A DNA stretch of 64,000 bases from Streptomyces sp. NBC_00370 (GTDB lineage: Bacteria > Actinomycetota > Actinomycetes > Streptomycetales > Streptomycetaceae), in the NCBI RefSeq assembly GCF_036084755.1, contig NZ_CP107968.1, positions 2,982,501 to 3,046,500 of the forward strand, written 5' to 3'. Both the position numbers and the translations under genes were made by a program. The notes beneath the pieces were generated by a model. It did no database searches. It saw only the letters and a list, made by a program, of their open reading frames with translations, and was not told where the DNA came from. Shown here piece after piece: positions 1-64,000 of the stretch (within the stretch, counting starts at the first letter, position 1; each line of letters begins with the position of its first letter).

Positions 1-935
1 GTCCGCGGGTCGTACTTGGGCGGGTCGGCGACATGCCGGGTCGCCCGCTCGGACATGGTGATCTCGATCGACTCGATGTCCTCGACCGGACACCAGGCCC
101 GCAGCTCCGGCACGAGGTCGAGCAGCCCGAGCACCTGGCTCTCGGCGGGCACCGTCTTCTGGTGCGCCATCTCCATGACGCTGGGCCCGCCGGGCAGCAC
201 CGGCAGTTTGGGCTCGAACTCCCCGGTCACCGACCAGAGTCCGTAGTACCCCTCGACCGGGTCGGGCGCCGAGGTGAAGCCGTCCCGCGCCAACTGCGCG
301 CTGAACAAGCCGTTGCGTACGGCGAAGGCGGTGGAGGCGCCCTTGGTCATCGACAGCGCGCCCCACCGGTGGACACCGAGCGGCAGCGCCGTGGTCAGCG
401 CCAGCGAAGCGGCGTGGCCGAGCTGTTCGCGGTCGAGGCCGAGCAGCCGGCCGGCCGCGAGCGCCGTGGCGGCGCCCATGAACAGGCCCTGGTCGAAGTT
501 GACCCGGTCGGTCGAGGCGCCGAGCCCGCCGAGGAGTTCATAGGCGAGGGTGATCGCGATGAGCACGTCCGTCCCGCTGGAGTGGGCGATCTCGCCCGCC
601 GCGAGGATGCCGGGGATCATGTCGCTGGGATGGCCGCCCGCCTTGGCCTGCATGCCGTCGTTCCAGTCGTACGTCCGCACCATGACGGCGTTGGCGAAGG
701 CAGCCATGTCCGGTGCGACGCCGTGGCCGTGTCCGATGAGCGTGGCCCCCGGCTCGCCGCGCGAGGTGGCGGCCAGCTTGGCGGCGATCCGGGCGGGCTC
801 GGCCTTCGTCCCCGCGATGGCGACGGCGATCGTGTCGAAGAGGTGGTTGCGCGCCGAGGTCAGCACCGGTTCGGCGAGATCGTCCTTGGTGAAGGCGCGG
901 GCATAGTCGACGATCCGTCCGGTCGTCCTGTCCAC
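1..935 (-). CDS. MmgE/PrpD family protein (C-terminus beyond window)
   Basis: The minus strand reads open from a GTG at 935, with AGGAG about five bases upstream, to the window edge, so about 311 codons are present and the C-terminus is missing. The translation contains the family landmarks YDWNDG and GGHPSDMIPGILAAGE, followed by the long helical domain. MmgE/PrpD proteins include 2-methylcitrate and cis-aconitate-type dehydratases or decarboxylases. No member-specific feature is visible, so the substrate is unknown. It lies 52 bp downstream of a DUF35/thiolase/CoA-transferase operon on the same strand, which suggests that it dehydrates an acid or acyl-CoA intermediate of that pathway. The family call is firm and the reaction is inferred. 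Confidence 0.85.
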   Translation of the reverse strand, partial: MDRTTGRIVDYARAFTKDDLAEPVLTSARNHLFDTIAVAIAGTKAEPARIAAKLAATSRGEPGATLIGHGHGVAPDMAAFANAVMVRTYDWNDGMQAKAGGHPSDMIPGILAAGEIAHSSGTDVLIAITLAYELLGGLGASTDRVNFDQGLFMGAATALAAGRLLGLDREQLGHAASLALTTALPLGVHRWGALSMTKGASTAFAVRNGLFSAQLARDGFTSAPDPVEGYYGLWSVTGEFEPKLPVLPGGPSVMEMAHQKTVPAESQVLGLLDLVPELRAWCPVEDIESIEITMSERATRHVADPPKYDPR

Positions 936-987
936 GAAAGGCTCCTGTTCGTCGTGCGGTCGGTACGGGTCGCCCCGCCCGCTGAGG

Positions 988-1464
988 TCAGTCGGCCGCC
1001 GGCAGCCGTCGGAAGCGCGGGATGTGGATCCCGTCGGCGACCCGGTCGAAGACGACCTGGAGCGGGTCCCCGACGGCTGCCGTCTCGTGGCCCTCGCCGA
1101 CGACATTGCTGAACATCCGTGGCCCTTCGGCCAGTTGGACGATGACCAGGTTGTAGGGGACGTCCGCCCGGTAGGCGGGGTGGAAGGCGCGCCGGTAGAC
1201 GGCCTTCGAGAAGACCTCGCCGCGCCCCGACAGGTCCGTCCACTCCAGGCGCCCGGAGATGCAGCGCGGGCAGAGCGGCTGGATCGGGAAGCGGATGTGA
1301 CCGCAGTCCAGGCAGCGCTGCATCCGCAGGGTGCCGTGTGCCGCGCCCGTCCAGAACGGTTCGTTGTGCTCGTCCACGGTGGGCAGCGGCTTCGGCGGAA
1401 GTCCGGGCTCGGGCGCGGGCTCGGGCGCGGATTCGCGTTCGGGGGTGGTGTGCGAGTCGGCCAT
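988..1464 (-). CDS. DUF35 / Zn-ribbon OB-fold acyl-CoA-associated protein
   Basis: A 158-residue protein. A proline-rich N-terminal tail (about residues 1-35) precedes a rubredoxin-like zinc ribbon with CLDCGHIRFP and CPRC, giving two CxxC pairs, and then an OB-fold (GRGEVFSKAVYRR onward). DUF35 proteins accompany SCP2-thiolase-like partners; in steroid side-chain degradation such a pair forms a retro-aldolase (Ltp2 with ChsH2). The start codon at 1464 lies 5 bp after the stop of the thiolase-like gene, so the two are almost certainly co-translated and probably form one complex. The family and the zinc ligands are seen; the partner and the aldolase role are inferred. Confidence 0.85.
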   Translation of the reverse strand: MADSHTTPERESAPEPAPEPGLPPKPLPTVDEHNEPFWTGAAHGTLRMQRCLDCGHIRFPIQPLCPRCISGRLEWTDLSGRGEVFSKAVYRRAFHPAYRADVPYNLVIVQLAEGPRMFSNVVGEGHETAAVGDPLQVVFDRVADGIHIPRFRRLPAAD

Positions 1465-1469
1465 GTCCG

Positions 1470-2630
1470 TCAGCCCTTCGTCAGAACCAGCGCGCTGGCG
1501 GTGTTCAGGACCAGGCCGCGCCCGCCGACCAGCGCCACCTCGGCGTCGGGGACCTGCCGCGGTCCTGAGGCGCCGCGCAGCTGTTCCACCGCCTCGATCA
1601 GCGTCCACCAGCCCTGTGGGTGCCCGGCCGAGAGATGGCCGCCGTGGGTGTTCACCGGCAGCTCGCCGCCGAGGGTGATCCGGCCGTTCTCGACGAAGGC
1701 GCCGCCCTCGCCGACCCCGCAGAACCCGGCGTGCTCCAGCCAGAGGATGACGCTGATGGTGAAGTTGTCGTACAGCTCGGCCACATCGACGTCCGAGGGC
1801 CCGAGCCCCGCCATGGCGTAGGCGCGGTCCATCGCCGCCTTCTGGTGCGGGCCGTACCACCAGTCCTCGCACTCGTGGTCCTGGGTGATGAAGCCCTGGC
1901 CCATCCCGGCGACGGTGACGGACGGCTGGGCGAGGTCCTTGGCGCGCTCGGCCGACGTGACGATCACACACGCCCCGCCGTCGCTGACCAGGCAGCAGTC
2001 GAGCAGATGGAACGGCTCGACGATCATCCGCGACTCCTGGTGGTCGGCGAGGGTGATCGGTTTCCGCATCATCGCCGCCGGGTTCAGCGCCGCGTGCGAG
2101 CGGGCCGCCACGGCGACCTCGCCGAGCTGTTCGCTCGTCGTGCCGTACAGCGCCATGTGCCGGTCGGCGGTGAGCGCGCTCCAGGTCGCCGCGCCGAACG
2201 CGCCCCAGGCGGAGTTGTTGGCGGTCTCGACGCCGAGATAGCCGCCCGCCGCCTGGAGGGGGCGCTTCTTGCCGGTCTTCGCCGCGTCGCCGAAGCAGCA
2301 GGCGACATAGTCGGCCATGCCCGCGTTCACCGCCATCGCCGCCAGCTGGACGAGGTTGCCCGCCGTGGCGCCGCCCATCGCGAAGCTGCCGGTGTACGCG
2401 GGGTTGATGCCCAGCGCGCGGCCGAGCCGCAGATAGTCCAGCGCCCAGTGCATGTCCGTCGTACCGGGCTCGGAGACCAGCCCGTCGATGTCGGACTTGC
2501 GCAGTCCGGCGTCGGCCAGCGCGAGCGTGAAGGCGTCGGTCTGGAGCGAGAGGTTGGTGGAGCCCGGCAGCTTGCCCTGCGGGGTGAGCCCGACGCCGAC
2601 GATGGCCGCGCCGCCGCCAGGGGCGCTCAC
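1470..2630 (-). CDS. Thiolase-like (SCP2/Ltp2-type) protein lacking the usual nucleophilic Cys
   Basis: A 386-residue protein of the SCP2-thiolase/lipid-transfer group. It has the N-terminal AAIVGVGLTPQGKLP segment, the YDNFTISVILWLE motif, and the C-terminal GGHLSAGHPQGWW segment with the thiolase His. Where degradative thiolases carry a Cys in a CASG-like motif, this protein reads SFAMGGATAG, so the acyl-accepting Cys appears to be missing. Loss of that Cys together with an adjacent DUF35 gene is typical of Ltp2-type aldolases rather than true thiolases. Its stop overlaps by 4 bp the start of nothing downstream, but its own start overlaps the end of the CoA-transferase gene (2627-2630), supporting one operon. 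The substrate cannot be read from the sequence. Confidence 0.85.
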   Translation of the reverse strand: MSAPGGGAAIVGVGLTPQGKLPGSTNLSLQTDAFTLALADAGLRKSDIDGLVSEPGTTDMHWALDYLRLGRALGINPAYTGSFAMGGATAGNLVQLAAMAVNAGMADYVACCFGDAAKTGKKRPLQAAGGYLGVETANNSAWGAFGAATWSALTADRHMALYGTTSEQLGEVAVAARSHAALNPAAMMRKPITLADHQESRMIVEPFHLLDCCLVSDGGACVIVTSAERAKDLAQPSVTVAGMGQGFITQDHECEDWWYGPHQKAAMDRAYAMAGLGPSDVDVAELYDNFTISVILWLEHAGFCGVGEGGAFVENGRITLGGELPVNTHGGHLSAGHPQGWWTLIEAVEQLRGASGPRQVPDAEVALVGGRGLVLNTASALVLTKG

Positions 2631-3856
2631 TTGAGAACCCCGTCCTCGACGAGCCGGTCGATCTCGGCGCCGTCCAGGTCGAGCAGCCGCCCGCAGACCT
2701 CGCGGGTGTGCTGGCCGAACAGCGGCGCGGGCGTGCGCATCACCGGCTCTTCGAGCGCCGGCAGCCGGAACGGCGGTGCGTTGTACACGCTGGGACCCAT
2801 CTCGGGGTGGTCGAGGACGGCGAAGTGGCCGCGGTGGCGCAGCTGCGGGTCGTCGTCCACCAGGTCCTGGTACGTCTGCATGACGGCGGCGGGGACGCCG
2901 CGCTCCTGGAGGCGTCTCATCAGCTCGAAGGCGTCCCGGGTGCGGGTACGTTCGGCGAGTTCGGCGTCCAGCGCGTCGTGGTTGCGGTGCCGCTCGGCGA
3001 GGCTGGTGAAGCGCGGGTCGGCGGCGAGTTCGTCGGCGTCGAGTTCACCGACGAGCCGCTTCCACTCCTCGTCGGTGGCGACGGCGAGCGCGAGCCAGCG
3101 GTCGTCGCCGGCGCAGGGGTAGACCCCGTGCGGGGCCGCCTCGGCCGACCGGTTCCCCCGGGGGCCCTGGTCGACGCCGTTGACGGTGTGGTCGAGGATC
3201 GTCGGCCCGAGCAGCGAGACCATCGTCTCGGCCTGCGAGAGGTCGATGTACTGGCCCTCGCCGGTACGCCTGCGGTGCCGCAGCGCCGCGAGCAGCGCGA
3301 ACGCCGAGTGGGCCGGGGCCGCGACATGGTCGGGGTAGTTGGTGCCCGTACCGACGGGCAGCCGGCCGGGCAGCCCGGACAGGTGGTAGAGGCCGGTGAG
3401 CGCGCTCACGGTCTGGCCGTAGCCGACGAGCGAGGCGTCGGGCCCGTACGCGCCCTGCATGCCCATCTCGATGTAGATGATGTCGTCCTTGACGGCCCGT
3501 GCCTCGTCGTAGCCGAGGCCGAGGCCCCGCATCGTGCCGGGGGTGAAGTTGCTGGTGACGATGTCGCTCTGGGCGATCAGCCGCAGTACCAGCGCGACCG
3601 CCTCGGGGTGTTTGAGGTTGAACGTCACGCTGAGCTTGTTGCTGTTGCGGTCGGCGTAGTACCCGCTGCGGTTGACGCTCCCGGCGCGGTCACCGTCGCG
3701 GAACGGCGGCAGGACGCGCAGCCGGTCCATCCGCTTGGACGACTCGACGCGGATCACCTCGGCGCCGTGGTCGGCGAGCGTACGGGTCGTGTAGGGCCCG
3801 GCGCCGAGCCAGGTGAAGTCGACGACGCGGACCCCGCGCAGTGGCAATCCCGTCAT
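2627..3856 (-). CDS. CoA-transferase family III (CaiB/BaiF) protein, subunit/paralog 1
   Basis: A 409-residue protein starting at the ATG at 3856 (MTGLPLRGVRVVDFTW), a standard family III start. It shows the family's GVRVVDFTWLGAGPYTTRTL opening, the segment NYPDHVAAPAHSAFAL, where the Asp is the candidate catalytic carboxylate, and the RTGEGQYIDLS motif. Class III CoA-transferases move CoA between two acids through an aspartyl-CoA thioester. The start overlaps the end of the next CoA-transferase gene by 4 bp. Two adjacent family III genes can form heterodimers, as in benzylsuccinate or citramalate CoA-transferases, so a two-subunit enzyme is plausible but unproven. Confidence 0.88.
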   Translation of the reverse strand: MTGLPLRGVRVVDFTWLGAGPYTTRTLADHGAEVIRVESSKRMDRLRVLPPFRDGDRAGSVNRSGYYADRNSNKLSVTFNLKHPEAVALVLRLIAQSDIVTSNFTPGTMRGLGLGYDEARAVKDDIIYIEMGMQGAYGPDASLVGYGQTVSALTGLYHLSGLPGRLPVGTGTNYPDHVAAPAHSAFALLAALRHRRRTGEGQYIDLSQAETMVSLLGPTILDHTVNGVDQGPRGNRSAEAAPHGVYPCAGDDRWLALAVATDEEWKRLVGELDADELAADPRFTSLAERHRNHDALDAELAERTRTRDAFELMRRLQERGVPAAVMQTYQDLVDDDPQLRHRGHFAVLDHPEMGPSVYNAPPFRLPALEEPVMRTPAPLFGQHTREVCGRLLDLDGAEIDRLVEDGVLK

Positions 3857-5130
3857 CGCTTCGCTCCCGCTGTGGTGGGGTCCGTGGTGGGGTCTGTTGT
3901 CGCACCGGCCGGGCCGCCGGCTGCGGCGAGTTCGGCGTATATCTCGGCGGTGTGCTCGCCGAGGCGCGGCGCCGGGCGGTGCACCCGGGCCGGGGATGCG
4001 GCGAGTTTGTAGGGGGCGCCCGGCATCCGCAGGGTGGTCCCGGTGGCCGGGTGCGGTACGTCCACGAAGTAGTCGCGGGCGGCGAGCTGCGGGCTGGCGA
4101 CCAGGTCGGCGGGGGTGTTGACGGGGCACAGCGGCAGCCGGATGCGCTTGGCCGCCTCGTACAGCTCGGCCTTGGTGGAGCGCAGCGCGAGCCGGTTGAA
4201 GATCGTCAGGAACTCCGCCTTGCCCTCGGCGCTCATGGCGAACTCGTCGGACTTCCACTTCGGGTCGCGCAGTCCCGCCGCGCCCTCGACGCCCTCGCCC
4301 TCCAGCCAGCCGACGAGCTCGTCCCAGAACACCCCGAGGCCCTTGGCCAGCAGATAGACATGGCCGTCCGCGCACGGGTAGACCCCGACGCCGGCCTGCC
4401 GCTGGTCGACGCCGTTGCGGTGCTTGACGACCTTCTCCAGGTCGTAGAACTGCACGGCGTTCTCGTGTGCCATGACCACGCACTCCTGCGCCGACACGTC
4501 GACGAGCTGTCCCGTACCGGACTGTTCGGCCTCCAGTACGGCGAGCATCGTGCCGACGGCGGCGAACTGGCCGGCCGCGAGGCACGCCTGGTCGCCGAAG
4601 GCCCGTACCGGCGGCCCGTCGGCGTAACCGCCCAGCGACAGCAGGCCGCCCATCGCCATCAGGACGATGTCGGTGGCGCGGTAATCGACGTAAGGACCGT
4701 CGAGGCCGAAGGGCGTCACGGCCGTGTAGACCAGCCGCGGGTTGAGCGCGGAGAGCTGCTCGTGTCCGAGGCCGCGCCCGGTCATCGCCGACGCCGCACC
4801 GCTGCCGTCGAGGACCACGTCGTACGTGGTGGCGAGCCTGCGGAAGGTGTCCTGCCCCTCGGCCGAGTCGAGGTCGAGGGTGAGCCCGCGCTTGCTGGTG
4901 TTGAGGTACGCGAACTCCAGGCTGCGCTCCAGGCCCGGCTCACCGGCCACGAACGGCCCCCGGCCGCGCTCCGGCGCGCCGCCGGGCGGCTCCACCAGGA
5001 CCACCTCGGCCCCGAAGTCGCCCAGCAGCTTCCCGGTGTAGGCACCGAGCGGTCCTGCCACCTCCAGGACCCGCAGCCCGGCGAGCGGTCCTTCCGCGCT
5101 GTTCGGGCCGTCCGCGCTGTTCATGATCAC
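3853..5130 (-). CDS. CoA-transferase family III (CaiB/BaiF) protein, subunit/paralog 2
   Basis: A 425-residue protein. The GTG at 5130 overlaps the upstream cupin stop as GTGA and has GAGGAAGG in front; an ATG two codons later is an alternative. Family features include GLRVLEVAGPLGAYTGKLL at the N-terminus, LNTSKRGLTLDLDS, AFGDQACLAAGQFAAV with a candidate catalytic Asp, and SGTGQLVDVSAQE. It differs clearly in sequence from its neighbour at 2627-3856, so the pair is not a recent duplication. Co-translation with that gene suggests a heteromeric CoA-transferase that activates the acid degraded by this operon. Neither the acid nor the CoA donor is evident. Confidence 0.88.
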   Translation of the reverse strand: MIMNSADGPNSAEGPLAGLRVLEVAGPLGAYTGKLLGDFGAEVVLVEPPGGAPERGRGPFVAGEPGLERSLEFAYLNTSKRGLTLDLDSAEGQDTFRRLATTYDVVLDGSGAASAMTGRGLGHEQLSALNPRLVYTAVTPFGLDGPYVDYRATDIVLMAMGGLLSLGGYADGPPVRAFGDQACLAAGQFAAVGTMLAVLEAEQSGTGQLVDVSAQECVVMAHENAVQFYDLEKVVKHRNGVDQRQAGVGVYPCADGHVYLLAKGLGVFWDELVGWLEGEGVEGAAGLRDPKWKSDEFAMSAEGKAEFLTIFNRLALRSTKAELYEAAKRIRLPLCPVNTPADLVASPQLAARDYFVDVPHPATGTTLRMPGAPYKLAASPARVHRPAPRLGEHTAEIYAELAAAGGPAGATTDPTTDPTTAGAKR

Positions 5131-5537
5131 GCCTTCCTCGGTGTCTCGGTCTGCGCCTGGCGCCGCTGCGCTTCCTTCACCTTGTCGATGACGGTGCGCA
5201 CCGGTGTGCGGGCGCCCTTCTGGTCGGCGCCGGGCCGGATGATCATCATCGTGAGACCTTCGGGGCCCGCGGTGAACGGGCCGTAGGGGGTTCTCGCGTC
5301 GGTGAAGTGGACGCTGCCGGGGGTGAGGATCTCCCCCGCCATGTCCACCGTCCCGGCGATCACCACCTGGAACTGGTCGTAGTCGTGGAAATGCGCCTCG
5401 GACTGATAGCCGGCGGGCACGTCGAGCACATGGACCCAGTGGCCCTCACCCTTGAGCCCCATCAGTACGTAGGTCAGGCCCTCCCTGCCCCGGGTGGGCT
5501 CGACGTCCTGCATCCGGACGGAGATCTCCCTGCGCAT
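5127..5537 (-). CDS. Cupin-domain protein
   Basis: A 136-residue single-domain cupin starting at the ATG at 5537 (MRREISVRMQDVEP). The metal-binding motif 1 is recognisable as SEAHFHDYDQFQVVIAGTVD, with two His and a Gln, and a second, more degenerate motif surrounds GSVHFTDARTPYGPF. An in-frame upstream start at 5588 exists but lies inside the Rieske gene and lacks a good ribosome-binding site. Small cupins in degradative operons can be isomerases, dioxygenases or sensors, and no specific activity can be assigned. It lies between the Rieske gene and the CoA-transferases, with a 4-bp overlap into the latter. Confidence 0.8.
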   Translation of the reverse strand: MRREISVRMQDVEPTRGREGLTYVLMGLKGEGHWVHVLDVPAGYQSEAHFHDYDQFQVVIAGTVDMAGEILTPGSVHFTDARTPYGPFTAGPEGLTMMIIRPGADQKGARTPVRTVIDKVKEAQRRQAQTETPRKA

Positions 5538-5868
5538 CGTCAGGTCCCTTCGTGTCGTGGGACGGTTCGGCGTCGAGGAAGACCTCACCGTCGAGCACGG
5601 TCACCGGGTACGTGGCCAGCGGCACCCGGCAGGGCCCCGCGAGGGCCGCGCCGGAGCGCAGACTGAAGGTCCCCAGATGCCAGGGACACAGCACGGTGCG
5701 CTTCCAGGTCACAGCTCCCTCGATCAAGGGGGCTGCTCTATGGGTGCAGATGGGAGAGAATGCGTACACCTCGTCCGTGATGAGTACGACTGCCACATCG
5801 CGTCCCTCGACGGTCACGAGGACCGGCTCCAACGGGACGAGATCCGCAAGTGCTGTGAGTCGCCGCAC
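5446..5868 (-). CDS. Rieske [2Fe-2S] ferredoxin-type protein
   Basis: A small Rieske protein with both cluster-binding motifs: CTHRAAPL (Cys, His) and CPWHLGTF (Cys, His). The GTG at 5868 is preferred because GGAGGG lies six bases upstream; a more distal GTG at 5931 would place the coding region across the divergent promoter. The domain looks complete through GEVFLDAEP, but the reading frame then runs on for about 35 codons inside the cupin gene before stopping at 5446. That is an unusually long 92-bp overlap. It probably supplies electrons to an oxygenase or reductase encoded elsewhere, since no oxygenase large subunit is nearby. Confidence 0.78.
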   Translation of the reverse strand: MRRLTALADLVPLEPVLVTVEGRDVAVVLITDEVYAFSPICTHRAAPLIEGAVTWKRTVLCPWHLGTFSLRSGAALAGPCRVPLATYPVTVLDGEVFLDAEPSHDTKGPDDAQGDLRPDAGRRAHPGQGGPDLRTDGAQG

Positions 5869-5898
5869 TTCACGCCCTCCGATCGAGGCCGTCTGTGA

Positions 5899-5919
5899 TT
5901 GTATGTGACTTGTACACAA
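5899..5919. promoter_or_regulatory. Candidate operator in the Rieske / hydroxyacid dehydrogenase divergent promoter
   Basis: The region between the divergent starts at 5868 and 5984 contains an imperfect inverted repeat with TTGTATGT on the left and GTACACAA on the right. It is AT-rich compared with its surroundings. It resembles GntR-type operators built round a TGTAC core. A related TTGTATG string occurs at 8141, upstream of the substrate-binding protein gene, suggesting shared control. No regulator gene is adjacent. Confidence 0.4.
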
Positions 5920-5983
5920 TATGAGTGCCACCTACAGACGTCAAGAGTCCGTTGTCCGATTTCTGCCCCGGGAGAGTTCCACC

Positions 5984-6934
5984 GTGATCACCGTCGCGAT
6001 CCTCGACGACTATCAGAGCGTCGCCCTCACCAGCGCCGACTGGTCCGCGCTCGACGGCGCCGCCGAGATCACCGCCTTCGCCGACCATCTCGCCGGCCAA
6101 GAGGCGCTCGTCCACCGACTGGCGGATTTCGACGTGGTGGTCGCGATGCGCGAACGCACCCCGTTCCCCGCCGAGTTGCTGCGCCGGCTGCCCCGGTTGC
6201 GGCTGCTCGTCACCACCGGGGCGCGTAACGCGTCGATCGACCTGGCGGCGGCAGCGGCCCAGGGGGTGACGGTGTGCGGCACGGGCGGGTCCGGCGCCCC
6301 CACGCCCGAACTGACCTGGGGGCTGCTCCTCGCACTCGCCCGTGCCATCCCCGCCGAGGACGCCGGCGTACGCGCGGGCGGCTGGCAGTCGACCGTCGGC
6401 CGCGCGCTGGCGGGGTCGACGATCGGCATTCTCGGTCTGGGCAGGATCGGCCGGCAGATCGCCGGCTACGCCGAGGCCTTCGGTATGGAACGCATCGCCT
6501 GGAGCCAGAACCTGACGGCCGAGCGCGCCGCCGACTCCGGGGTCCGGCTGGTGACCAAGGACGAGCTGTTCCGCGAGGCGGACGTCGTCTCGGTCCATCT
6601 GCAGCTGTCCGAGCGCACCCGCCATCTGGTGGGCGCCCCCGAACTGGATCTGCTCGGCCCCGACGGGTTGCTGGTGAACACCTCGCGCGGGCCGATCGTC
6701 GAGGAGAAGGCACTGGTCGAGGCCCTGCGTACGGGCCGTATCGGCGGCGCGGCCCTCGATGTGTTCGACACCGAGCCGCTGCCGTCCGACCATCCGCTGC
6801 GTACGTCACCGAACACCGTGATCACGCCGCACATCGGTTACGTCGAGCGGGAGACGTACGCGCGGTTCTACCGCGAGGCCGCCGAGGACATCGCCGCCTG
6901 GCTGGGCGGCGCGCCGGTCCGGCTGCTGACCTGA
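5984..6934 (+). CDS. D-2-hydroxyacid dehydrogenase family protein
   Basis: A 316-residue NAD(P)-dependent dehydrogenase. The GTG at 5984 (MITVAILDDYQ) is chosen over the upstream ATG at 5921 because GGGAG precedes it and the family normally begins here. The Rossmann motif GILGLGRIGRQIAG, the catalytic Arg in VNTSRGPIV, and the catalytic His in ITPHIGY are all present. The family interconverts D-2-hydroxyacids and 2-oxoacids, and also includes phosphoglycerate and phosphonate dehydrogenases. It is divergent from the CoA-transferase operon and probably belongs to the same pathway. The substrate is unknown. Confidence 0.85.
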   Translation: MITVAILDDYQSVALTSADWSALDGAAEITAFADHLAGQEALVHRLADFDVVVAMRERTPFPAELLRRLPRLRLLVTTGARNASIDLAAAAAQGVTVCGTGGSGAPTPELTWGLLLALARAIPAEDAGVRAGGWQSTVGRALAGSTIGILGLGRIGRQIAGYAEAFGMERIAWSQNLTAERAADSGVRLVTKDELFREADVVSVHLQLSERTRHLVGAPELDLLGPDGLLVNTSRGPIVEEKALVEALRTGRIGGAALDVFDTEPLPSDHPLRTSPNTVITPHIGYVERETYARFYREAAEDIAAWLGGAPVRLLT

Positions 6935-6977
6935 TCAGCGGGGCGGGCCGGCCGGGTCGTCGACCGGGTGCGCGGGG

Positions 6978-8090
6978 TCAGGAGGCGGGGGCCGCCGCGT
7001 CCAGCTTCGCGCCCCAGGTCTTCTTCAGGAACCCGGAGTCCTTGAGCTCCGTCGTGAACTTCGTGTTGAAGACCTTGTCGAGGGTGAGGCTGCCGAACCG
7101 GGCCGAGTCCTCGTCCTTGAGACCTTCGAGGATCGCCGTACCCGCGGGCACGTTCGGCGTCGGGTCCATGACCAGACCGCCGGGCGTCGCGTAGTTGGTG
7201 TAGCCGAGGATGGTGTCGTCAGCGTCGGCCTTCGAGCCGGTGTACTTCGCGATGACGTTCAGCGAGGTCTGCTTGTTGGCGGGGTCCTGGAGGTACTTCA
7301 CGGCCTCGGTGATGGCTTCGAGGAAGGCCACGACCGTCTTGGGGTTCTGCTCGCCGAAGCTCTTCGAAATGGTGACGGCGCTGCCGGTGAGCGGTTCCTT
7401 CGTCTGGTCGAGCACCATCTTCATGCCCTGCTTCTTGGCCGCCGTCGCCGTGGGCTCGGTGAGCACCGTACCCGCGACCTTGCCGGTGATCAGCGAGGCG
7501 AGGCGCGCCGACGACGTCCCGGTCGGCAGCAGCGTGACCTTCTTCGCGTCCACCCCCAGCTTGTCGAGCGCCAGCCGGGTGGACAGCTCCGTCGAGTCAC
7601 CGGCGGCCGAGATGGAGAGGGACTTGCCCGCCAGGTCCTTGACGTTCTTGATGCTGGGCGGCGTGAAGAACTTGAAGTTGTTCAGGATGCGCAGGTTTCC
7701 GACGATCTGTACGGGAGAGTTCGACGCGACCGCCTGGAACGTGGTCGTGGCCTCACCGATGTAGAGGTCGGCGCCGCCGGAGATCACGGCGAGGGCGCCG
7801 ACGTTGCTCGTCGCCTGCACCATCTTCACCTTCAGCCCGTGCTTGGCGAAAATACCCTCGTCCGCCGCCAGCCACAGTGGCGCCTCGCTGGGTGATGATG
7901 TTCCGTAGGTGACGGTGAGGTCGCTCTTCTCCGGACCGTCGCCGCTGGTGACCTTCTTGCTGCCGCCGTCCGAGCCCGAACCTGACGAACACCCGGTGGC
8001 CACGAGGGCGACGCCCACGGCGACAGCGGCCCAGCGGAGGTGCGGCCTCCGCGCGTACGGACGGCTGGCCGAGCTGATGTTTCTGGTCAT
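6978..8090 (-). CDS. ABC transporter substrate-binding lipoprotein (NMT1/SsuA-like)
   Basis: A lipoprotein of about 370 residues. The start at 8090 (MTRNISSASRPY) is followed by an Arg-rich n-region, a hydrophobic stretch WAAVAVGVALVATG and a lipobox Cys (ATGCSSGSG), so the mature protein would be membrane-anchored. A GTG four codons earlier is an alternative start. The body (ADEGIFAKHGLKVKMVQA and DLYIGEATTTFQAV) matches the NMT1/THI5/SsuA type II periplasmic-binding fold, whose ligands include sulfonates, taurine, nitrate and pyrimidine precursors. No permease or ATPase gene is adjacent, so it is an orphan in this window. It is convergent with the hydroxyacid dehydrogenase (43-bp gap) and may import that pathway's substrate. 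Confidence 0.85.
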   Translation of the reverse strand: MTRNISSASRPYARRPHLRWAAVAVGVALVATGCSSGSGSDGGSKKVTSGDGPEKSDLTVTYGTSSPSEAPLWLAADEGIFAKHGLKVKMVQATSNVGALAVISGGADLYIGEATTTFQAVASNSPVQIVGNLRILNNFKFFTPPSIKNVKDLAGKSLSISAAGDSTELSTRLALDKLGVDAKKVTLLPTGTSSARLASLITGKVAGTVLTEPTATAAKKQGMKMVLDQTKEPLTGSAVTISKSFGEQNPKTVVAFLEAITEAVKYLQDPANKQTSLNVIAKYTGSKADADDTILGYTNYATPGGLVMDPTPNVPAGTAILEGLKDEDSARFGSLTLDKVFNTKFTTELKDSGFLKKTWGAKLDAAAPAS

Positions 8091-8306
8091 CTCCGACTTC
8101 ACTCCCTGGTAGTGCGTGACGGGAAAAGACTGCATGCTCGTTGTATGCGATGTGATCTGCGTGACGTTAACTCGGCACCTGACGAAGGTCAAGCAATCCG
8201 GCCAGAACCGGTACCAGACGGACCTTGTCTGTCCGTAATCTTCCTTGACGGGACGGCGACAGACACTCGCGGTGTATACCGGGGATGCGTTGAATCGGTT
8301 CACACC

Positions 8307-8356
8307 CCGCACACACCCAAGGCCCGGAGTCGGAACTCCGGGCCTCGGGTGTGCGG
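8307..8356 (-). terminator. Strong stem-loop terminator after the methyltransferase gene
   Basis: A long near-perfect hairpin whose inner stem is GGCCCGGAGT / ACTCCGGGCC around a CGGA loop, extended by GCACACACCC / GGGTGTGC. It lies 15 bp beyond the stop at 8371 of the minus-strand methyltransferase gene. There is no T-run, as is usual in Streptomyces. It separates that gene from the promoter of the substrate-binding protein gene. Confidence 0.7.
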
Positions 8357-8370
8357 TGCGCGTCGGCGAC

Positions 8371-9189
8371 TCAGGGTTTGCGGGCCACTCCCGCGTAGAT
8401 CGAGACCGCCGCCTCGGTCGCGCCCTCGACCGACGAGCCGTCCGGCCGCCAGTCCTGCGGGACGACGAGGCCGGGCTCCACGAACTCCAGCCCTTCGAAG
8501 AAGCGCAGCACATCGGCGCGCGGCCGCACCTGCGCGGGAATGCCGCCGCTGCGGTAGACCTCGATGACCCGTTCCCACATCTCGGGCGCGAAGTCCGGCG
8601 TGCAGTGGGACAGCACGAGATAGCTGCCCGAAGGCAGCGCGTCGAGCAGCCGCCCCACCGTCTCGAACGGCTTGTCCTCGTCGGGTACGAAATGCAGCAG
8701 CGCGTTGAGCGACAGCGCGACCGGACGCTCCAGGTCGATCGTCTCGTGCAGCCGGCCGGCGGTGAGGATGGTCTCCGGGTCCCGGACGTCCGCCTGGATG
8801 TAGGCGGTGCGCCCCTCGGGCGTGCTGCGCATCAGCGCCTCGGCGTGCCGCAGCACCACCGGGTCGTAGTCGACGTAGACGACATGGGCGTCCGGGGCCG
8901 CCTGCTGCGCTATCTGGTGGAGATTGGGCCGGGTCGGGATGCCCGTACCGATGTCCAGGAACTGGCGGATGCCCGCCTCCTCGGCGAGCCAGCGGGTCGC
9001 CCGGTGCATGAACCGGCGGTTCACCCGCGCGCAGATCTTGATCGTCGGGAACACCGACTCGACATTGGCCGCCGCCGCTTCGTCGACCTCGTAGTAATCC
9101 TTGCCCTGCAAGTAGAAGTCGTACATCCGCGCGGGGTGCGGCTTTGTCGTGTCGATCTCGTCGAGCGACGGGTGATCGAGATCCGTCAT
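8371..9189 (-). CDS. SAM-dependent methyltransferase (DUF574 family)
   Basis: A 272-residue protein of the actinobacterial DUF574 (Methyltransf_19) family. The opening DTTKPHPARMYDFYLQGKD is the family's N-terminal signature, FLDIGTGIPT (about residues 77-86) is the SAM-binding glycine loop, and VYVDYDPVV contains the acidic ribose-contacting residue. The ATG at 9189 gives the expected family length. The methyl acceptor is unknown for almost all members. It lies 30 bp downstream of a DUF397 gene and an XRE regulator, a recurring arrangement in Streptomyces, which suggests a regulatory rather than a biosynthetic role. Confidence 0.88.
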   Translation of the reverse strand: MTDLDHPSLDEIDTTKPHPARMYDFYLQGKDYYEVDEAAAANVESVFPTIKICARVNRRFMHRATRWLAEEAGIRQFLDIGTGIPTRPNLHQIAQQAAPDAHVVYVDYDPVVLRHAEALMRSTPEGRTAYIQADVRDPETILTAGRLHETIDLERPVALSLNALLHFVPDEDKPFETVGRLLDALPSGSYLVLSHCTPDFAPEMWERVIEVYRSGGIPAQVRPRADVLRFFEGLEFVEPGLVVPQDWRPDGSSVEGATEAAVSIYAGVARKP

Positions 9190-9219
9190 GCTGGTCCGTC
9201 CGTTTCTCGGGTCGCGAAA

Positions 9220-9453
9220 CTACAGCAGGAAGTCGGCAAGGCCATTCTTCGCGCCTTCGACGAAACTGGCCATGGCGTCGGCCGAGCAAATCAGCGCGGG
9301 ACCCGTCGGATCGGTGGACTGGCGGACCGCCACGTGTTCGCCGCCGAGCTTCTTCGCCTCGACGCAACTGCCGCCGTTGGGACCGCTCCAGGGCTTCTCC
9401 CAGCCCTCGGTGCCCAGGTCGTCGGCCGGCATGCCGTTGTAGATGTCCCGCAT
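9220..9453 (-). CDS. DUF397 domain small protein
   Basis: A 77-residue protein with the DUF397 core: GWEKPWSGPNGGSCVEAK near residue 20 (usually WrkSsyS...CVEva), AVRQSTDPTGPALICSADAM in the middle, and a FVEGAKNGLADFLL tail. The ATG at 9453 overlaps the stop of the upstream XRE gene as TAATG, so translation is coupled. DUF397 proteins are nearly always paired with DUF5753-type XRE regulators in the WhiJ-like systems of Streptomyces, where the small protein is thought to modulate the DNA-binding partner. The family and pairing are clear; the mechanism here is inferred. Confidence 0.88.
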   Translation of the reverse strand: MRDIYNGMPADDLGTEGWEKPWSGPNGGSCVEAKKLGGEHVAVRQSTDPTGPALICSADAMASFVEGAKNGLADFLL

Positions 9454-10355
9454 TAGAGCTCCTTGCGTATGTTCTGGAGAAAATCGCGCGAATCGGAGAC
9501 CGAAGCCGCCCGCGCGGAAAGGCTGTCCAGCACCTGGAGATAGGCGGCGCTGTCCGGACGCCTGTCGAGATAGACGGCGCCGGTGAGATTCTCGGTGTAG
9601 ACGATGTCGGGGAGTTCGGTGATGTCGAAGCGGAAGAGATGGAACGGGCCGAAGGCGCCCAGATGCGGCCCGACGGCGAACGGCATGATCTGCAGCGTCA
9701 CATTGGGCAGTTCCGTCGCCTCGATCAGCCGGCCGATCTGCGCCCGCATCACCGCGGGCTCGCCGACCGGCCTGCGCAGCACGGCCTCCTCCATCAGGAT
9801 CCACAGCACCGGCGCCTCGGGCTTGGTCAGCAGCTGCTGCCGCTTGATCCGCAGCGCGACCCTGCGCTCCAGCTCGTCGACGCCGCCGTGCGAACCGGCC
9901 CCGAGCACCCCGCGGGCGTACTCCTCCGTCTGCAGCAGACCCGGCACATAGTGCGGCTCGTACGTCCTGATCAGGCTCGCCTCGTCCTCAAGGCTGACGT
10001 AGGCACTGAACCAGGCAGGCACCGCGTCGCGGTAACGATGCCACCAGCCGGGGCGGTTGGCGTCCCGCACCAGCTCCATGAACTCGTCGGCCTCGGCCTG
10101 CGCCACCCCGTACTTCTCCAACAGCGCCCGTACGTAGGGAGGCTTCAGACCGACCTCGGAATTCTCCATCCGCCGGATCGTCAACGGCGTCACGTCGAGG
10201 ACCCCGGCCGCCGCTTCCCGCGACACCCGCGCCCGCTCGCGCAACGCCCCGAGCCGTTTGCCCAGCACCATACGGAGAACCGTCGGGGCACTCGCCGCGC
10301 CTCCGGCGCTTCCCCCGCTCCCGCTCCCCGCACTTCCCGGCCGGACATCAGCCAC
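9453..10355 (-). CDS. XRE-family transcriptional regulator with DUF5753 domain (WhiJ-like)
   Basis: A 300-residue regulator. The GTG at 10355 is preceded by a GGAGG/GGGG purine tract. After a Gly/Ser-rich leader, a lambda-repressor-like HTH spans about residues 30-85 (LGKRLGALRERARVSREAAA, LTIRRMEN). The DUF5753 domain follows (YEPHYVPGLLQTEEYARGVL, LWILMEEAVLRRPVG, QIMPFAVGPHLGAFGPFHLF). This is the architecture of WhiJ-like developmental regulators. It heads a DUF397 and methyltransferase operon and is divergent from an anti-sigma-like ATPase, reproducing the three-component WhiJ/AbaA-type set. Autoregulation through the divergent promoter is likely but not shown. Confidence 0.88.
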   Translation of the reverse strand: MADVRPGSAGSGSGGSAGGAASAPTVLRMVLGKRLGALRERARVSREAAAGVLDVTPLTIRRMENSEVGLKPPYVRALLEKYGVAQAEADEFMELVRDANRPGWWHRYRDAVPAWFSAYVSLEDEASLIRTYEPHYVPGLLQTEEYARGVLGAGSHGGVDELERRVALRIKRQQLLTKPEAPVLWILMEEAVLRRPVGEPAVMRAQIGRLIEATELPNVTLQIMPFAVGPHLGAFGPFHLFRFDITELPDIVYTENLTGAVYLDRRPDSAAYLQVLDSLSARAASVSDSRDFLQNIRKEL

Positions 10356-10437
10356 GGCTCACCCCACCTCCTGACGGCATCTCACCGTCCGAAGTCTGTC
10401 AGGTAGTTACTGCTCCATCCAGAGCGATGACAAGCAT

Positions 10438-10452
10438 TCTGAAATTATCAGA
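10438..10452. promoter_or_regulatory. AT-rich inverted repeat in the XRE/ATPase divergent promoter
   Basis: The 141-bp region between the divergent starts at 10355 and 10497 contains the inverted repeat TCTGA-N5-TCAGA in an unusually AT-rich stretch. It is a plausible binding site for the adjacent XRE regulator. A single short palindrome is weak evidence on its own. Confidence 0.35.
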
Positions 10453-10496
10453 TAGATCGGTTGCGAGCTGAGAGTGACAACGCGCATAGTGAACGG

Positions 10497-10970
10497 GTGG
10501 CTCACATCACGGCACACCGTGCACACAGGCAACCCTCGTTCGGCGCTGGGGAGTTACGGAGCGGAGCCCGAACGCTGCCGCGCCGGCCCGAAGCGGCGGC
10601 CAGGGCCAGGAGCTGGGTGCGCGACGAGCTGCGCCACCACGACCTGCCGCAGGACGTACGGGACGACGCCGTACTGGTGATCTCCGAACTGGTCACCCAT
10701 GCCGTCCTGCACGCCACCGGCGCCACGGTCAGCTGTGAGGCCCGGGTACTGGCCGGCTGTGTGCATCTCGAAGTGCGCGACGGGGGCCAGGTCTCCGCCG
10801 GCGGACACGGACTCCTCCTGGTGGACCGGATCGCCGAGGCGTGCGGCGCCAGGCCGGCCAAGGACGGCGCGGGGCGCGCGGTCTGGGCGACACTCCCCTT
10901 CCGCCCCGCCGACTTCCGTACGCCGACGACTCCCCGGAGCAGGGGTACGCAGCCACGATGCGCGAGATGA
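10497..10970 (+). CDS. ATP-binding anti-sigma-factor-like protein (HATPase_c)
   Basis: About 157 residues from the GTG at 10497; a TTG at 10461 in the same frame is an alternative start, and neither has a strong ribosome-binding site. The fold is that of the serine-kinase/anti-sigma HATPase group: ARSWVRDELRHHDLP, then DDAVLVISELVTHAVLHAT, VHLEVRDGG, and GGHGLLLVDRIAEACG. The N-box normally reads SELVTNA, and here the Mg-coordinating Asn is replaced by His, so ATP binding may be altered. It is divergent from the WhiJ-like regulator, the typical position of AbaA-like partners. The next gene starts inside its 3' end (13-bp overlap). Confidence 0.82.
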   Translation: MAHITAHRAHRQPSFGAGELRSGARTLPRRPEAAARARSWVRDELRHHDLPQDVRDDAVLVISELVTHAVLHATGATVSCEARVLAGCVHLEVRDGGQVSAGGHGLLLVDRIAEACGARPAKDGAGRAVWATLPFRPADFRTPTTPRSRGTQPRCAR

Positions 10971-11524
10971 CGGGGACCGGGGCAGCCGAGGAGCAGGAAA
11001 GACAGGCCCTCGCTCAGGCCCTCGCCGCCGAGTTGCTGCGCCGCGCCGCCGAGGACAACAGCGCCACGGCCGAGGCGCAGCGGCTGCCCGCGACCCATCT
11101 GCGCAGGGCGCTCGCCCGGTGCAGGGCCGAGAACGCGGAGGCGCTGCGCTCCGTCGTCACGGCGCACGGCTGGCCGACGGCGGCGCTGGTGGGGGCCGAC
11201 GCCTCGACGGCGGCCCTGATGATCCTGCTGCACTCCGACGATCTCGCGTTCCAGCTCACCTGCCGCGATCTGATCGCCGAAGCCGTGGAGGCGGGGCTCT
11301 GCTCGCCGATCCACGGCGCCTATGCCGCCGACCACTGCGCGGTCGCGCTGGGCAGGCCGCAGTCGTACGGGACCCGTTACACCCCGCTGGGCCGGCCGTA
11401 TCCGCTGCTGGACCCGGAAGGTGTCGACGACAGGCGCCTGGCGGTCGGGCTGCGGACGATGGCGGCGGAGCAGCGGGCGCTGACCGAGATCCGGCTGCGC
11501 CAGTCGAACCGCGCGTCGGCCTGA
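10958..11524 (+). CDS. DUF6624-like conserved protein
   Basis: A 188-residue soluble protein starting at the ATG at 10958 (MREMTGTG), 13 bp inside the preceding gene; an ATG at 10967 is nearly as good. The helical N-terminal half leads to VVTAHGWPTAALVGADASTA, then ALMILLHSDDLAFQLTCRDL, AAVEAGL-type helix, AYAADHCAVALGRPQSYGTR and TPLGRPYPLLDP, which is the DUF6624 pattern. No catalytic function is established for the family. The overlap places it in the same transcription unit as the anti-sigma-like ATPase. Confidence 0.72.
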   Translation: MREMTGTGAAEEQERQALAQALAAELLRRAAEDNSATAEAQRLPATHLRRALARCRAENAEALRSVVTAHGWPTAALVGADASTAALMILLHSDDLAFQLTCRDLIAEAVEAGLCSPIHGAYAADHCAVALGRPQSYGTRYTPLGRPYPLLDPEGVDDRRLAVGLRTMAAEQRALTEIRLRQSNRASA

Positions 11525-11540
11525 GGCCTTTGACGGCTGG

Positions 11541-12005
11541 TCAGACAGCCGCAGCGACCAGGAGGGCGAAGGCGGCGACGGCCAGCAGCGTACGGACGAG
11601 ATGGAAGCGGTTCCAGCGCGTCTCGAACGCGGCGCGTGTCTCGCCGTCGGAGCGGCCGGCCGGTGACCCCGCGGCCAGCGCGTTGTTCAGCGGTACGTTG
11701 CCGGCGACCGTGACCAGGTGGTTGAGGACGGCGCACACCAGCCCGGCGAGTACCAGCCACCGCTGGGTGTCCGTACGCCCGTCGACCGGTACGAACAGGG
11801 CGGCGGCCGGGAACGCCACCTCGGCGAGGAACACGAGAAGGAAGACCGGGCGCGGTACGTATTCGTTGATCCTGCGCGCGGTCACGACGAACTGTTCGTC
11901 GGTCAGCCGGGCCAACGCGGGCATGATGCCGGTCAGGAAGATCAGCATCATGCCCGCATACAGTCCGGTGGACATCACGGCGAGCGCGATCAGCAGGGTG
12001 GCCAT
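11541..12005 (-). CDS. DUF1772-type integral membrane protein
   Basis: About 154 residues with four predicted membrane helices: LLIALAVMSTGLYAGMMLIF, PVFLLVFLAEVAFPAAALFV, WLVLAGLVCAVLNHLVTVAG and the C-terminal TLLAVAAFALLVAAAV. The NVPLNNALA segment followed by TRWNRFHLVRTLLA is the DUF1772/anthrone-oxygenase-like signature. The start at 12005 (MATLLIAL) is the best fit to a membrane N-terminus, but the ribosome-binding site is poor and ATGs at 12014 and 12017 are possible. It is convergent with the DUF6624 gene and stands alone. The function is unknown. Confidence 0.75.
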   Translation of the reverse strand: MATLLIALAVMSTGLYAGMMLIFLTGIMPALARLTDEQFVVTARRINEYVPRPVFLLVFLAEVAFPAAALFVPVDGRTDTQRWLVLAGLVCAVLNHLVTVAGNVPLNNALAAGSPAGRSDGETRAAFETRWNRFHLVRTLLAVAAFALLVAAAV

Positions 12006-12176
12006 GGCGCACATCATCGCCCATGGCCGGGCGGGGCTGCCGGGAAATATCGCCCCTCGGGTCCGCACGGGTTTGGCAAGGAGTCGCCACTCGCTGAACT
12101 GGGTCTTGTCACGGAATGCGATCGTGTGAGTACATGGAGTGGCGCGGCTTCGAGGGGACGACGGGGGTGGTCAGCC

Positions 12177-12920
12177 GTGGCAGATGTTTCAGGCTCGGTG
12201 CTCAACAGGTCGATGCCGGTGGGGCGAATGACACTGGAACCGACGTTGGAGCCGGTGGTGGGGGTCCGTCAGGTGGCGGCGGCGTTGACCGCGCTGATCC
12301 GTTCCGCCCGGCAGGAACTTCTGAGTTTCGACGAGCCGGAGGGTGAGTCGCTCGCGGACGCCGCGGGCCGGTGGGCCGAACCGGCGTCGACCGTGGCGAT
12401 ACGCAGGATCGTGCCGCGAACCGACCCCGGCGGGCTGGTGGTTCCACCGCAGGGCGGGCCGTCCGGTGCGCTGGGAGCGGCGTCGGGTGTGCTGGGCGGG
12501 GCGTCCGGTGCACTGGGAGCGGTGTCCGGTGGCCCGGGCGGGGCGGGTGAGGCGCGGGAGTCCGATGCCGTCCCGTTCCGGATGGTGCTGGTGGACCGCT
12601 CGGTGGCCGCCGTGCCGCTCGATCTCCAGTATCCGCAGGACGGGCTGCTGTTGATCCGCGATCCGGTGGTGGTGCGGGCCCTGGTCCGTATCCACCAGAC
12701 CTGGTGGGAGGCGGCGCAGACACCGGTGCAGCCGGTGCCGCGCGGGCTGCGCCCGGTGCTGGAGGCGCTGCTCGCGGGGCTCACGGACGAGGCGGCGGCG
12801 TCGCGTCTCGGTATGTCGAACCGCACATACAGCCGCCGGGTGTGCGAGTTGCTGGCCGCGCTCGGTACGGCGAGCCGCTTCCGGGCAGGGGCGGAGGCGG
12901 CCCGCCGGGGCTGGATCTGA
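12177..12920 (+). CDS. HTH (LuxR-like) transcriptional regulator with internal tandem repeat
   Basis: About 247 residues from the GTG at 12177 (VADVSGSVLNRS); a GTG at 12126 in the same frame is an alternative. The C-terminal 60 residues form a LuxR-type HTH (LLAGLTDEAAASRLGMSNRT, then YSRRVCELLAALG). Upstream is a PLD-like or sensory region (ALIRSARQELLSFDEPE, FRMVLVDRSVAAVPLDLQ, DGLLLIRDPVVVRALVRIHQ) as found in many orphan Streptomyces LuxR regulators. A low-complexity Gly/Ala/Ser linker at about residues 96-122 is encoded by a DNA tandem repeat. It ends 31 bp from the convergent ABC permease gene. The target is unknown. Confidence 0.78.
   Translation: MADVSGSVLNRSMPVGRMTLEPTLEPVVGVRQVAAALTALIRSARQELLSFDEPEGESLADAAGRWAEPASTVAIRRIVPRTDPGGLVVPPQGGPSGALGAASGVLGGASGALGAVSGGPGGAGEARESDAVPFRMVLVDRSVAAVPLDLQYPQDGLLLIRDPVVVRALVRIHQTWWEAAQTPVQPVPRGLRPVLEALLAGLTDEAAASRLGMSNRTYSRRVCELLAALGTASRFRAGAEAARRGWI
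12461..12544 (+). repeat. Four in-frame 21-bp tandem repeats
   Basis: Four consecutive 21-bp units begin at 12461, 12482, 12503 and 12524, each opening with GTCSGGTG. They encode the heptads SGALGAA, SGVLGGA, SGALGAV and SGGPGGA. Each unit is seven codons, so gain or loss of a unit keeps the frame and changes only linker length. Units 1 and 3 are nearly identical, which points to recent slippage. Confidence 0.85.
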
Positions 12921-12951
12921 CCGGCCGGCGGCGCCCCGGCGGGGCCGACCG

Positions 12952-13806
12952 CTACGAAACGATGTCCTTGCGGGCGAAGCCCCGGAAGGCCAGCGCGAAC
13001 AGCACCAGCGCATAGGCGACGGAGACAGCCGCGCCCTTCGCCATGCCGGTCCGTTCCAGTTGCGGCTGGAGCGCGTCCACCCAGGCGAACTGCCAGTGCG
13101 CGGGCAGGAAGTCACGCCAGGAGCCGAGTGCGGTCACGGCGTCCAGCACATTGCCGATGATCGTGAGTCCGACCGCGCCGCCGACCGCGCCGAGCGGAGC
13201 GTCGGTCTTGGTGGACAGCCAGAACGCCAGTCCGGCGGTGACCAGTTGGGAGACGAAGATGAAGGCGACGACGAGCGCCAGCCGTGGCACGGTGTCGCCG
13301 GCGGCCAGGGAGCCACCGGTCGGCAGCTCCAGCGGACCCCAGCCGTAGGCGGCCGTCCCGGCCGCCAGGGCGACCAGCGGCAGCAGCACCATCGCCGCCG
13401 CACTCATCAGGAGCGCGACCGCCAGCTTGCTCCCGAGCAGCCGGGCGCGCGGCACGGGCGCGGCCAGGAGATAGCGCAGCGAGGACCAGCTCGCCTCGGA
13501 GGCCACCGTGTCCCCGCAGAACAGCGCGACGGGCACCACCAGCAGAAAACCGGCCGACACGAAGAGGGAGGTGGCGGCGAAGTTGGCGCCGGAAGCGGTC
13601 GCCGTGTCCATCAGCGTCACGCGTCCGTTCGCCCCGCCGGGGGTGCCGCCGACGGCGAAAGCGACGATCAGCACGAAGGGCAGGACGGCGAGCACGATCC
13701 CCATGGCCAGGGTCCGCCGGCGCTTCAACTGCCGCTTCAGCTCGACCCGGAGCGGCAGGGTGTGCCGGGCGCGGTAGCCGGGGGCGGAGTCGGTCAGCAC
13801 GCTCAT
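12952..13806 (-). CDS. ABC-2 type transporter permease
   Basis: A 284-residue membrane protein with six hydrophobic segments, starting with TLAMGIVLAVLPFVLIVAFAV and ending with VAYALVLFALAFRGFARKDI. The N-terminal arrangement (HTLPLRVELKRQLKRRR, then helix 1 and a long outer loop) is typical of ABC-2 permeases of NatB/YhaP type. Its GTG or ATG at 13806 overlaps the preceding ATPase-fusion gene by 4 bp, so it is the obvious membrane partner of that ATPase domain. The substrate is unknown. Confidence 0.88.
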   Translation of the reverse strand: MSVLTDSAPGYRARHTLPLRVELKRQLKRRRTLAMGIVLAVLPFVLIVAFAVGGTPGGANGRVTLMDTATASGANFAATSLFVSAGFLLVVPVALFCGDTVASEASWSSLRYLLAAPVPRARLLGSKLAVALLMSAAAMVLLPLVALAAGTAAYGWGPLELPTGGSLAAGDTVPRLALVVAFIFVSQLVTAGLAFWLSTKTDAPLGAVGGAVGLTIIGNVLDAVTALGSWRDFLPAHWQFAWVDALQPQLERTGMAKGAAVSVAYALVLFALAFRGFARKDIVS

Positions 13807-16439
13807 GCGGAGCCTCCGGAGATCAGGGTGAGGAAAGCGTCCTCCAGGCGGCGGTGGGGTCCGACCCCGGTGATCGCGACATCCAGCCGGACCAGCTCGG
13901 TCACCAGGCTGTTGGTGGAAGCGCCTTCCAGCCGTACGAGCACCCCGTCGTCCGTGCGGACGGCGGAGCCGATCCCGGGCAGCGCGGCGATCTTCTCCAC
14001 GACCGGTTCGGGCACCTCGCCTTCGGTGGTGACGAGCAGGGTGTCGCCGGAGCCGACGATCTCGGCGACCGGGCCGGTCTGGACGAGTTGGCCCCGGTGC
14101 ATGACCACCAGATGTGTACAGGTCTGTTCGACCTCGGAGAGGAGGTGGCTGGAGACGATGACCGTGCGTCCTGCGGCCGCGTAGCGGATCATCACGTCCC
14201 GCATCTCGCGGATCTGCGGCGGGTCGAGACCGTTGGTCGGCTCGTCCAGGATCAGCAGATCGGGCATACCGAGCATCGCCTGGGCGATGGCGAGCCGCTG
14301 CCGCATGCCCTGCGAGTAGGTGCGGACGGCGCGGGCGAGCGCGTCGCCGAGACCGGCGATCTCCAGCGCCTCGTCCAGCTGGGAGTCCTCGGGGGGACGG
14401 CCGGTCGCGGCCCAGTACAGCTCCAGATTGGCCCGCCCCGACAGATGCGGCAGGAAGCCCGCGCCTTCGACGAACGAACCGACCCGCGACAGCACGGGAG
14501 CACCCGGCCGGATCGCCTGGCCGAAGACCCGGATCTCCCCCTCGTCGGGGGTGATCAGTCCCATCAGCATGCGCAGCGTGGTGGTCTTGCCCGCGCCGTT
14601 CGGCCCGAGCAGTCCCAGCACCTGCCCCTTCTCCACCCGGAAGGAGAGATCACGAACGGCATACCGGTCGGCGGACTTGGCGTAGCGCTTGGCGAGATCG
14701 GTGATCTGCAGCGGTACGCCGGCGAGCGCCGGGTCGGGCGGCGGGGTCGCGCCCCGGCGCCGGGCGGTCAGCAGCAGCGCGGTCGCGATCAGCAGCCCGG
14801 CCGCCGGGAGTCCCCAGACCCACCAGGGCACCGTGGCCGCCCCGGTGGTCAGGGCGGGGACGGTCGGCACGGCCAGGGGGCCGTCCACGGAGACGCGGTA
14901 GCCGGCAGGGGCGGTCGGTGAGGCGTAGGCGAGGTCGGTGGCGGCGAAGACGACCCGCAGCCGGTGACCTGCCTGCACCTGGCGGTCGATGGCGGGCATC
15001 GTCACCGTGACCGTCCGGCCCTGCCGGGCGTCCTCGATCCGCAGGGGGGTGACGAGTTGGGAGGGCAGCACCTGCTGTGTGCCGTCGGGGCCGACGTCGT
15101 AGACCTTGCCGAAGAGCACCGCGTCGCCGTTCGCGGTGACCGTGGCCCGGACGGTGGGTGAGCCGGTGATCCGCAGCGAGTGTGCGAAAGGAGGTGAGTC
15201 GAAGTGGGCGAACTGGCCCGGGAAGTCCAGCGACAGACCGAGTCCCGCGCTCGACAGCTGGGACAGACCGCCGCCGAGGCCGCCGAGGCCCGGCACGGAG
15301 GAGATGGCGGGCGGGCTGCCGCCCGCCGGGTTCTGGACGGACTGCGCGCCGCCGCTGAGCGGCACGGACACAGTCCCGCCGCCAAGCCCCGGGTAGTGGT
15401 CGGCGCTGGCGCCGCGCAGCAGGGTCTGGCCGTCGGTGGAGTCGACGCCGCCGGAGCGGCTGACCCGGAAGGCGGGCCCGGTGTCGGCGCCCGCGTCGTC
15501 CTTGAGATAGCGGTCGAACCAGGAGCTGATCCGGCCCTCGATCCGGTTCGCCTCCAGATCCCCGCCGTCGTGGCCGCCCGCGATCCAGTCGACGTCGACG
15601 GGGGCACCGTTGGCACTGATCGTCTTCGCCATGGTGTCGGCCTGGCCGAGCGGGAAGAGCGAGTCGGTCTGGCCCTGGACGATCAGCGCGGGCACGTCGA
15701 TCCGGTCGCCGATCGCGGAGGGGCTGCGGGTGGCGAGCAGTTGACGCGCCGCCGCGTCCGGTTTCCCGGAGACGGCGACCCGCTGGTACATGTCGCAGAG
15801 CTGCTTCTCGAAGGTCGAGCACCCACCGCCGGTGGAGAAGAAGATCCCGGCCCAGAGCTTCTTGAACACCCCGTCGGGCATCAGCGCGTCGGCGAGATTC
15901 CAGTAGGTGATCTCGGGGGCGATGGCGTCGACCCGCTTGTCGTAGCCGGCGGCGAGCAGCGAGATGGCGCCCCCGTACGATCCGCCGGTGACGCCGACGC
16001 GCGGGTCGCCCGCCTTGTCGAGCCGTACCTCGGGGCGCTTCGCCAGCCAGTCGATCAGCCGGGAGACGTCCTTGACCTCGTAGGCGGGGTCGTTGAGCCC
16101 GATCTTCCCGGTGGACCTGCCGAAGCCGCGGGCCGACCAGGTCAGCACGGCGTAGCCGTCGCGGGCCAGCTTCTCGGCCTGGCCGCGTACGTCGTCCTTG
16201 CTGCCGCCGAAGCCGTGCCCGATCAGCACGGCCGGCCTGCGTCCGCTGCCCGCCGTGAAGTACGACGTGTCGATCCGCGCCCCGGGCATCCGCATCACCT
16301 GGTCCTGGCGGTGCACGGTGGGCGCGCCGTCCGAGGCGACGGCGGTCCAGGTGCCCGCGCCGACGAGTACGGCGGCTGCGGCGAGCGCGGCGAGCCATCG
16401 CGCGCGCAGCCCGAGCCGACGGGGGGTGGGGATGTCCAT
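13803..16439 (-). CDS. S15/CocE-like hydrolase fused to an ABC transporter ATP-binding domain
   Basis: An 878-residue two-part protein. Residues about 14-36 form a signal-anchor (WLAALAAAAVLVGAGTWTAV). Residues about 45-520 are an alpha/beta hydrolase of the X-Pro dipeptidyl-peptidase/CocE type, with nucleophile GGSYGG (Ser154), acid in VQGQTDS (Asp259), base in AGGHDGG (His290) and a jelly-roll domain. A second membrane helix (about 538-557, WWVWGLPAAGLLIATALLL) returns the chain to the cytoplasm. The rest is a complete ABC ATPase: GPNGAGKTT (612-620), YSQGMRQRLAIAQ, and LLILDEPTNGLD. The predicted topology puts the hydrolase outside and the ATPase inside, partnered by the overlapping ABC-2 permease. 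Every key residue of both enzymes is intact, and no frameshift or gene junction is visible. Confidence 0.87.
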   Translation of the reverse strand: MDIPTPRRLGLRARWLAALAAAAVLVGAGTWTAVASDGAPTVHRQDQVMRMPGARIDTSYFTAGSGRRPAVLIGHGFGGSKDDVRGQAEKLARDGYAVLTWSARGFGRSTGKIGLNDPAYEVKDVSRLIDWLAKRPEVRLDKAGDPRVGVTGGSYGGAISLLAAGYDKRVDAIAPEITYWNLADALMPDGVFKKLWAGIFFSTGGGCSTFEKQLCDMYQRVAVSGKPDAAARQLLATRSPSAIGDRIDVPALIVQGQTDSLFPLGQADTMAKTISANGAPVDVDWIAGGHDGGDLEANRIEGRISSWFDRYLKDDAGADTGPAFRVSRSGGVDSTDGQTLLRGASADHYPGLGGGTVSVPLSGGAQSVQNPAGGSPPAISSVPGLGGLGGGLSQLSSAGLGLSLDFPGQFAHFDSPPFAHSLRITGSPTVRATVTANGDAVLFGKVYDVGPDGTQQVLPSQLVTPLRIEDARQGRTVTVTMPAIDRQVQAGHRLRVVFAATDLAYASPTAPAGYRVSVDGPLAVPTVPALTTGAATVPWWVWGLPAAGLLIATALLLTARRRGATPPPDPALAGVPLQITDLAKRYAKSADRYAVRDLSFRVEKGQVLGLLGPNGAGKTTTLRMLMGLITPDEGEIRVFGQAIRPGAPVLSRVGSFVEGAGFLPHLSGRANLELYWAATGRPPEDSQLDEALEIAGLGDALARAVRTYSQGMRQRLAIAQAMLGMPDLLILDEPTNGLDPPQIREMRDVMIRYAAAGRTVIVSSHLLSEVEQTCTHLVVMHRGQLVQTGPVAEIVGSGDTLLVTTEGEVPEPVVEKIAALPGIGSAVRTDDGVLVRLEGASTNSLVTELVRLDVAITGVGPHRRLEDAFLTLISGGSA

Positions 16440-16510
16440 ACTTGAACCCTAAGCGGACCGGCGGGCCGTCCCTACCCGCGCCGGTCTGAACCCGTCGGCC
16501 TCCTCAGGCA

Positions 16511-16532
16511 GTACGGCCGCGCCCCGCCGTAC
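16511..16532 (-). terminator. Small hairpin downstream of mmsA
   Basis: The inverted repeat GTACGGC / GCCGTAC encloses an 8-nt GC-rich loop about 40 bp beyond the mmsA stop. There is no T-run. It is a modest candidate for the end of the inositol operon transcript. Confidence 0.4.
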
Positions 16533-16573
16533 ACCAGCTGCGGTACGTGGCGGTGGAAGCCGCGCGGCAGAAC

Positions 16574-18073
16574 TCAGTGGTTGCGGGGGAAGCCGAGGTC
16601 GACGCCGGCGGGGGCCTCGGACGGGTCGGGCCAGCGGGTCGTGACGACCTTGCCCCGGGTGTAGAAGTGCACGCCGTCGTTGCCGTAGATGTGGTGGTCG
16701 CCGAAGAGCGAGTCCTTCCAGCCACCGAAGGAGTGGTAGCCGACGGGCACCGGGATCGGCACGTTCACGCCGACCATGCCTGCCTCGACCTCCAGTTGGA
16801 AGCGGCGGGCGGCGCCGCCGTCGCGGGTGAAGATCGCGGTGCCGTTGCCGTAGGGCGAGGCGTTGACGAGGGCGATGCCCTCTTCGTAGGTCGCCGCGCG
16901 CAGCACGACCAGGACCGGGCCGAAGATCTCGTCGCGGTAGGCGTCCGAGTCGGTGGAGACCTTGTCGAGCAGGGAAAGCCCGATCCAGTGGCCGTCCTCG
17001 AACCCTTCGACGGTGTGGCCCGTGCCGTCCAGGACGACCTCGGCGCCCTGGGCGGCGGCGCCGGTGACGTACGAGGCGACCTTGTCGCGGTGGGCCTTGG
17101 TGATGAGCGGGCCCATCTCGGAGGCCGGGTCGGTGCCGGGGCCGATGGTGATCTTCTCGGCGCGTTCGCGGATCTTGGCGACGAGTTCGTCACCGATCGC
17201 GCCGACGGCGACGACGGCGGAGATCGCCATGCAGCGCTCCCCCGCCGAGCCGTACGCGGCGGAGACGGCGGCGTCGGCCGCCGCGTCGATGTCGGCGTCC
17301 GGCAGGACCAGCATGTGGTTCTTGGCGCCGCCGAGTGCCTGGACGCGCTTGCCGTTGGCGGAGGCGGTGGCGTGGATGTGGCGGGCGATCGGGGTGGAGC
17401 CGACGAAGGAGACGGCGGCCACGTCCGGGTGGGCGAGCAGTGCGTCCACGGCGACCTTGTCGCCGTGCAGCACGTTGAGCACACCGTCCGGCAGTCCGGC
17501 CTCGGAGGCCAGCTCCGCCAGCAGGTTGGCGGCGGACGGGTCCTTCTCGCTGGGCTTGAGTACGAAGGTGTTTCCGCAGGCGACGGCCAGCGGGAACATC
17601 CACATCGGCACCATGGCGGGGAAGTTGAAGGGGGTGATGCCGGCGACGACGCCCAGCGACTGGCGGATCGACGCCACGTCGACCCGGCTGGAGACCTGGG
17701 TGGACAGCTCGCCCTTGAGCTGGGTGGTGATCCCGCAGGCCAGTTCGACGATCTCAAGGCCGCGGGCGACCTCGCCGAGCGCGTCCGAGTGCACCTTGCC
17801 GTGCTCGGCCGTGATCAGCGCCGCGATCTCGTCACGGTGCTCGTCGAGCAGCGCGCGGTAGCGGAACAGCACGCTGGTGCGCGCGGAGAGGGACGAGGTG
17901 CCCCACGTCGCGTACGCGGCCTTCGCCGCCGCGACGGCGGCGTCCACCTCTTCCGTGGACGCCAGCGCCACCTGGGTGGTGACGGCGCCGGTCGCCGGGT
18001 CGGTGACGGGACCCCAGTTGCCCGAAGCACCCTCGACGGTCTTGCCACCGATCCAGTGGTTGACGCTCTTCAT
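16574..18073 (-). CDS. mmsA: Methylmalonate-semialdehyde dehydrogenase (CoA-acylating)
   Basis: A 499-residue aldehyde dehydrogenase-superfamily enzyme, the usual length for MmsA/IolA. It starts at the ATG at 18073 (MKSVNHWIGGKTVEG) with AAGGAG six bases upstream. The NAD-binding and active-site segments are ITPFNFPAMVPMWMFP, FVLKPSEKDPSAAN, SFVGSTPIARHIH and GSAGERCMAIS, where the Cys is the nucleophile. It converts malonate or methylmalonate semialdehyde plus CoA to acetyl- or propionyl-CoA, the last step of inositol catabolism (IolA) and part of valine catabolism. It is the last gene of the minus-strand iol operon, 11 bp after iolD, which favours the inositol role. Confidence 0.93.
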   Translation of the reverse strand: MKSVNHWIGGKTVEGASGNWGPVTDPATGAVTTQVALASTEEVDAAVAAAKAAYATWGTSSLSARTSVLFRYRALLDEHRDEIAALITAEHGKVHSDALGEVARGLEIVELACGITTQLKGELSTQVSSRVDVASIRQSLGVVAGITPFNFPAMVPMWMFPLAVACGNTFVLKPSEKDPSAANLLAELASEAGLPDGVLNVLHGDKVAVDALLAHPDVAAVSFVGSTPIARHIHATASANGKRVQALGGAKNHMLVLPDADIDAAADAAVSAAYGSAGERCMAISAVVAVGAIGDELVAKIRERAEKITIGPGTDPASEMGPLITKAHRDKVASYVTGAAAQGAEVVLDGTGHTVEGFEDGHWIGLSLLDKVSTDSDAYRDEIFGPVLVVLRAATYEEGIALVNASPYGNGTAIFTRDGGAARRFQLEVEAGMVGVNVPIPVPVGYHSFGGWKDSLFGDHHIYGNDGVHFYTRGKVVTTRWPDPSEAPAGVDLGFPRNH

Positions 18074-18084
18074 GCGTTGCTCCT

Positions 18085-20028
18085 TCACAGATGACGGCGC
18101 CGGGCTGCGACATGCCTGTCGTACACCTCGCGGGCCTCGACCGCCGCCGGGCGCGTCGCGGTCTCGGCCACGGGAACATCCCACCACGCCTGGGCCGGCG
18201 GCACCCCGGACACAGTGTCTGCCGTTTCGGTCTCCACATAGACACATGTGGGGCCGTCGGCCGCACGCGCTTCGGCGAGGGCTTCCCGCAGGTCGCGAAT
18301 GGTCTTGGCACGGATCACCCGCATCCCGAGGGACGCGGCGTTGGCCGCGAGATCCACCGGCAGCGGGGCCCCGGTGTACGTCCCGTCGTCGGCCCGGAAG
18401 CGGTAGGCGGTGCCGAAGGACTCGGCGCCGACCGAGGCGGACAGACCGCCGATGGAGGCGTAGCCGTGGTTCTGGATGATCACGACCTTCAGCGGCAGCC
18501 GCTCCTGGACGGCGGTCACGATCTCGGTCGGGTTCATCAGGTACGTGCCGTCGCCGACCAGCGCCCAGACGGGCCTGCCCGGCGCGGCGAGCTGGACGCC
18601 GATGGCCGCCGGAATCTCGTAACCCATGCAGGAGTAGCCGTACTCGACGTGGTACTGGTCGCGGGAACGGGTCCGCCACAGCTTGTGCAGATCGCCGGGG
18701 AGCGAGCCGGCCGCGTTGACGAGGATGTCCTCCTCGGTGACGAGTTCGTCGAGCACGCCGAGGATCTGCGACTGGGTGGGGCGCAGCAGGTCCTCGTCGG
18801 TGGCCAGCGCCGCGTCGACCCGTTCCTCCCACCACTCCTTGTCCTCGCTGTATTCGGCGACATAAGAGGCGTCGGCGGCGTAGGCGGTCTCGCCGAGCCC
18901 GGCGGTGAGCAGTTCCAGGGCCGTACGCGCGTCGGCGACGAGCGGGTGCGCGGCGAGCTTGTGCGCGTCGAAACTCGTCACGTTGACGTTGAGGAACCGG
19001 ACGGCCGGGTTGGCGAAGAGGGTGGCCGACGCGGTGGAGAAGTCCGACCAGCGGGTGCCGACGCCGATCACCAGGTCGGCGGTGCGGGCCAGTTCGTCGG
19101 CGGTGGCGGTGCCGGTGTGGCCGATGCCGCCGATGTCGCTCGGGTGGTCGTGGCGCAGCGCGCCCTTGCCCGCCTGGGTGGCGGCGACGGGGATGCCCGT
19201 CGCGTCGGCGAAAGCGGCGAGCGCGTCCTCGGCGGCGCTGTGGTGGACTCCGCCGCCGGCGACGAGCAGCGGGCGCCGGGACTGCCGTACGAGCGCGAGG
19301 GCCGCGTCCAGTTCGGCCGGGTCGGGCGCCTGGCGGCGGACCCGCCAGATCCGCTCGGCGAAGAACTCCTCCGGCCAGTCCCACGCCTCCGCCTGCACGT
19401 CCTGGGGCAGCGCGAGGGTGACGGCTCCGGTCTCGGCCGGGTCGCTGAGCACCCGCATCGCGGCGAGCGCCGCCGGGATCAGCGCCTCGGGCCGGGAGAT
19501 CCGGTCGAAGTAGCGGGAGACGGGCCGCAGCGCGTCGTTGACGGAGACGTCGCCCTGGGAGGGGTCTTCGAGCTGCTGGAGCACCGGCTCGGCGGGGCGG
19601 GTGGCGAAGGTGTCACCGGGCAGCAGCAGCACCGGCAGCCGGTTGATGGTGGCGAGGGCGGCGCCGGTGACGAGGTTGGTCGCGCCGGGGCCGATGGAGG
19701 TGGTCACGGCATGGGCGGAGAGGCGGTTGCTCTGCCGGGCGTAGCCGACGGCGGCATGGACCATCGCCTGTTCGTTGCGCCCCTGCACGTACCGCATGTC
19801 GGCGCCGGACTCGACGAGCGCCTGTCCGATGCCCGCCACGTTGCCGTGGCCGAAGATGCCCCAGGTGGCGTTGATCAGCCGCTGCCTGCGGCCGTCCCGC
19901 TCCGTGTACTGCCGGGAGAGGAAGGTGATCAGCGCCTGCGCGACGGTCAGGCGGCGGGTGCCGGTGCCCGGCACGTTGCCGTCCGCGCCCGGTGCGTCGC
20001 CGGTGCGCGGGCCGTTGGCGGTGGTCAT
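18085..20028 (-). CDS. iolD: 3D-(3,5/4)-trihydroxycyclohexane-1,2-dione acylhydrolase
   Basis: A 647-residue thiamin-diphosphate enzyme. It starts at the ATG at 20028, which overlaps the iolB stop as ATGA and has GGAGG upstream. It has the three-domain acetolactate-synthase fold: LINATWGIFGHGNVAGIGQA at the N-terminus, a central FAD-type domain, and the ThDP motif GDGTYLMNPTEIV near residue 480-490. IolD hydrolytically opens the ring of trihydroxycyclohexane-1,2-dione to give 5-deoxyglucuronate, the substrate of IolB. Presence of iolB, iolC and mmsA in the same operon separates it from acetolactate synthase paralogs. Confidence 0.93.
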   Translation of the reverse strand: MTTANGPRTGDAPGADGNVPGTGTRRLTVAQALITFLSRQYTERDGRRQRLINATWGIFGHGNVAGIGQALVESGADMRYVQGRNEQAMVHAAVGYARQSNRLSAHAVTTSIGPGATNLVTGAALATINRLPVLLLPGDTFATRPAEPVLQQLEDPSQGDVSVNDALRPVSRYFDRISRPEALIPAALAAMRVLSDPAETGAVTLALPQDVQAEAWDWPEEFFAERIWRVRRQAPDPAELDAALALVRQSRRPLLVAGGGVHHSAAEDALAAFADATGIPVAATQAGKGALRHDHPSDIGGIGHTGTATADELARTADLVIGVGTRWSDFSTASATLFANPAVRFLNVNVTSFDAHKLAAHPLVADARTALELLTAGLGETAYAADASYVAEYSEDKEWWEERVDAALATDEDLLRPTQSQILGVLDELVTEEDILVNAAGSLPGDLHKLWRTRSRDQYHVEYGYSCMGYEIPAAIGVQLAAPGRPVWALVGDGTYLMNPTEIVTAVQERLPLKVVIIQNHGYASIGGLSASVGAESFGTAYRFRADDGTYTGAPLPVDLAANAASLGMRVIRAKTIRDLREALAEARAADGPTCVYVETETADTVSGVPPAQAWWDVPVAETATRPAAVEAREVYDRHVAARRRHL

Positions 20029-20945
20029 GACGTTGCCTCCGCTGGGTTGGGCCGCGGCGCCGTGTACAGCGGCAGCCGCGGGTCGACGTCCTGGCCGGGC
20101 CAGGTGTCCCGGATCCAGCCGTGGTCGGGGTGGTCGCTGATCAGCCACTCCCTGGTCTCGCCGGGACCTGCCATCACGTTCAGGTAGTACATGTCGTGTC
20201 CCGGCGCCGCGACGGACGGGCCGTGCCAGCCGTCCGGGATGAGCACCGTGTCACCGCTGCGGACCTCGGCCAGTACGTCACTGCCGCCGGGCCGCGAGGG
20301 TGAGACACGGTGGTAGCCGAGCGCGGATCCGGCGCCGTGCGCGCCCGGGTCGATCTCGAAGTAGTAGATCTCCTCCAGCACCGACTCGGCGCCGGGGAGC
20401 GGTTCGTCGTGCTTGTGCGGCGGGTACGACGACCAGTTGCCGCCGGGGGTCAGCACCTCGACGGCGATGAGCCGGTCGCACGCGAAGACGCCGGCGGCCG
20501 CGAAGTTGTTGACCTGGCGGGAGCAGCCGCCCGCGCCGCGCAGTTCGACCGGAACCTCCGATGCGGGGCCGTAGCGAGCGGGGAGTCGTCGCTCGCACTT
20601 CGCTCCTGCCAGGGCGAAGCGGCCTCCCGCATCGGAGGAGATCTGGGCATCGGCGTCGCGCGGTACGTAGCCGAAGTCCGTGACGCCGCTGAACACGCTT
20701 TCTCTGCCCAGCAGTTCCATGACCTCACCCTCGGTACGCACCGTACAACCGCCGTTCAGCGGAATGACGATCCATTCGCTGTCTCCGGTGGCGAACGCGT
20801 GGGTGGCGCCGGGCGCGAGCTCGACGACGCGCAGCGCGCTGTGGGTCCAGCCGGCCCGCTCGGGGCCGATGTCGAGCGCGTACGGCCCGGCCGCCGCGCT
20901 GCCCGCCGGCACGTACAGCCGCGCCTTGTCCTGCTCGGTCGTCAT
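20025..20945 (-). CDS. iolB: 5-deoxy-glucuronate isomerase
   Basis: A 306-residue bicupin. It starts at 20945 (MTTEQDKARLYVPAGS). The metal-site region is YPPHKHDEPL followed by LEEIYYFEIDP, and NLNGG-type and DGWHGPSVAAPGHDMYYLN segments match IolB. It isomerises 5-deoxy-D-glucuronate to 5-dehydro-2-deoxy-D-gluconate. Its end overlaps iolD by 4 bp, so the two are co-translated. The 47-bp gap upstream separates it from the aldolase-like gene but shows no terminator. Confidence 0.93.
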   Translation of the reverse strand: MTTEQDKARLYVPAGSAAAGPYALDIGPERAGWTHSALRVVELAPGATHAFATGDSEWIVIPLNGGCTVRTEGEVMELLGRESVFSGVTDFGYVPRDADAQISSDAGGRFALAGAKCERRLPARYGPASEVPVELRGAGGCSRQVNNFAAAGVFACDRLIAVEVLTPGGNWSSYPPHKHDEPLPGAESVLEEIYYFEIDPGAHGAGSALGYHRVSPSRPGGSDVLAEVRSGDTVLIPDGWHGPSVAAPGHDMYYLNVMAGPGETREWLISDHPDHGWIRDTWPGQDVDPRLPLYTAPRPNPAEATS

Positions 20946-20992
20946 ACCTGTTTCCTACCCTTCAACCGCCCGCCTGGGCAGTCCCATGACCG

Positions 20993-21874
20993 TCAGAGCA
21001 GTCCTACGGCCGTGTCGACGGCTCCCGCCACGTCCCCGTCGGCCGGATAGAGCAGCGAGCGCCCCACCACGAGACCCTGCACGGTGGGCAGCCGCAGGGC
21101 CTTGCGCCATTTCTCGTACGCGCCCTCCTGGTCGCCGCCGATCTCGCCGCCCAGCAGGACAGCGGGCAGCGTCGAGGTCTCCATGACCCGGGCCATATCG
21201 TCGGGGTCCTCGGTAACGGGAACCTTCAGCCAGGTGTACGCGGAGCTGCCGGCGAGACCCGACGCGATGGCGATGGAGCGGGTCACCGCGTCGGCGCTCA
21301 GGTCGGTACGGAGCCGTCCGTCGACCCGGCGGCAGACGAACGGCTCGACGAAGACGGGCAGCTTGCGCTCCGCCATGGCGTCGACGGCGCGCGCCGCCGA
21401 GTGGATCGTGTCGAGGGAGCCCGGGTCGTCGTAGTCGATGCGCAGCAGCATCTTGCCGGCGTCGAAGCCGTGCCCGGCGATGTCCTCGGGGCGGTGTCCG
21501 GTGAAGCGGTCGTCGAGTTCGAACGCGGCGCCCGCGAGTCCGCCGCGGTTCATCGAGCCGATGACGACGCGGTCGTCGAGCGCGCCTATGAGGAGCAGGT
21601 CGTCCAGGACGTCGGCGCTGCCGAGCACCCCGTCCACACCGGGCCGGGAGAGGGCGAGGCACAGCCGCTCCAGCAGGTCGGCGCGGTTGGCCATGGCGAG
21701 CCGCCGGTCGCCGACGCCGAGCGCGCCCCGGGCGGGGTGGTCGGCCGCGATGATCATCAGCCGGCCCGGCGGGCGCAGCAGCGGCCGGCGCACGCGCCGG
21801 GCGGCCGCCTCGGCGACGGCTTCCGGGCGGTGCGCGCGCAGCTGGACGATCTCGGACACATCGACGCGGGTCAC
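20993..21874 (-). CDS. (beta/alpha)8 aldolase-like protein of the inositol cluster
   Basis: A 293-residue TIM-barrel protein that overlaps the iolC stop by 4 bp. It shows MIIAADHPARGALGVG at strand 1, FDAGKMLLRIDYDDPGS, PVFVEPF and AYTWLKVPVTEDP, where the Lys is a candidate Schiff-base residue. It belongs to the group of deoxyribose-phosphate-aldolase-like proteins found beside iolC in actinobacteria. The canonical class II aldolase IolJ is not present here. This gene is therefore the best candidate for cleaving 6-phospho-5-dehydro-2-deoxygluconate to dihydroxyacetone phosphate and malonate semialdehyde. The fold and position are clear; the reaction is inferred. Confidence 0.75.
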   Translation of the reverse strand: MTRVDVSEIVQLRAHRPEAVAEAAARRVRRPLLRPPGRLMIIAADHPARGALGVGDRRLAMANRADLLERLCLALSRPGVDGVLGSADVLDDLLLIGALDDRVVIGSMNRGGLAGAAFELDDRFTGHRPEDIAGHGFDAGKMLLRIDYDDPGSLDTIHSAARAVDAMAERKLPVFVEPFVCRRVDGRLRTDLSADAVTRSIAIASGLAGSSAYTWLKVPVTEDPDDMARVMETSTLPAVLLGGEIGGDQEGAYEKWRKALRLPTVQGLVVGRSLLYPADGDVAGAVDTAVGLL

Positions 21875-22863
21875 GAAGCGGCTCCGGGGGTGGGCAGGGG
21901 GCCCTGGTCGGGGACCGGGCCGCCGGCGAGTACGTGGGTGACCTCGCTGTCGTACGGCATCGCCGACGAACAGGCGAGGCGGGCGGCGACGATGGCGCCC
22001 GCGGCGTTCGCGTAGCTGATGGTGCGCTCCAGGTCCCAGCCGGACAGCAGTCCGTGGCAGAGCGCGCCGCCGAACGCGTCACCGGCGCCGAGTCCGTTGA
22101 CGACCTCGACGGGGACGGGCGGGAGTTCGGCCACGGCGCCGTCGCGGTGGACGGCGAGCACGCCCTTGGGTCCTTGTTTGACGACGGCGAGTTCGACACC
22201 GGCGGCGAGCAGCGCCCGTGCGGCGGCGTGGGGTTCGCGCTCGCCCACGGCGATCTCGCACTCGTCGAGATTGCCGACGGCGACGGTGGCATGGCGCAGG
22301 GCGGCCCCGTACACCTCGCGGGCCTCGGCGCCCTCCGGCCAGAACATGGGGCGCCAGTCGAGGTCGAAGACCGTCGTCCCCGACCTGTCACGCGCCTCAA
22401 GGGCGGCGAGGGTCGCGGCGCGGCTGGGTTCGGCGCAGAGTCCCGTGCCGGTCATCCAGAAGATCCTGCCGGCCCTGATGGCGTCGAGATCCAGCTCGTC
22501 CGGGTGGATCTCCAGATCGGGTGCCTTCGGCTGCCGGTAGAAGTACAGCGGGAAGTTGTCCGGCGGGAAGATCTCGCAGAAGGTCACCGGGGTCGGGTAC
22601 CGCTCGACCGCCGTCACCCAGCGGTCGTCGACGCCGAAGCCGCGCAGCTCCTGGTGGAGGTAGTCCCCGAAGGGGTCCTGCCCGGTGCGGGTGACGACGG
22701 CGACGCGGCGCCCCAGCCGGGCGGCGGCGACGGCGACATTGGTCGCGGAACCGCCGAGGAACTTGCCGAACCTGTCCACCTGGGCCAGCGGGACCCCGGT
22801 CCGCAGCGGGTAGAGGTCCACCCCGATCCGGCCCATCGTGATCACGTCGTACGGTGCGGACAT
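21871..22863 (-). CDS. iolC: 5-dehydro-2-deoxygluconokinase
   Basis: A 330-residue PfkB-family sugar kinase starting at the ATG at 22863 (MSAPYDVITMGRIGVDLYP) with AAGGGA upstream. It has the PfkB N-terminal glycine pair (FGKFLGGSATNVAVAAARLG) and the C-terminal signature VNGLGAGDAFGGALCHGLL with the catalytic Asp. The DLYP segment after MGRIGV is typical of IolC. It phosphorylates 5-dehydro-2-deoxygluconate. As the first gene of the minus-strand iol operon it is preceded by a promoter-like TTGACA and an inverted repeat. Confidence 0.92.
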   Translation of the reverse strand: MSAPYDVITMGRIGVDLYPLRTGVPLAQVDRFGKFLGGSATNVAVAAARLGRRVAVVTRTGQDPFGDYLHQELRGFGVDDRWVTAVERYPTPVTFCEIFPPDNFPLYFYRQPKAPDLEIHPDELDLDAIRAGRIFWMTGTGLCAEPSRAATLAALEARDRSGTTVFDLDWRPMFWPEGAEAREVYGAALRHATVAVGNLDECEIAVGEREPHAAARALLAAGVELAVVKQGPKGVLAVHRDGAVAELPPVPVEVVNGLGAGDAFGGALCHGLLSGWDLERTISYANAAGAIVAARLACSSAMPYDSEVTHVLAGGPVPDQGPLPTPGAAS

Positions 22864-22909
22864 GGGCGTCCCTTCAGCTCGACGGCGCGACCGATGCCCC
22901 CGATCTAAT

Positions 22910-22957
22910 GCCCCGGCCGGCAGTGCTGTCAACAGTTTGTCCTTACATTCGGACGAA
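22910..22957. promoter_or_regulatory. iolC promoter and divergent inverted-repeat operator
   Basis: Reading the minus strand, TTGACA (22932-22927) lies about 17 bp before ATTAGA, a good -35/-10 pair for iolC. Between the divergent genes, TTTGTCC (22936-22942) and GGACGAA (22951-22957) form an inverted repeat with an 8-bp spacer. A plus-strand TTGACA at 22961-22966 faces the iolE-like gene. One regulator bound to the repeat could control both directions. Confidence 0.5.
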
Positions 22958-22997
22958 CCCTTGACACCTTTTCCTCATGGCCGGAAAGCTGACCGGT

Positions 22998-23909
22998 ATG
23001 ACCTCTTCCTCACCCACACTGAACCGCATCCGCGTCGGGTCGGCACCCGACTCGTGGGGGGTGTGGTTTCCCGACGACCCCCAGCAGGTCCCCTGGCAGC
23101 GCTTCCTGGACGAGGTCGCCGGCGCGGGCTACGAGTGGATCGAGCTCGGCCCGTACGGCTACCTGCCCAGCGACCCCGCCCGGTTGCGCGAGGAGACCGG
23201 CAGACGCGGCCTCAAGGTGTCGGCCGGCACGGTCTTCACCGGGCTGCACCACGGCCCCGCCGTCTGGGAGAAGACCTGGGCCCATGTCGCGGACATCGCG
23301 GAGCTGACCCGCGCGACGGGCGCGGAGCACCTGGTGGTGATCCCGGCCTTCTGGCGCGACGACAAGACCGGCCAGGTGCTGGAGGACCGCACGCTCACCG
23401 CCGGGCAGTGGCGCGATCTGACCGAGCAGACCGAGCGGCTGGGCCGCGAGGTACGGGACCGTTACGGACTGCGGATCGTCGTCCATCCGCACGCGGACAC
23501 CCACGTGGACACCGAGGAGAACGTCGCGCGGTTCCTCGACGCGACCGATCCGGAGCTGGTCTCGCTGTGCCTGGACACCGGGCACTACGCGTACTGCGGC
23601 GGCGACAGCGTCCGGCTGATCGAGACGTACGGGGAGCGGATCGGCTATCTCCACCTCAAGCAGGTGGATCCGATGATCCTCGCCGAAGTCGTCGCGGGCG
23701 AGGTGCCGTTCGGCCCCGCCGTGGCCCGCGGCGTGATGGTCGAGCCGCCCACCGGGATCCCCGCGCTCGGACCCGTCCTGAGCGCCGCCGAGGGGCTCGG
23801 CGTCGATCTCTTCGCCATCGTCGAGCAGGACATGTACCCGTGCCCGCCGGACAAGCCGTTCCCGATCGCCGAGCGCACCCGCCGCTTCCTGCGGAGCTGC
23901 GGCGCCTGA
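22998..23909 (+). CDS. iolE: Sugar-phosphate isomerase/epimerase family protein, IolE-like (inosose dehydratase candidate)
   Basis: About 303 residues from the ATG at 22998; an ATG at 22977 in frame is an alternative with no ribosome-binding site. It begins IRVGSAPDSWGVWFPDDPQQ and continues AGYEWIELGPYGYLPSDPAR, a close fit to IolE, which dehydrates 2-keto-myo-inositol to trihydroxycyclohexane-dione. Metal ligands of the TIM barrel are visible as VVHPHADTHVDT, LCLDTGHYAYCG, YLHLKQVDP and AIVEQDMY. It is divergent from the iolC operon and shares its regulatory region. IolH- or IolI-like isomerase activity is the main alternative. Confidence 0.78.
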   Translation: MTSSSPTLNRIRVGSAPDSWGVWFPDDPQQVPWQRFLDEVAGAGYEWIELGPYGYLPSDPARLREETGRRGLKVSAGTVFTGLHHGPAVWEKTWAHVADIAELTRATGAEHLVVIPAFWRDDKTGQVLEDRTLTAGQWRDLTEQTERLGREVRDRYGLRIVVHPHADTHVDTEENVARFLDATDPELVSLCLDTGHYAYCGGDSVRLIETYGERIGYLHLKQVDPMILAEVVAGEVPFGPAVARGVMVEPPTGIPALGPVLSAAEGLGVDLFAIVEQDMYPCPPDKPFPIAERTRRFLRSCGA

Positions 23910-24079
23910 CGGCACACCGCCCCATGTGCCGCATGCGTCACCGTTATTGATGTTCTGTCACACATGTCTCCGTTACGCGGGTATCCCGTTCCAGGAAGGC
24001 GACAAGCGCCCTCGCGCCATTACTCTGCGTGCCTGATTGGGCACAGGCTGGGTTGATCATCGGCGAGAGGTGCCATTCA

Positions 24080-24274
24080 ATGACGGACAAGCGGCTCTGG
24101 TCCTACAAGGACATCGCGGCGCACATCTCCGTACAGCCGGACACGGTCCGCTCGTACCGCAAGCACGGGCTGCTCCCGCCCCCCGACCACGTGGAGAACG
24201 GCAAGCCGTACTGGTACGCGGACACCGTCCGCACCTGGGTCGCCAACCGTCCCGGCAACCGGGGCGGGCGCTGA
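24080..24274 (+). CDS. Small MerR/AlpA-like helix-turn-helix protein
   Basis: A 64-residue protein starting at the ATG at 24080 with GAGAGG about 12 bases upstream. It is almost all HTH: LWSYKDIAAHISVQPDTVRS, YRKHGLLPPPDHVENGKPYW, then YADTVRTWVANRPG, a winged-helix pattern like the DNA-binding part of MerR or AlpA proteins with no effector domain. Such proteins are common in Streptomyces, with no known targets. It is monocistronic or reads towards copZ, with only 71 bp and a CsoR box between them. Confidence 0.75.
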   Translation: MTDKRLWSYKDIAAHISVQPDTVRSYRKHGLLPPPDHVENGKPYWYADTVRTWVANRPGNRGGR

Positions 24275-24284
24275 CACGAGCCCA

Positions 24285-24299
24285 TACCCCCTAGGGGTA
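24285..24299. promoter_or_regulatory. CsoR copper-responsive operator
   Basis: The perfect palindrome TACCCCCTAGGGGTA lies about 46 bp upstream of copZ. It matches the GC-rich palindrome bound by the copper-sensing repressor CsoR. CsoR releases DNA on binding Cu(I), so copZ should be induced by copper. No csoR gene is in the window. Confidence 0.85.
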
Positions 24300-24345
24300 G
24301 CATTTCAGCTGACTCTGTCAGCAAGGCCCCGAAGAGGAGATTGTC

Positions 24346-24600
24346 ATGACTGCCGAGGCACCGGCCGGCACCACCCCGGCCACCGGCTCCTTCACCACCG
24401 TCTACCAGGTCACCGGGATGAGCTGCGGGCACTGCGAGGGGGCCGTCAGCGGCGAGATCTCCGCGCTCGCCGACGTGGTCTCGGTCAAGGCCGAGGCCGC
24501 CACGGGGCGCGTCACGGTCGTCTCGACCACGGCGCCGGACGAGGCCGCCGTACGGGCGGCGGTGGACGAGGCGGGGTACGAACTGGCCGGGCTGGCCTGA
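24346..24600 (+). CDS. copZ: Copper chaperone, heavy-metal-associated domain
   Basis: An 84-residue HMA-domain protein starting at the ATG at 24346 with GAGGAG upstream. The metal site is GMSCGHCEGAV (CxxC) in the first loop, followed by VVSVKAEAATGRVTVVST and the C-terminal AAVRAAVDEAGYELAGLA, the complete beta-alpha-beta-beta-alpha-beta fold. It carries Cu(I) to a P-type ATPase. A CsoR box lies in its promoter. No copA follows; the next 400 bp hold no coding sequence, so the ATPase must be elsewhere in the genome. Confidence 0.9.
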   Translation: MTAEAPAGTTPATGSFTTVYQVTGMSCGHCEGAVSGEISALADVVSVKAEAATGRVTVVSTTAPDEAAVRAAVDEAGYELAGLA

Positions 24601-24644
24601 CCAACTCTTTGCCGCGGTGCCGCCTTCACATGGGGCACAAGTCC

Positions 24645-24673
24645 TTCACAAAGAGACCTAGATCACATAGATT
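24645..24673 (+). promoter_or_regulatory. Promoter of the candidate small RNA
   Basis: TTCACA (24645-24650) and TAGATT (24668-24673) are separated by 17 bp and form a good vegetative-type promoter in an AT-rich patch. They point away from copZ into a 400-bp non-coding gap, with a start expected near 24,680. Confidence 0.55.
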
Positions 24674-24679
24674 TATGGG

Positions 24680-24975
24680 TAACCATTCAGGGACCTGGCG
24701 TGTCTAAGAGGACGATGCCAGAGAGAACGTCTTGGGGGACGTTCATGGGATGTCTTGGGGGACGTCCCAGGCAAGCGATTGGCCGGGGCACGTGCACCGG
24801 GGAGCTTGAGCGGCCCTCCCGTGCGTACGTACCCCGGTCCGACCGCACCCGGGTGACCGCAGGTGGTCACCCGCACAGCGCCCGGCCCGGATCCCGTGGG
24901 GGGAATCCGCTCCGGGGATATGGAAAGCGCCCCGTTCGTCAACCCGTGGGGGGATTGGCGGCGGGGCGCTTTTCG
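24680..24975 (+). ncRNA. Candidate small RNA convergent with citrate synthase
   Basis: The 402-bp gap between copZ and citrate synthase contains a promoter (24645-24673), two direct copies of GTCTTGGGGGACGT at 24730 and 24753, a hairpin GGTGACC/GGTCACC near 24851-24872, and an 11-bp perfect stem AAAGCGCCCCG / CGGGGCGCTTT (24924-24934 and 24962-24972) ending in TTTT. This promoter-structure-terminator order suggests a transcript of roughly 290 nt. The open frame across it continues into the antisense of citrate synthase and has no codon bias, so I do not call a protein. From memory, an sRNA (scr2736) has been reported beside the S. coelicolor citrate synthase gene; homology has not been checked. 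The last stem may also end the citrate synthase transcript. Confidence 0.45.
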
Positions 24976-25002
24976 CTTGAGCGGCGCGGTTGTACGGGCC
25001 CG

Positions 25003-26304
25003 TCAGCGACCTTCGACCGGCACGAAGTCGCGCAGGACCTCGCCGGTGTAGATCTGCCGCGGACGGCCGATACGCGAGCCCGGCTCCTTGATCATCTCGT
25101 GCCACTGGGCGATCCAGCCGGGCAGCCGGCCGATCGCGAAGAGCACGGTGAACATCTCGGTCGGGAAGCCCATCGCGCGGTAGATGAGGCCGGTGTAGAA
25201 GTCGACGTTCGGGTAGAGCTTGCGCTCCACGAAGTAGTCGTCGGCCAGGGCGTGCTCTTCGAGCTTCAGCGCGATGTCGAGCAGCTCGTCGGTCTTGCCG
25301 AGCGCCGACAGCACGTCGTGCGCGGCAGCCTTGATGATCTTCGCCCGGGGGTCGAAGTTCTTGTAGACGCGGTGCCCGAAGCCCATGAGCTTCACGCCGT
25401 CTTCCTTGTTCTTCACCTTGCGGATGAAGGAGTCGACGTCGCCGCCCGCGGCCTGGATGCCTTCGAGCATCTCCAGCACCGACGCGTTGGCGCCACCGTG
25501 CAGCGGGCCCCACAGGGCGCTGATGCCGGCGGAGATCGAGGCGAACATGTTCGCCTGCGAGGAGCCGACCAGCCGCACGGTGGAGGTCGAACAGTTCTGC
25601 TCGTGGTCCGCGTGCAGGATGAACAGCTTGTCCAGCGCCGAGACCACGACCGGGTCCGGCTCGTACTCCTGCGCGGGGACCGAGAAGGTCATCCGCAGGA
25701 AGTTCTCGACGTACCCGAGGTCGTTGCGCGGGTAGACGAAGGGGTGACCGATCGACTTCTTGTACGCGTACGCCGCGATCGTCGGCAGCTTGGCGAGCAG
25801 CCGGATCGTGGAGAGGTTGCGCTGCCGCTCGTCGAACGGGTTGTGGCTGTCCTGGTAGAACGTGGACAGCGCGCTGACCACGGAGGACAGCATCGCCATC
25901 GGATGCGCGTCACGCGGGAAGCCGTCGTAGAACCGCTTGACGTCCTCGTGCAGCAGCGTGTGCTGGGTGATCTCGTTCTTGAACGACGCAAGCTCGTCCA
26001 CGGTCGGCAGCTCGCCGTTGATCAGCAGATACGCCACCTCGACGAAGCTCGACCCTTCGGCCAGCTGCTCGATCGGGTAGCCGCGGTACCGCAGGATGCC
26101 CTGCTCGCCGTCGAGGTAGGTGATGCCGGACTTGTAGGCGGCGGTATTGCCGTACCCGCTGTCCAGCGTCACAAGACCGGTCTGCGAACGGAGCTTCCCG
26201 ATGTCGAAGCCCATGTCGCCGACGGTGCTGTTGATCACCGGATAGGTGTACTCGCCGTCGCCGTACCGCAGTACTACCGCGTCGTTGTCGCGTTTCTCGC
26301 TCAC
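25003..26304 (-). CDS. citA: Citrate synthase
   Basis: A 433-residue type II citrate synthase. The GTG at 26304 (VSEKRDNDAVVLRYGDGEYT) is chosen because GAGGGA precedes it and the product has standard length; a more distal start at 26361 would add 19 unusual residues. Catalytic and substrate residues are visible in LHADHEQNCSTSTVRLVGSS, GPLHGGANASVLEML, GFGHRVYKNFDPRAK (His), and the C-terminal NVDFYTGLIYRAMGF (Asp). It condenses acetyl-CoA and oxaloacetate in the TCA cycle. It follows the RecD2-like gene by 187 bp containing a hairpin terminator, so it has its own promoter. Confidence 0.96.
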   Translation of the reverse strand: MSEKRDNDAVVLRYGDGEYTYPVINSTVGDMGFDIGKLRSQTGLVTLDSGYGNTAAYKSGITYLDGEQGILRYRGYPIEQLAEGSSFVEVAYLLINGELPTVDELASFKNEITQHTLLHEDVKRFYDGFPRDAHPMAMLSSVVSALSTFYQDSHNPFDERQRNLSTIRLLAKLPTIAAYAYKKSIGHPFVYPRNDLGYVENFLRMTFSVPAQEYEPDPVVVSALDKLFILHADHEQNCSTSTVRLVGSSQANMFASISAGISALWGPLHGGANASVLEMLEGIQAAGGDVDSFIRKVKNKEDGVKLMGFGHRVYKNFDPRAKIIKAAAHDVLSALGKTDELLDIALKLEEHALADDYFVERKLYPNVDFYTGLIYRAMGFPTEMFTVLFAIGRLPGWIAQWHEMIKEPGSRIGRPRQIYTGEVLRDFVPVEGR

Positions 26305-26409
26305 GTCATCCCTCACCGACGTAGTGCCTCTTCTTCGAGGTGCCCTGACTGTCTCTACCATCCCCCATTTGGCGCAGGAGAGTGCACTCGGGGTCGACCA
26401 TTGGGCCTA

Positions 26410-26432
26410 TTGGCGGCACTGAGTGCCGCCAA
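26410..26432 (-). terminator. Hairpin terminator after the RecD2-like gene
   Basis: A perfect 10-bp stem TTGGCGGCAC / GTGCCGCCAA with a 3-nt loop lies 60 bp beyond the helicase stop and about 106 bp before the citrate synthase start. It has no T-run, as is common in this genus. Confidence 0.65.
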
Positions 26433-26491
26433 CCTGTTCATCCTGCCCCCTTCGCCCTGGTTCCGGAAGTCCCCGATGATGTTTCGCACGC

Positions 26492-28711
26492 TCATCCGGT
26501 GCCGGCGAGCCGGTGGTCCAGCGCGGTGAACCGTCTGCCTGCCGAGACCGTGCGCACCGCCTGCCCTATGGCCTTGCGGGAGCCGACCAGCACGACCAGC
26601 TTCTTGGCCCGGGTGACCGCCGTGTAGAGCAGATTGCGCTGGAGCATCATCCAGGCACTGTTGGTCACCGGGATGACCACGGCCGGATACTCGCTGCCCT
26701 GCGAGCGGTGGATCGTGACCGCGTACGCGTGCGTCAGCTCGTCCAGCTCGTCGAAGTCGTACGGCACCTCCTCGTCCTCGTCCGTCAGCACCGTCAGCCG
26801 CTGGTCGTCCAGGCTGAGCGAGGTGACCACGCCGACCGTGCCGTTGAAGATCCCGTTCTCCCCTTTATCGTAATTGTTTCTGATCTGGGTCACTTTGTCC
26901 CCCACGCGGAAGACCCGGCCGCCCAGCCGCTTCTCCGGCAGCTCGGGTCTGGCGGGCGTGATGGCCTGCTGGAGCAGCCCGTTGAGCGCCCCGGCCCCCG
27001 CAGGGCCCCGGTGCATCGGCGCCAGCACCTGCACGTCCCTGCGCGGATCGAGACCGAACCTGGCCGGAATCCGCCGGGCCGCCACATCGACCGTGACCCG
27101 GCCCGCGTCCTCCGTCTCGTCCTCGACGAACAGGAAGAAGTCGGCGAGCCCCTGGGTGATCGGCGGCACGCCCGAGTTGATGCGGTGCGCGTTGGTGACC
27201 ACACCCGACTGCTGGGCCTGCCGGAAGATCCGGGTGAGCCGCACCCGGGGCACCGGGCCGCCCTCGGCGAGCAGATCCCGCAGCACCTCGCCGGCGCCCA
27301 CCGAGGGGAGCTGGTCCACATCGCCGACCAGCAGCAGATGGGCACCCGGTGCCACCGCCTTGACCAGCTTGTTGGCGAGCAGCAGATCCAGCATCGACGC
27401 CTCGTCGACCACCACCAGATCGGCGTCCAGCGGCCGGTCCCTGTCGTACGCGGCGTCCCCGCCCGGTTTCAGTTCGAGCAGCCGGTGCACCGTGGACGCC
27501 TCGGCGCCGGTCAGCTCCGCCAGCCGCTTGGCCGCCCGCCCGGTCGGCGCGGCCAGCACGACCTTGGCCTTCTTGGCCCGCGCCAGCTCCACGATCGAGC
27601 GGACGGTGAAGGACTTGCCGCAGCCGGGGCCGCCGGTCAGCACGGCGACCTTCTCCGTGAGCGCGAGCCGCACCGCCTGCTCCTGCTCGGGCGCCAGCTT
27701 CGCGCCCGTGCGCGTGGCGAGCCAGCTCAGCGCCTTGTCCCAGGCCACGTCACGGAAGGCCGGCATCCGGTCGTCCCCGGTCCGCAGCAGCCTGCGCAGC
27801 TGGGCGGAGAGGGACAGCTCGGCGCGGTGGAAGGGGATCAGATAGACGGCGGTGACCGGCTCGCCGCCGTCGGGCCCCGGCACCGTCTCCCTGACGACGC
27901 CCTCCTCGTCCGCCGCCAGCTCGGCGAGGCACTCGATGACCAGCCCTGTGTCCACCTGGAGGAGCTTCACCGCGTCCGTGATCAGCTGCTCCTCGGGCAG
28001 GAAGCAGTGCCCCTGGTCGCTGGACTGGGACAGCGCGTACTGCAGGCCGGCCTTCACCCGCTCCGGGCTGTCGTGCGGGATGCCGACGGCCTGCGCGATC
28101 CGGTCCGCGGTGAGGAACCCGATGCCCCAGACGTCGGCCGCGAGGCGGTACGGCTCGTTCTTGACGACGGAGATCGACGCGTCGCCGTACTTCTTGTAGA
28201 TCCGCACGGCGATCGAGGTGGAGACGCCGACGCCCTGGAGGAAGATCATGACCTCCTTGATGACCTTCTGCTCCTCCCAGGCGACGGCGATCATCTTCGT
28301 CCGCTTGGGGCCGAGGCCGGGCACCTCGACGAGCCGCCTGGGCTCCTCCTCGATGATCCGCAGGGTGTCCACGCCGAAATGGCCGACGATCCGGTCGGCC
28401 ATGACCGGCCCGATGCCCTTGATCAGTCCGGATCCGAGATAGCGGCGGATGCCCTGGATCGTCGCCGGAAGGATCGTTGTGTAGTTCTCCACGGTGAACT
28501 GCTTGCCGAACTGCGGATGCGAGCCCCAACGGCCCTCCATCCGCAGCGACTCGCCGGGCTGGGCGCCGAGCAGCGCGCCGACGACCGTGAGCAGATCGCC
28601 GCCCCGGCCCGTGTCGACCCGCGCGACCGTGTAGCCGTTCTCCTCGTTGGCGTAGGTGATCCGCTCGAGAACGGCTTCGAGAACGGCGAGCGAGACGGGT
28701 GCGTTGGACAT
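26492..28711 (-). CDS. recD2: RecD2-like ATP-dependent SF1B DNA helicase
   Basis: A 739-residue helicase starting at the ATG at 28711. The N-terminal third has an OB-like region and helix-hairpin-helix repeats (GLIKGIGPVMADRIVGHF, EVPGLGPKRTKMIAV) characteristic of RecD2. The motor follows: motif I LTGGPGCGKSFTV, motif II LVVVDEASMLD, motif III LLLVGDVDQLPSVG, motif IV LTRIFRQAQQSGVV, and the C-terminal motif VI region TIHRSQGSEYPAVVIPV with LLYTAVTRAKKLVVLVG. RecD2 enzymes are 5'-3' helicases in repair outside RecBCD, and no recB or recC gene is nearby. It is a single-gene unit. Confidence 0.93.
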   Translation of the reverse strand: MSNAPVSLAVLEAVLERITYANEENGYTVARVDTGRGGDLLTVVGALLGAQPGESLRMEGRWGSHPQFGKQFTVENYTTILPATIQGIRRYLGSGLIKGIGPVMADRIVGHFGVDTLRIIEEEPRRLVEVPGLGPKRTKMIAVAWEEQKVIKEVMIFLQGVGVSTSIAVRIYKKYGDASISVVKNEPYRLAADVWGIGFLTADRIAQAVGIPHDSPERVKAGLQYALSQSSDQGHCFLPEEQLITDAVKLLQVDTGLVIECLAELAADEEGVVRETVPGPDGGEPVTAVYLIPFHRAELSLSAQLRRLLRTGDDRMPAFRDVAWDKALSWLATRTGAKLAPEQEQAVRLALTEKVAVLTGGPGCGKSFTVRSIVELARAKKAKVVLAAPTGRAAKRLAELTGAEASTVHRLLELKPGGDAAYDRDRPLDADLVVVDEASMLDLLLANKLVKAVAPGAHLLLVGDVDQLPSVGAGEVLRDLLAEGGPVPRVRLTRIFRQAQQSGVVTNAHRINSGVPPITQGLADFFLFVEDETEDAGRVTVDVAARRIPARFGLDPRRDVQVLAPMHRGPAGAGALNGLLQQAITPARPELPEKRLGGRVFRVGDKVTQIRNNYDKGENGIFNGTVGVVTSLSLDDQRLTVLTDEDEEVPYDFDELDELTHAYAVTIHRSQGSEYPAVVIPVTNSAWMMLQRNLLYTAVTRAKKLVVLVGSRKAIGQAVRTVSAGRRFTALDHRLAGTG

Positions 28712-28813
28712 GATCCGACGCTACCGCCGCCGTCCGACAACGCGACCGGCCTGTGGACAACCGCCTGTGGACAACCGGCCGTCCGGGGGCGGGACCGACG
28801 AACAGACGAACAA

Positions 28814-28841
28814 GGGGCCCGGTCCTCACGGACCAGGCCCC
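28814..28841 (-). terminator. Hairpin terminator downstream of the sugar-module operon
   Basis: The hairpin GGGGCCCGGTCC / GGACCAGGCCCC with a TCAC loop lies about 130 bp past the stop of the isomerase gene at 28968. On the minus strand it is followed by TTGTTCG. The 256-bp region 28712-28967 otherwise shows no coding sequence; it also holds the promoter side of the RecD2-like gene. Confidence 0.6.
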
Positions 28842-28967
28842 ACGTGTTCCCCCCACCCATCAGGCCTTCCCGAATCCCCCCAGATCCCTCCCCGGAAGCC
28901 CTGATGCCATGTACGACACGCGTCCGTGCCGAAGGGTTGCACGACTTCGTCGGTTATTTTCCCGGGG

Positions 28968-29837
28968 CTACTCTCCGGACCGCAGCGCGTGCGTCACGAA
29001 CCGTTCCGCGACCTCGGTGAGCAGGTCGACGCCGTCACGCGCCCACAGCTCGTCGTTGAACAACTCGACCTCGATCAGCCCCCGGTAGCCCGTCGCGTCG
29101 ACCCGCTCGCGCCACTCGCGCAGGTCGACCGCCCCCTCGCCGAGCTGGCCGCGGCCGTTCAGCACCCCGGCGGGCAGCGGCGTGACCCAGTCGGCGAGCT
29201 GGAAGGAGTGGATCCGTCCGGCGGCCCCCGCGCGCGCAACGGCGGCGGGCGCCCGGTCGTCCCACCACAGGTGGTACGTGTCCACGACCACGCCGACCTG
29301 GTCGGCGGGGAAGCGTTCCGCCAGCTCCAGCGCCTGGTCCAGGGTGGAGACCACACAGCGGTCGGAGGCGAACATCGGGTGCAGCGGTTCGATCGCGAGC
29401 CGTACGCCGCGTTCGCCCGCGTACGGGGCGAGTTCGGCCAGCGCGTCGGCCACCCGCTCCCGGGCGGCGGGCAGGTCCCGGCTGCCGGGCGGCAGCCCGC
29501 CGGACACCAGGACGAGCGTGTCGGTGCCCAGAGCCGCGGCCTCGTCCACGGCCGCGCGGTTGTCGGCCAGCGCCGCCGCCCGCTGCCCGGGGTCGGTCGC
29601 GGTGAGGAAGCCGCCACGGCACAGCGAGGTGACGACGAGCCCGGCGTCGCGCACGAGTCGGGCCGCGGCCTGGACGCCGTACGCCTGGACGGGCTCGCGC
29701 CACAGTCCGACGGCCGGGACGCCGAGCCGAACGCACGCCTCGGTCAGCTCGGGCAGCGACAGCTGCTTGACCGTCATCTGGTTGATGCTGAAGCGGGCCA
29801 GGTCCGCGGCGGACAGTTCGCTCACCGTGTCGCTCAC
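28968..29837 (-). CDS. Sugar phosphate isomerase/epimerase (TIM barrel, AP-endonuclease-2 fold)
   Basis: A 289-residue protein of the xylose-isomerase-like TIM barrel family. Metal-ligand segments are RLAIEPLHPMFASDRCVVS (Glu), VGVVVDTYHLWWDD (Asp and His), HSFQLADWVTPLP and YRGLIEVELFND (Glu). The family includes hydroxypyruvate isomerase, ketose 3-epimerases and inosose enzymes, and none is singled out by this sequence. It overlaps the upstream DUF993 gene by 4 bp and is the last gene of the minus-strand sugar operon. It probably interconverts a keto-sugar intermediate made by the Gfo/Idh dehydrogenase. Confidence 0.85.
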   Translation of the reverse strand: MSDTVSELSAADLARFSINQMTVKQLSLPELTEACVRLGVPAVGLWREPVQAYGVQAAARLVRDAGLVVTSLCRGGFLTATDPGQRAAALADNRAAVDEAAALGTDTLVLVSGGLPPGSRDLPAARERVADALAELAPYAGERGVRLAIEPLHPMFASDRCVVSTLDQALELAERFPADQVGVVVDTYHLWWDDRAPAAVARAGAAGRIHSFQLADWVTPLPAGVLNGRGQLGEGAVDLREWRERVDATGYRGLIEVELFNDELWARDGVDLLTEVAERFVTHALRSGE

Positions 29838-30994
29838 TGGTCCACCCCGTACACCCCGAGCAGGGTCGCCATCCGGGTCTCGGCCAATGCCGGGTCGGGG
29901 AACAGGCCGAGCCCGTCGGCCAGTTCGTACGCGCGTGCCAGATGCGGCAGCGAACGCGCCGACTGCAGCCCGCCGACCATCGCGAAGTGGTCCTGGTGCC
30001 CGGCCAGCCAGGCGAGCAGGACGACCCCGGTCTTGTAGTAGCGGGTCGGCGGCTGGAAGAGGTGCCGCGACAACGCGACCGTGGGGTCGAGCAGTTCGCG
30101 GAAGCCCTTGCTGTCGCCGGTGTCCAGGACGCGTACGGCCCCGGCCGCCAGCGGTCCGAGCGGATCGAAGATGCCCAGCAGCGCGTGGCTGAAGCCGCGT
30201 TCGTCGCCCGCGATCAGCTCGGGATAGTTGAAGTCGTCGCCGGTGTAGCAGCGGACCCCGTCCGGCAGCCGGCGGCGCAGCTCCACCTCGCGCCGCGCGT
30301 CGAGCAGCGAGACCTTGATCCCGTCGACCTTGTCGGGGTGTTCGGCGATGACCCGCAGGAACGTCTCGGTGGCGGCGTCCAGATCGGCGCTGCCCCAGTA
30401 GCCGGCCAGCGCGGGGTCGAACATCGGCCCGAGCCAGTGCAGGACGACGGGCTCGGCCGCCTGGCGCAGCAACTGCCCGTAGATGGCGCAGTAGTCGTCG
30501 GGAGACTTCGCGGCGGCGGCGAGGGCGCGGGAGGCCATCAGGATGGCCTGCGACCCCGTCTCCTCGACGAGCGCGAGCTGTTCCTCGTACGCGGCACGCA
30601 CGCGCGCCAAAGTGTGCTCCCCCGGGGGGAGTTGGTCGGTGCCGACGCCGCAGGCGAGCCGGCCGCCGGTGGCCTTCGCCTCGGCGGCCGAGCGGCGGAT
30701 CAGCTCGGCGGCGCCCGCCCAGTCCAGGCCCATACCGCGCTGGGCGGTGTCCATCGCCTCGGCGACACCCAGGCCGTGCGACCAGAGATGGCGCCGGAAG
30801 GCGAGGGTGGCGTCCCAGTCGACGGCCGCCGCCCCGTCGGGGCTGGTGTCGGCGTACGGGTCGGCCACGACATGCGCGGCGGAGAAGACCGTACGGGACG
30901 TCAGGGGCGGCCCGCCCACGGTGAAACGGGCCGGTTCGGCGCGGGGTTCGTACGTGCGCACCCCGCCGTCGGGTGCGGGCAGCCGGAGCGTCAC
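29834..30994 (-). CDS. DUF993 / dihydrodipicolinate synthase-like family protein
   Basis: A 386-residue protein starting at the GTG at 30994, which overlaps the oxidoreductase stop as GTGA. It is a TIM barrel of the DUF993 family: ARFTVGGPPLTSRTVFSAAH at the N-terminus, EAMDTAQRGMGLDW, KVDGIKVSLLDARREVELRR with a candidate Schiff-base Lys, VRCYTGDDFNYPELI, and FMVGG-like HFAMVGGLQSARSLP. The family is structurally related to N-acetylneuraminate lyase/DHDPS aldolases but has no established reaction. In this operon it could be the carbon-carbon lyase of a sugar-acid pathway; that is inference. Confidence 0.82.
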   Translation of the reverse strand: MTLRLPAPDGGVRTYEPRAEPARFTVGGPPLTSRTVFSAAHVVADPYADTSPDGAAAVDWDATLAFRRHLWSHGLGVAEAMDTAQRGMGLDWAGAAELIRRSAAEAKATGGRLACGVGTDQLPPGEHTLARVRAAYEEQLALVEETGSQAILMASRALAAAAKSPDDYCAIYGQLLRQAAEPVVLHWLGPMFDPALAGYWGSADLDAATETFLRVIAEHPDKVDGIKVSLLDARREVELRRRLPDGVRCYTGDDFNYPELIAGDERGFSHALLGIFDPLGPLAAGAVRVLDTGDSKGFRELLDPTVALSRHLFQPPTRYYKTGVVLLAWLAGHQDHFAMVGGLQSARSLPHLARAYELADGLGLFPDPALAETRMATLLGVYGVDQ

Positions 30995-32142
30995 AGCGTC
31001 AGCTCCGGCACCTCGAAGCGGCGGCCCTCGGCCGACGAGCGCAGGCCCAGCTCGGCGAGTTGCACCCCGCGCGCCCCTGCCAGCAGGTCCCAGGGGAACG
31101 GCTCGTCGAGCGCGACGTGGCGCAGGAACAGCTCCCACTGTGTCTTGAACCCGTTGTCGAACTCGGTGTTGTCCGGGACCTCCTGCCACTGGTCCCTGAA
31201 CGGCTCGGTGGCGGGCAGGTCCGGGTTCCACACCGGCTTGGGGGTGGCGCTGCGGTGCTGGACGCGGCAGCGGCGCAGCCCGGCGACGGCCGAGCCGTGG
31301 GTGCCGTCGACCTGGAACTCGACGAGTTCGTCGCGGTTGACCCGTACCGCCCAGGAGGAGTTGATCTGGGCGACGGCTCCGCCTGCCAGCTGGAAGATTC
31401 CGTAGGCGGCGTCGTCGGCGGTGGCCGCGTACGGCTTGCCGCGCTCGTCCCAGCGCTGCGGGATGTGGGTCGTGACCTGCGCCTGGACCGTGGTGACACG
31501 GCCGAACAGCTCATGCAGCACGTACTCCCAGTGCGGGAACATGTCGACGGTGATGCCGCCGCCGTCCTGCGCACGGTAGTTCCAGGAGGGGCGCTGCGAC
31601 TCCTGCCAGTCGCCCTCGAAGACCCAGTAGCCGAACTCACCGCGTACGGAGAGGATCTGGCCGAAGAAGCCGGCGTCGATCAGCCGCTTGAGCTTCAGCA
31701 GACCCGGCAGGAAGATCTTGTCCTGGACGACGCCGTGCTTGATGCCGGCGCTCCGCGCGAGGCGCGCCAGGTCGAGCGCGCCGTCGAGATCCGTCGCCGT
31801 CGGCTTCTCGGCGTAGATGTGCTTGCCCGCCGCGATGGCCTTCCTGACGGCTTCGACGCGGGCCGACGTGACCTGCGCGTCGAAGTAGATCTCCACGGTC
31901 TCGTCGGCGAGGACGGCGTCCAGGTCGGTGGACCATTCGGTCAGACCGTGCCGCTCGGCGATCTCCTTGAGTGCGTGCTCCCTGCGGCCCACGAGAACCG
32001 GCTCGGGCCACAGGACGTCGCCGTCCCCGAGGCCGAGGCCGCCCTGATCGCGGATCGCGAGGACGGACCGCAGCAGATGCTGCCGGTATCCCATCCGCCC
32101 CGTGACGCCGTTCATGGCGATCCGCACTGTCCTGCGTGTCAC
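30991..32142 (-). CDS. Gfo/Idh/MocA family oxidoreductase
   Basis: A 383-residue NAD(P)-dependent sugar dehydrogenase. The GTG at 32142 is chosen because GGAGGG lies seven bases upstream. The N-terminal Rossmann domain is slightly atypical (VRIAMNGVTGRMGYRQHLLR), followed by the Gfo/Idh hallmark GKHIYAEKPTATDLDGAL with the catalytic Lys. The C-terminal alpha/beta domain contains DGGGITVDMFPHWEYVLHEL with the usual Asp and His. It is the first gene of the operon with DUF993 and isomerase genes and is divergent from a LacI regulator whose operator lies in the shared promoter. It may oxidise an inositol or sugar; it is also the only inositol-dehydrogenase-like candidate in the window. Confidence 0.88.
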   Translation of the reverse strand: MTRRTVRIAMNGVTGRMGYRQHLLRSVLAIRDQGGLGLGDGDVLWPEPVLVGRREHALKEIAERHGLTEWSTDLDAVLADETVEIYFDAQVTSARVEAVRKAIAAGKHIYAEKPTATDLDGALDLARLARSAGIKHGVVQDKIFLPGLLKLKRLIDAGFFGQILSVRGEFGYWVFEGDWQESQRPSWNYRAQDGGGITVDMFPHWEYVLHELFGRVTTVQAQVTTHIPQRWDERGKPYAATADDAAYGIFQLAGGAVAQINSSWAVRVNRDELVEFQVDGTHGSAVAGLRRCRVQHRSATPKPVWNPDLPATEPFRDQWQEVPDNTEFDNGFKTQWELFLRHVALDEPFPWDLLAGARGVQLAELGLRSSAEGRRFEVPELTL

Positions 32143-32165
32143 GAAGTTCCCTCCATACGACCCTA

Positions 32166-32177
32166 GCAAGCGCTTTC
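32166..32177. promoter_or_regulatory. LacI-type operator in the oxidoreductase/LacI divergent promoter
   Basis: GCAAGCGCTTTC contains the AAGCGCTT core, a classic LacI/GalR half-site pair with central CG. It is 24 bp upstream of the oxidoreductase start and 100 bp upstream of the lacI-type gene. It is positioned to repress the sugar operon directly. Confidence 0.7.
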
Positions 32178-32276
32178 TATACGGTATGAAGCTAGCCTGC
32201 GACCACGGTCGGGGACAAGAGCCCCACCGCGATCCGCTGTATCACCCATGGACCGAGCCCCGACGGAGGAACCGCG

Positions 32277-33353
32277 ATGACAGTCACCCTGGCGGATGTG
32301 GCGGCCCGCGCCCGGGTGTCGCCCGCCACCGTCTCGCGTGTGCTGAACGGCAACTACCCCGTCGCCGCCGCCACCCGGGACCGGGTGCTGCGGGCGGTGG
32401 ACGACCTCGACTACGTACTCAACGGCCCGGCCAGCTCGCTCGCCGCCGCCACCTCCGACCTGGTGGGCATCCTCGTCAACGACATCGCCGACCCGTTCTT
32501 CGGGATCATGGCGGGGGCCGCGCAGGCGGAGATCGGCGGTCTGGAGAGCGGGGGCCGCGCGGGCGGCGAGAAGCTCGCCGTCGTCTGCAACACCGGCGGC
32601 TCGCCCGAGCGCGAACTGACCTATCTCACCCTGCTCCAGCGCCAGCGCGCGGCGGCCGTCATCCTCACCGGCGGCGCCCTGGAGGACCCGGCGCACATCG
32701 CGGCGATGGCGGCGAAGCTGGCGAGGCTCGCCGACGCGGGCACGGCGGTCGTGCTGTGCGGCCGGCCGCCGCTGCCGGACAGCGAGGCGATCGTGGCGTC
32801 GCTCGCCTTCGACAACCGGGGCGGCGGACGGCGGCTGACGGAGCATCTGCTCGCGCTCGGCCACCGCAGGATCGGCTATGTGGCGGGCCCGCAGGAGCGC
32901 ACCACGACCCGGCACCGCCTGGAGGGCCACCGCGAAGCGCTGCGGGCCGCCGACGTGCCCGAGGACCTGACGGTCGACCAGGACCTGCTGACGTTCCACG
33001 GCCCGTACACCAGGCGCTCCGGGTACGAGGCGACGGTGGAACTGCTGCGCCGCGCCCCCGACCTGACCGCCGTGGTCGCCGCCAACGACACGGTCGCGCT
33101 GGGCGCCTGCGCCGCCATACGCGACAAGGGGCTGCGCATCCCGCAGGACGTCTCGGTCGCGGGCTTCGACGACCTGCCGTTCTCGGTGGACGCGGTCCCG
33201 GCGCTCACGACCGTACGGCTGCCGCTGTACGAGGCGGGCGCGCGGGCCGGCCGGCTGGCGATGGGCCGGGAGACACCCCCGCCGGGCGGTATCGCGACGA
33301 TCTCGGCGGAGCTGATGGCACGCGCGTCGACGGCGCCGCCCCGGGGGGCGTGA
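32277..33353 (+). CDS. LacI-family transcriptional regulator
   Basis: A 358-residue regulator. It starts at the ATG at 32277 with GGAGGAA upstream. The LacI HTH and hinge are TLADVAARARVSPATVSRVL, then NYPVAAATRDRVLRAVDDLD. The periplasmic-binding-like effector domain follows (LVGILVNDIADPFFGIMAG, VAANDTVALGACAAIRDKGL, VSVAGFDDLPFSVDAVPALT). It is divergent from the Gfo/Idh operon, with a LacI-type palindrome at 32166-32177, and the following isomerase gene is co-oriented 84 bp downstream. It most likely represses both arms until a sugar ligand binds. Confidence 0.93.
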   Translation: MTVTLADVAARARVSPATVSRVLNGNYPVAAATRDRVLRAVDDLDYVLNGPASSLAAATSDLVGILVNDIADPFFGIMAGAAQAEIGGLESGGRAGGEKLAVVCNTGGSPERELTYLTLLQRQRAAAVILTGGALEDPAHIAAMAAKLARLADAGTAVVLCGRPPLPDSEAIVASLAFDNRGGGRRLTEHLLALGHRRIGYVAGPQERTTTRHRLEGHREALRAADVPEDLTVDQDLLTFHGPYTRRSGYEATVELLRRAPDLTAVVAANDTVALGACAAIRDKGLRIPQDVSVAGFDDLPFSVDAVPALTTVRLPLYEAGARAGRLAMGRETPPPGGIATISAELMARASTAPPRGA

Positions 33354-33437
33354 GGCGTCCGCGCCCGCTGAGTGGGCAGAGGTGAGAACCGGAGCCGACG
33401 TGTACGCGGCCCTCGCCCTTCGGAAAGGAACCATCAC

Positions 33438-34223
33438 GTGAAGTTCGCGTTCTCCACCCTGGGAGTGCCGGGGCTGCCCGTCTCGGACGTGCTGGGACTC
33501 GCCACCACCGCCGGCTACCAGGGCGTGGAGCTGCGGGCCCACCCCGAGGAGCCCGTGCATCCCGGCATCGGGCCCCGGGAGCGGGCCGCCGTGGCCGACG
33601 AGTTCAAGCGCGCGGGGGTGGAGATCCTGGGGATCGCCGGATACGCGCGGGTCGCGGACCCGGCAGCCGACGACGAGGCGCTGCGCGCCGAGCTGGAGGG
33701 CCTGCTGCGCCTGGCGGCGGATCTGGGCGCGCCCTTCGTCCGCGTCTTCCCCGGCGGCGAGGACGCGGCGGAGCCGTCCGAAGCGGACGCCGCTGCGGCG
33801 CGCCGGCTGGGCGCGGCGGCCGAGGTGGCGGCCGACCTCGGCGTACGAATCCTGCTGGAGACCCACGACTCGCACCGCACGGGCGCGGCGGCGGCCCGGG
33901 TGGTGGGCCCGGTGGGCCACCCGCAGGTGGGCGTCCTCTGGGACCTGATGCACACCTGGCTGGGCGGCGAGTCCCCCACCGTCACCCACGCGGCTCTCGG
34001 CCCGTACCTCGGCTACGTCCAGGTGAAGGACATCGCGTCTGCCGACGACACCACTCCCCTGGCCCTGGGCGCGGGCGTGCTGCCGCTGGCAGAGTGCCTG
34101 TCGCTGCTGGCCGACGACGCGTGGGTCTGCTGGGAGTACGAAAAGCGCTGGTACCCCGCGGCAGCCGCCCTCCCGCCCCAGCTGCGCGCGGGCCGCGAGT
34201 ACCTGGCGTCGCTGCGCGCCTGA
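33438..34223 (+). CDS. Sugar phosphate isomerase/epimerase (TIM barrel)
   Basis: A 261-residue protein starting at the GTG at 33438 (VKFAFSTLGVPGLPVSD) with AAAGGAA upstream. Family segments are TTAGYQGVELRAHPEEPVHP, FVRVFPGGEDAAEPS, RILLETHDSHRTGAAAA (Glu and His), VGVLWDLMHTWLGGES (Asp and His), YVQVKDIASADD and WVCWEYEKRWYP (Glu). It is a second isomerase of the same superfamily as the one at 28968-29837, only distantly similar to it. It follows the LacI gene in the same direction and is probably controlled by it. Confidence 0.85.
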   Translation: MKFAFSTLGVPGLPVSDVLGLATTAGYQGVELRAHPEEPVHPGIGPRERAAVADEFKRAGVEILGIAGYARVADPAADDEALRAELEGLLRLAADLGAPFVRVFPGGEDAAEPSEADAAAARRLGAAAEVAADLGVRILLETHDSHRTGAAAARVVGPVGHPQVGVLWDLMHTWLGGESPTVTHAALGPYLGYVQVKDIASADDTTPLALGAGVLPLAECLSLLADDAWVCWEYEKRWYPAAAALPPQLRAGREYLASLRA

Positions 34224-34360
34224 GGCCCGGCCGGACGCCGGCCGCACGCCGCCTGCCCCGCGAGGCGCCGCGCGGCGCTGTCGTGGCGGGCCCCGCGCGT
34301 CCTCCTTTCAGCCGCGCACCCCTTGACTGGTAGTTACTTTCTGGATAACGGTGAACCCCT

Positions 34361-34369
34361 GAAAGTTTC
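34361..34369. promoter_or_regulatory. GAAAnTTTC palindrome upstream of the GH3 gene
   Basis: GAAAGTTTC lies 37 bp upstream of the GH3 start, and ACTTTC at 34336-34341 forms a second arm of a wider inverted repeat with GAAAGT. GAAAnTTTC palindromes occur upstream of several Streptomyces glycoside hydrolase genes. No cognate regulator is adjacent. Confidence 0.35.
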
Positions 34370-34406
34370 CTTCACCCCTCACAGCGCACGGCCGGAAGGA
34401 GCACCT

Positions 34407-36245
34407 GTGCACGACCGGAACATCTCCAGACGCACCCTCCTCAGCTCAACCGCCGTAGCGGCGGCAGCCGTTGCCTCGACTGCCGCCGTCACCACGACCG
34501 CCACGGCGGCGGTGCCGGGGCGACGGGACAGTGCGCGTGCGCGCGCCCGTCTCCGCCGCGTCATCGCCCGGATGAGCCTGGAGGAGAAGGTCGGGCAGCT
34601 CTTCGTCATGCGGGTGTACGGGCACTCGGCGACCGCTCCCGACCAGGCGGACATCGACGCCAACCTCACCGAGATCGGCGTCCGCACGGCGGCCGAGCTG
34701 ATCGAGAAGTACCACGTCGGCGGGATCATCTACTTCGCCTGGGCGCACAACACCCGCGACCCGCACCAGATCGCCGCGCTCTCCAACGGCATCCAGAAGG
34801 CCGGTCTCGCCAAGGAGACCCCCGTACCGCTGCTGGTGGCCACCGACCAGGAGCACGGCATCGTCTGCCGCATCGGCAAGCCCGCGACGCTGCTGCCGGG
34901 CGCGATGGCGTACGGGGCCGGGCGCTCGCACGACGACGCCCGTACGGCGGGCCGGATCGCCGGTGCCGAGCTGGCGGCGATGGGCGTCCGGCAGGACTAC
35001 GCGCCGGACGCCGACGTGAACGTCAACCCGGCCAACCCCGTCATCGGCGTACGCTCCTTCGGCGCGGACCCGCAGGCCGTCGCCGGCCTGGTCGCCGCCC
35101 AGGTCAGCGGGTACCAGAGCGCCGGGATCGCCTCCACGGTCAAGCACTTCCCTGGGCACGGCGACACGAAGGACGACAGTCACTTCGCCATCCCGACCAT
35201 CAACCACACCGTCGAGCAGTGGACGGAGATCGACGCCCCGCCGTTCAAGGCCGCGATCGACGCAGGCATCACGGCGATCATGACGGCGCACATCATCGTC
35301 CCCGCCCTCGACCCGAGCGGTGACCCGGCGACGCTCTCGCACCCCATCGTGACCGGCGTGCTGCGCGAGCAGCTCGGCTACGACGGTGTCGTGATCACCG
35401 ACGCGCTCGACATGGCCGGCGTACGGGAGAAATACGGCGACGACCGGGTGCCGGTCCTCGCCGTCAAGGCCGGCATCGACCAGCTGCTGAACCCGCCGGA
35501 CTTCCCGCTCGCCTACAACTCCGTGCTGGCGGCGGTCAAGAGCGGTGAGATCAGCGAGGAGCGCGTCGAGGAGTCCGTCCTGCGCATCTTCGAACTCAAG
35601 GACCGGCTGGGCCTGTTCGACGCTCCGTACGTCGCGGAGCGGGAGGTGGACCGGGTCGTCGGCACCCGCGCGCATCTGGCGGCGGCCGACCGGATCGCCG
35701 AGCGGACCACCACGCTGCTCGTCAACAAGGACGGGCTGCTGCCGCTGAGCCGCCGCAAACAGCGCGAAGTGCTCGTCGTCGGCGCCGATCCGGCCTCGCC
35801 CTCGCTCTCGGACGGACCGCCCACCAAGGTCGTCGCGGGCGCCCTGACCGAGCTGGGCTTCGACGCCACCGCCCTGTCCACCGGTACGGCCCCGACGGCG
35901 GCGCAGATCGACGCGGCGGTCGCCGCGGCCGAGGGCAAGGACGTGGTGGTCGTCGCCACGTACAACGTCTCGGCGACCAGCTCGCAGCGCACGCTGGTCA
36001 GTTCACTGATCGCGACCGGCGTACCGGTGGTCACGCTCTCCATCCGCAATCCGTACGACATCGCCCAACTGCCGGACGTACGCGCCTCGGTCGCCGCCTA
36101 CGCCTGGACCGACGTCGAACTTCGGGCGGCGGCACGGGTGATCGCGGGCAAGGCGCGCCCGCGCGGCCGGCTGCCCGTCCCCGTACAGCGCGCCGACGAC
36201 CCGGCGCGGGAGCTGTATCCCATCGGGTACGGGCTCGGTTACTAG
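34407..36245 (+). CDS. Secreted glycoside hydrolase family 3 (beta-N-acetylhexosaminidase, NagZ-type)
   Basis: A 612-residue exported enzyme. The GTG at 34407 has GGAAGGAG upstream and opens a Tat-type signal peptide (VHDRNISRRTLLSSTA followed by an Ala-rich hydrophobic stretch to about residue 38). The GH3 barrel includes VATDQEHGIVCRIG, STVKHFPGHGDTKDDSH, which is the NagZ-family KH(F)PGHG motif with the His/Asp pair, and GVVITDALDMAGV with the nucleophile Asp. A C-terminal Rossmann-like GH3_C domain is present. It probably releases N-acetylglucosamine from cell-wall or chitin fragments outside the cell. It is monocistronic, followed by a bidirectional terminator. Confidence 0.9.
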   Translation: MHDRNISRRTLLSSTAVAAAAVASTAAVTTTATAAVPGRRDSARARARLRRVIARMSLEEKVGQLFVMRVYGHSATAPDQADIDANLTEIGVRTAAELIEKYHVGGIIYFAWAHNTRDPHQIAALSNGIQKAGLAKETPVPLLVATDQEHGIVCRIGKPATLLPGAMAYGAGRSHDDARTAGRIAGAELAAMGVRQDYAPDADVNVNPANPVIGVRSFGADPQAVAGLVAAQVSGYQSAGIASTVKHFPGHGDTKDDSHFAIPTINHTVEQWTEIDAPPFKAAIDAGITAIMTAHIIVPALDPSGDPATLSHPIVTGVLREQLGYDGVVITDALDMAGVREKYGDDRVPVLAVKAGIDQLLNPPDFPLAYNSVLAAVKSGEISEERVEESVLRIFELKDRLGLFDAPYVAEREVDRVVGTRAHLAAADRIAERTTTLLVNKDGLLPLSRRKQREVLVVGADPASPSLSDGPPTKVVAGALTELGFDATALSTGTAPTAAQIDAAVAAAEGKDVVVVATYNVSATSSQRTLVSSLIATGVPVVTLSIRNPYDIAQLPDVRASVAAYAWTDVELRAAARVIAGKARPRGRLPVPVQRADDPARELYPIGYGLGY

Positions 36246-36272
36246 GGCCGTCCGGCCTGGACCCCGGCATGG

Positions 36273-36307
36273 CTGAGGGCGGGAGAGGATTCCTCTCCCG
36301 CCCTCAG
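36273..36307. terminator. Bidirectional hairpin terminator
   Basis: A perfect 16-bp or longer stem CTGAGGGCGGGAGAGG / CCTCTCCCGCCCTCAG with a tiny loop lies between the convergent GH3 gene (stop 36245) and the peptidase gene (stop 36318). It can end both transcripts. Confidence 0.8.
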
Positions 36308-36317
36308 CACCGGCGAG

Positions 36318-37769
36318 TTACGGCCTCAGCGCCGGCTCCCGCTCGATGTTCCGTGCGTCGAGCTTCGCGTCGAAGCGCGCCAGCGGCTTCGCCTTCGCCT
36401 CGTCCTGCTGGACGGCGGCCGGTGCGACGCCCGCCCAGTCCAGGATCCTGGCCGTGGCCTTCGCCTTCTGGTCGGCGACCAGACCCGCCACGTTCGCACC
36501 GTGGTTGGCACCCGGCGCCGTGAACACGTAGCTGTCACGCGCCCCGTGGCCGACCCGGAAGCGCTCGGAGCCCCACGGGTCGTTCTGCCCGTACACGAAC
36601 AGCATGTGGTCCGCGTGGTGCCGGACCCAGTTGTCGACGTCCGGCATCACCCGCGGGTCGAACTTCATCGGGATGTCGCGCGGCACGAAGTTGCGCGGCG
36701 GCTGGTAGCCGTAGCGGCTCAGGTTGCCCAGGTACGGCTGCTTGATGTCGGGCGAGCCGAGCTGCGTGCCCGCCTGGTAGTAGTACGGCGTGTACTGCTC
36801 AAGACCCTGGTCCGTGTAGGCGGAGGCGCCGGAGATCTGGTCGACGATGTCGTAGATCTCCTGGTCGGACGCGGTGGCGGCCGGGATCTCCGCGCAGTCG
36901 GACACCAGGCTGTACTGCCAGAACGCCCAGACGAAGTCGAGGACGACGGCCTCGTACGCCTTGTCGAGCGTGCCGACGGTGGTGAACGTGGCGCCGTTGG
37001 CCTCCGCCCACTCCTTGTACAGCTTCTCCAGCGGCGCCCGCCGGAGCAGTGCCTCGCGCTGCACCGCGTCGAGCTTGTCGCGGCACTCCTTGGTACCGAC
37101 CTGGGTGAAGAACCGGTCGTACGCCGAATCCTCCTTGTTCACCACGTCGTTGGGCGCGACGTACGCGACGACACCGTCCATGTCACGCGGGTAGTAGCGC
37201 TCGTAGTACGTGGCGGTCATCCCGCCCTTCGAGCCGCCCGTGGCCAGCCAGTTGGCCCGGTAGATCTTCTTCAGCGCGCTGAAGATCCGGTGCTGGTCGC
37301 TGGCCGCCTGCCAGATGTCCAGCTTGGACCAGTCGGCGGGCTGCGGCCGGGACGGGGTGAAGTAGCGGTACTCCAGCGAGACCTGGTTGCCGTCCACGAT
37401 CTGCGTCGGCTCGCTGCGGCTCGCGTTGGTGGAGACGTTGTAGCCGCCGGTGAAGAAGACCGTCGGCCGGCTGGTGTCCTTGTGCAGCAGCGTCAGCCGC
37501 TGCTGGAAGGTGCCCTTGGACGGGTGGCGGTGGTCGATCGGCTGGGTGTAGTTGAGGACGAAGAAGCGGTAACCGGCGTACGGCTTCTCCTGGATCAGGC
37601 TCATCCCCGGGATGGCGAGGATACGGTCCTTGATGTCCTGGGAGGCCGTGGCGGCCCCGGCGGTCTGGTGGGCCGCACTGTCACGTTCGGCGGCGGTGGC
37701 CGCACCGGCTGTGCTCGCCGCGCCTATGAGCAGCACGAGGGACAACAGCCATCTCAGCGCCTTGCGCAT
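36318..37769 (-). CDS. Secreted tripeptidyl aminopeptidase (peptidase S37)
   Basis: A 483-residue exported serine peptidase. It starts at 37769 with a Sec signal (MRKALRWLLSLVLLIGAAST, cleavage probably after an AxA near residue 25-27). The mature part matches the Streptomyces S37/PS-10 family: AGYRFFVLNYTQPIDHRHP near the N-terminus, nucleophile in TGGSKGGMTATYYERYYP, FVYGQNDPWGSERF with the acid, and PGANHGANVA with the His. It removes tripeptides from peptide N-termini outside the cell. It is monocistronic and convergent with the GH3 gene. Confidence 0.9.
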   Translation of the reverse strand: MRKALRWLLSLVLLIGAASTAGAATAAERDSAAHQTAGAATASQDIKDRILAIPGMSLIQEKPYAGYRFFVLNYTQPIDHRHPSKGTFQQRLTLLHKDTSRPTVFFTGGYNVSTNASRSEPTQIVDGNQVSLEYRYFTPSRPQPADWSKLDIWQAASDQHRIFSALKKIYRANWLATGGSKGGMTATYYERYYPRDMDGVVAYVAPNDVVNKEDSAYDRFFTQVGTKECRDKLDAVQREALLRRAPLEKLYKEWAEANGATFTTVGTLDKAYEAVVLDFVWAFWQYSLVSDCAEIPAATASDQEIYDIVDQISGASAYTDQGLEQYTPYYYQAGTQLGSPDIKQPYLGNLSRYGYQPPRNFVPRDIPMKFDPRVMPDVDNWVRHHADHMLFVYGQNDPWGSERFRVGHGARDSYVFTAPGANHGANVAGLVADQKAKATARILDWAGVAPAAVQQDEAKAKPLARFDAKLDARNIEREPALRP

Positions 37770-37857
37770 TCACACTCCCTGTGTTCATGTCAGACGCCGC
37801 GAACCTAACCCGTCCCCGACCCGCACCGCCAGACCCCCACCCGCACCGCGGGGGCCC

Positions 37858-40800
37858 TCACACCACGGCGGGCTCGCCCTCGCCCACGAATCCCTCGCCG
37901 ATGAAGCTCGCCCACAGCCGCGCGTACCGCCCGTCCAGCGCCAGCAGTTCGCTGTGGGTGCCGTCCTCCACGACCCGGCCGTGGTCCATCACGACCACCC
38001 GGTCGGCGCGCGCCGCCGTGGTCAGCCGGTGGGCGACCACCAGCGTCGTACGGCGTCCGCTGAGCCGGTCGGTCGCCTGGTTGACCAGGGCCTCGCTCGC
38101 GAGGTCCAGCGCCGCCGTCGCCTCGTCGAGCAACAGGATGTCCGGGTCGACGAGTTCGGCGCGGGCCAGCGCCATGAGCTGCCGCTGGCCCGCCGACAGG
38201 TTGCGGCCGCGCTCGGCGACCTCGTGCAGATAGCCGCCGTCCAGCGTCGCGATCATCTCGTGCGCGCCGACGGCGCGGGCCGCCGCCTCGACCTCGGCGT
38301 CGGTCGCCTCGGGCCGCCCGTACGCGATGGCGTCACGGACCGTACCGGCGAACAGGTACGCCTCCTGCGGGACGACGCCGAGCCGGTGGCGGTAGGCCGT
38401 CAGGTCCAGGTCGCGCAGGTCGACGCCGTCGGCCGTGACCCGGCCGCCGGTCGGGTCGTAGAACCGGGCGACCATCTTGACCAGCGTCGACTTGCCGGCG
38501 CCCGTCTCGCCGACGAAGGCGACGGTCTGGCCCGCCGGGATCCGCAGATCGACCCCGCGCAGCGCCGCCTCCTCCTTGCCCGCGCTCTCGCTCGTGTACG
38601 TGAAGTCGACGTCCTCGAAGGCGATCTCGCCGCGCAGCGAGGTGACCACCACCGGCTTCCCCGCGGCGACCGTCGAGGTGGGCTCCTGGAGCAGTTCCTG
38701 GATCCGGCCCAGCGAGACCGTCGCCTGCTGGTAGCCGTCGAAGACCTGCGACAGCTGCTGCACCGGCGCGAAGAACAGGTCGATGTAGAGCAGGTAGGCG
38801 ACCAGCGCCCCGGTGGTCAGCGTGCCCGCCTCGACCCGCCCTGCGCCGACGATCATCACGGCGGCGGCGGCCACCGACGACAGCAGCTGGACGAAGGGGA
38901 AGTAGACCGAGATCAGGAACTGGCCCCGGACCCGGGCCTCGCGGTAGTGCTCGCTGCGGGCCGTGAACCGCGCGTCGCCATCCCTCTCGCGCCGGAACGC
39001 CTGCACGACGCGCAGTCCAGAGACCATCTCCTGGAGGTCGGCGTTGACGACGCTGATGCGCTCACGCGCCAGCTGGTACGCCTTGACGCTCTTGCGGCGG
39101 AAGAAGAAAGTACCGGCGAACATCACGGGCAGGGTCGCGAAGACCACCAGCGCCAGCTGGATGTCGATGACCATCAGCACCGCGAGGATGCCGAAGAAGG
39201 TGACGACGGAGACGAAGGCGGTGACGAGTCCGGTCTGCAGGAACGTGGACAGCGCGTCCACGTCCGTGGTGATCCGGGTCATGATCCGGCCGGTCAGCTC
39301 GCGCTCGTAGTAGTCGAGGCCGAGCCGCTGGAGCTGCGCGAAGATCTTCAACCGCAGTGCGTACAGCACGCGTTCGCCGGTGCGGCCGGTCTTGCGGGTC
39401 TCGCCGATCTGCGCGGCCCACTGGACGGCGACCACGAGCAGACCGAGCGCGGAGGCCGCCCACACCGCGCCGAGCGCCAGCTTGTTCACGCCCTCGTCGA
39501 TGCCGTGCCGGATCAGGATCGGCAGCAGCAGGCTCATCCCCGCGTCCACGGCGACGAGCGACAGGCTCACCAGCAGCGGCAGCCCGAAGCCGCGCAGCAG
39601 CCGGCGCAGACCGTACGACTCCTCGGCGGCGACCGCGCGTGCCTCGTCCACCTCGGGGAGGTCCGTGGCCGGCGGCAACGCCTCGACCTGGGCGAGCAGT
39701 TCGGGTGTCGCGCCGGGCGCGGCCGAGTCCGGGTGCGGGGTCTCGTCGCGCTCCCACAGCGCCGACGTGATGCCGCGCTCGGCGTCGAACTCGGCGTCCA
39801 GTTCCTCCCGTACGGTGTGCTCGTCCGCCAGTGCCGCCTCGGCGAGCGCCTCCGCGTCGGGGAGCGCCACATGGCCCGGCGAGACCTCGCCCAGCTCCTC
39901 GGGGTCGGTCAACAGCCGCCGGTAGAGGGCCGAGTCGCGCTGCAGCTCCTCGTGCGTGCCGATGGCGGCGAGCCTGCCCGCCTCAAGGACGGCGATCCGG
40001 TCGGCGAGGTTGAGCGTGGAGCGGCGGTGGGCGATGAGCAGCGTCGTCCGCCCGGCCATCACCCCGCGCAGCGCCTCGTGGATCTCGTGCTCCACCCGGG
40101 CGTCGACCGCCGACGTGGCGTCGTCGAGGAGCAGCAGCCGCGGGTCGGAGATGATCGCGCGGGCCAGCGCCACGCGCTGGCGCTGGCCGCCGGAGAGGGT
40201 CAGCCCCTGTTCGCCGACCTTCGTGTCGTAGCCGTCGGGCAGCGCGCTGATGAAGCCGTGGGCCTGCGCGGCGCGGGTGGCGGCGTAGATCTCCTCGTCC
40301 GTGGCGTCCGGCTTGCCCTGGGCGATGTTGGAGCGGACGGTGTCGGAGAACAGGAAGCTGTCCTCGGGCACGAGCCCGATCGCGCCGCGCAGCGAGTCGT
40401 ACGTCAGCTCGCGCACGTCGTGGCCGCCGACGAGGACGGCGCCGTGCGTCACGTCGTAGAAGCGCGGTACGAGCAGCGAGATGGTGGACTTGCCGCTGCC
40501 CGACGAGCCGACGACGGCCACGGTCTCGCCGGCCCGCATCTCCAGGGAGAAGCCGTCGAGTACCGGCCGGCCTTCCTCGTACGCGAAGGACACGTCGTCG
40601 AACTCGACGGACGTCTCGGCGTCGGCGGGCAGTTCCTTCGTGCCCTCGGACATGGTCGGTTCGGTGTCGATGAGTTCGAGGACCCGCTCGACGCCCGCCC
40701 TGGCCTGCTGCCCGATGGTCAGCACGACGGCGAGGCTCCTGACCGGGCCGACGAGCTGGGAGAGATACGTGGAGAAGGCGACGAAGGTGCCGAGGCTGAT

Positions 40801-41712
40801 GTGGCCACGGGTGGCGAGCCAGCCGCCGAGGGCCAGCATCGCGACCTGGCCGAGGGCGGGTACGGCCTGGAGCGCGGGCGTGTAGCGGGCGTTGAGCCGG
40901 ATGGCGCGCAGCCGCCCGGCGAACAGCCGCCTGCCGACCGCACGAAGCTTGCCGGTCTCCTGGTCCTCCTGGCCGAAGCCCTTGACGACGCGCACCCCGG
41001 TGACCGCGCCTTCGACGACCCCCGCGACGGCGGCGGCCTGCGACTGGGCGTACCAGGTGGCGGGGTGCAGCTTGGTGCGGCTGCGGCGGGCGATGACGTA
41101 GATGGCGGGGGCGACGGCCAGCGCGATCAGCGTGAGCGGCAGCGAGAGCCACGCCATGATCACCAGCGAGACCACGAAGAGGAGGAGGTTGCCGATCGTC
41201 ATCGGCAGCATGAAGAGCAGGCCCTGGATGAGCTGGAGGTCACTCGTGGCGCGCCCGATGACCTGGCCGGTGGAGAGCTTGTCCTGGCGCCGCCCGTCGA
41301 GCCGGGTGATGGTGCGGTAGATCTCGGTCCGCAGATCGTGCTGGACGTCGAGGGCGACCCGGCCGCCGTGGTAGCGGCGGAGGTACGTCATGAAGTAGAC
41401 GACGACCGCCGAGGCGATCAGCAGGGAGGTCCAGACGGCGAGGGAGCGGGTGCCCGAGCCGATCACGTCGTCGATGACGATCTTGGTGATCAGCGGGATG
41501 AAGGCGGTGACGGCCATGGCGACGAGCGAGGCGCCGAGGGAGATCAGCACCTTGGTGCGGTAGCGCCAGGCGTATCCGGCGAGCCGCCGCACCCAGCTCC
41601 GCGCGGGGGCCTCACGGTCGCCCGCCCCGCCCTGCGCCGCGCCCCCCGCCCGGCCTTCCCCCGCCGTCGGTTCCTCCGCCGCTGTCCTGTCCTCCGCCTG
41701 TCCTGCCGCCAC
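37858..41712 (-). CDS. Tandem ABC exporter (two TMD-NBD halves in one polypeptide)
   Basis: A protein of about 1284 residues. The GTG at 41712 with GGGAGG seven bases upstream is preferred; a TTG at 41754 is in frame. It contains two full half-transporters. The first has six membrane helices, Walker A GSSGSGKSTI (about residue 404), signature LSGGQRQRVALARA and Walker B LLLLDDATSAVD. The second has Walker A GETGAGKSTLV (about 1070), signature LSAGQRQLMALARA and LLLLDEATAALD. In NBD1 the catalytic Glu is Asp, and the altered signature is in NBD2; both belong to the same composite site, giving one degenerate and one consensus ATP site. It resembles multidrug or lipid exporters. The cargo is unknown. 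Confidence 0.9.
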   Translation of the reverse strand: MAAGQAEDRTAAEEPTAGEGRAGGAAQGGAGDREAPARSWVRRLAGYAWRYRTKVLISLGASLVAMAVTAFIPLITKIVIDDVIGSGTRSLAVWTSLLIASAVVVYFMTYLRRYHGGRVALDVQHDLRTEIYRTITRLDGRRQDKLSTGQVIGRATSDLQLIQGLLFMLPMTIGNLLLFVVSLVIMAWLSLPLTLIALAVAPAIYVIARRSRTKLHPATWYAQSQAAAVAGVVEGAVTGVRVVKGFGQEDQETGKLRAVGRRLFAGRLRAIRLNARYTPALQAVPALGQVAMLALGGWLATRGHISLGTFVAFSTYLSQLVGPVRSLAVVLTIGQQARAGVERVLELIDTEPTMSEGTKELPADAETSVEFDDVSFAYEEGRPVLDGFSLEMRAGETVAVVGSSGSGKSTISLLVPRFYDVTHGAVLVGGHDVRELTYDSLRGAIGLVPEDSFLFSDTVRSNIAQGKPDATDEEIYAATRAAQAHGFISALPDGYDTKVGEQGLTLSGGQRQRVALARAIISDPRLLLLDDATSAVDARVEHEIHEALRGVMAGRTTLLIAHRRSTLNLADRIAVLEAGRLAAIGTHEELQRDSALYRRLLTDPEELGEVSPGHVALPDAEALAEAALADEHTVREELDAEFDAERGITSALWERDETPHPDSAAPGATPELLAQVEALPPATDLPEVDEARAVAAEESYGLRRLLRGFGLPLLVSLSLVAVDAGMSLLLPILIRHGIDEGVNKLALGAVWAASALGLLVVAVQWAAQIGETRKTGRTGERVLYALRLKIFAQLQRLGLDYYERELTGRIMTRITTDVDALSTFLQTGLVTAFVSVVTFFGILAVLMVIDIQLALVVFATLPVMFAGTFFFRRKSVKAYQLARERISVVNADLQEMVSGLRVVQAFRRERDGDARFTARSEHYREARVRGQFLISVYFPFVQLLSSVAAAAVMIVGAGRVEAGTLTTGALVAYLLYIDLFFAPVQQLSQVFDGYQQATVSLGRIQELLQEPTSTVAAGKPVVVTSLRGEIAFEDVDFTYTSESAGKEEAALRGVDLRIPAGQTVAFVGETGAGKSTLVKMVARFYDPTGGRVTADGVDLRDLDLTAYRHRLGVVPQEAYLFAGTVRDAIAYGRPEATDAEVEAAARAVGAHEMIATLDGGYLHEVAERGRNLSAGQRQLMALARAELVDPDILLLDEATAALDLASEALVNQATDRLSGRRTTLVVAHRLTTAARADRVVVMDHGRVVEDGTHSELLALDGRYARLWASFIGEGFVGEGEPAVV

Positions 41713-41805
41713 CGATGCCGCCTCCCGCTGTGCTGTTCTGCCGGAAGGCTCCAACGTAGGCGACCTCGCGTTTCATCCCGCCGTAATAAATACGGGCCCT
41801 TGGTC

Positions 41806-43506
41806 CTAGGACCCTTCGGGGAGGTGTGAGGGCGCGAACATCTTGAGCAGAGCCGGGAGCACGACCACCGAGGGACCTGGCGTCGCCAGGGCCTTCGCCA
41901 GGTCGTCGCGGAGCGCGTCGATGCTGGTACGGGTCGCCGGGACGCCGAAGGACTCGGCCAGCGCGACGAAGTCGGGGCGGGCCAGTTCGGTGCCCGTCGT
42001 CTCGCCGTACGCGTCCGTCATGTACTCGCGCAGGATGCCGTACCCGCCGTCGTCCACAATCAGCCAGGTGACTGACAGGTCGTACTGGCGTGCGGTGGCC
42101 AGTTCGGCGATGGAGTACATCGCGCCGCCGTCCCCCGACACGGCCAGCACCGGCTTCGTACGGTCGGCGACAGCGGCGCCCAGCGCGGCCGGGAAGCCGT
42201 AGCCGAGGCCGCCGGCGCCCTGGCCCGAGTGCATCGGGCCCGGCCAGGCCGACCAGGCCCAGTACGCCAGGATCGTCATGTCCCAGAAGCTCGGCGAGGT
42301 CATGGGCAGCGCGTCGCGCACGGAGGCGAGGATCCGCTGCTCCACGCTCAGGTCCTGTGCGGCGAGCCGCGTCCGTACCCGCTCCAGGACGGTACGGACC
42401 GACGCCGTGGCCGCCGCCGACGCGACCTGGAGGTCGGTGCGCTCGGGCACCGAGTCCAGCAGGGCCGCGAGGGCGGTCCTGGCGTCCGCGTGGATGCCGA
42501 GCGCCGGGTGGTTGGACTCCAGCTTGCCGAGGTCGGCCTCGATGTGGATCACCCGGCCGCGCGGCCGGAACGTGTGGTAGTTCGAGGTCAGTTCGCCCAG
42601 TCCGGAGCCGACGACCAGCAGCACGTCGGCGTCTTCGAGGAAGTCGGTGGTGTGCCGGTCCTCCAGCCAGGACTGGAGCGACAGCGGGTGCTCCCAGGGG
42701 AAGGCGCCCTTGCCGCCGCAGGTGGTGACGACCGGCGCAGCCAGCTTCTCGGCGAGCGCGCGGAGCTTGCCCGCCGCGTCGGCCCGTACGACCCCGCCGC
42801 CCGCGATGATCGCGGGGCGGGCCGCCTGCGACAGCAGATGCGCGGCGACGGCCGTCAGCTCCGGGCGCGGGTCGAGGTCGCGCGGGGTGGCGTCCATCGC
42901 GGAGACCACCGGGAGCGTCGTCTCGGCGAGCAGCACGTCCTGCGGGATCTCCACCCAGACCGGGCCGTGCGGGGCGGTCAGCGCCGACTCCCAGGCGGCG
43001 GCGATCGCCGAGGGGATCTGCGAGGCGGTGCGCACGGTGTGCACGGACTTCACGATGTCGCGGAACGACGCCTGCTGGTCGCGCAACTCGTGCAGATAGC
43101 CGTGCCGGCCGCCGCCGAGCCCGGCCGACGGCACCTGGCTGGAGATGGCCAGGACGGGCGCGGAGGCCGCCGCCGCCTCCTGGAGCGCGGCGAGCGAGGT
43201 CAGCGCGCCGGGCCCGGTGGACAGCATCAGCGGGGCGACCTCGCCGGTGACCCGGCCGTACGCGTCGGCGGCGAAGCCCGCGTTGTTCTCGACGCGCAGC
43301 CCGATGTACGTCAGGTCGGAGCGGCGCAGCGCGTCGAACATGCCGAGCGCGTGCTGGCCCGGCAGCCCGAAGACGGTGGTGGCGCCGAGGCCGTACAGCG
43401 ACTCGACGACGAGGTCGCCGCCGGTGCGCCCGGCGGGCGGCGCGAGGGCCGCCGCCGTCTGCTCGGGGGTCAGCCGGACCGGTTCGTCGTGGTGGTCGTG
43501 TGTCAC
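41806..43506 (-). CDS. Thiamin-diphosphate-dependent enzyme (acetolactate synthase/benzoylformate decarboxylase-like)
   Basis: A 566-residue enzyme with the three-domain ThDP architecture. The catalytic Glu lies in [15 protein letters not shown], the Pyr-domain segment is [20 protein letters not shown], and the ThDP/Mg motif begins [17 protein letters not shown] and ends near [10 protein letters not shown]. It starts at 43506, overlapping the agmatinase stop by 4 bp. It is not the housekeeping acetolactate synthase (no small subunit and an unusual context). Co-translation with a ureohydrolase and a sodium symporter suggests it decarboxylates or carboligates a 2-oxoacid derived from a guanidino or amine compound. 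That is inferred. Confidence 0.85.
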
Positions 43507-44486
43507 TGCGCAGCAGCCTCCAAAGCCTTCGCGTCCGCAATCTGCCGGGACATGATCGTCGTCAGCTCGTACGCGGTGTGCGATGCGGCCACGGACGTGA
43601 TCTCCGCATGATCGTACGCGGGGGCCACCTCGACCACGTCGGCCGAGACCAGCCGGCAGGAGGCCAGACCACGGATGATCTCCAGCAGTTCGCGCGAGGT
43701 GAGACCGCCCGCCTCGGGCGTTCCGGTGCCCGGCGCGTGGGCCGGGTCCAGTACGTCGATGTCGACGGAGATGTACAGCGGCCGCTCGCCGATGCGCTGG
43801 CGCAACTGGTCCGTGACTTCGGCCACACCGCGCCGCATGACGTCGGCCGATGTGACGATGCCGAAGCCCATCTTGGCGTCGTCGTCCAGATCGCTCTTGC
43901 CGTAGAGCGGTCCGCGCGTGCCGACGTGGGACAGCGCCTCGGTGTCGAGGATGCCCTCCTCGACGGCCCGGCGGAACGGGGTGCCGTGGGTGTAGGCGGC
44001 GCCGAAGTAGGTGTCCCAGGTGTCCAGATGGGCGTCGAAGTGGAGCAGCGCGACCGGGCCGTGCTTCTTGGCGACGGACCGCAGGAGCGGCAGCGCGACG
44101 GTGTGGTCGCCGCCGAGCGTCATCAGCCGGGCGCCGGTGGCGAGCAGCGCGTCGGCTGCGCCCTCGATGGTCTCGACGGCCTCACCGATGTCGAACGGGT
44201 TCGCCGCGATGTCGCCGGCGTCGGCGACCTGCGCGAGTGCGAACGGCGAAGCGTCCTGCGCCGGGTTGTAGGGGCGCAGCAGCCGGGACGCCTCGCGGAT
44301 CGCGTTGCCGCCGAAGCGGGCGCCCGGCCGGTAGGAAACGCCCGCGTCGAAGGGGACGCCGACGACGGCGACATCGGCGCTGCCGACCTCGTCCAGCCTG
44401 GGCAGCCGGGCGAAGGTGGCGGGTCCTGCGTAGCGGGGGACGCGGGAGGAGTCGACGGGGCCTCGTGGCTGCGCGGTGGCGCTCAT
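43503..44486 (-). CDS. speB: Agmatinase/guanidino-acid ureohydrolase
   Basis: A 327-residue ureohydrolase-family protein starting at the ATG at 44486. The two-manganese site is complete: [25 protein letters not shown] and [20 protein letters not shown]. The N-terminal [20 protein letters not shown] and the [14 protein letters not shown] segment are typical of SpeB-type enzymes. It hydrolyses a guanidino group to an amine plus urea. Agmatine is the default substrate; guanidinobutyrate or guanidinopropionate are realistic alternatives given the ThDP enzyme and the permease. Overlaps of 4 bp on both sides place it in the middle of a three-gene operon. Confidence 0.88.
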
Positions 44487-45958
44487 GCGTGCTGCCTGCT
44501 TTCTTCGGTTTTCGGGTGTTCCGGCGCCGGGTCGGGACGGCCGGCCAGGCGCTCGCGCCAGGCGGCCAGTACGGCGGGGTCGGTGGGCTTGGTCGCCAGG
44601 CTGACGGCGACGTAGGAAGCGAGCGAGGAGAGCAGCCCGTAGTAGATCGGCTCGTTGGCGAGGACGCCGTAGCCCGCCATCAGCGCGACGACCACCACGC
44701 CGCCCACACTCACCCCGGCCAGCGCGCCGTTGACGTTGCCGCGCCGCCAGAGCAGGCCGCCGAGGATCGGTACGAGCAGCCCGCCGACGAGGAGGTTGTA
44801 GGCGACGGTCAGCGCCTGGACGACGTCGTTGAGCGCGATGGCGATGGCGATCACGCCGACACCCATGAGCAGGATGAAGGCGCGGTTGCCCCTGACCTCG
44901 TCGCGGTCGCTCCCGTCCTCGTCGCGGACCCTCCCCCGCAGCCGGGACCAGATGTCGTTGTTGGCGACGGTGGCACAGGCGATCAGCGCGCCCGACGACG
45001 TCGACATGACGGCGGCGAGCGCGGCGGCCAGCACCAGACCCCGTACGCCCACCGGCAGTTCGTCCTTGACGATGGTCGCGAACGCGTCGTCCGCGCTGCC
45101 CAGGTTCGGGTACAGCACCTTGGCGGCGGTCCCGATGACCGCGCCGGCCAGCGCGTACACCAGGCAGTACGTCCCGGCGACGGTGCCGCCCCAGCGGGCG
45201 ACCTTGTCGCCGCGCGCGGTGAACACCCGCTGCCAGATGTCCTGTCCGATGAGCATGCCGAAGGTGTAGATCAGCACATAGGTGAAGATCGTCTCGCCGC
45301 CGATCCCGAACGGTGAGAAGTACGTGTGCGGCAGCCGGTCCTTCATCTCGGCGAAACCGCCCGCCTTGGCCACGGCGATCGGCAGCAGGAGCAGCAGCAC
45401 GCCGAGCGTCTTGACGACGAACTGCACCATGTCGGTGAGGGTGATCGACCACATGCCGCCGAGCGTCGAGTACGCGACGACGATCGCACCGCCGAGGATG
45501 ATCGCGACGGTCCTGTTCATGTCGAACAGCACGTCGAAGATCGTGGCGTACGCGATGGTCGAGGTGACGGCGAGCATCAGCGTGTAGGCCCACATCACGA
45601 CGCCGGAGATGAGCCCCGCCCGGCCGCCGTAGCGCAGGTCGAGCATCTCGGAGACGGTGTAGACCCGGAGCCGGGCGATGCGCGCGGAGAAGAAGATCGA
45701 CAACGCCAGGATGCCGAGGCCGATGGTGAAGACCATCCAGGCGCCCGACAGGCCGTGCGTGTAGCCGAGGCCGACACCGCCGATGGTGGAGGCGCCGCCG
45801 AGGACGATGGCCGACATCGTGCCGGAGTACATCCACGGACCGAGCCTGCGGCCCGCCACCAGGAACTCGCTCTTGGACTTGGCGCGGCGCATGCCCCACC
45901 AGCCCATGGCGAGCATGCCGAGGAGATAGACCACGATCACCGCGTAGTCGACACCCAT
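44483..45958 (-). CDS. Sodium:solute symporter (SSS family)
   Basis: A 491-residue membrane protein starting at the ATG at 45958 with GGAGGA upstream. About 13 helices are evident, starting with [19 protein letters not shown]. The segments [35 protein letters not shown] and [18 protein letters not shown] are SSS-family motifs. It is the first gene of the operon with the ureohydrolase and the ThDP enzyme, and is divergent from a PucR regulator. It probably takes up the amine, guanidine or purine-derived substrate with sodium. The substrate is not readable from sequence. Confidence 0.9.
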
Positions 45959-46013
45959 GGTTGTCCTCCGTCTCGTCGGCTGCCTTGCGAGAAGACGCTA
46001 GGTGGCCACCGGC

Positions 46014-46033
46014 AAACGAAGAAGTGTACGTTT
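46014..46033. promoter_or_regulatory. Inverted repeat in the symporter/PucR divergent promoter
   Basis: The 111-bp region between the divergent starts contains AAACG-N10-CGTTT in an AT-rich patch. It is a candidate site for the neighbouring PucR-type regulator. The arms are only five bases long. Confidence 0.35.
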
Positions 46034-46069
46034 CCTCTGTTCTCACCGCCGCAGCTGGATGGATCATCC

Positions 46070-47524
46070 ATGCCGGACCCCACAGCGTCCCCGCCCACCC
46101 CGCCGATCCCGCTGAGCGCGATGCTCGCGGACCGGAAACTGGACCTGAGGCTGGTGGCGGGCCCGTCGGCCGCCGCCGGCGTCGACATCGACGTACCGGT
46201 GCACTGGGTGCACACGTCGGAGATGGCCGACCCGTACCCGTATCTCCTCGGCGGTGAGCTGCTGCTGACCGCGGGCGTGCAGCTCACCGGCGCGAACGCC
46301 GACCGCTATGTGGCGCGGGTCGTCGAGGCGGGCGCCGCGGCGCTCGGCTTCGGGGTGACACCGGTGTACGACACGGTGCCGCCCTTCCTCGTCGAGGCGT
46401 GCGAGCGGCACGCGCTGCCGCTGCTGGAAGTACCGCCGCACACCCCGTTCACCTCGGTGGCGCGCGGGGTGTGGCGGCTGATGGCGGAGGCGCGCCACCG
46501 CGAACTGCGCCGGGTGACCGAGGCCCAGCAGGGCCTGGCGGCCGCCGCCGCGCGCCCCGACCCGGTACCGGCCGTCCTGCGCCAGCTCGCGGTACGGCTC
46601 GACGGCAGCGCCGTCCTGTTCGCGCCGGACGGCACGGAGCTGCACGCGACGGGCAGGGCCCAGTCGCCGGCGACGCGCGAGGCGCTGCGCCGCCTGGCGA
46701 CGGTGGTGACCCCGCAGACCACCGCGCCCTCCGCCCCCACCTCGGCGACGGACACCGCGGACAGCACCCACCTCACGGCGTACGCCCTGGGTGACAGCGA
46801 GGGGCCCGTCCTCGGCATCGCGGCGGCGCGGCGCGACCCCGGCGACCACACCGTCGCGGGGGTCGCCGTCGTCCTGCTGTCGCTGCTGACCGCCCCCCAC
46901 CAGGGCGCGGCCGAAGCCGGCCGCTCGGCGGCGCTCGTCCGCCTGCTGCTGGGCGCGCCACCCGCCGAGGCGGCGCCCCTGCTGGGCCCGGGCCCCTGGA
47001 CGGTGGTCCACGCCCGCGGCGGCGCCACCCCGTTCGCCGCAGGCGCGCTGGCCGCCGCGCTGGGCAGCGCCCTGTACGAGACGGCCGGGACCGCCGTCCG
47101 CGTCGTCACCGACCGCGAGGTCACCCCCCAGCCCGGCTGGACCCTGGGCGTGAGCGATCCGGTCACCCCGCCCGACCTGCCGACAGCCGCCCTGCGCGCC
47201 GAACGCGCCCTGCACCGCGCCGAGGCCACCCGTACCGCCCTGGTACGCCACCACGAGACGGGCCTGACCGGCCTGGTGGCCCCGGAGGAAGCCACGGCCC
47301 ACGCCCGCACCCGGCTGGCCCCCCTGACCGACTCCCCCGCCCTGCTGGACACCCTGCGCACCTGGCTGTCCCTGCACGGCAGCTGGGACCGCACAGCGGT
47401 GGCCCTGACCATCCACCGCAACACGGTCCGCCAGCGCATCGCCCGCTGCGCGACACTCCTGGAGACGGACCTGGACGACGCGGACGTCCGCATGGAGCTG
47501 TGGTTCGACCTGCGCTGGCTCTGA
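46070..47524 (+). CDS. PucR-family transcriptional regulator
   Basis: A 484-residue regulator starting at the ATG at 46070 ([19 protein letters not shown]). The N-terminal PucR domain is clear ([48 protein letters not shown]). The C-terminal PucR HTH is [20 protein letters not shown], then [17 protein letters not shown], near residues 430-465. Family members usually activate purine, GABA or amine catabolism. It is divergent from the symporter/ureohydrolase/ThDP operon, which it most likely controls in response to the imported substrate. Confidence 0.9.
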
Positions 47525-47557
47525 CGACCTGCGGAGTCCAGGCCCCGCTACCTCGGG

Positions 47558-49732
47558 TCACTCGCTGTCAGAGTCACGTCTCCCCCAGGCACGCTGCAGT
47601 CTTTCGAGCCGCTCCAGGGACCATGAGGTCCAAGGATGTTCGGTCCCCAGGACGCGCGCCCGCGTGTGCGCCACCAGCTCAGCCTGTGCCACTGCCTCGT
47701 CGAGCAGACCAAGCTCGCCGAGCACCCGGCTTAGTAACGCGCGAGCGGCGAGGGTCTTCGGGTGCTCCGGTCCGTAGGTGCGCTCAAAAGCTACGACCAC
47801 GTCGCGGACGAGGGGCAGCGCCCGGGTTTGCCGTCCGGCGACGATCAGCGCGAAGCCGTAATTCAGCTCAGCGCTCAAGGTGATCGGGTGCGCCGGGCCG
47901 ATCACGCTGTGGCAGTCGGACAGCAACTTGGCTCCGCCGACCGGGTCCAGCTCGGCCTCGGCAGCAAACTCCAGCAGGTATGTCCGCGCGATCAGCGTCG
48001 ACGGGTGGCTCGCGCCAAGCGCGGCGGCCAGGCCGTCAATCGCCTGTCGCAACATCGACGCTGCCTCAGCCTTCCGGTCAAGCGCCCAGGCGAGCACCGG
48101 AGAGAGCCCCACACAGCACTCCAGCGTTTCGACGGCACTCGCGCCAAAAGCTGCGGTGCAGTCCGCGAGAGCGAGGCGATGGACCGCCTCCGCCTCCTCG
48201 TACCGCCCGAGCCGGTAGAGGGACCGCCCCACACGCCGGCGGAGTGCGATCACCGCGGGGTGGTTCGGCCCGAGCAGCCGCGTCCCGCGCGCCACCGCGT
48301 CCTGTCCTACCGACAGGGCGGAGGCGAAATCTCCCGCCCGGTGAAGTGCGACCGCGAGCCGCAACGCGCACTCCAGCACCCGTGTCGCCGCCGCCTGTTC
48401 CACCTCGGTCCACTGAGCCGCCCGCCGCAGCAACGCCAGGGTGTGCGGCACGAACGGAGCGATGGGCGGATCCTCACGCGCCCACGGTTGCGTCACATCC
48501 GGCAGCACTGCGCTCAGCAGCTCTGCGGCTACGCCCACGAGCAGGTCTCGCTGCTCGGCCGGGGTGCCCCGAGCGATGCTTTCCAGCAGTACACCGTGGG
48601 TCCGCAGGCAGCGGGGCGGACCGGGTACCAGGCGGGTGAGCGAGTGGTCGAGCAGACCTCGGAGCGCCGTTTCCACCCGAGCGCGAGGCAGCAGCGCGCC
48701 GATACCCGTTCCTGTCAGCAGGGTGAGCGGCAACGGGTCGTGGGACCAGCAGCCGAGCAGCTGCATCAACCGCGTGGCTTCGGGCAGGCCTTGGGCGCGC
48801 AGTGCGTCCAGTGACAATTCCCACGTACTGCTGGCGAGATGGCGGGACTGGTGGTCACCGCGGTACGTAGCCCCTTGGTCCAGGAGGTCGATGGGATCAG
48901 TCCCGTCGCCTCGGTCCAGGGCCCGGCCGTACTCCGCCATGCTCCACGGGCTGATCACCTGATGTGCCAGATAGCCGCCGGCAAGGGTGAGTGCCAGTGG
49001 CAGTCGGCCCAGCCGATCCGCGATCTCGGCCGCCTCCTCCACTGTGCCGCTCTCCGGTGCCAGGTCGCACAGCAGTTGCGCCGCGTCCTCCCGTGGCAGG
49101 ACACCGACGTGGTGCAGCGTCGCCCCGGGCCACCAATGGGGGGCGACCTGCCGGGTGGTGACCAGTGTGATGCCGCGCGGACTGGTGCGCAGCCAACTGC
49201 CGTCGCGGAGTATGGCCGGGTCATCGGCGTTGTCCATCACCAGGAGCCACGGCTGGTCGGACCGGTCCAGCCGGTCCCACACCAGGTCGGCAGCCGCGCG
49301 CAGGCCGTTGCGCGCGGCGGTGAGCTCCCCCTCGCTCGCGCCACGGTCAGCGGCGACGGCGAGCATTCCCGCGCGTAGTGAGGCCAGATCGGGGGCGTTC
49401 ACCCACAGTCCGACCCGACCGCCCTCGGCAGTTGCGAGACGAAAAACTTCCGAGGCGACGGCGGTCTTACCGCAGCCGCCCAGCCCGTGCAGGACGTAGA
49501 CCTGATGAGCCCCGCCGTCTTCGAGGGCGGTCCGTAGCTGCGTCATCAGCTCCAGCCGATCGCGCAGGACCACCGGTGCGCGCCCCACCGCCGGTTGTCT
49601 GACGGAATCGGGCGCGGCACCGACCGTGAAGGCACCGTGACCGTGATGATGGTGCTCGGTGATGTGCTGATCCCCACGGCTCTGATAGACCCGGCCGTCG
49701 CCCTCAGCCCGTCCCTCGGTCGATCCGCTCAC
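47558..49732 (-). CDS. STAND NTPase (NB-ARC) with TPR array and N-terminal YQ..D..ITE motif (NLR-like)
   Basis: A 724-residue signal-transduction ATPase. The GTG at 49732 overlaps the preceding stop as GTGA. Residues 14-26 are RVYQSRGDQHITE followed by a His run. The NB-ARC domain has P-loop HGLGGCGKTAVA (about 82-93), Walker B WLLVMDNADD (162-171), sensor VTTRQ (191-195) and GRLPLALTLAGGYL (242-255). A winged-helix/ARM region leads to TPR-like helices from about residue 450 to 715 (ALSVGQDAVARGTRLLGPNH, GRYEEAEAVHRLALADC and similar). This is the layout of bacterial NLR-like sensors in conflict and cell-death systems. The N-terminal motif is the likely signalling handle to the small partner protein. 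Confidence 0.86.
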   Translation of the reverse strand: MSGSTEGRAEGDGRVYQSRGDQHITEHHHHGHGAFTVGAAPDSVRQPAVGRAPVVLRDRLELMTQLRTALEDGGAHQVYVLHGLGGCGKTAVASEVFRLATAEGGRVGLWVNAPDLASLRAGMLAVAADRGASEGELTAARNGLRAAADLVWDRLDRSDQPWLLVMDNADDPAILRDGSWLRTSPRGITLVTTRQVAPHWWPGATLHHVGVLPREDAAQLLCDLAPESGTVEEAAEIADRLGRLPLALTLAGGYLAHQVISPWSMAEYGRALDRGDGTDPIDLLDQGATYRGDHQSRHLASSTWELSLDALRAQGLPEATRLMQLLGCWSHDPLPLTLLTGTGIGALLPRARVETALRGLLDHSLTRLVPGPPRCLRTHGVLLESIARGTPAEQRDLLVGVAAELLSAVLPDVTQPWAREDPPIAPFVPHTLALLRRAAQWTEVEQAAATRVLECALRLAVALHRAGDFASALSVGQDAVARGTRLLGPNHPAVIALRRRVGRSLYRLGRYEEAEAVHRLALADCTAAFGASAVETLECCVGLSPVLAWALDRKAEAASMLRQAIDGLAAALGASHPSTLIARTYLLEFAAEAELDPVGGAKLLSDCHSVIGPAHPITLSAELNYGFALIVAGRQTRALPLVRDVVVAFERTYGPEHPKTLAARALLSRVLGELGLLDEAVAQAELVAHTRARVLGTEHPWTSWSLERLERLQRAWGRRDSDSE

Positions 49733-50124
49733 CGTTCGGTGATACGCAGGTCGCGACCTGCCTGGTAGATCCTGGCGTTGCCGGCGGCGCTGGCGCGCTG
49801 TGAGAAGGTCACATCGGCGTCGGTACCGGGCGCCAGATCGTTCAGCAGCTTCCGCAGCTCCACCGCGAGCTGGGGCTGTTCAGTCAGCAGCCGCCGAATC
49901 CGGCCCTGCCACTCAGCGGCCAATTCCTGCTCGGCGGTCGGATCTGCGGCCAGGTCCTCCCGGGTGCTCTGGAGTTCGTCGGCCACCGCGTCGGCACGCT
50001 CGGGCCGAGCCCGCTGCCACAGGGCGACGACCCCGTCCCTGGTGCGCTCCCAGGCGTCCGTCGCCATCAGAGCGACGAGAGTCGCGCTCGCGCTCTGGGC
50101 AAGCATGGTCAACTCCGAATCCAT
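49729..50124 (-). CDS. Small helical protein with C-terminal YQAGRD amyloid-like motif (Bell/effector-like)
   Basis: A 131-residue protein starting at the ATG at 50124 with AGGAG nine bases upstream. A hydrophobic helix (about residues 6-22, TMLAQSASATLVALMATDA) leads into two or three amphipathic helices (WERTRDGVVALWQRARPERA; EWQGRIRRLLTEQPQLAVEL) and then a short linker. The last 14 residues, 118-131, read RIYQAGRDLRITER. That tail matches the N-terminus of the co-translated STAND protein. The helical domain with an N-terminal hydrophobic segment resembles Bell-type (HeLo-like) effectors, which act on membranes. No catalytic residues are visible. The gene and motif are clear; the effector role is inferred from architecture. 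Confidence 0.78.
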   Translation of the reverse strand: MDSELTMLAQSASATLVALMATDAWERTRDGVVALWQRARPERADAVADELQSTREDLAADPTAEQELAAEWQGRIRRLLTEQPQLAVELRKLLNDLAPGTDADVTFSQRASAAGNARIYQAGRDLRITER

Positions 50125-50161
50125 GGCGCATGCTCCTGCCGCTGCGGTCTCCTTCCCACCG

Positions 50162-50770
50162 TCAGTGAACGGTGGGCGGCCCGAGCGGGGCGATCTCCCG
50201 CTCGAAGAACTCAGAAAAATCCTCGCCCTTGGCATACAGGGATTCGAACTCCGAGGTCGTTGTCTTGATCTCGTCAGGTTCGGTGAACCGAAGCGCCCCT
50301 GCTCCCTTCAGATCGTCGTCGTAGATCACGGCGTACATCACCGAACTTCCGAGGATGACGATCTCAGGCACCTGCGTTTCGCGCTCCAGATCAGCGATTT
50401 CCCGGGCATCCAAGACCCGGATCTGTTCGCCCAGTTCCGACCGGAGCCGGAAGGAGTTCATCTCCCATTGCAGGTAAGGGGAAACCGGGAACTCAACGAC
50501 ACGAATCCTGCGGAATGCCAGACTCCGTCGCGCGGCATCCCGGAAATAGGCGGCAACCGAATCCCGCTCGCTCTCGATCAGCCGCAACGCCCCTGCCCAG
50601 TCCCCGGAAGCGAAGGCGTCCCAACTCGGCGAGCCCTGTTCTCTGAAGGTCTGGCCGCGCTCGATCTTGGCAAGGAGGCTGATGTCACTCTCGTAGACCC
50701 GGCCGAAGTCGGCGAGATAGTCAGGCCTCTTGAGGAGCTCGCCGGCACCGTCGCGGAAGCAGTCAAACAT
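50162..50770 (-). CDS. DUF6879-like protein
   Basis: A 202-residue soluble protein starting at the ATG at 50770, inside the 3' end of the upstream gene (8-bp overlap). It has the order seen in DUF6879 proteins: FRDGAGELLKRP and YADFGRVYESD-like opening, FAAYFRDA-like helix, RRIRVVEFPVSPYLQWEMNS, REIADLERETQVPEIVILGS, YAVIYDDDLKGAGALRF and the C-terminal FESLYAKGEDFSEFF. The family is common next to small HTH or hypothetical genes in Streptomyces and has no known activity. It lies 37 bp upstream of the YQAGRD protein, so it may be part of that operon. Confidence 0.75.
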   Translation of the reverse strand: MFDCFRDGAGELLKRPDYLADFGRVYESDISLLAKIERGQTFREQGSPSWDAFASGDWAGALRLIESERDSVAAYFRDAARRSLAFRRIRVVEFPVSPYLQWEMNSFRLRSELGEQIRVLDAREIADLERETQVPEIVILGSSVMYAVIYDDDLKGAGALRFTEPDEIKTTTSEFESLYAKGEDFSEFFEREIAPLGPPTVH

Positions 50771-51032
50771 TAGGAATATCCGCCTTCGCCGCGATGAGCA
50801 TGTTTCTGGGAATGACGACGAGACGCTCATCGAGGCCGACGGAGACTCCGTCCGGCAGGCGGCTCCCGAGGGAAGCGGTGAGGTCGCGTCCGATCACAGC
50901 GATGTCGCCGTTCTCCAACTCCCAGATGTCCGGGCATTCGGGGCCGGAGTTGGTAGCACCCAGCTCCAGGGCCGACTTTCCGAGGCGTCTTTTGAAATCT
51001 GTTTCCGGGTCCGCTTCCCACGGTCTGCTCAT
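50763..51032 (-). CDS. Small hypothetical protein paired with DUF6879
   Basis: An 89-residue protein starting at the ATG at 51032 with GGGAGG about eight bases upstream. It reads MSRPWEADPETDFKRRLGKS, then CPDIWELENGDIAVIGRDLT and DERLVVIPRNMLIAAKADIP. There are no membrane segments and no HTH that I can identify. Small proteins with the pattern CPDIWELENGDIAVIG directly upstream of DUF6879 genes are frequent in Streptomyces, and the 8-bp overlap suggests stoichiometric expression. It is the first gene of the accessory minus-strand block. The function is unknown. Confidence 0.7.
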   Translation of the reverse strand: MSRPWEADPETDFKRRLGKSALELGATNSGPECPDIWELENGDIAVIGRDLTASLGSRLPDGVSVGLDERLVVIPRNMLIAAKADIPNV

Positions 51033-51128
51033 GCTGCCGCCCTCCCGCTCCACTGCGGGTCAACCTACCAGCGCTCGCTCGCCAAAGTCCTTGTCAAGTA
51101 GGGCATTTGGCCTGTTCGAATGAGCCGT

Positions 51129-52289
51129 TCAGCTGGGCAGGCCCAGTTCCCTGGCGATCAGCATGCGCTGGACCTCGCTCGTGCCCTCGCCGATCTCCAG
51201 GATCTTGGAGTCGCGCCACATCCTGGCCACCGGGTACTCGTTCATGAAGCCGTAGCCGCCGTGGATCTGGGTGGCCTCGCGGGCGTTGTCGACCGCGACC
51301 GTCGAGGAGTAGAGCTTCGCGAGGGCCGCTTCCTTCTTGAACGGTTCGCCGTGGACCAGGCGGGACGCCGCGTCGCGCCAGCCGATGCGGGCCATGTGGG
51401 CGCGCATCTCCATGTCGGCCAGTTTGAAGGCGATGGCCTGGTTGGCGCCGATCGGGCGGCCGAAGGCGTGGCGTTCCTTGGCGTAGGTCACCGACTCGTC
51501 CACACAGCCCTGGGCGAGGCCCGTCGCCAGGGCGGAGATCGCGATCCGGCCCTCGTCGAGGATGCGCAGGAACTGGGCGTAGCCGCGGCCCTCCTCGCCG
51601 AGGAGGTTCGTCAGCGGGACCCGTACGTCGGCGAAGGACAGTTCGCGGGTGTCCGAGGCGTTCCAGCCGACCTTCGAGTACGGGGGTGCGACCGTGAAGC
51701 CGGGGGTGCCGGAGGGGACGATGATCGAGGAGATCTCCGGGCGGCCGTCCGGCTTGCGGCCGGTGACGGCGGTGACCGTGACCAGGCCTGTGATGTCCGT
51801 GCCCGAGTTGGTGATGAAGCACTTCGTGCCGTTGATCACCCACTCGTCGCCGTCGCGCACGGCCGTCGTGCGGGTGCCGCCCGCGTCCGAGCCGCAGTCC
51901 GGCTCGGTCAGGCCGAAGGCGCCGAGCAGTTCGCCGGCGCAGAGCCGGGGAAGCCATTCCTGCTTCTGCTCCTCCGTGCCGAAGCGGAAGACGGGCATCG
52001 CGCCGAGCGAGACGCCGGCCTCCAGGGTGATCGCCACCGAGGAGTCGACACGGGCCAGCTCCTCCAGGGCGATGCCGAGGGCCAGATAGTCGCCGCCCAT
52101 GCCGCCGTACTCCTCGGGGAACGGCAGCCCGAACAGGCCCATCCGGCCCATCTCGCGCACGATCTCGTAAGGGAACTCATGGCGCTCGTACAGGTCGCCG
52201 ATCTTGGGTGCGACGACCTCGTGGGCGAACTCCTCGACCGTACGGCGGAGTTCTTCGTGCTCGGTCGAGAGACGGTGGTCCAGGGACAT
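51129..52289 (-). CDS. acdH: Acyl-CoA dehydrogenase of branched-chain amino acid catabolism
   Basis: A 386-residue flavoenzyme starting at the ATG at 52289 (MSLDHRLSTEHEELRRTVEE). FAD and substrate segments are GAFGLTEPDCGSDAGG, CFITNSGTDITG and QIHGGYGFMNEYPVARMWRD. The C-terminal ILEIGEGTSEVQRMLIAREL has the catalytic-Glu position occupied, as in short-chain and butyryl-type enzymes. Downstream of HMG-CoA lyase and carboxylase genes it should desaturate isovaleryl-CoA and perhaps isobutyryl-CoA or butyryl-CoA. AcdH of S. coelicolor occupies the same position as I recall. It is the last gene of the operon, 6 bp after the lyase. Confidence 0.9.
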   Translation of the reverse strand: MSLDHRLSTEHEELRRTVEEFAHEVVAPKIGDLYERHEFPYEIVREMGRMGLFGLPFPEEYGGMGGDYLALGIALEELARVDSSVAITLEAGVSLGAMPVFRFGTEEQKQEWLPRLCAGELLGAFGLTEPDCGSDAGGTRTTAVRDGDEWVINGTKCFITNSGTDITGLVTVTAVTGRKPDGRPEISSIIVPSGTPGFTVAPPYSKVGWNASDTRELSFADVRVPLTNLLGEEGRGYAQFLRILDEGRIAISALATGLAQGCVDESVTYAKERHAFGRPIGANQAIAFKLADMEMRAHMARIGWRDAASRLVHGEPFKKEAALAKLYSSTVAVDNAREATQIHGGYGFMNEYPVARMWRDSKILEIGEGTSEVQRMLIARELGLPS

Positions 52290-52295
52290 CGAAGG

Positions 52296-53230
52296 TCACT
52301 CCTTGGGCGAGAGGGCGCGGACGGTGCGGGACGGGCTCGGGCGGCCCAACTGGTCGGCCATCCAGAGGCTGGTGGCGGTGAGCTTGCCGAGATCGACGCC
52401 CGATTCGACGCCCAGGCCTTCGAGCATCCACACGAGATCCTCGGTGGCGAGATTGCCGGTGGCGCTCTTCGCGAACGGGCAGCCGCCGAGGCCGCCCGCC
52501 GAGGCGTCCACGGTGGTCACGCCGTGCTGGAGCGCGGCGAAGGTGTTGGCCAGTGCTTGGCCGTACGTGTCGTGGAAGTGCACGCCGATGACGTTCGTCG
52601 GCACGCCCTCCTCGTTGAGCTGGGCGAGCAAGGTCTGTACGTGGCCGGGTGTGGCGACGCCGATGGTGTCGCCGAGGCTCAGCTCCTCGCACCCCATGTC
52701 CAGCAGGGCCTTGGCGACCCTGACCACCTGGTGGACCGGGACCGGGCCCTCCCAGGGGTCGCCGAAGCACATCGACAGATAGCCGCGGACATGGACCTTC
52801 GCCTCCCGCGCCCGGGTGACGACCGGCGCGAACATCGCCAGCGACTCGTCCACCGTGCGGTTGAGGTTGGCCTTGGCGAACGACTCGGTGACGCTGCCGA
52901 ACACGGCGATCCGGCGGGCGCCGAGGGCGACCGCGCGGTCGAGCCCGCGCGCGTTCGGTACGAGGACCGGCAGCCGGACGTCCCCGAGGTCGGCCAGCAG
53001 GGGGAACAGCTCTTCCGCGTCGGCCAGTTGGGGCACCCACTTGGGGTGGACGAAGCTGGTCGCCTCGACCGTGGTCAGCCCGGCGTCGGCGAGCCGGTGG
53101 ATGAACTCCGCCTTGACGGCGGTCGGTACGACCGTGCTCTCGTTCTGCAGGCCGTCACGGGCGCCCACTTCGTGGATCCGCACGCGCGGCGGCAGGCCCT
53201 GCGCCGCCACGGGCATCGGCAGTCCAGCGG

Positions 53231-53234
<4 letters not shown>
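52296..53234 (-). CDS. Hydroxymethylglutaryl-CoA lyase
   Basis: A 312-residue HMG-CoA lyase. It starts at 53234 and overlaps the biotin carboxylase stop by 4 bp. Signature segments are [20 protein letters not shown] (catalytic Asp/Arg region), [48 protein letters not shown] (metal His pair), and the loop Cys in [20 protein letters not shown]. It cleaves HMG-CoA to acetyl-CoA and acetoacetate, the last step of leucine degradation. Confidence 0.94.
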
Positions 53235-55174
<1,940 letters not shown>

Positions 55175-55238
55175 GCCCACCCTCATTCCGCCCTCACCAT
55201 TGCCGCCGTCAGACCCGTCAGACCCGTCACGTCCGCCC

Positions 55239-56855
55239 TCACATCCGGAAGACGCCGAAGCCGGGCTCACCCAGCGGCGCGTTGGCGCAGGCGGTCAGCG
55301 CCAGGCCCACCACCTGGCGGGTCTCCAGCGGGTCGATCACGCCGTCGTCCCACAGCCGGGCCGTGGCGTAGTACGCGTTGCCCTGGGTCTCGTACTGGGC
55401 GCGGATCGGGTCCTTGAACGCGGCTTCCTCGTCGGCGGGCCACTCCTCGCCGCGCCCCTCGATCTGGTCGCGCTTGACCGTCGCGAGCACCGAGGCCGCC
55501 TGCTCGCCGCCCATCACGGAGATCTTGGCGTTGGGCCACATCCACAGGAAGCGGGGCGAGTACGCCCTGCCGCACATCGAGTAGTTCCCCGCGCCGTACG
55601 AGCCGCCGATGACGACCGTCAGCTTCGGAACGCGGGTGCAGGCCACGGCGGTGACCATCTTCGCGCCGTGCTTGGCGATGCCGCCCGCCTCGTAGGAGCG
55701 GCCGACCATGAACCCCGAGATGTTCTGCAGGAAGAGCAGCGGGATACCGCGCTGGTCGCACAGCTCGATGAAATGCGCGCCCTTCTGGGCCGACTCCGAG
55801 AACAGGATGCCGTTGTTGGCGACGATGCCGACCTGATGGCCATGGATGCGCGCGAAGCCGGTCACCAGCGTCGTACCGAACTCGGACTTGAACTCCGCGA
55901 ACCGCGAGCCGTCCACGAGCCGGGCGATGACCTCGCGCACGTCGTAGGGCGTACGGGAGTCGACCGGCACCGCCCCGTAGAGCCCGGCGGGATCCGCCTT
56001 CGGCTCCTCGGCCGGCTCGACGGACCAGGGCAGCGCCCCGCGCCCGGGGAGCGTGGAGACGATGGTCCGGACGATCCGCAGCGCGTGCGCGTCGTCCTCC
56101 GCGAGATGGTCCGTGACGCCCGACGTACGGGAGTGGACCTCGCCGCCGCCCAGCTCCTCCGCCGTGACGACCTCGCCCGTCGCCGCCTTCACCAGCGGCG
56201 GGCCGCCCAGGAAGATCGTGCCCTGGCCGCGCACGATCACGGCCTCGTCGCTCATCGCCGGGACGTAGGCGCCGCCCGCCGTGCACGAGCCGAGCACGGC
56301 CGCGATCTGCGGGATGCCGGCGCCGGACATCCGGGCCTGGTTGTAGAAGATTCGGCCGAAGTGGTCGCGGTCGGGGAAGACCTCGTCCTGCATCGGCAGG
56401 AAGGCGCCGCCCGAGTCGACGAGATACACGCACGGGAGGCGGTTCTCCAGGGCGACCTCCTGGGCGCGGAGGTGCTTCTTCACCGTCATCGGGTAGTACG
56501 TGCCGCCCTTGACCGTGGCGTCGTTGGCGATCACCACCACCTCACGGCCGCTGACCCGGCCCACCCCGGCGATCACGCCGGCGGCGGGCGCCGCGCCGCC
56601 GTACAGCCCCTCGGCCGCCAGCGGCGCCAGTTCGAGGAAGGGCGAGCCGGGGTCGAGGAGGGTGTCCACCCGCTCGCGCGGCAGCAGCTTGCCGCGCGCC
56701 GTGTGCCGGGCGCGGGCCTTCTCACCGCCGCCGAGCCGGGCCGCCGCCAGCCGCGCGCGCAGATCGCCGACCAGCTCGGCATGCGCTTTCTCGTTGGCCC
56801 GCCACGTCTCCGACGCCGGATCGGCGGCGCTCGCCAGCACCGGTGCCTGCTGCAT
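55239..56855 (-). CDS. Methylcrotonyl-CoA carboxylase beta subunit (carboxyltransferase)
   Basis: A 538-residue carboxyltransferase starting at the ATG at 56855 ([18 protein letters not shown]); a GTG at 56873 is an alternative. Both crotonase-like halves are present. Recognisable segments are [115 protein letters not shown] and [20 protein letters not shown]. It transfers CO2 from biotin to 3-methylcrotonyl-CoA. It is the first gene of the minus-strand leucine operon, divergent from the TetR regulator. Confidence 0.93.
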
Positions 56856-56905
56856 TCCCTCGCGCCCCCACACTGATCGACGGCCGATCGGCAGGACCGG
56901 CGCGT

Positions 56906-56949
56906 GTTAATGACCGTTAACGTACGCCTTCAGGTTAACGACCGCTAAC
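56906..56949. promoter_or_regulatory. Twin TetR operators in the carboxylase/TetR divergent promoter
   Basis: Two near-identical 16-bp sites, GTTAATGACCGTTAAC (56906-56921) and GTTAACGACCGCTAAC (56934-56949), have GTTA/TAAC arms and centres 28 bp apart. They lie between the carboxylase start at 56855 and the tetR start at 56973. Spacing near three helical turns would put two dimers on the same face. They are strong candidates for autoregulation and operon control by the adjacent TetR. Confidence 0.8.
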
Positions 56950-56972
56950 ACCTCTGTCTAGAATGAATTCCC

Positions 56973-57614
56973 ATGAGCACCAGGACCGCGGCCCCCACCC
57001 GCCGCGAGCAGATCCTCAGCGAGGCGGCGCGCCTCTTCGCCGAGCGTGGTTTCCACGGCGTCGGCGTGGACGAGATAGGGGCGGCCGTGGGCATCAGCGG
57101 CCCCGGCCTCTACCGGCATTTCGCGGGCAAGGACGCCATGCTCGCCGAACTGCTCGTCGGCATCAGCCACCGCCTGCTCGACGGCGGCCGGCGGCGCGTC
57201 GGCCCCGCCGCAACGCCGGGCACACCCGCCGACCCCGCGGCGGTCCTCGCCTCGCTGATCGACGGCCATATCGACTTCGCCCTCGACGACCGCCCGCTGA
57301 TCACGCTGCACGACCGTGAGCTGGACCGGCTCAGGGACAGCGACCGCAAGCTGGTCCGCCAGCTCCAGCGGCAGTACGTGGAGCTGTGGGTCGGCGTCGT
57401 ACGGGAGGTCTACCCGGGCGTGCCGGAGGCGCAGGCGCGCGGCGCCGTGCACGCCGTCTTCGGGCTGCTGAACTCGACGCCGCACTTCTCCTCGTACCGA
57501 GGCGGGCTGCCGAGCCGCGCGGGCACCCAGGCCCTGCTGCGCACGCTGGCGCACGGCGCGTTCGCGGCCCTCGGCGCGAGCGCCGGCACCGCCGCCGGCC
57601 CGTCCTCGATGTGA
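56973..57614 (+). CDS. TetR/AcrR-family transcriptional regulator of the leucine operon
   Basis: A 213-residue TetR regulator starting at the ATG at 56973 (MSTRTAAPTRREQILSEAAR). The HTH is LFAERGFHGVGVDEIGAAVG, then ISGPGLYRHFAGKDAMLAEL. The C-terminal ligand domain includes ALDDRPLITLHDRELDRL and AVHAVFGLLNSTPHFSSY. It is divergent from the carboxylase operon with two matching palindromes between them. An acyl-CoA from leucine catabolism is the probable inducer. Its TGA abuts the convergent peroxiredoxin stop with no spacer. Confidence 0.92.
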   Translation: MSTRTAAPTRREQILSEAARLFAERGFHGVGVDEIGAAVGISGPGLYRHFAGKDAMLAELLVGISHRLLDGGRRRVGPAATPGTPADPAAVLASLIDGHIDFALDDRPLITLHDRELDRLRDSDRKLVRQLQRQYVELWVGVVREVYPGVPEAQARGAVHAVFGLLNSTPHFSSYRGGLPSRAGTQALLRTLAHGAFAALGASAGTAAGPSSM

Positions 57615-58100
57615 CTAGGACGCCTTGAGCGCGGCCAGCTCCGCCGCCAGCTTGTCGACCGGCTGGAACGTCGCTCCCAGCAGCGCCACGTGCTTCCAGG
57701 ACAGCGTGCCGTCCGGCGCGATCAGGAACACCGACCTGCGCAGTCCGATCCCGGGCGCCCCGATGCCGAAGGCCTTGACCACCGTCCGGTCGGTGTCGGC
57801 GAGCAGCGGGAACCGCAGGTCGTTCTTGCGCGCGAACGCCTCATGGCTGTCGACGTCCTGCGGGCTGATGCCCCAGACCTCGGCCCCCAGCTCCGTGAAC
57901 CGCTCAAGACCCGTCGAGTACGAGCACAGCTGCTTGGTGCAGACGCTCGTGTCGTCGCCCGGGTAGAAGGCGAGGACCAGCGGATGCCCACGCCGCTCGT
58001 CGAGGCGGTAGTCGCGCCGTACGAAACTGTCGCCTTCGAGCACACCGCCGGGGAGGGTGAAATTCTCCACCGCGCTGCCGATACCCGGTCCTGCTGCCAT
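57615..58100 (-). CDS. Peroxiredoxin (AhpC/TSA, BCP-like)
   Basis: A 161-residue thiol peroxidase starting at the ATG at 58100 with GAGGAG upstream. The peroxidatic Cys lies in YPGDDTSVCTKQLCSYSTGL, with a second Cys five residues later, a spacing typical of atypical two-Cys BCP-type enzymes. The rest follows the thioredoxin fold (GAEVWGISPQDVDSHEAFA, FPLLADTDRTVVKAFGI, RSVFLIAPDGTLSWKHVAL). It reduces peroxides in the cytoplasm using thioredoxin. It is monocistronic; its stop codon touches that of the convergent tetR gene. Confidence 0.92.
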   Translation of the reverse strand: MAAGPGIGSAVENFTLPGGVLEGDSFVRRDYRLDERRGHPLVLAFYPGDDTSVCTKQLCSYSTGLERFTELGAEVWGISPQDVDSHEAFARKNDLRFPLLADTDRTVVKAFGIGAPGIGLRRSVFLIAPDGTLSWKHVALLGATFQPVDKLAAELAALKAS

Positions 58101-58217
58101 GGGACGCTCCTCGCCGCTCGACCCCGGCGGTACCCACCGGTAGCGGTACGGTACAGCGACTCGTCCAGGGATCGGGACCAGAGGCGGGCCGGGGGCCGCT
58201 GACGGCACAATGGACGC

Positions 58218-58997
58218 ATGCCGATACCCAGCCGAGTCGCGCTCGCCGACCATCTCGTCCGTACCCGTATCGCCGGAGACGTCGCGACACCCCGTGACAA
58301 CAACCTCTCCCATTACCGCAAGCTCGCCAACGGCGACCGCCACTACTGGCTGGGTCTTGAACTGGGCGACCGCTGGACCGACGAGCAGGACGTGCTCGCC
58401 GTGATGGCCGAGCGGTGCGGTGTCAACGACGACCCGCAGTTCCGGCACGGTCAGGACACCATCGATCCCGAGCTGACCATCGACGCCCTGGAGCGGATGG
58501 CGGCGCGGCTGCGCAAGGCGGTGGCGGGCCGTGAGCGGGTGCTGTTCGCCACCGGACACCCGGGCGGGCTGCTCGACGTCCACCGGCAGACGGCCGACGC
58601 GCTGCGCGCGGCGGGCTGCGAGATCGTCCGGATCCCCGGCGGGCTCACGGCCGACGAGGGCATGGTCTTCCAGTTCGCGGACGTCGCGATGCTGGAGCGG
58701 GGCGCGACCCTGTGGCACACCCACTCGCCGGAGCCGATGCGCGCCATCCTGGACGGTCTCGAACGGGACGGCAGGCCGCAGCCCGACCTGGTCGTCGCCG
58801 ACCACGGCTGGGCGGGCTGTGCGGGCCAGCGCGGGCTGGACTCGATGGGGTACGCGGACTGCAACGACCCGGCACTGTTCATCGGCGAGGCCGAGGGCAC
58901 GCTGGAGGTCACGGTCCCGCTGGACGACCACGTCACCGACCCGCGCTTCTACGACCCGATGACGGCGTACCTGCTGAACGAGGCCGGTCTCGTCTGA
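58218..58997 (+). CDS. Conserved actinobacterial phosphatase-like protein
   Basis: A 259-residue cytoplasmic protein starting at the ATG at 58218 (MPIPSRVALADHLVRTRIAG). Motifs visible are ATPRDNNLSHYRKLANGDRH, LFATGHPGGLLDVHRQTADA, VRIPGGLTADEGMVFQFADV, LWHTHSPEPMRAILDGL and VVADHGWAGCAGQRGLDSMG, giving several His and Asp residues that could bind metal. Homologs in Streptomyces are often labelled phosphatase, but I cannot assign a characterised family. It stands alone, divergent from the peroxiredoxin gene. The coding call is firm; the function is tentative. Confidence 0.65.
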   Translation: MPIPSRVALADHLVRTRIAGDVATPRDNNLSHYRKLANGDRHYWLGLELGDRWTDEQDVLAVMAERCGVNDDPQFRHGQDTIDPELTIDALERMAARLRKAVAGRERVLFATGHPGGLLDVHRQTADALRAAGCEIVRIPGGLTADEGMVFQFADVAMLERGATLWHTHSPEPMRAILDGLERDGRPQPDLVVADHGWAGCAGQRGLDSMGYADCNDPALFIGEAEGTLEVTVPLDDHVTDPRFYDPMTAYLLNEAGLV

Positions 58998-59101
58998 CGG
59001 GCGGACGGGCGGACCACCCCCGGCAGCCGCCCCCGCCCCCGGCCCGCGCCGCCGCCGGCACGCGCCGACCCCGGCAGCCGCCCCGGCCCGCCTCAGGCGC
59101 C

Positions 59102-59977
59102 TCAGCCGCGCGGGACGCGCATCACGCCTTCCTGGATCACCGAGATCGCCAGCCGCCCGTCCTGCGTGAAGATCCGCGCCTGCCCGAGCCCGCGGCCGCC
59201 GGACGACGAAGGGGACTCCTGGTCGTACAGCAGCCACTCGTCGGCGCGGAACGGCCGGTGGAACCACATCGCGTGGTCCAGGCTCGCGCCGACGATGTCA
59301 CCGACCGCCCAGCCGCCCCTGCCGTGTGCCAGCAGTACCGAGTCGAGCAACGTCATGTCGGAGACGTACGTCGCGAGGCACACGTGCAGCAGCGGGTCGT
59401 CGGCCAGCTTGCCGTCCGTGCGGAACCACACCTGCGAGCGCGGCTCGCGCGGCTCCCCGACGCTCGCGTACGGCGGCCCGTCCACGTACCGCAGGTCGAC
59501 GGCGGCACGTGTCTCCAGCAGCCGGTCGACGACGGCCGGGTCCACGAACCGGTCCGCGTAGCGCGGCAGCAGCTCGGCGGCGGACGGCAGGGTCTCCGGG
59601 TCCGGCGCCTGCGGCATCCGCGCCTGGTGGTCCAGCCCCTCCTCGTACGTCTGGAAGGACGTCGAGAGGTGGAAGATCGGCTGGCCGTGCTGGACGGCCA
59701 CCACCCGGCGGGTGGTGAACGAGCGCCCGTCCCTGATCCGGTCGACGGTGTAGACGATCGGCGCGCCCGGGTCCCCCGGGCGCAGGAAGTACGCGTGCAG
59801 CGAGTGCGCCGTACGGTCGTCGGGGACCGTACGGCCCGCGGCGACGAGCGCCTGGGCCGCGACCTGGCCGCCGAAGACGCGCGGCACGACCGACGGGTGG
59901 CTCTGGCCGCGGAAGATGTCCTGCTCGATCCGCTCCAGGTCGAGCAGAGCGAGCAGGGAATCCAGTGCTTGATTCAT
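59102..59977 (-). CDS. tesB: Acyl-CoA thioesterase II
   Basis: A 291-residue double-hotdog thioesterase starting at 59977 (MNQALDSLLALLDLERIEQD). TesB signatures are FRGQSHPSVVPRVFGGQVAA, HSLHAYFLRPGDPGAPIVY, DRIRDGRSFTTRRVVAVQHG, and in the second half SLDHAMWFHRPFRADEWLLY, which contains the catalytic Asp region. It hydrolyses medium- and long-chain acyl-CoA. The 35-bp gap to the upstream acyl-CoA dehydrogenase gene on the same strand suggests one transcript for fatty-acid turnover. The 104-bp gap after it (58998-59101) is GC-rich with a repeated CCCCGGCAGCCGCC string. Confidence 0.93.
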   Translation of the reverse strand: MNQALDSLLALLDLERIEQDIFRGQSHPSVVPRVFGGQVAAQALVAAGRTVPDDRTAHSLHAYFLRPGDPGAPIVYTVDRIRDGRSFTTRRVVAVQHGQPIFHLSTSFQTYEEGLDHQARMPQAPDPETLPSAAELLPRYADRFVDPAVVDRLLETRAAVDLRYVDGPPYASVGEPREPRSQVWFRTDGKLADDPLLHVCLATYVSDMTLLDSVLLAHGRGGWAVGDIVGASLDHAMWFHRPFRADEWLLYDQESPSSSGGRGLGQARIFTQDGRLAISVIQEGVMRVPRG

Positions 59978-60012
59978 GGGTACGAGTCTGACTCAGCCGG
60001 TTTCCGTGCGGG

Positions 60013-61170
60013 TTACAGGCCCATGGACTTCGCGATGATCATCTTCATGACCTCGCTGGTCCCGCCGTAGATGCGGTTGACGCGGTTGTCCGCGTACAGC
60101 CGGGCGATCGGGTACTCGTTCATGTAGCCGTAGCCGCCGTGCAGCTGGAGGCACTTGTCGATGACGCGGTGCGCCACCTCGGTGGTGAAGAGCTTCGCCG
60201 AAGCGGCCTCGGCCGCCGTCAGCTCACCCAGGTCGTGCGCTTCGAGCGCGCGGTCCACGACGGCCTCGGCCGCGTCCACCTCGGCCTTGCAGGCGGCCAG
60301 CTCGAACTTGGTGTTCTGGAAGGACGCCACGGTCTTGCCGAAGACGGTCCGCTCCTGGACGTAGTTCTGCGCGAACCTGACGGCCGCCGCCGCCTGCGCG
60401 TAGGCGCCGACGGCGATGCCGAGGCGCTCCTGCGGGAGGTTCTGGCCGAGGTACGAGAAGCCCTTGTTCTCCTCGCCCAGCAGATCCTCGACCGGGACCT
60501 TGACGTCGGTGAAGGACAGCTCGGCGGTGTCGGAGGTCTTCAGGCCGAGCTTGTCGAGCTTGCGGCCGACCGCGTACCCCGCGGACTTCGTGTCCACGAC
60601 CAGCAGCGAGATGCCGAACCGCCGGTCCTCGGGGGTGGCGGGGGACGTACGGGCGCAGACGATGACGCGGTCCGCGTGCACCCCGCCGGTGATGAACGTC
60701 TTGGCGCCGTTGAGCACGTAGTGCGTGCCGTCGGCGGAGAGCTTGGCCGTGGTCTTCATGCCGGCCAGGTCGGATCCGGTGCCCGGCTCGGTCATCGCGA
60801 TGGCGAACATCGTCCGGCCGCTGACGAAGTCGGGCAGCCAGCGCTTCTTCTGCTCGTCGGTGGCGTACGCCTTCAGGTACGGCAGGCAGAGCGCCACATG
60901 CACGCCGGAGCCGCCGAAGGAGACACCGGCGCGGGCGGTCTCCTCGGAGATGATCGCCTGGAACTTGAACGAATCCTCGCCGGCGCCGTCGTACTCCTCG
61001 GGCACCTCTATGCCGAAGACGCCCAGCTCGCCGAGCTTGTAGTAGAAGTCACGCGGCGCGGCACCCGCCGCGTACCACTCGTCGTAGACAGGGACGACCT
61101 CGGCCTCGATGAAGGCGCGGATGGTCTCGCGGAACGCCTCGTGGTCCTCGTTGTAGACGGTACGCCGCAC
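60013..61170 (-). CDS. Acyl-CoA dehydrogenase, long-chain (LCAD)-like
   Basis: A 385-residue flavoenzyme. The GTG at 61170 has GAGGAGG upstream. FAD segments are FAIAMTEPGTGSDLAGM and TFITGGVHADRVIVCA; QLHGGYGYMNEYPIARLYAD precedes the C-terminus. The C-terminal motif reads RIYGGTSEVMKMIIAKS, so the Glu found in short- and medium-chain enzymes (IYEGT) is Gly. LCAD and isovaleryl enzymes share this change and take the base from helix G; LPQERLGIAVGAYAQ supplies a candidate Glu. It is 35 bp from tesB, and an AAGCGCTT palindrome lies upstream. It is clearly different from the acdH-like enzyme at 51129-52289. Confidence 0.9.
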   Translation of the reverse strand: MRRTVYNEDHEAFRETIRAFIEAEVVPVYDEWYAAGAAPRDFYYKLGELGVFGIEVPEEYDGAGEDSFKFQAIISEETARAGVSFGGSGVHVALCLPYLKAYATDEQKKRWLPDFVSGRTMFAIAMTEPGTGSDLAGMKTTAKLSADGTHYVLNGAKTFITGGVHADRVIVCARTSPATPEDRRFGISLLVVDTKSAGYAVGRKLDKLGLKTSDTAELSFTDVKVPVEDLLGEENKGFSYLGQNLPQERLGIAVGAYAQAAAAVRFAQNYVQERTVFGKTVASFQNTKFELAACKAEVDAAEAVVDRALEAHDLGELTAAEAASAKLFTTEVAHRVIDKCLQLHGGYGYMNEYPIARLYADNRVNRIYGGTSEVMKMIIAKSMGL

Positions 61171-61213
61171 GGTACGGGCCTCCTCTGCGGCTGACCGCCG
61201 CCACGGGTGTTTG

Positions 61214-61229
61214 TCTAAGCGCTTGCTCA
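61214..61229. promoter_or_regulatory. TetR/FadR-like palindrome upstream of the acyl-CoA dehydrogenase
   Basis: TCTAAGCGCTTGCTCA contains the AAGCGCTT core and lies 44 bp upstream of the start at 61170. Similar sites are bound by TetR-type fatty-acid regulators, which recognise extended AGCAAGCGCTTGCT-like palindromes. No regulator gene is adjacent. Confidence 0.5.
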
Positions 61230-61266
61230 GTACAAGTTACCGGGCGGTTCGTACGGGTGTCCAGAG

Positions 61267-61306
61267 TGAGCCTGCGCACGCCGGCTGTCCGGCGCGCGCA
61301 GGCTCA
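61267..61306 (-). terminator. Hairpin terminator of the secreted propeller gene
   Basis: Stem TGAGCCTGCGC / GCGCAGGCTCA with an inner GCCGG/CCGGC extension lies 7 bp beyond the stop at 61313. It ends the minus-strand secreted-protein gene before the acyl-CoA dehydrogenase promoter. Confidence 0.75.
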
Positions 61307-61312
61307 TCGCCG

Positions 61313-63541
61313 TCAGCGGAGAGCCGCCGCCTTGGCCACCGCGTAGTGGTTGGCCACCCTCGCGGCGCCGAGCGCGCTCGGGTACACGGCCGTCTCGTCG
61401 AGCTGCCCGTTGAAGAAATTACTGGTGGGCGCCGAGGGCCAGCCGGTCAGCGTGTCGGCGCCGACCCGCCAGTAGCCGGTGGCCACCGCCGAGGTGGTGA
61501 CGGTGTTGTTGCCGACGATCTTGCCGTCGACGTAGAACCGCATGCCGCCGGTGCCCTGCGCCGCCACGACCTGGTGCCAGGCGCCGTTGTTGTACGCCGC
61601 CGGGCTGACCAGCGTCTTGACGCCGCCGCTGTTCACACCGAAGACGAGCTTGCCGTTGTTGGCCATGTACACGTTTTCGTCGTGGCGCTTGCTGGCCGCG
61701 GTCGTGTTGTCGCCGAACCCGATCAGCATGCCGCCGGTCTTGGTGGTCGTCTTGAACCACGTCTCCAGGGCGTACGTGCTCGGCTGCGCGATGCGCCGGT
61801 CGGCGTAGAGCCACTGGGTCGTGCCGTTGAAGCCGATCGCGGTGGACGGACCCGTCGTGGCGCCCGGAGTCTGGCGCAGCGCGGGGGAGTTGACGTGCAC
61901 GCCCGAGTTGTTCGCGCCGGACAGATCGGCGACGAACGGGGTCGCCGGGTCGTCGTAGCGCCAGTAGAGCTGCGCGCCGTCGGCGATGACGGTGGCCGGG
62001 TAGTTCTGCGTCGCCGAGGCCGCCGTCACGGACGCGGTCGCCGACAGGGCGCTGGTGTTGCCGGCCGCGTCGGACGCGGTGACCCGGTAGGTGTAGCTCG
62101 TGCCGGCCGTGACCGCGGTGTCCTTGACGGTGACCTGGGGCCGCGCCCACATCAGCGAGTCGCCCTGCACGGTCGCCAGCGGTGTGGTGGAGCCGTTGCG
62201 GTAGACCTTGTACGTCAGCCGCGAGTCGTCCGTGTCGTAGCTGGAGCGCCAGCGCACCTGCACCTCGCCCGGCTTGACGCTGGTCGCCGAGACGATCGGT
62301 ACGGTCGGCGCGCCCTTGTCGCCGGTCGAGGCGAACCGGGTGAGCCCCTGCGCGGGTGCGCCGTTGACGGTGGTGAACTCCCCGCCCGACCAGAGGTACT
62401 GGGTGCTCCCCGACGTCGCGATGGTGAGGGCGCGCGGGCCGATCTGCTCACCGATGCCGTCGTTGGTGTTCGGGAACCAGCCCAGCTTGCCGATGGCCGT
62501 GGTGGGCTGCGCCAGGAAGTGGTGCCGCGCGCCGTCGGGGAACTCCCCGACGCTGGAGCAGTCATGGGCGTGCGAGGCGCTGTAGAGCACCCGCTGGTAC
62601 GCCTTCAGCGCCTGCGTGGCCCCCAGGCAGGTGTCGCGCCAACGCTGTTCCAGCGTGTCGGCGTTGAGGGCTATTCGGCCGTCGAAGACACCGCCGCCGG
62701 TGCCCTCGTTGCCGGTGTAGATGCCGGACGCGTCGGTCTCGACGGCCTTGACCACGGAGGTCGGCGGGATGAATCCCGGGTACGCCTTCGTCACCGCGCC
62801 GGACGTGGCGTTCACCACGGCCAGGGCGTGCGAGGCGGTCCCGTTGACGGTGTTGAAGTCCCCGCCGAGCACCACGTTCGCGCCGTCGGAGGTCACCGCG
62901 AGGGCGCGGCCCGGCTCGTCGGCGTTGGCGGTGAAGGGCAGTACGGCGGCGTCGGCGAGCCCGACGGCCGCGTAGCGCTGCCGCGTCACACCGCTGACCG
63001 TGCTGAAGTCGCCCCCGGCGTACAGGGTGTCGTCGGTGACCGCCAGCGTCCGCACGGTGGCGGAGAAGACGGGGCGGAACGACGTCTTGGGTGTGCAGGT
63101 GGCGATGTCGATGGCGGCGAGGCTGCTGACCGGTGTGCCGTTGACCGCGCCGAAGTAACCGCCCGCGTAGAGCGTCTTCTTGTCCGGCGAGACGGCGAGC
63201 GCGCGCACGGTCGCCGTACCGCTGCTGAGCGTGAAGGACAGCTTGCATCCGGTGGGCGCGCCGGTCGCGGCGTCGAACGCGGCGAAGTTCACGGCGGGTT
63301 GGGCGGCGCCGGCCGCGCCGTCGGGCGGTCGCAGCGCGGAGAACGTACCTCCGGCGAAGACGACACCGTCGGTCTGGGCGAGCGCCCAGACGATCCCGTT
63401 GGTCTGCCATGTCGGCAGGTCGTCGGCGGTGAACCCCACCGGCGGCGTGACCGCGACCGCCTCGGGCGCCGCGATCACCCCCAGGCCGACGGTGGCGAAC
63501 GACAGGACGAGAGCCGCGGACAGGGCTCTTGATCTACGCAT
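61313..63541 (-). CDS. Secreted multidomain protein: beta-propeller-like repeats, fibronectin III, LamG
   Basis: A 742-residue exported protein starting at the ATG at 63541 with GGGGGG upstream. The signal peptide (MRRSRALSAALVLSFATVGL, cleaved near AVA about residue 30) is followed by at least five propeller-like repeats of the form VFAGGTFSAL, LYAGGYFGAVNGTPVSSLAA, LYAGGDFSTVSGVTRQRYAA, VVLGGDFNTVNGTASHALAV and LWSGGEFTTVNGAPAQGLTR. A fibronectin type III domain (VPIVSATSVKPGEVQVRWRS) and a C-terminal LamG/concanavalin domain (ALETWFKTTTKTGGMLIGFG, GQLDETAVYPSAL) complete it. There are no catalytic motifs. It is probably an extracellular binding or surface protein. Confidence 0.85.
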   Translation of the reverse strand: MRRSRALSAALVLSFATVGLGVIAAPEAVAVTPPVGFTADDLPTWQTNGIVWALAQTDGVVFAGGTFSALRPPDGAAGAAQPAVNFAAFDAATGAPTGCKLSFTLSSGTATVRALAVSPDKKTLYAGGYFGAVNGTPVSSLAAIDIATCTPKTSFRPVFSATVRTLAVTDDTLYAGGDFSTVSGVTRQRYAAVGLADAAVLPFTANADEPGRALAVTSDGANVVLGGDFNTVNGTASHALAVVNATSGAVTKAYPGFIPPTSVVKAVETDASGIYTGNEGTGGGVFDGRIALNADTLEQRWRDTCLGATQALKAYQRVLYSASHAHDCSSVGEFPDGARHHFLAQPTTAIGKLGWFPNTNDGIGEQIGPRALTIATSGSTQYLWSGGEFTTVNGAPAQGLTRFASTGDKGAPTVPIVSATSVKPGEVQVRWRSSYDTDDSRLTYKVYRNGSTTPLATVQGDSLMWARPQVTVKDTAVTAGTSYTYRVTASDAAGNTSALSATASVTAASATQNYPATVIADGAQLYWRYDDPATPFVADLSGANNSGVHVNSPALRQTPGATTGPSTAIGFNGTTQWLYADRRIAQPSTYALETWFKTTTKTGGMLIGFGDNTTAASKRHDENVYMANNGKLVFGVNSGGVKTLVSPAAYNNGAWHQVVAAQGTGGMRFYVDGKIVGNNTVTTSAVATGYWRVGADTLTGWPSAPTSNFFNGQLDETAVYPSALGAARVANHYAVAKAAALR

Positions 63542-63615
63542 GGTCCCCCCAGTGCTGTGTAGCGCGAAGAATAGGAGCGAATCGCCCGGGTCAACCACCC
63601 CGCACGGCATAGCAC

Positions 63616-63642
63616 TTGGCAAAAACGTGCGAATGGTATGAT
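63616..63642 (+). promoter_or_regulatory. Extended -10 promoter of a short leader or small RNA
   Basis: TTGGCA (63616-63621) and TATGAT (63637-63642) are 15 bp apart, and TGG before TATGAT gives an extended -10. The surrounding bases are AT-rich. Transcription would start near 63,649, about 110 bp upstream of the aldo/keto reductase start. Confidence 0.5.
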
Positions 63643-63657
63643 CACGATCAGCACTTC

Positions 63658-63698
63658 AGCCTTCCCGGCGCGGATCCACACCGCCGGGGAGGCTTTTT
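63658..63698 (+). terminator. Intrinsic terminator-like hairpin with T-run in a leader
   Basis: The arms AGCCTTCCCGGCG and CGCCGGGGAGGCT form a 13-bp stem with one mismatch and a 10-nt loop, followed by TTTT. It lies immediately after the promoter at 63616-63642 and before the aldo/keto reductase gene, with no coding sequence on this strand upstream. It is either an attenuator or the end of a very short RNA. Confidence 0.65.
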
Positions 63699-63760
63699 CG
63701 CGTGCTCCGACGCGCACTCCCCACTCCCACGACAAGCCCTGGACAAGGACGTGCCACTCC

Positions 63761-64000
63761 ATGACCACAGAGACGAACGCGGCCGCGGCGGCGGGTACCT
63801 GGACCCTCGGCGATCTGACGGTCAACCGCATCGGCTTCGGCGCGATGCGGCTGGCCGGCGGTGTCGCCTTCAGCGACGGGCCATCGGCCGACCGGGAGCG
63901 GTCGATCGGTGTGCTGCGGCGCGCCGTCGAGCTGGGCGTGAACCACATCGACACGGCGTCGTTCTACTTCTCACCGCTGCGGTCGGCCAACGAGCTGATC
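63761..64000 (+). CDS. Aldo/keto reductase (C-terminus beyond window)
   Basis: Eighty codons from the ATG at 63761 (MTTETNAAAAAGTWTLGDLT) to the window edge. The sequence TVNRIGFGAMRLAGGVAFSD, RAVELGVNHIDTASFYFSPL, and ANELI matches the N-terminal strands of aldo/keto reductases; the Asp of HIDTA and the Tyr of ASFYF are the first two members of the catalytic tetrad. NADPH-dependent carbonyl reduction is the family activity and the substrate is unknown. A promoter and a terminator-like hairpin lie in its leader. Confidence 0.88.
   Translation, partial: MTTETNAAAAAGTWTLGDLTVNRIGFGAMRLAGGVAFSDGPSADRERSIGVLRRAVELGVNHIDTASFYFSPLRSANELI

Follow-up and report, generated by a model that had tools for sequence, protein, structure and literature searches.

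Why a hydrolase of an extracellular type should share a single gene with a cytoplasmic ABC ATPase is the question raised by a locus of Streptomyces sp. NBC_00370, situated in a window of 64,000 nucleotides (the whole stretch of DNA that was analysed). The first-pass annotation had placed there an 878-residue frame joining the two activities, and the open reading frames of the window confirmed an intact 878-codon frame at exactly 13803-16439 and added its strand, previously unstated, which is the minus strand; the plus strand of the same interval, read in the same register, contains stops. The encoded chain combines, in this order, a membrane segment, a serine hydrolase of the S15/CocE type, a further membrane helix and, last, a complete ABC ATPase, and Pfam searches assigned to it Peptidase_S15 (68.4 bits; cut-off 23), PepX_C (36.3 bits; cut-off 22.5) and ABC_tran (110.3 bits; cut-off 25). 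The overlapping ABC-2 permease gene that had also been reported was verified, with a 4-base overlap and 42.1 bits for ABC2_membrane_2 (cut-off 27.2).

13803..16439, minus strand: fused gene, 878 aa, with membrane segment, S15/CocE-type hydrolase, PepX_C-like domain, membrane helix and ABC ATPase (frame, Pfam)
16338..16394, minus strand: hydrophobic N-terminal segment (signal anchor), residues 16-34 (mean hydropathy 1.86, net charge +4 ahead of it)
15480..16310, minus strand: alpha/beta hydrolase domain, about residues 44-320 (Pfam, ectodomain model, fold matches)
15978..15980, minus strand: codon of the nucleophile Ser154 (GGSYGG), invariant in 34/34 relatives
15663..15665, minus strand: codon of the triad residue Asp259, invariant in 34/34
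15570..15572, minus strand: codon of the triad residue His290, invariant in 34/34
14859..15221, minus strand: PepX_C-like beta domain, about residues 407-527 (Pfam PF08530 at 412-510)
14763..14819, minus strand: second membrane helix at residues 541-559, with ARRRG next (hydropathy 1.88, a net charge of +2 behind it)
14046..14711, minus strand: ABC ATPase (nucleotide-binding) domain, about residues 577-798 (ABC_tran)
14580..14606, minus strand: Walker A, residues 612-620, GPNGAGKTT (motif comparison, 34 relatives)
13813..13817, minus strand: GGAGG, which likely serves the permease gene as ribosome-binding site (read from the sequence)
13803..13806, minus strand: ATGA overlap of the fused-gene stop and the permease start (both frames)
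12952..13806, minus strand: ABC-2 permease gene, 284 aa (ABC2_membrane_2 and ABC2_membrane_4 above cut-off; conserved partner)

An artefact, with two separate genes merged through faulty sequencing or assembly, has practically no probability, and the conservation of the joined frame ruled it out. In 79 of 80 named loci (78 from Streptomyces, one from Kitasatospora and one from another actinobacterium), hydrolase and ATPase share a single frame and the permease gene follows immediately downstream, the sole exception being truncated by a contig end. The check proposed with the initial observation, a search for the same domain order across actinobacteria, recovered the fusion in at least 73 of the 296 class genomes, spread over 17 of 46 families, many of the cases being confirmed in the DNA. 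Elsewhere in the phylum, 8 genomes from other classes had it as well; in this latter search, G440 (966 aa) and G336 (863 aa) also presented long frames, outside the fetched loci. Among same-genus genomes, the fusion was present in 26 of 28, the present one included, and the genomes that carry it range from those of large Streptomyces down to 1.3-1.4 Mb. The plasmid collection, which constituted the sampling beyond Actinomycetota, yielded at least two records with at least 80% of the query, from Tsukamurella and Nonomuraea, and the phage collection gave one weak match to the hydrolase (25% identity over half its length). Nothing in this genome favours an artefact; broken frames were observed in two relatives, G232 (L042), in which the hydrolase is split across two overlapping frames, and G252 (L028, L086), whose 700-aa frame lacks the N-terminal part of the hydrolase, and neither break falls at the hydrolase-ATPase junction. 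In the one annotated relative examined, the record name 'alpha/beta fold hydrolase' masks the ATPase fusion. Searches of open-licence PubMed Central papers turned up no description of this layout.

The retention of the joined frame supports the initial view that the fusion is not accidental. The median dN/dS lay under 1 for each half (0.34 for the hydrolase and 0.11 for the ATPase), the hydrolase being the less constrained. The Ser-Asp-His triad, described as intact from the outset, corresponds to Ser154, Asp259 and His290, which showed no variation in 34 of 34 diverse relatives. In the same relatives, Cys207 and Cys215, every position of Walker A but Ala616, and the ABC motifs Tyr708-Ser709-x-Gly711-Met712, Asp732-Glu733 and His765 were invariant. 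At E 0.001, Peptidase_S15 was matched in all 34 relatives and PepX_C in 33.

The hydrolase is predicted to lie outside and the ATPase inside the cell, as had been proposed, because the linker helix, detected in 56 of 57 fused frames, bears a net positive charge on its ATPase side (56/57). The N-terminal hydrophobic segment was present in 54 of the 57, and the N-termini of relatives were signal-peptide-like in L058 and lipobox-like in L038. AlphaFold gave a poor model of the full-length chain (mean pLDDT 63.7), and the structural comparisons were made with the ectodomain model only.

The nucleophile motif of the S15/CocE group is G-x-S-Y-x-G, the same as in the fused hydrolase, and the two-domain fold is likewise common to cocaine esterase (CocE), the alpha-amino acid ester hydrolases and X-Pro dipeptidyl aminopeptidase; these enzymes differ in presenting no fusion to an ATPase or a membrane helix, and their substrates are probably other than that of the fused hydrolase. 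Against solved structures, the ectodomain model retrieved the lipase PaL (PDB 8yzn/8yzo) in first place (Z 31.8, 430 residues aligned, 26% identity), with the triad positions aligned, followed by CocE (Z 25.4), X-Pro peptidases (Z 24.2 and 22.7) and alpha-amino acid ester hydrolases (Z 23.4). Since the closest fold is that of a lipase and the next that of cocaine esterase, a predicted esterase activity fits better than a peptidase one. The S15/CocE assignment of the first-pass annotation stood by Pfam and was refined, the closest solved relatives being a lipase and esterases and not X-Pro peptidases. PaL, taken as the Pseudomonas alcaligenes lipase as far as the entry title and PMC9902596 indicate, matches with its hydrolase and beta domains the whole ectodomain of the fused protein, from which it differs as a free-standing lipase/esterase whose chain carries no ABC ATPase.

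Homologues split into two genes had been named as the outcome that would count against the fusion, and none was found: a matching ATPase and permease accompanied unfused hydrolase relatives in 0 of 29 fetched loci, several of which were short or cut by a contig end. Other ABC genes lay within about 3 kb of the unfused hydrolase in L207, L210 and L212, and these loci were rejected as split orthologues because they had no such permease and their ATPases were much less similar (62-121 bits versus 347-366 for fused ATPases in the same search). In G086, an ATPase-permease pair of the fused clade (L227) occurs without a hydrolase; its separate hydrolase (L251) groups with unfused hydrolases, and therefore the two are not a split pair. 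L227 may represent either a pre-fusion state or a loss of the hydrolase. It was nested inside the fused clade in free trees; in the analysis that also included a constrained tree, grouping the 57 fused ATPases to the exclusion of L227 gave a log-likelihood 3.5 higher (p-AU 0.68), and the fused ATPases plus L227 had a support of 99.9. The very long branch of L231 (G129) was also nested in the fused clade in one ATPase tree. All were quick trees, the constrained ATPase tree being built without L231, L003-L005, L029 and L034 (of which L029 and L034 duplicate other rows) and the hydrolase tree without L042 (both pieces), L066, L221, L222 and L226. The trees of both halves fit a single old fusion.

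With its complete ATPase motifs and cognate ABC-2 permease, the pair is a predicted ABC-2 type transporter. The ATPase is nearest to exporter-type ATPases; its best curated NCBIfam matches were the lantibiotic-protection (171.2 bits) and DrrA (169.9 bits) subfamilies, neither of which reached its cut-off (309.75 and 312.45 bits, respectively). Exporters of these two kinds likewise consist of an ATPase and a separate ABC-2 permease in one operon, and differ in that their ATPase chain carries no hydrolase. The permease matched ABC2_membrane_2 and ABC2_membrane_4 alone at E 0.01, with no match to FtsX/MacB-type families at this threshold, and its profile found no solved chain at E 0.1. In C39 peptidase-containing ABC transporters, a hydrolytic enzyme and an exporter ATPase also share one chain; there, however, the C39 domain is cytoplasmic and the membrane domain belongs to the same chain, whereas the enzyme of the fused protein is predicted to lie outside and its permease is encoded separately. 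C39 was absent among the families listed for the fused frame, whose hydrolase is of the S15 type. An enzyme joined to one subunit of an ABC-2 system is also represented by TC 3.A.1.145, for which PMC3924187 gives an M1 peptidase fused to the ABC-2 permease (Myxococcus xanthus Q1D520), a zinc peptidase on the permease and not, as here, an S15-type enzyme on the ATPase chain with a separate 284-aa permease. A DD-peptidase/ABC fusion, of a different family, is listed in PMC2605481.

Taken as a whole, the sequence data incline us somewhat towards an ABC-2 type exporter encoded by two genes, every ATPase chain of which would bear a surface enzyme of its own. The chain would cross the membrane twice (or once where a signal peptide is cleaved), and two fused chains would assemble with two permeases, placing two hydrolase domains at the outer mouth of the transporter. 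The cargo may be a small molecule, lipid or peptide with an ester or amide bond; it would leave the cell through the permease and possibly be cut while emerging, which could mature it, disarm it or render its export irreversible. The exporter reading is favoured by the recurrence of the joined frame and adjoining permease across the class and in other classes, the invariant triad, cysteine pair and ATPase motifs with dN/dS below 1 in both halves, the conserved N-terminal segment and linker helix with the signal-peptide- and lipobox-like N-termini, the exporter-type affinity of the ATPase, a permease shared by more than three families and the similarity of the ectodomain to PaL and CocE. Against it stand the weaker constraint on the hydrolase, the permease profile without a solved relative, the fact that not all ABC-2 permeases are exporters, the lack of conserved neighbours hinting at the substrate, and the G086 pair without a hydrolase, which indicates that ATPase and permease may work without it. 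A fuller proposal, which we hold tentatively and at somewhat less than even confidence, is that of a single-chain transmembrane enzyme-motor, in which each ATPase of an ABC-2 exporter would bear a surface esterase processing the departing cargo. Such a motor would be the inside-out counterpart of the peptidase-containing ABC transporters; it would have become fixed a single time, early in the history of Actinomycetota, and have been retained in genomes from the large ones of Streptomyces to the smallest noted above.

Other ABC machines, such as NosDFY and FtsEX, have an extracytoplasmic functional partner, in their case a protein of its own that is no S15/CocE hydrolase, and FtsEX controls cell-wall hydrolases by an ATP-driven shape change. 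By analogy, the ABC part could have no cargo, ATP turnover inside reshaping the membrane part and toggling the outer hydrolase; the single membrane helix between hydrolase and ATPase offers a short path for such a mechanical signal, and NosF of NosDFY was among the nearest solved ATPases. This arrangement is nonetheless unlikely, given that the permease matched ABC-2 families and not those of the FtsX/MacB type and that the nearest families of the ATPase are those of drug and lantibiotic export. About as unlikely is simple tethering, in which an otherwise usual exporter and a usual surface esterase share one chain, the enzyme being anchored and made in equal number, with no mechanistic coupling: the 29 loci of unfused hydrolases without such an ATPase and the unfused pair of G086 would agree with it, but a single fusion has persisted in at least 17 families of the class and in further classes of the phylum, and anchoring would presumably be cheaper by other means.

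The gene neighbourhood bears on whether the system could instead serve uptake, the hydrolase cutting a nutrient outside and the ABC part importing the product. In Streptomyces, the pair adjoins genes resembling those of inositol catabolism, also common to other same-genus loci, which would suit such a role. In the loci examined, however, these catabolic neighbours were confined to the genus, except that one other family gave a generic aldehyde dehydrogenase match; no binding protein was present among the conserved neighbours, and the ATPase is closest to exporter families, making uptake very improbable. The permease was the only conserved neighbour and the sole one common to more than three families, the remaining shared neighbours reaching at most three and appearing incidental.

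With the exporter carrying a surface enzyme as the preferred reading, this locus has the look of an ancient and conserved transport machine that has been little studied. As the fusion is common in Streptomyces, knock-outs and point mutants are directly possible. If the two halves are coupled, it would constitute a conserved ABC machine whose fused chain both consumes ATP in the cytoplasm and performs hydrolytic chemistry outside the cell.

The architecture of the fused protein in the window, that is, its domain content and order together with the adjacent permease, is almost certainly real. Its features, together with two further frames of the window, are listed here:

16439 (ATG) to 13803 (end of stop), minus strand: fused open frame of 878 residues
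residues 66-259 of the fused protein: Peptidase_S15-type alpha/beta hydrolase (Pfam, above the curated cut-off)
residues 412-510: PepX_C domain (Pfam, above the curated cut-off)
residues 596-736: ABC_tran (Pfam, above the curated cut-off)
13806 to 12952, minus strand: ABC-2 permease gene, 284 residues (next frame after the fused gene; Pfam)
11541-12068, minus strand: Anthrone_oxy (PF08592) frame (Pfam)
10841-11524, plus strand: DUF6624 (PF20329) frame (Pfam)

The first-pass annotation had described the 878-residue hydrolase-ATPase frame with an overlapping permease; the frame and the Pfam matches bear out this content, to which the omitted strand (minus) has to be added. The stop of the fused gene and the permease start overlap by 4 bases, with GGAGG just upstream. 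On the plus strand opposite the fused gene there are likewise long open frames, a common feature of high-G+C DNA, although the same register is interrupted by stops.

The type of enzyme was approached through a model of the ectodomain, comprising the hydrolase and the PepX_C-like part (pLDDT 80.1, pTM 0.82). Its best fold match was the lipase PaL (PDB 8yzn/8yzo; Z 31.8, rmsd 3.0, 430 aligned), followed by cocaine esterase (CocE; Z 25.4), a CocE/NonD hydrolase (25.0) and X-Pro dipeptidyl aminopeptidase (24.2). Foldseek likewise placed PaL first and CocE next, and PaL was also the top match in sequence searches. PaL is taken here as the menthyl-propionate lipase of Pseudomonas alcaligenes, going by the entry title and passages of PMC9902596. 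The fold does not reveal the activity of the window's hydrolase, for which an esterase is the better guess.

The same domain order was found across actinobacteria. In a whole-protein search, the joined frame was present in at least 73 of the 296 genomes of the class, from 17 of 46 families, including three genomes of just 1.3-1.4 Mb (G025, G062, G286) and 26 of the 28 same-genus genomes (all except G089 and G293). This count takes in G232 (hydrolase broken), G252 (N-terminal part of the hydrolase missing) and G280 (cut by a contig end); the fetched DNA of many of the 73 genomes revealed a single frame with the permease directly downstream. Among 198 genomes sampled from the phylum, at least 15 had the fusion, 7 of the same genus and 8 from other classes (loci L195-L200, L202, L203). 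Moreover, the best 80 named loci from a hydrolase-half scan of named genomes comprised 78 Streptomyces, one Kitasatospora and one 'Actinobacteria bacterium'; in 79 a fused frame was present with the permease following on the same strand, the first aligned residue of the permease at most 129 bases past the fused stop, and the remaining one, L124, ends at its contig end. In Tsukamurella tyrosinosolvens, the pair lies on a plasmid with the identical 4-base overlap; the record names the two genes 'alpha/beta fold hydrolase' and 'ABC transporter permease'.

Additional copies and defective genes were also observed. Two genomes already holding one fused gene carry a second, diverged copy with its own permease (L035 in G161, L036 in G016). 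In G232 (L042:3859-7028, minus strand), the hydrolase is spread across two overlapping frames, because of either sequencing error or disruption of the gene, and in G252 (L028, L086) the fused frame has just 700 residues.

As to the history of the fusion, quick trees of both halves group the fused proteins together. They are most simply read as a single fusion event early in Actinomycetota, after which both halves were inherited as one unit. In the ATPase tree, 57 fused proteins and the unfused L227 formed one side (58 rows, support 99.9), and a tree holding the 57 fused alone was not rejected (p-AU 0.68) and had the higher likelihood. Similarly, 53 fused and 26 unfused hydrolases split on one branch (support 91; 98 in a larger set, with one piece of the broken L042 also inside). 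G086 carries an ATPase-permease pair without the hydrolase, representing either a pre-fusion state or a loss. Separately, a related system in G129 (L231:2063-3883) has its ATPase and permease in one 607-residue frame, on a very long branch.

The claim that the motifs are intact was also upheld: the triad (Ser154, Asp259, His290), Cys207, Cys215 and the ATPase motifs were invariant in a diverse set of 34 fused proteins, in which the relatives share 40-76% identity with the protein of the window. Median dN/dS against 50 Streptomyces-type relatives, from a simple in-house count along the lines of Nei and Gojobori, was 0.34 in the hydrolase domain and 0.11 in the ATPase, and about 0.5 in both the PepX_C-like part and the stretch preceding it. 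These comparisons indicate purifying selection on the hydrolase and ATPase parts, stronger on the latter.

The hydrolase very likely lies outside the membrane and the ATPase inside, because a hydrophobic N-terminal segment was present in 54 of 57 fused frames and a hydrophobic linker helix in 56, with a net positive charge on the ATPase side in 56 and this side more positive than the hydrolase side in 52; the N-termini of some fused relatives are signal-peptide-like (L058) or lipobox-like (LGAC, L038), and several unfused relatives appear secreted. The N-terminal segment was missed in L042 (broken), L066 (cut by a contig end) and L087 (1.48 against a threshold of 1.5), and the failure to find the linker helix in L089 probably reflects misplaced domain boundaries. 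An unfused relative in G444 (L201:3710-6670) continues in the same chain into some 300 further residues of repeats, which we take to be of the cell-wall-binding kind, and may represent a second way to hold this hydrolase at the cell surface.

Regarding the genomic surroundings, the permease was the only companion common to more than three families in the 57 loci, and its profile found no relative among solved chains. The upstream genes (16574-20945, minus strand), with Pfam matches to aldehyde dehydrogenase, TPP enzyme and KduI/IolB, are probably an inositol-catabolism set, and they say little on function since they are shared mainly with other same-genus loci. The components are ordinary, and it is their arrangement, with the hydrolase joined to the ATPase chain, that makes the system a variant; a limited search of open-licence literature found no description of this layout, the closest printed precedent found being an ABC-2 permease fused to an M1 peptidase (TC 3.A.1.145; passages of PMC3924187).

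For the mechanism, several explanations compete. The ATPase is nearest to exporter families, its best curated ones being lantibiotic protection and DrrA (both matched well below their cut-offs) and its nearest solved chains the ABCA group, 1vpl and NosF; the rival explanation on this point is uptake rather than export. ATP might otherwise control the hydrolase, in an FtsEX-like manner, or the ATPase chain might simply tether it; both of these readings are as compatible with the present data as the favoured one. We lean towards export coupled to processing, in which two fused chains and two permeases would form the transporter, two hydrolases would be placed at its outer mouth, and a cargo with an ester or amide bond would most likely be exported and then cut on emergence.
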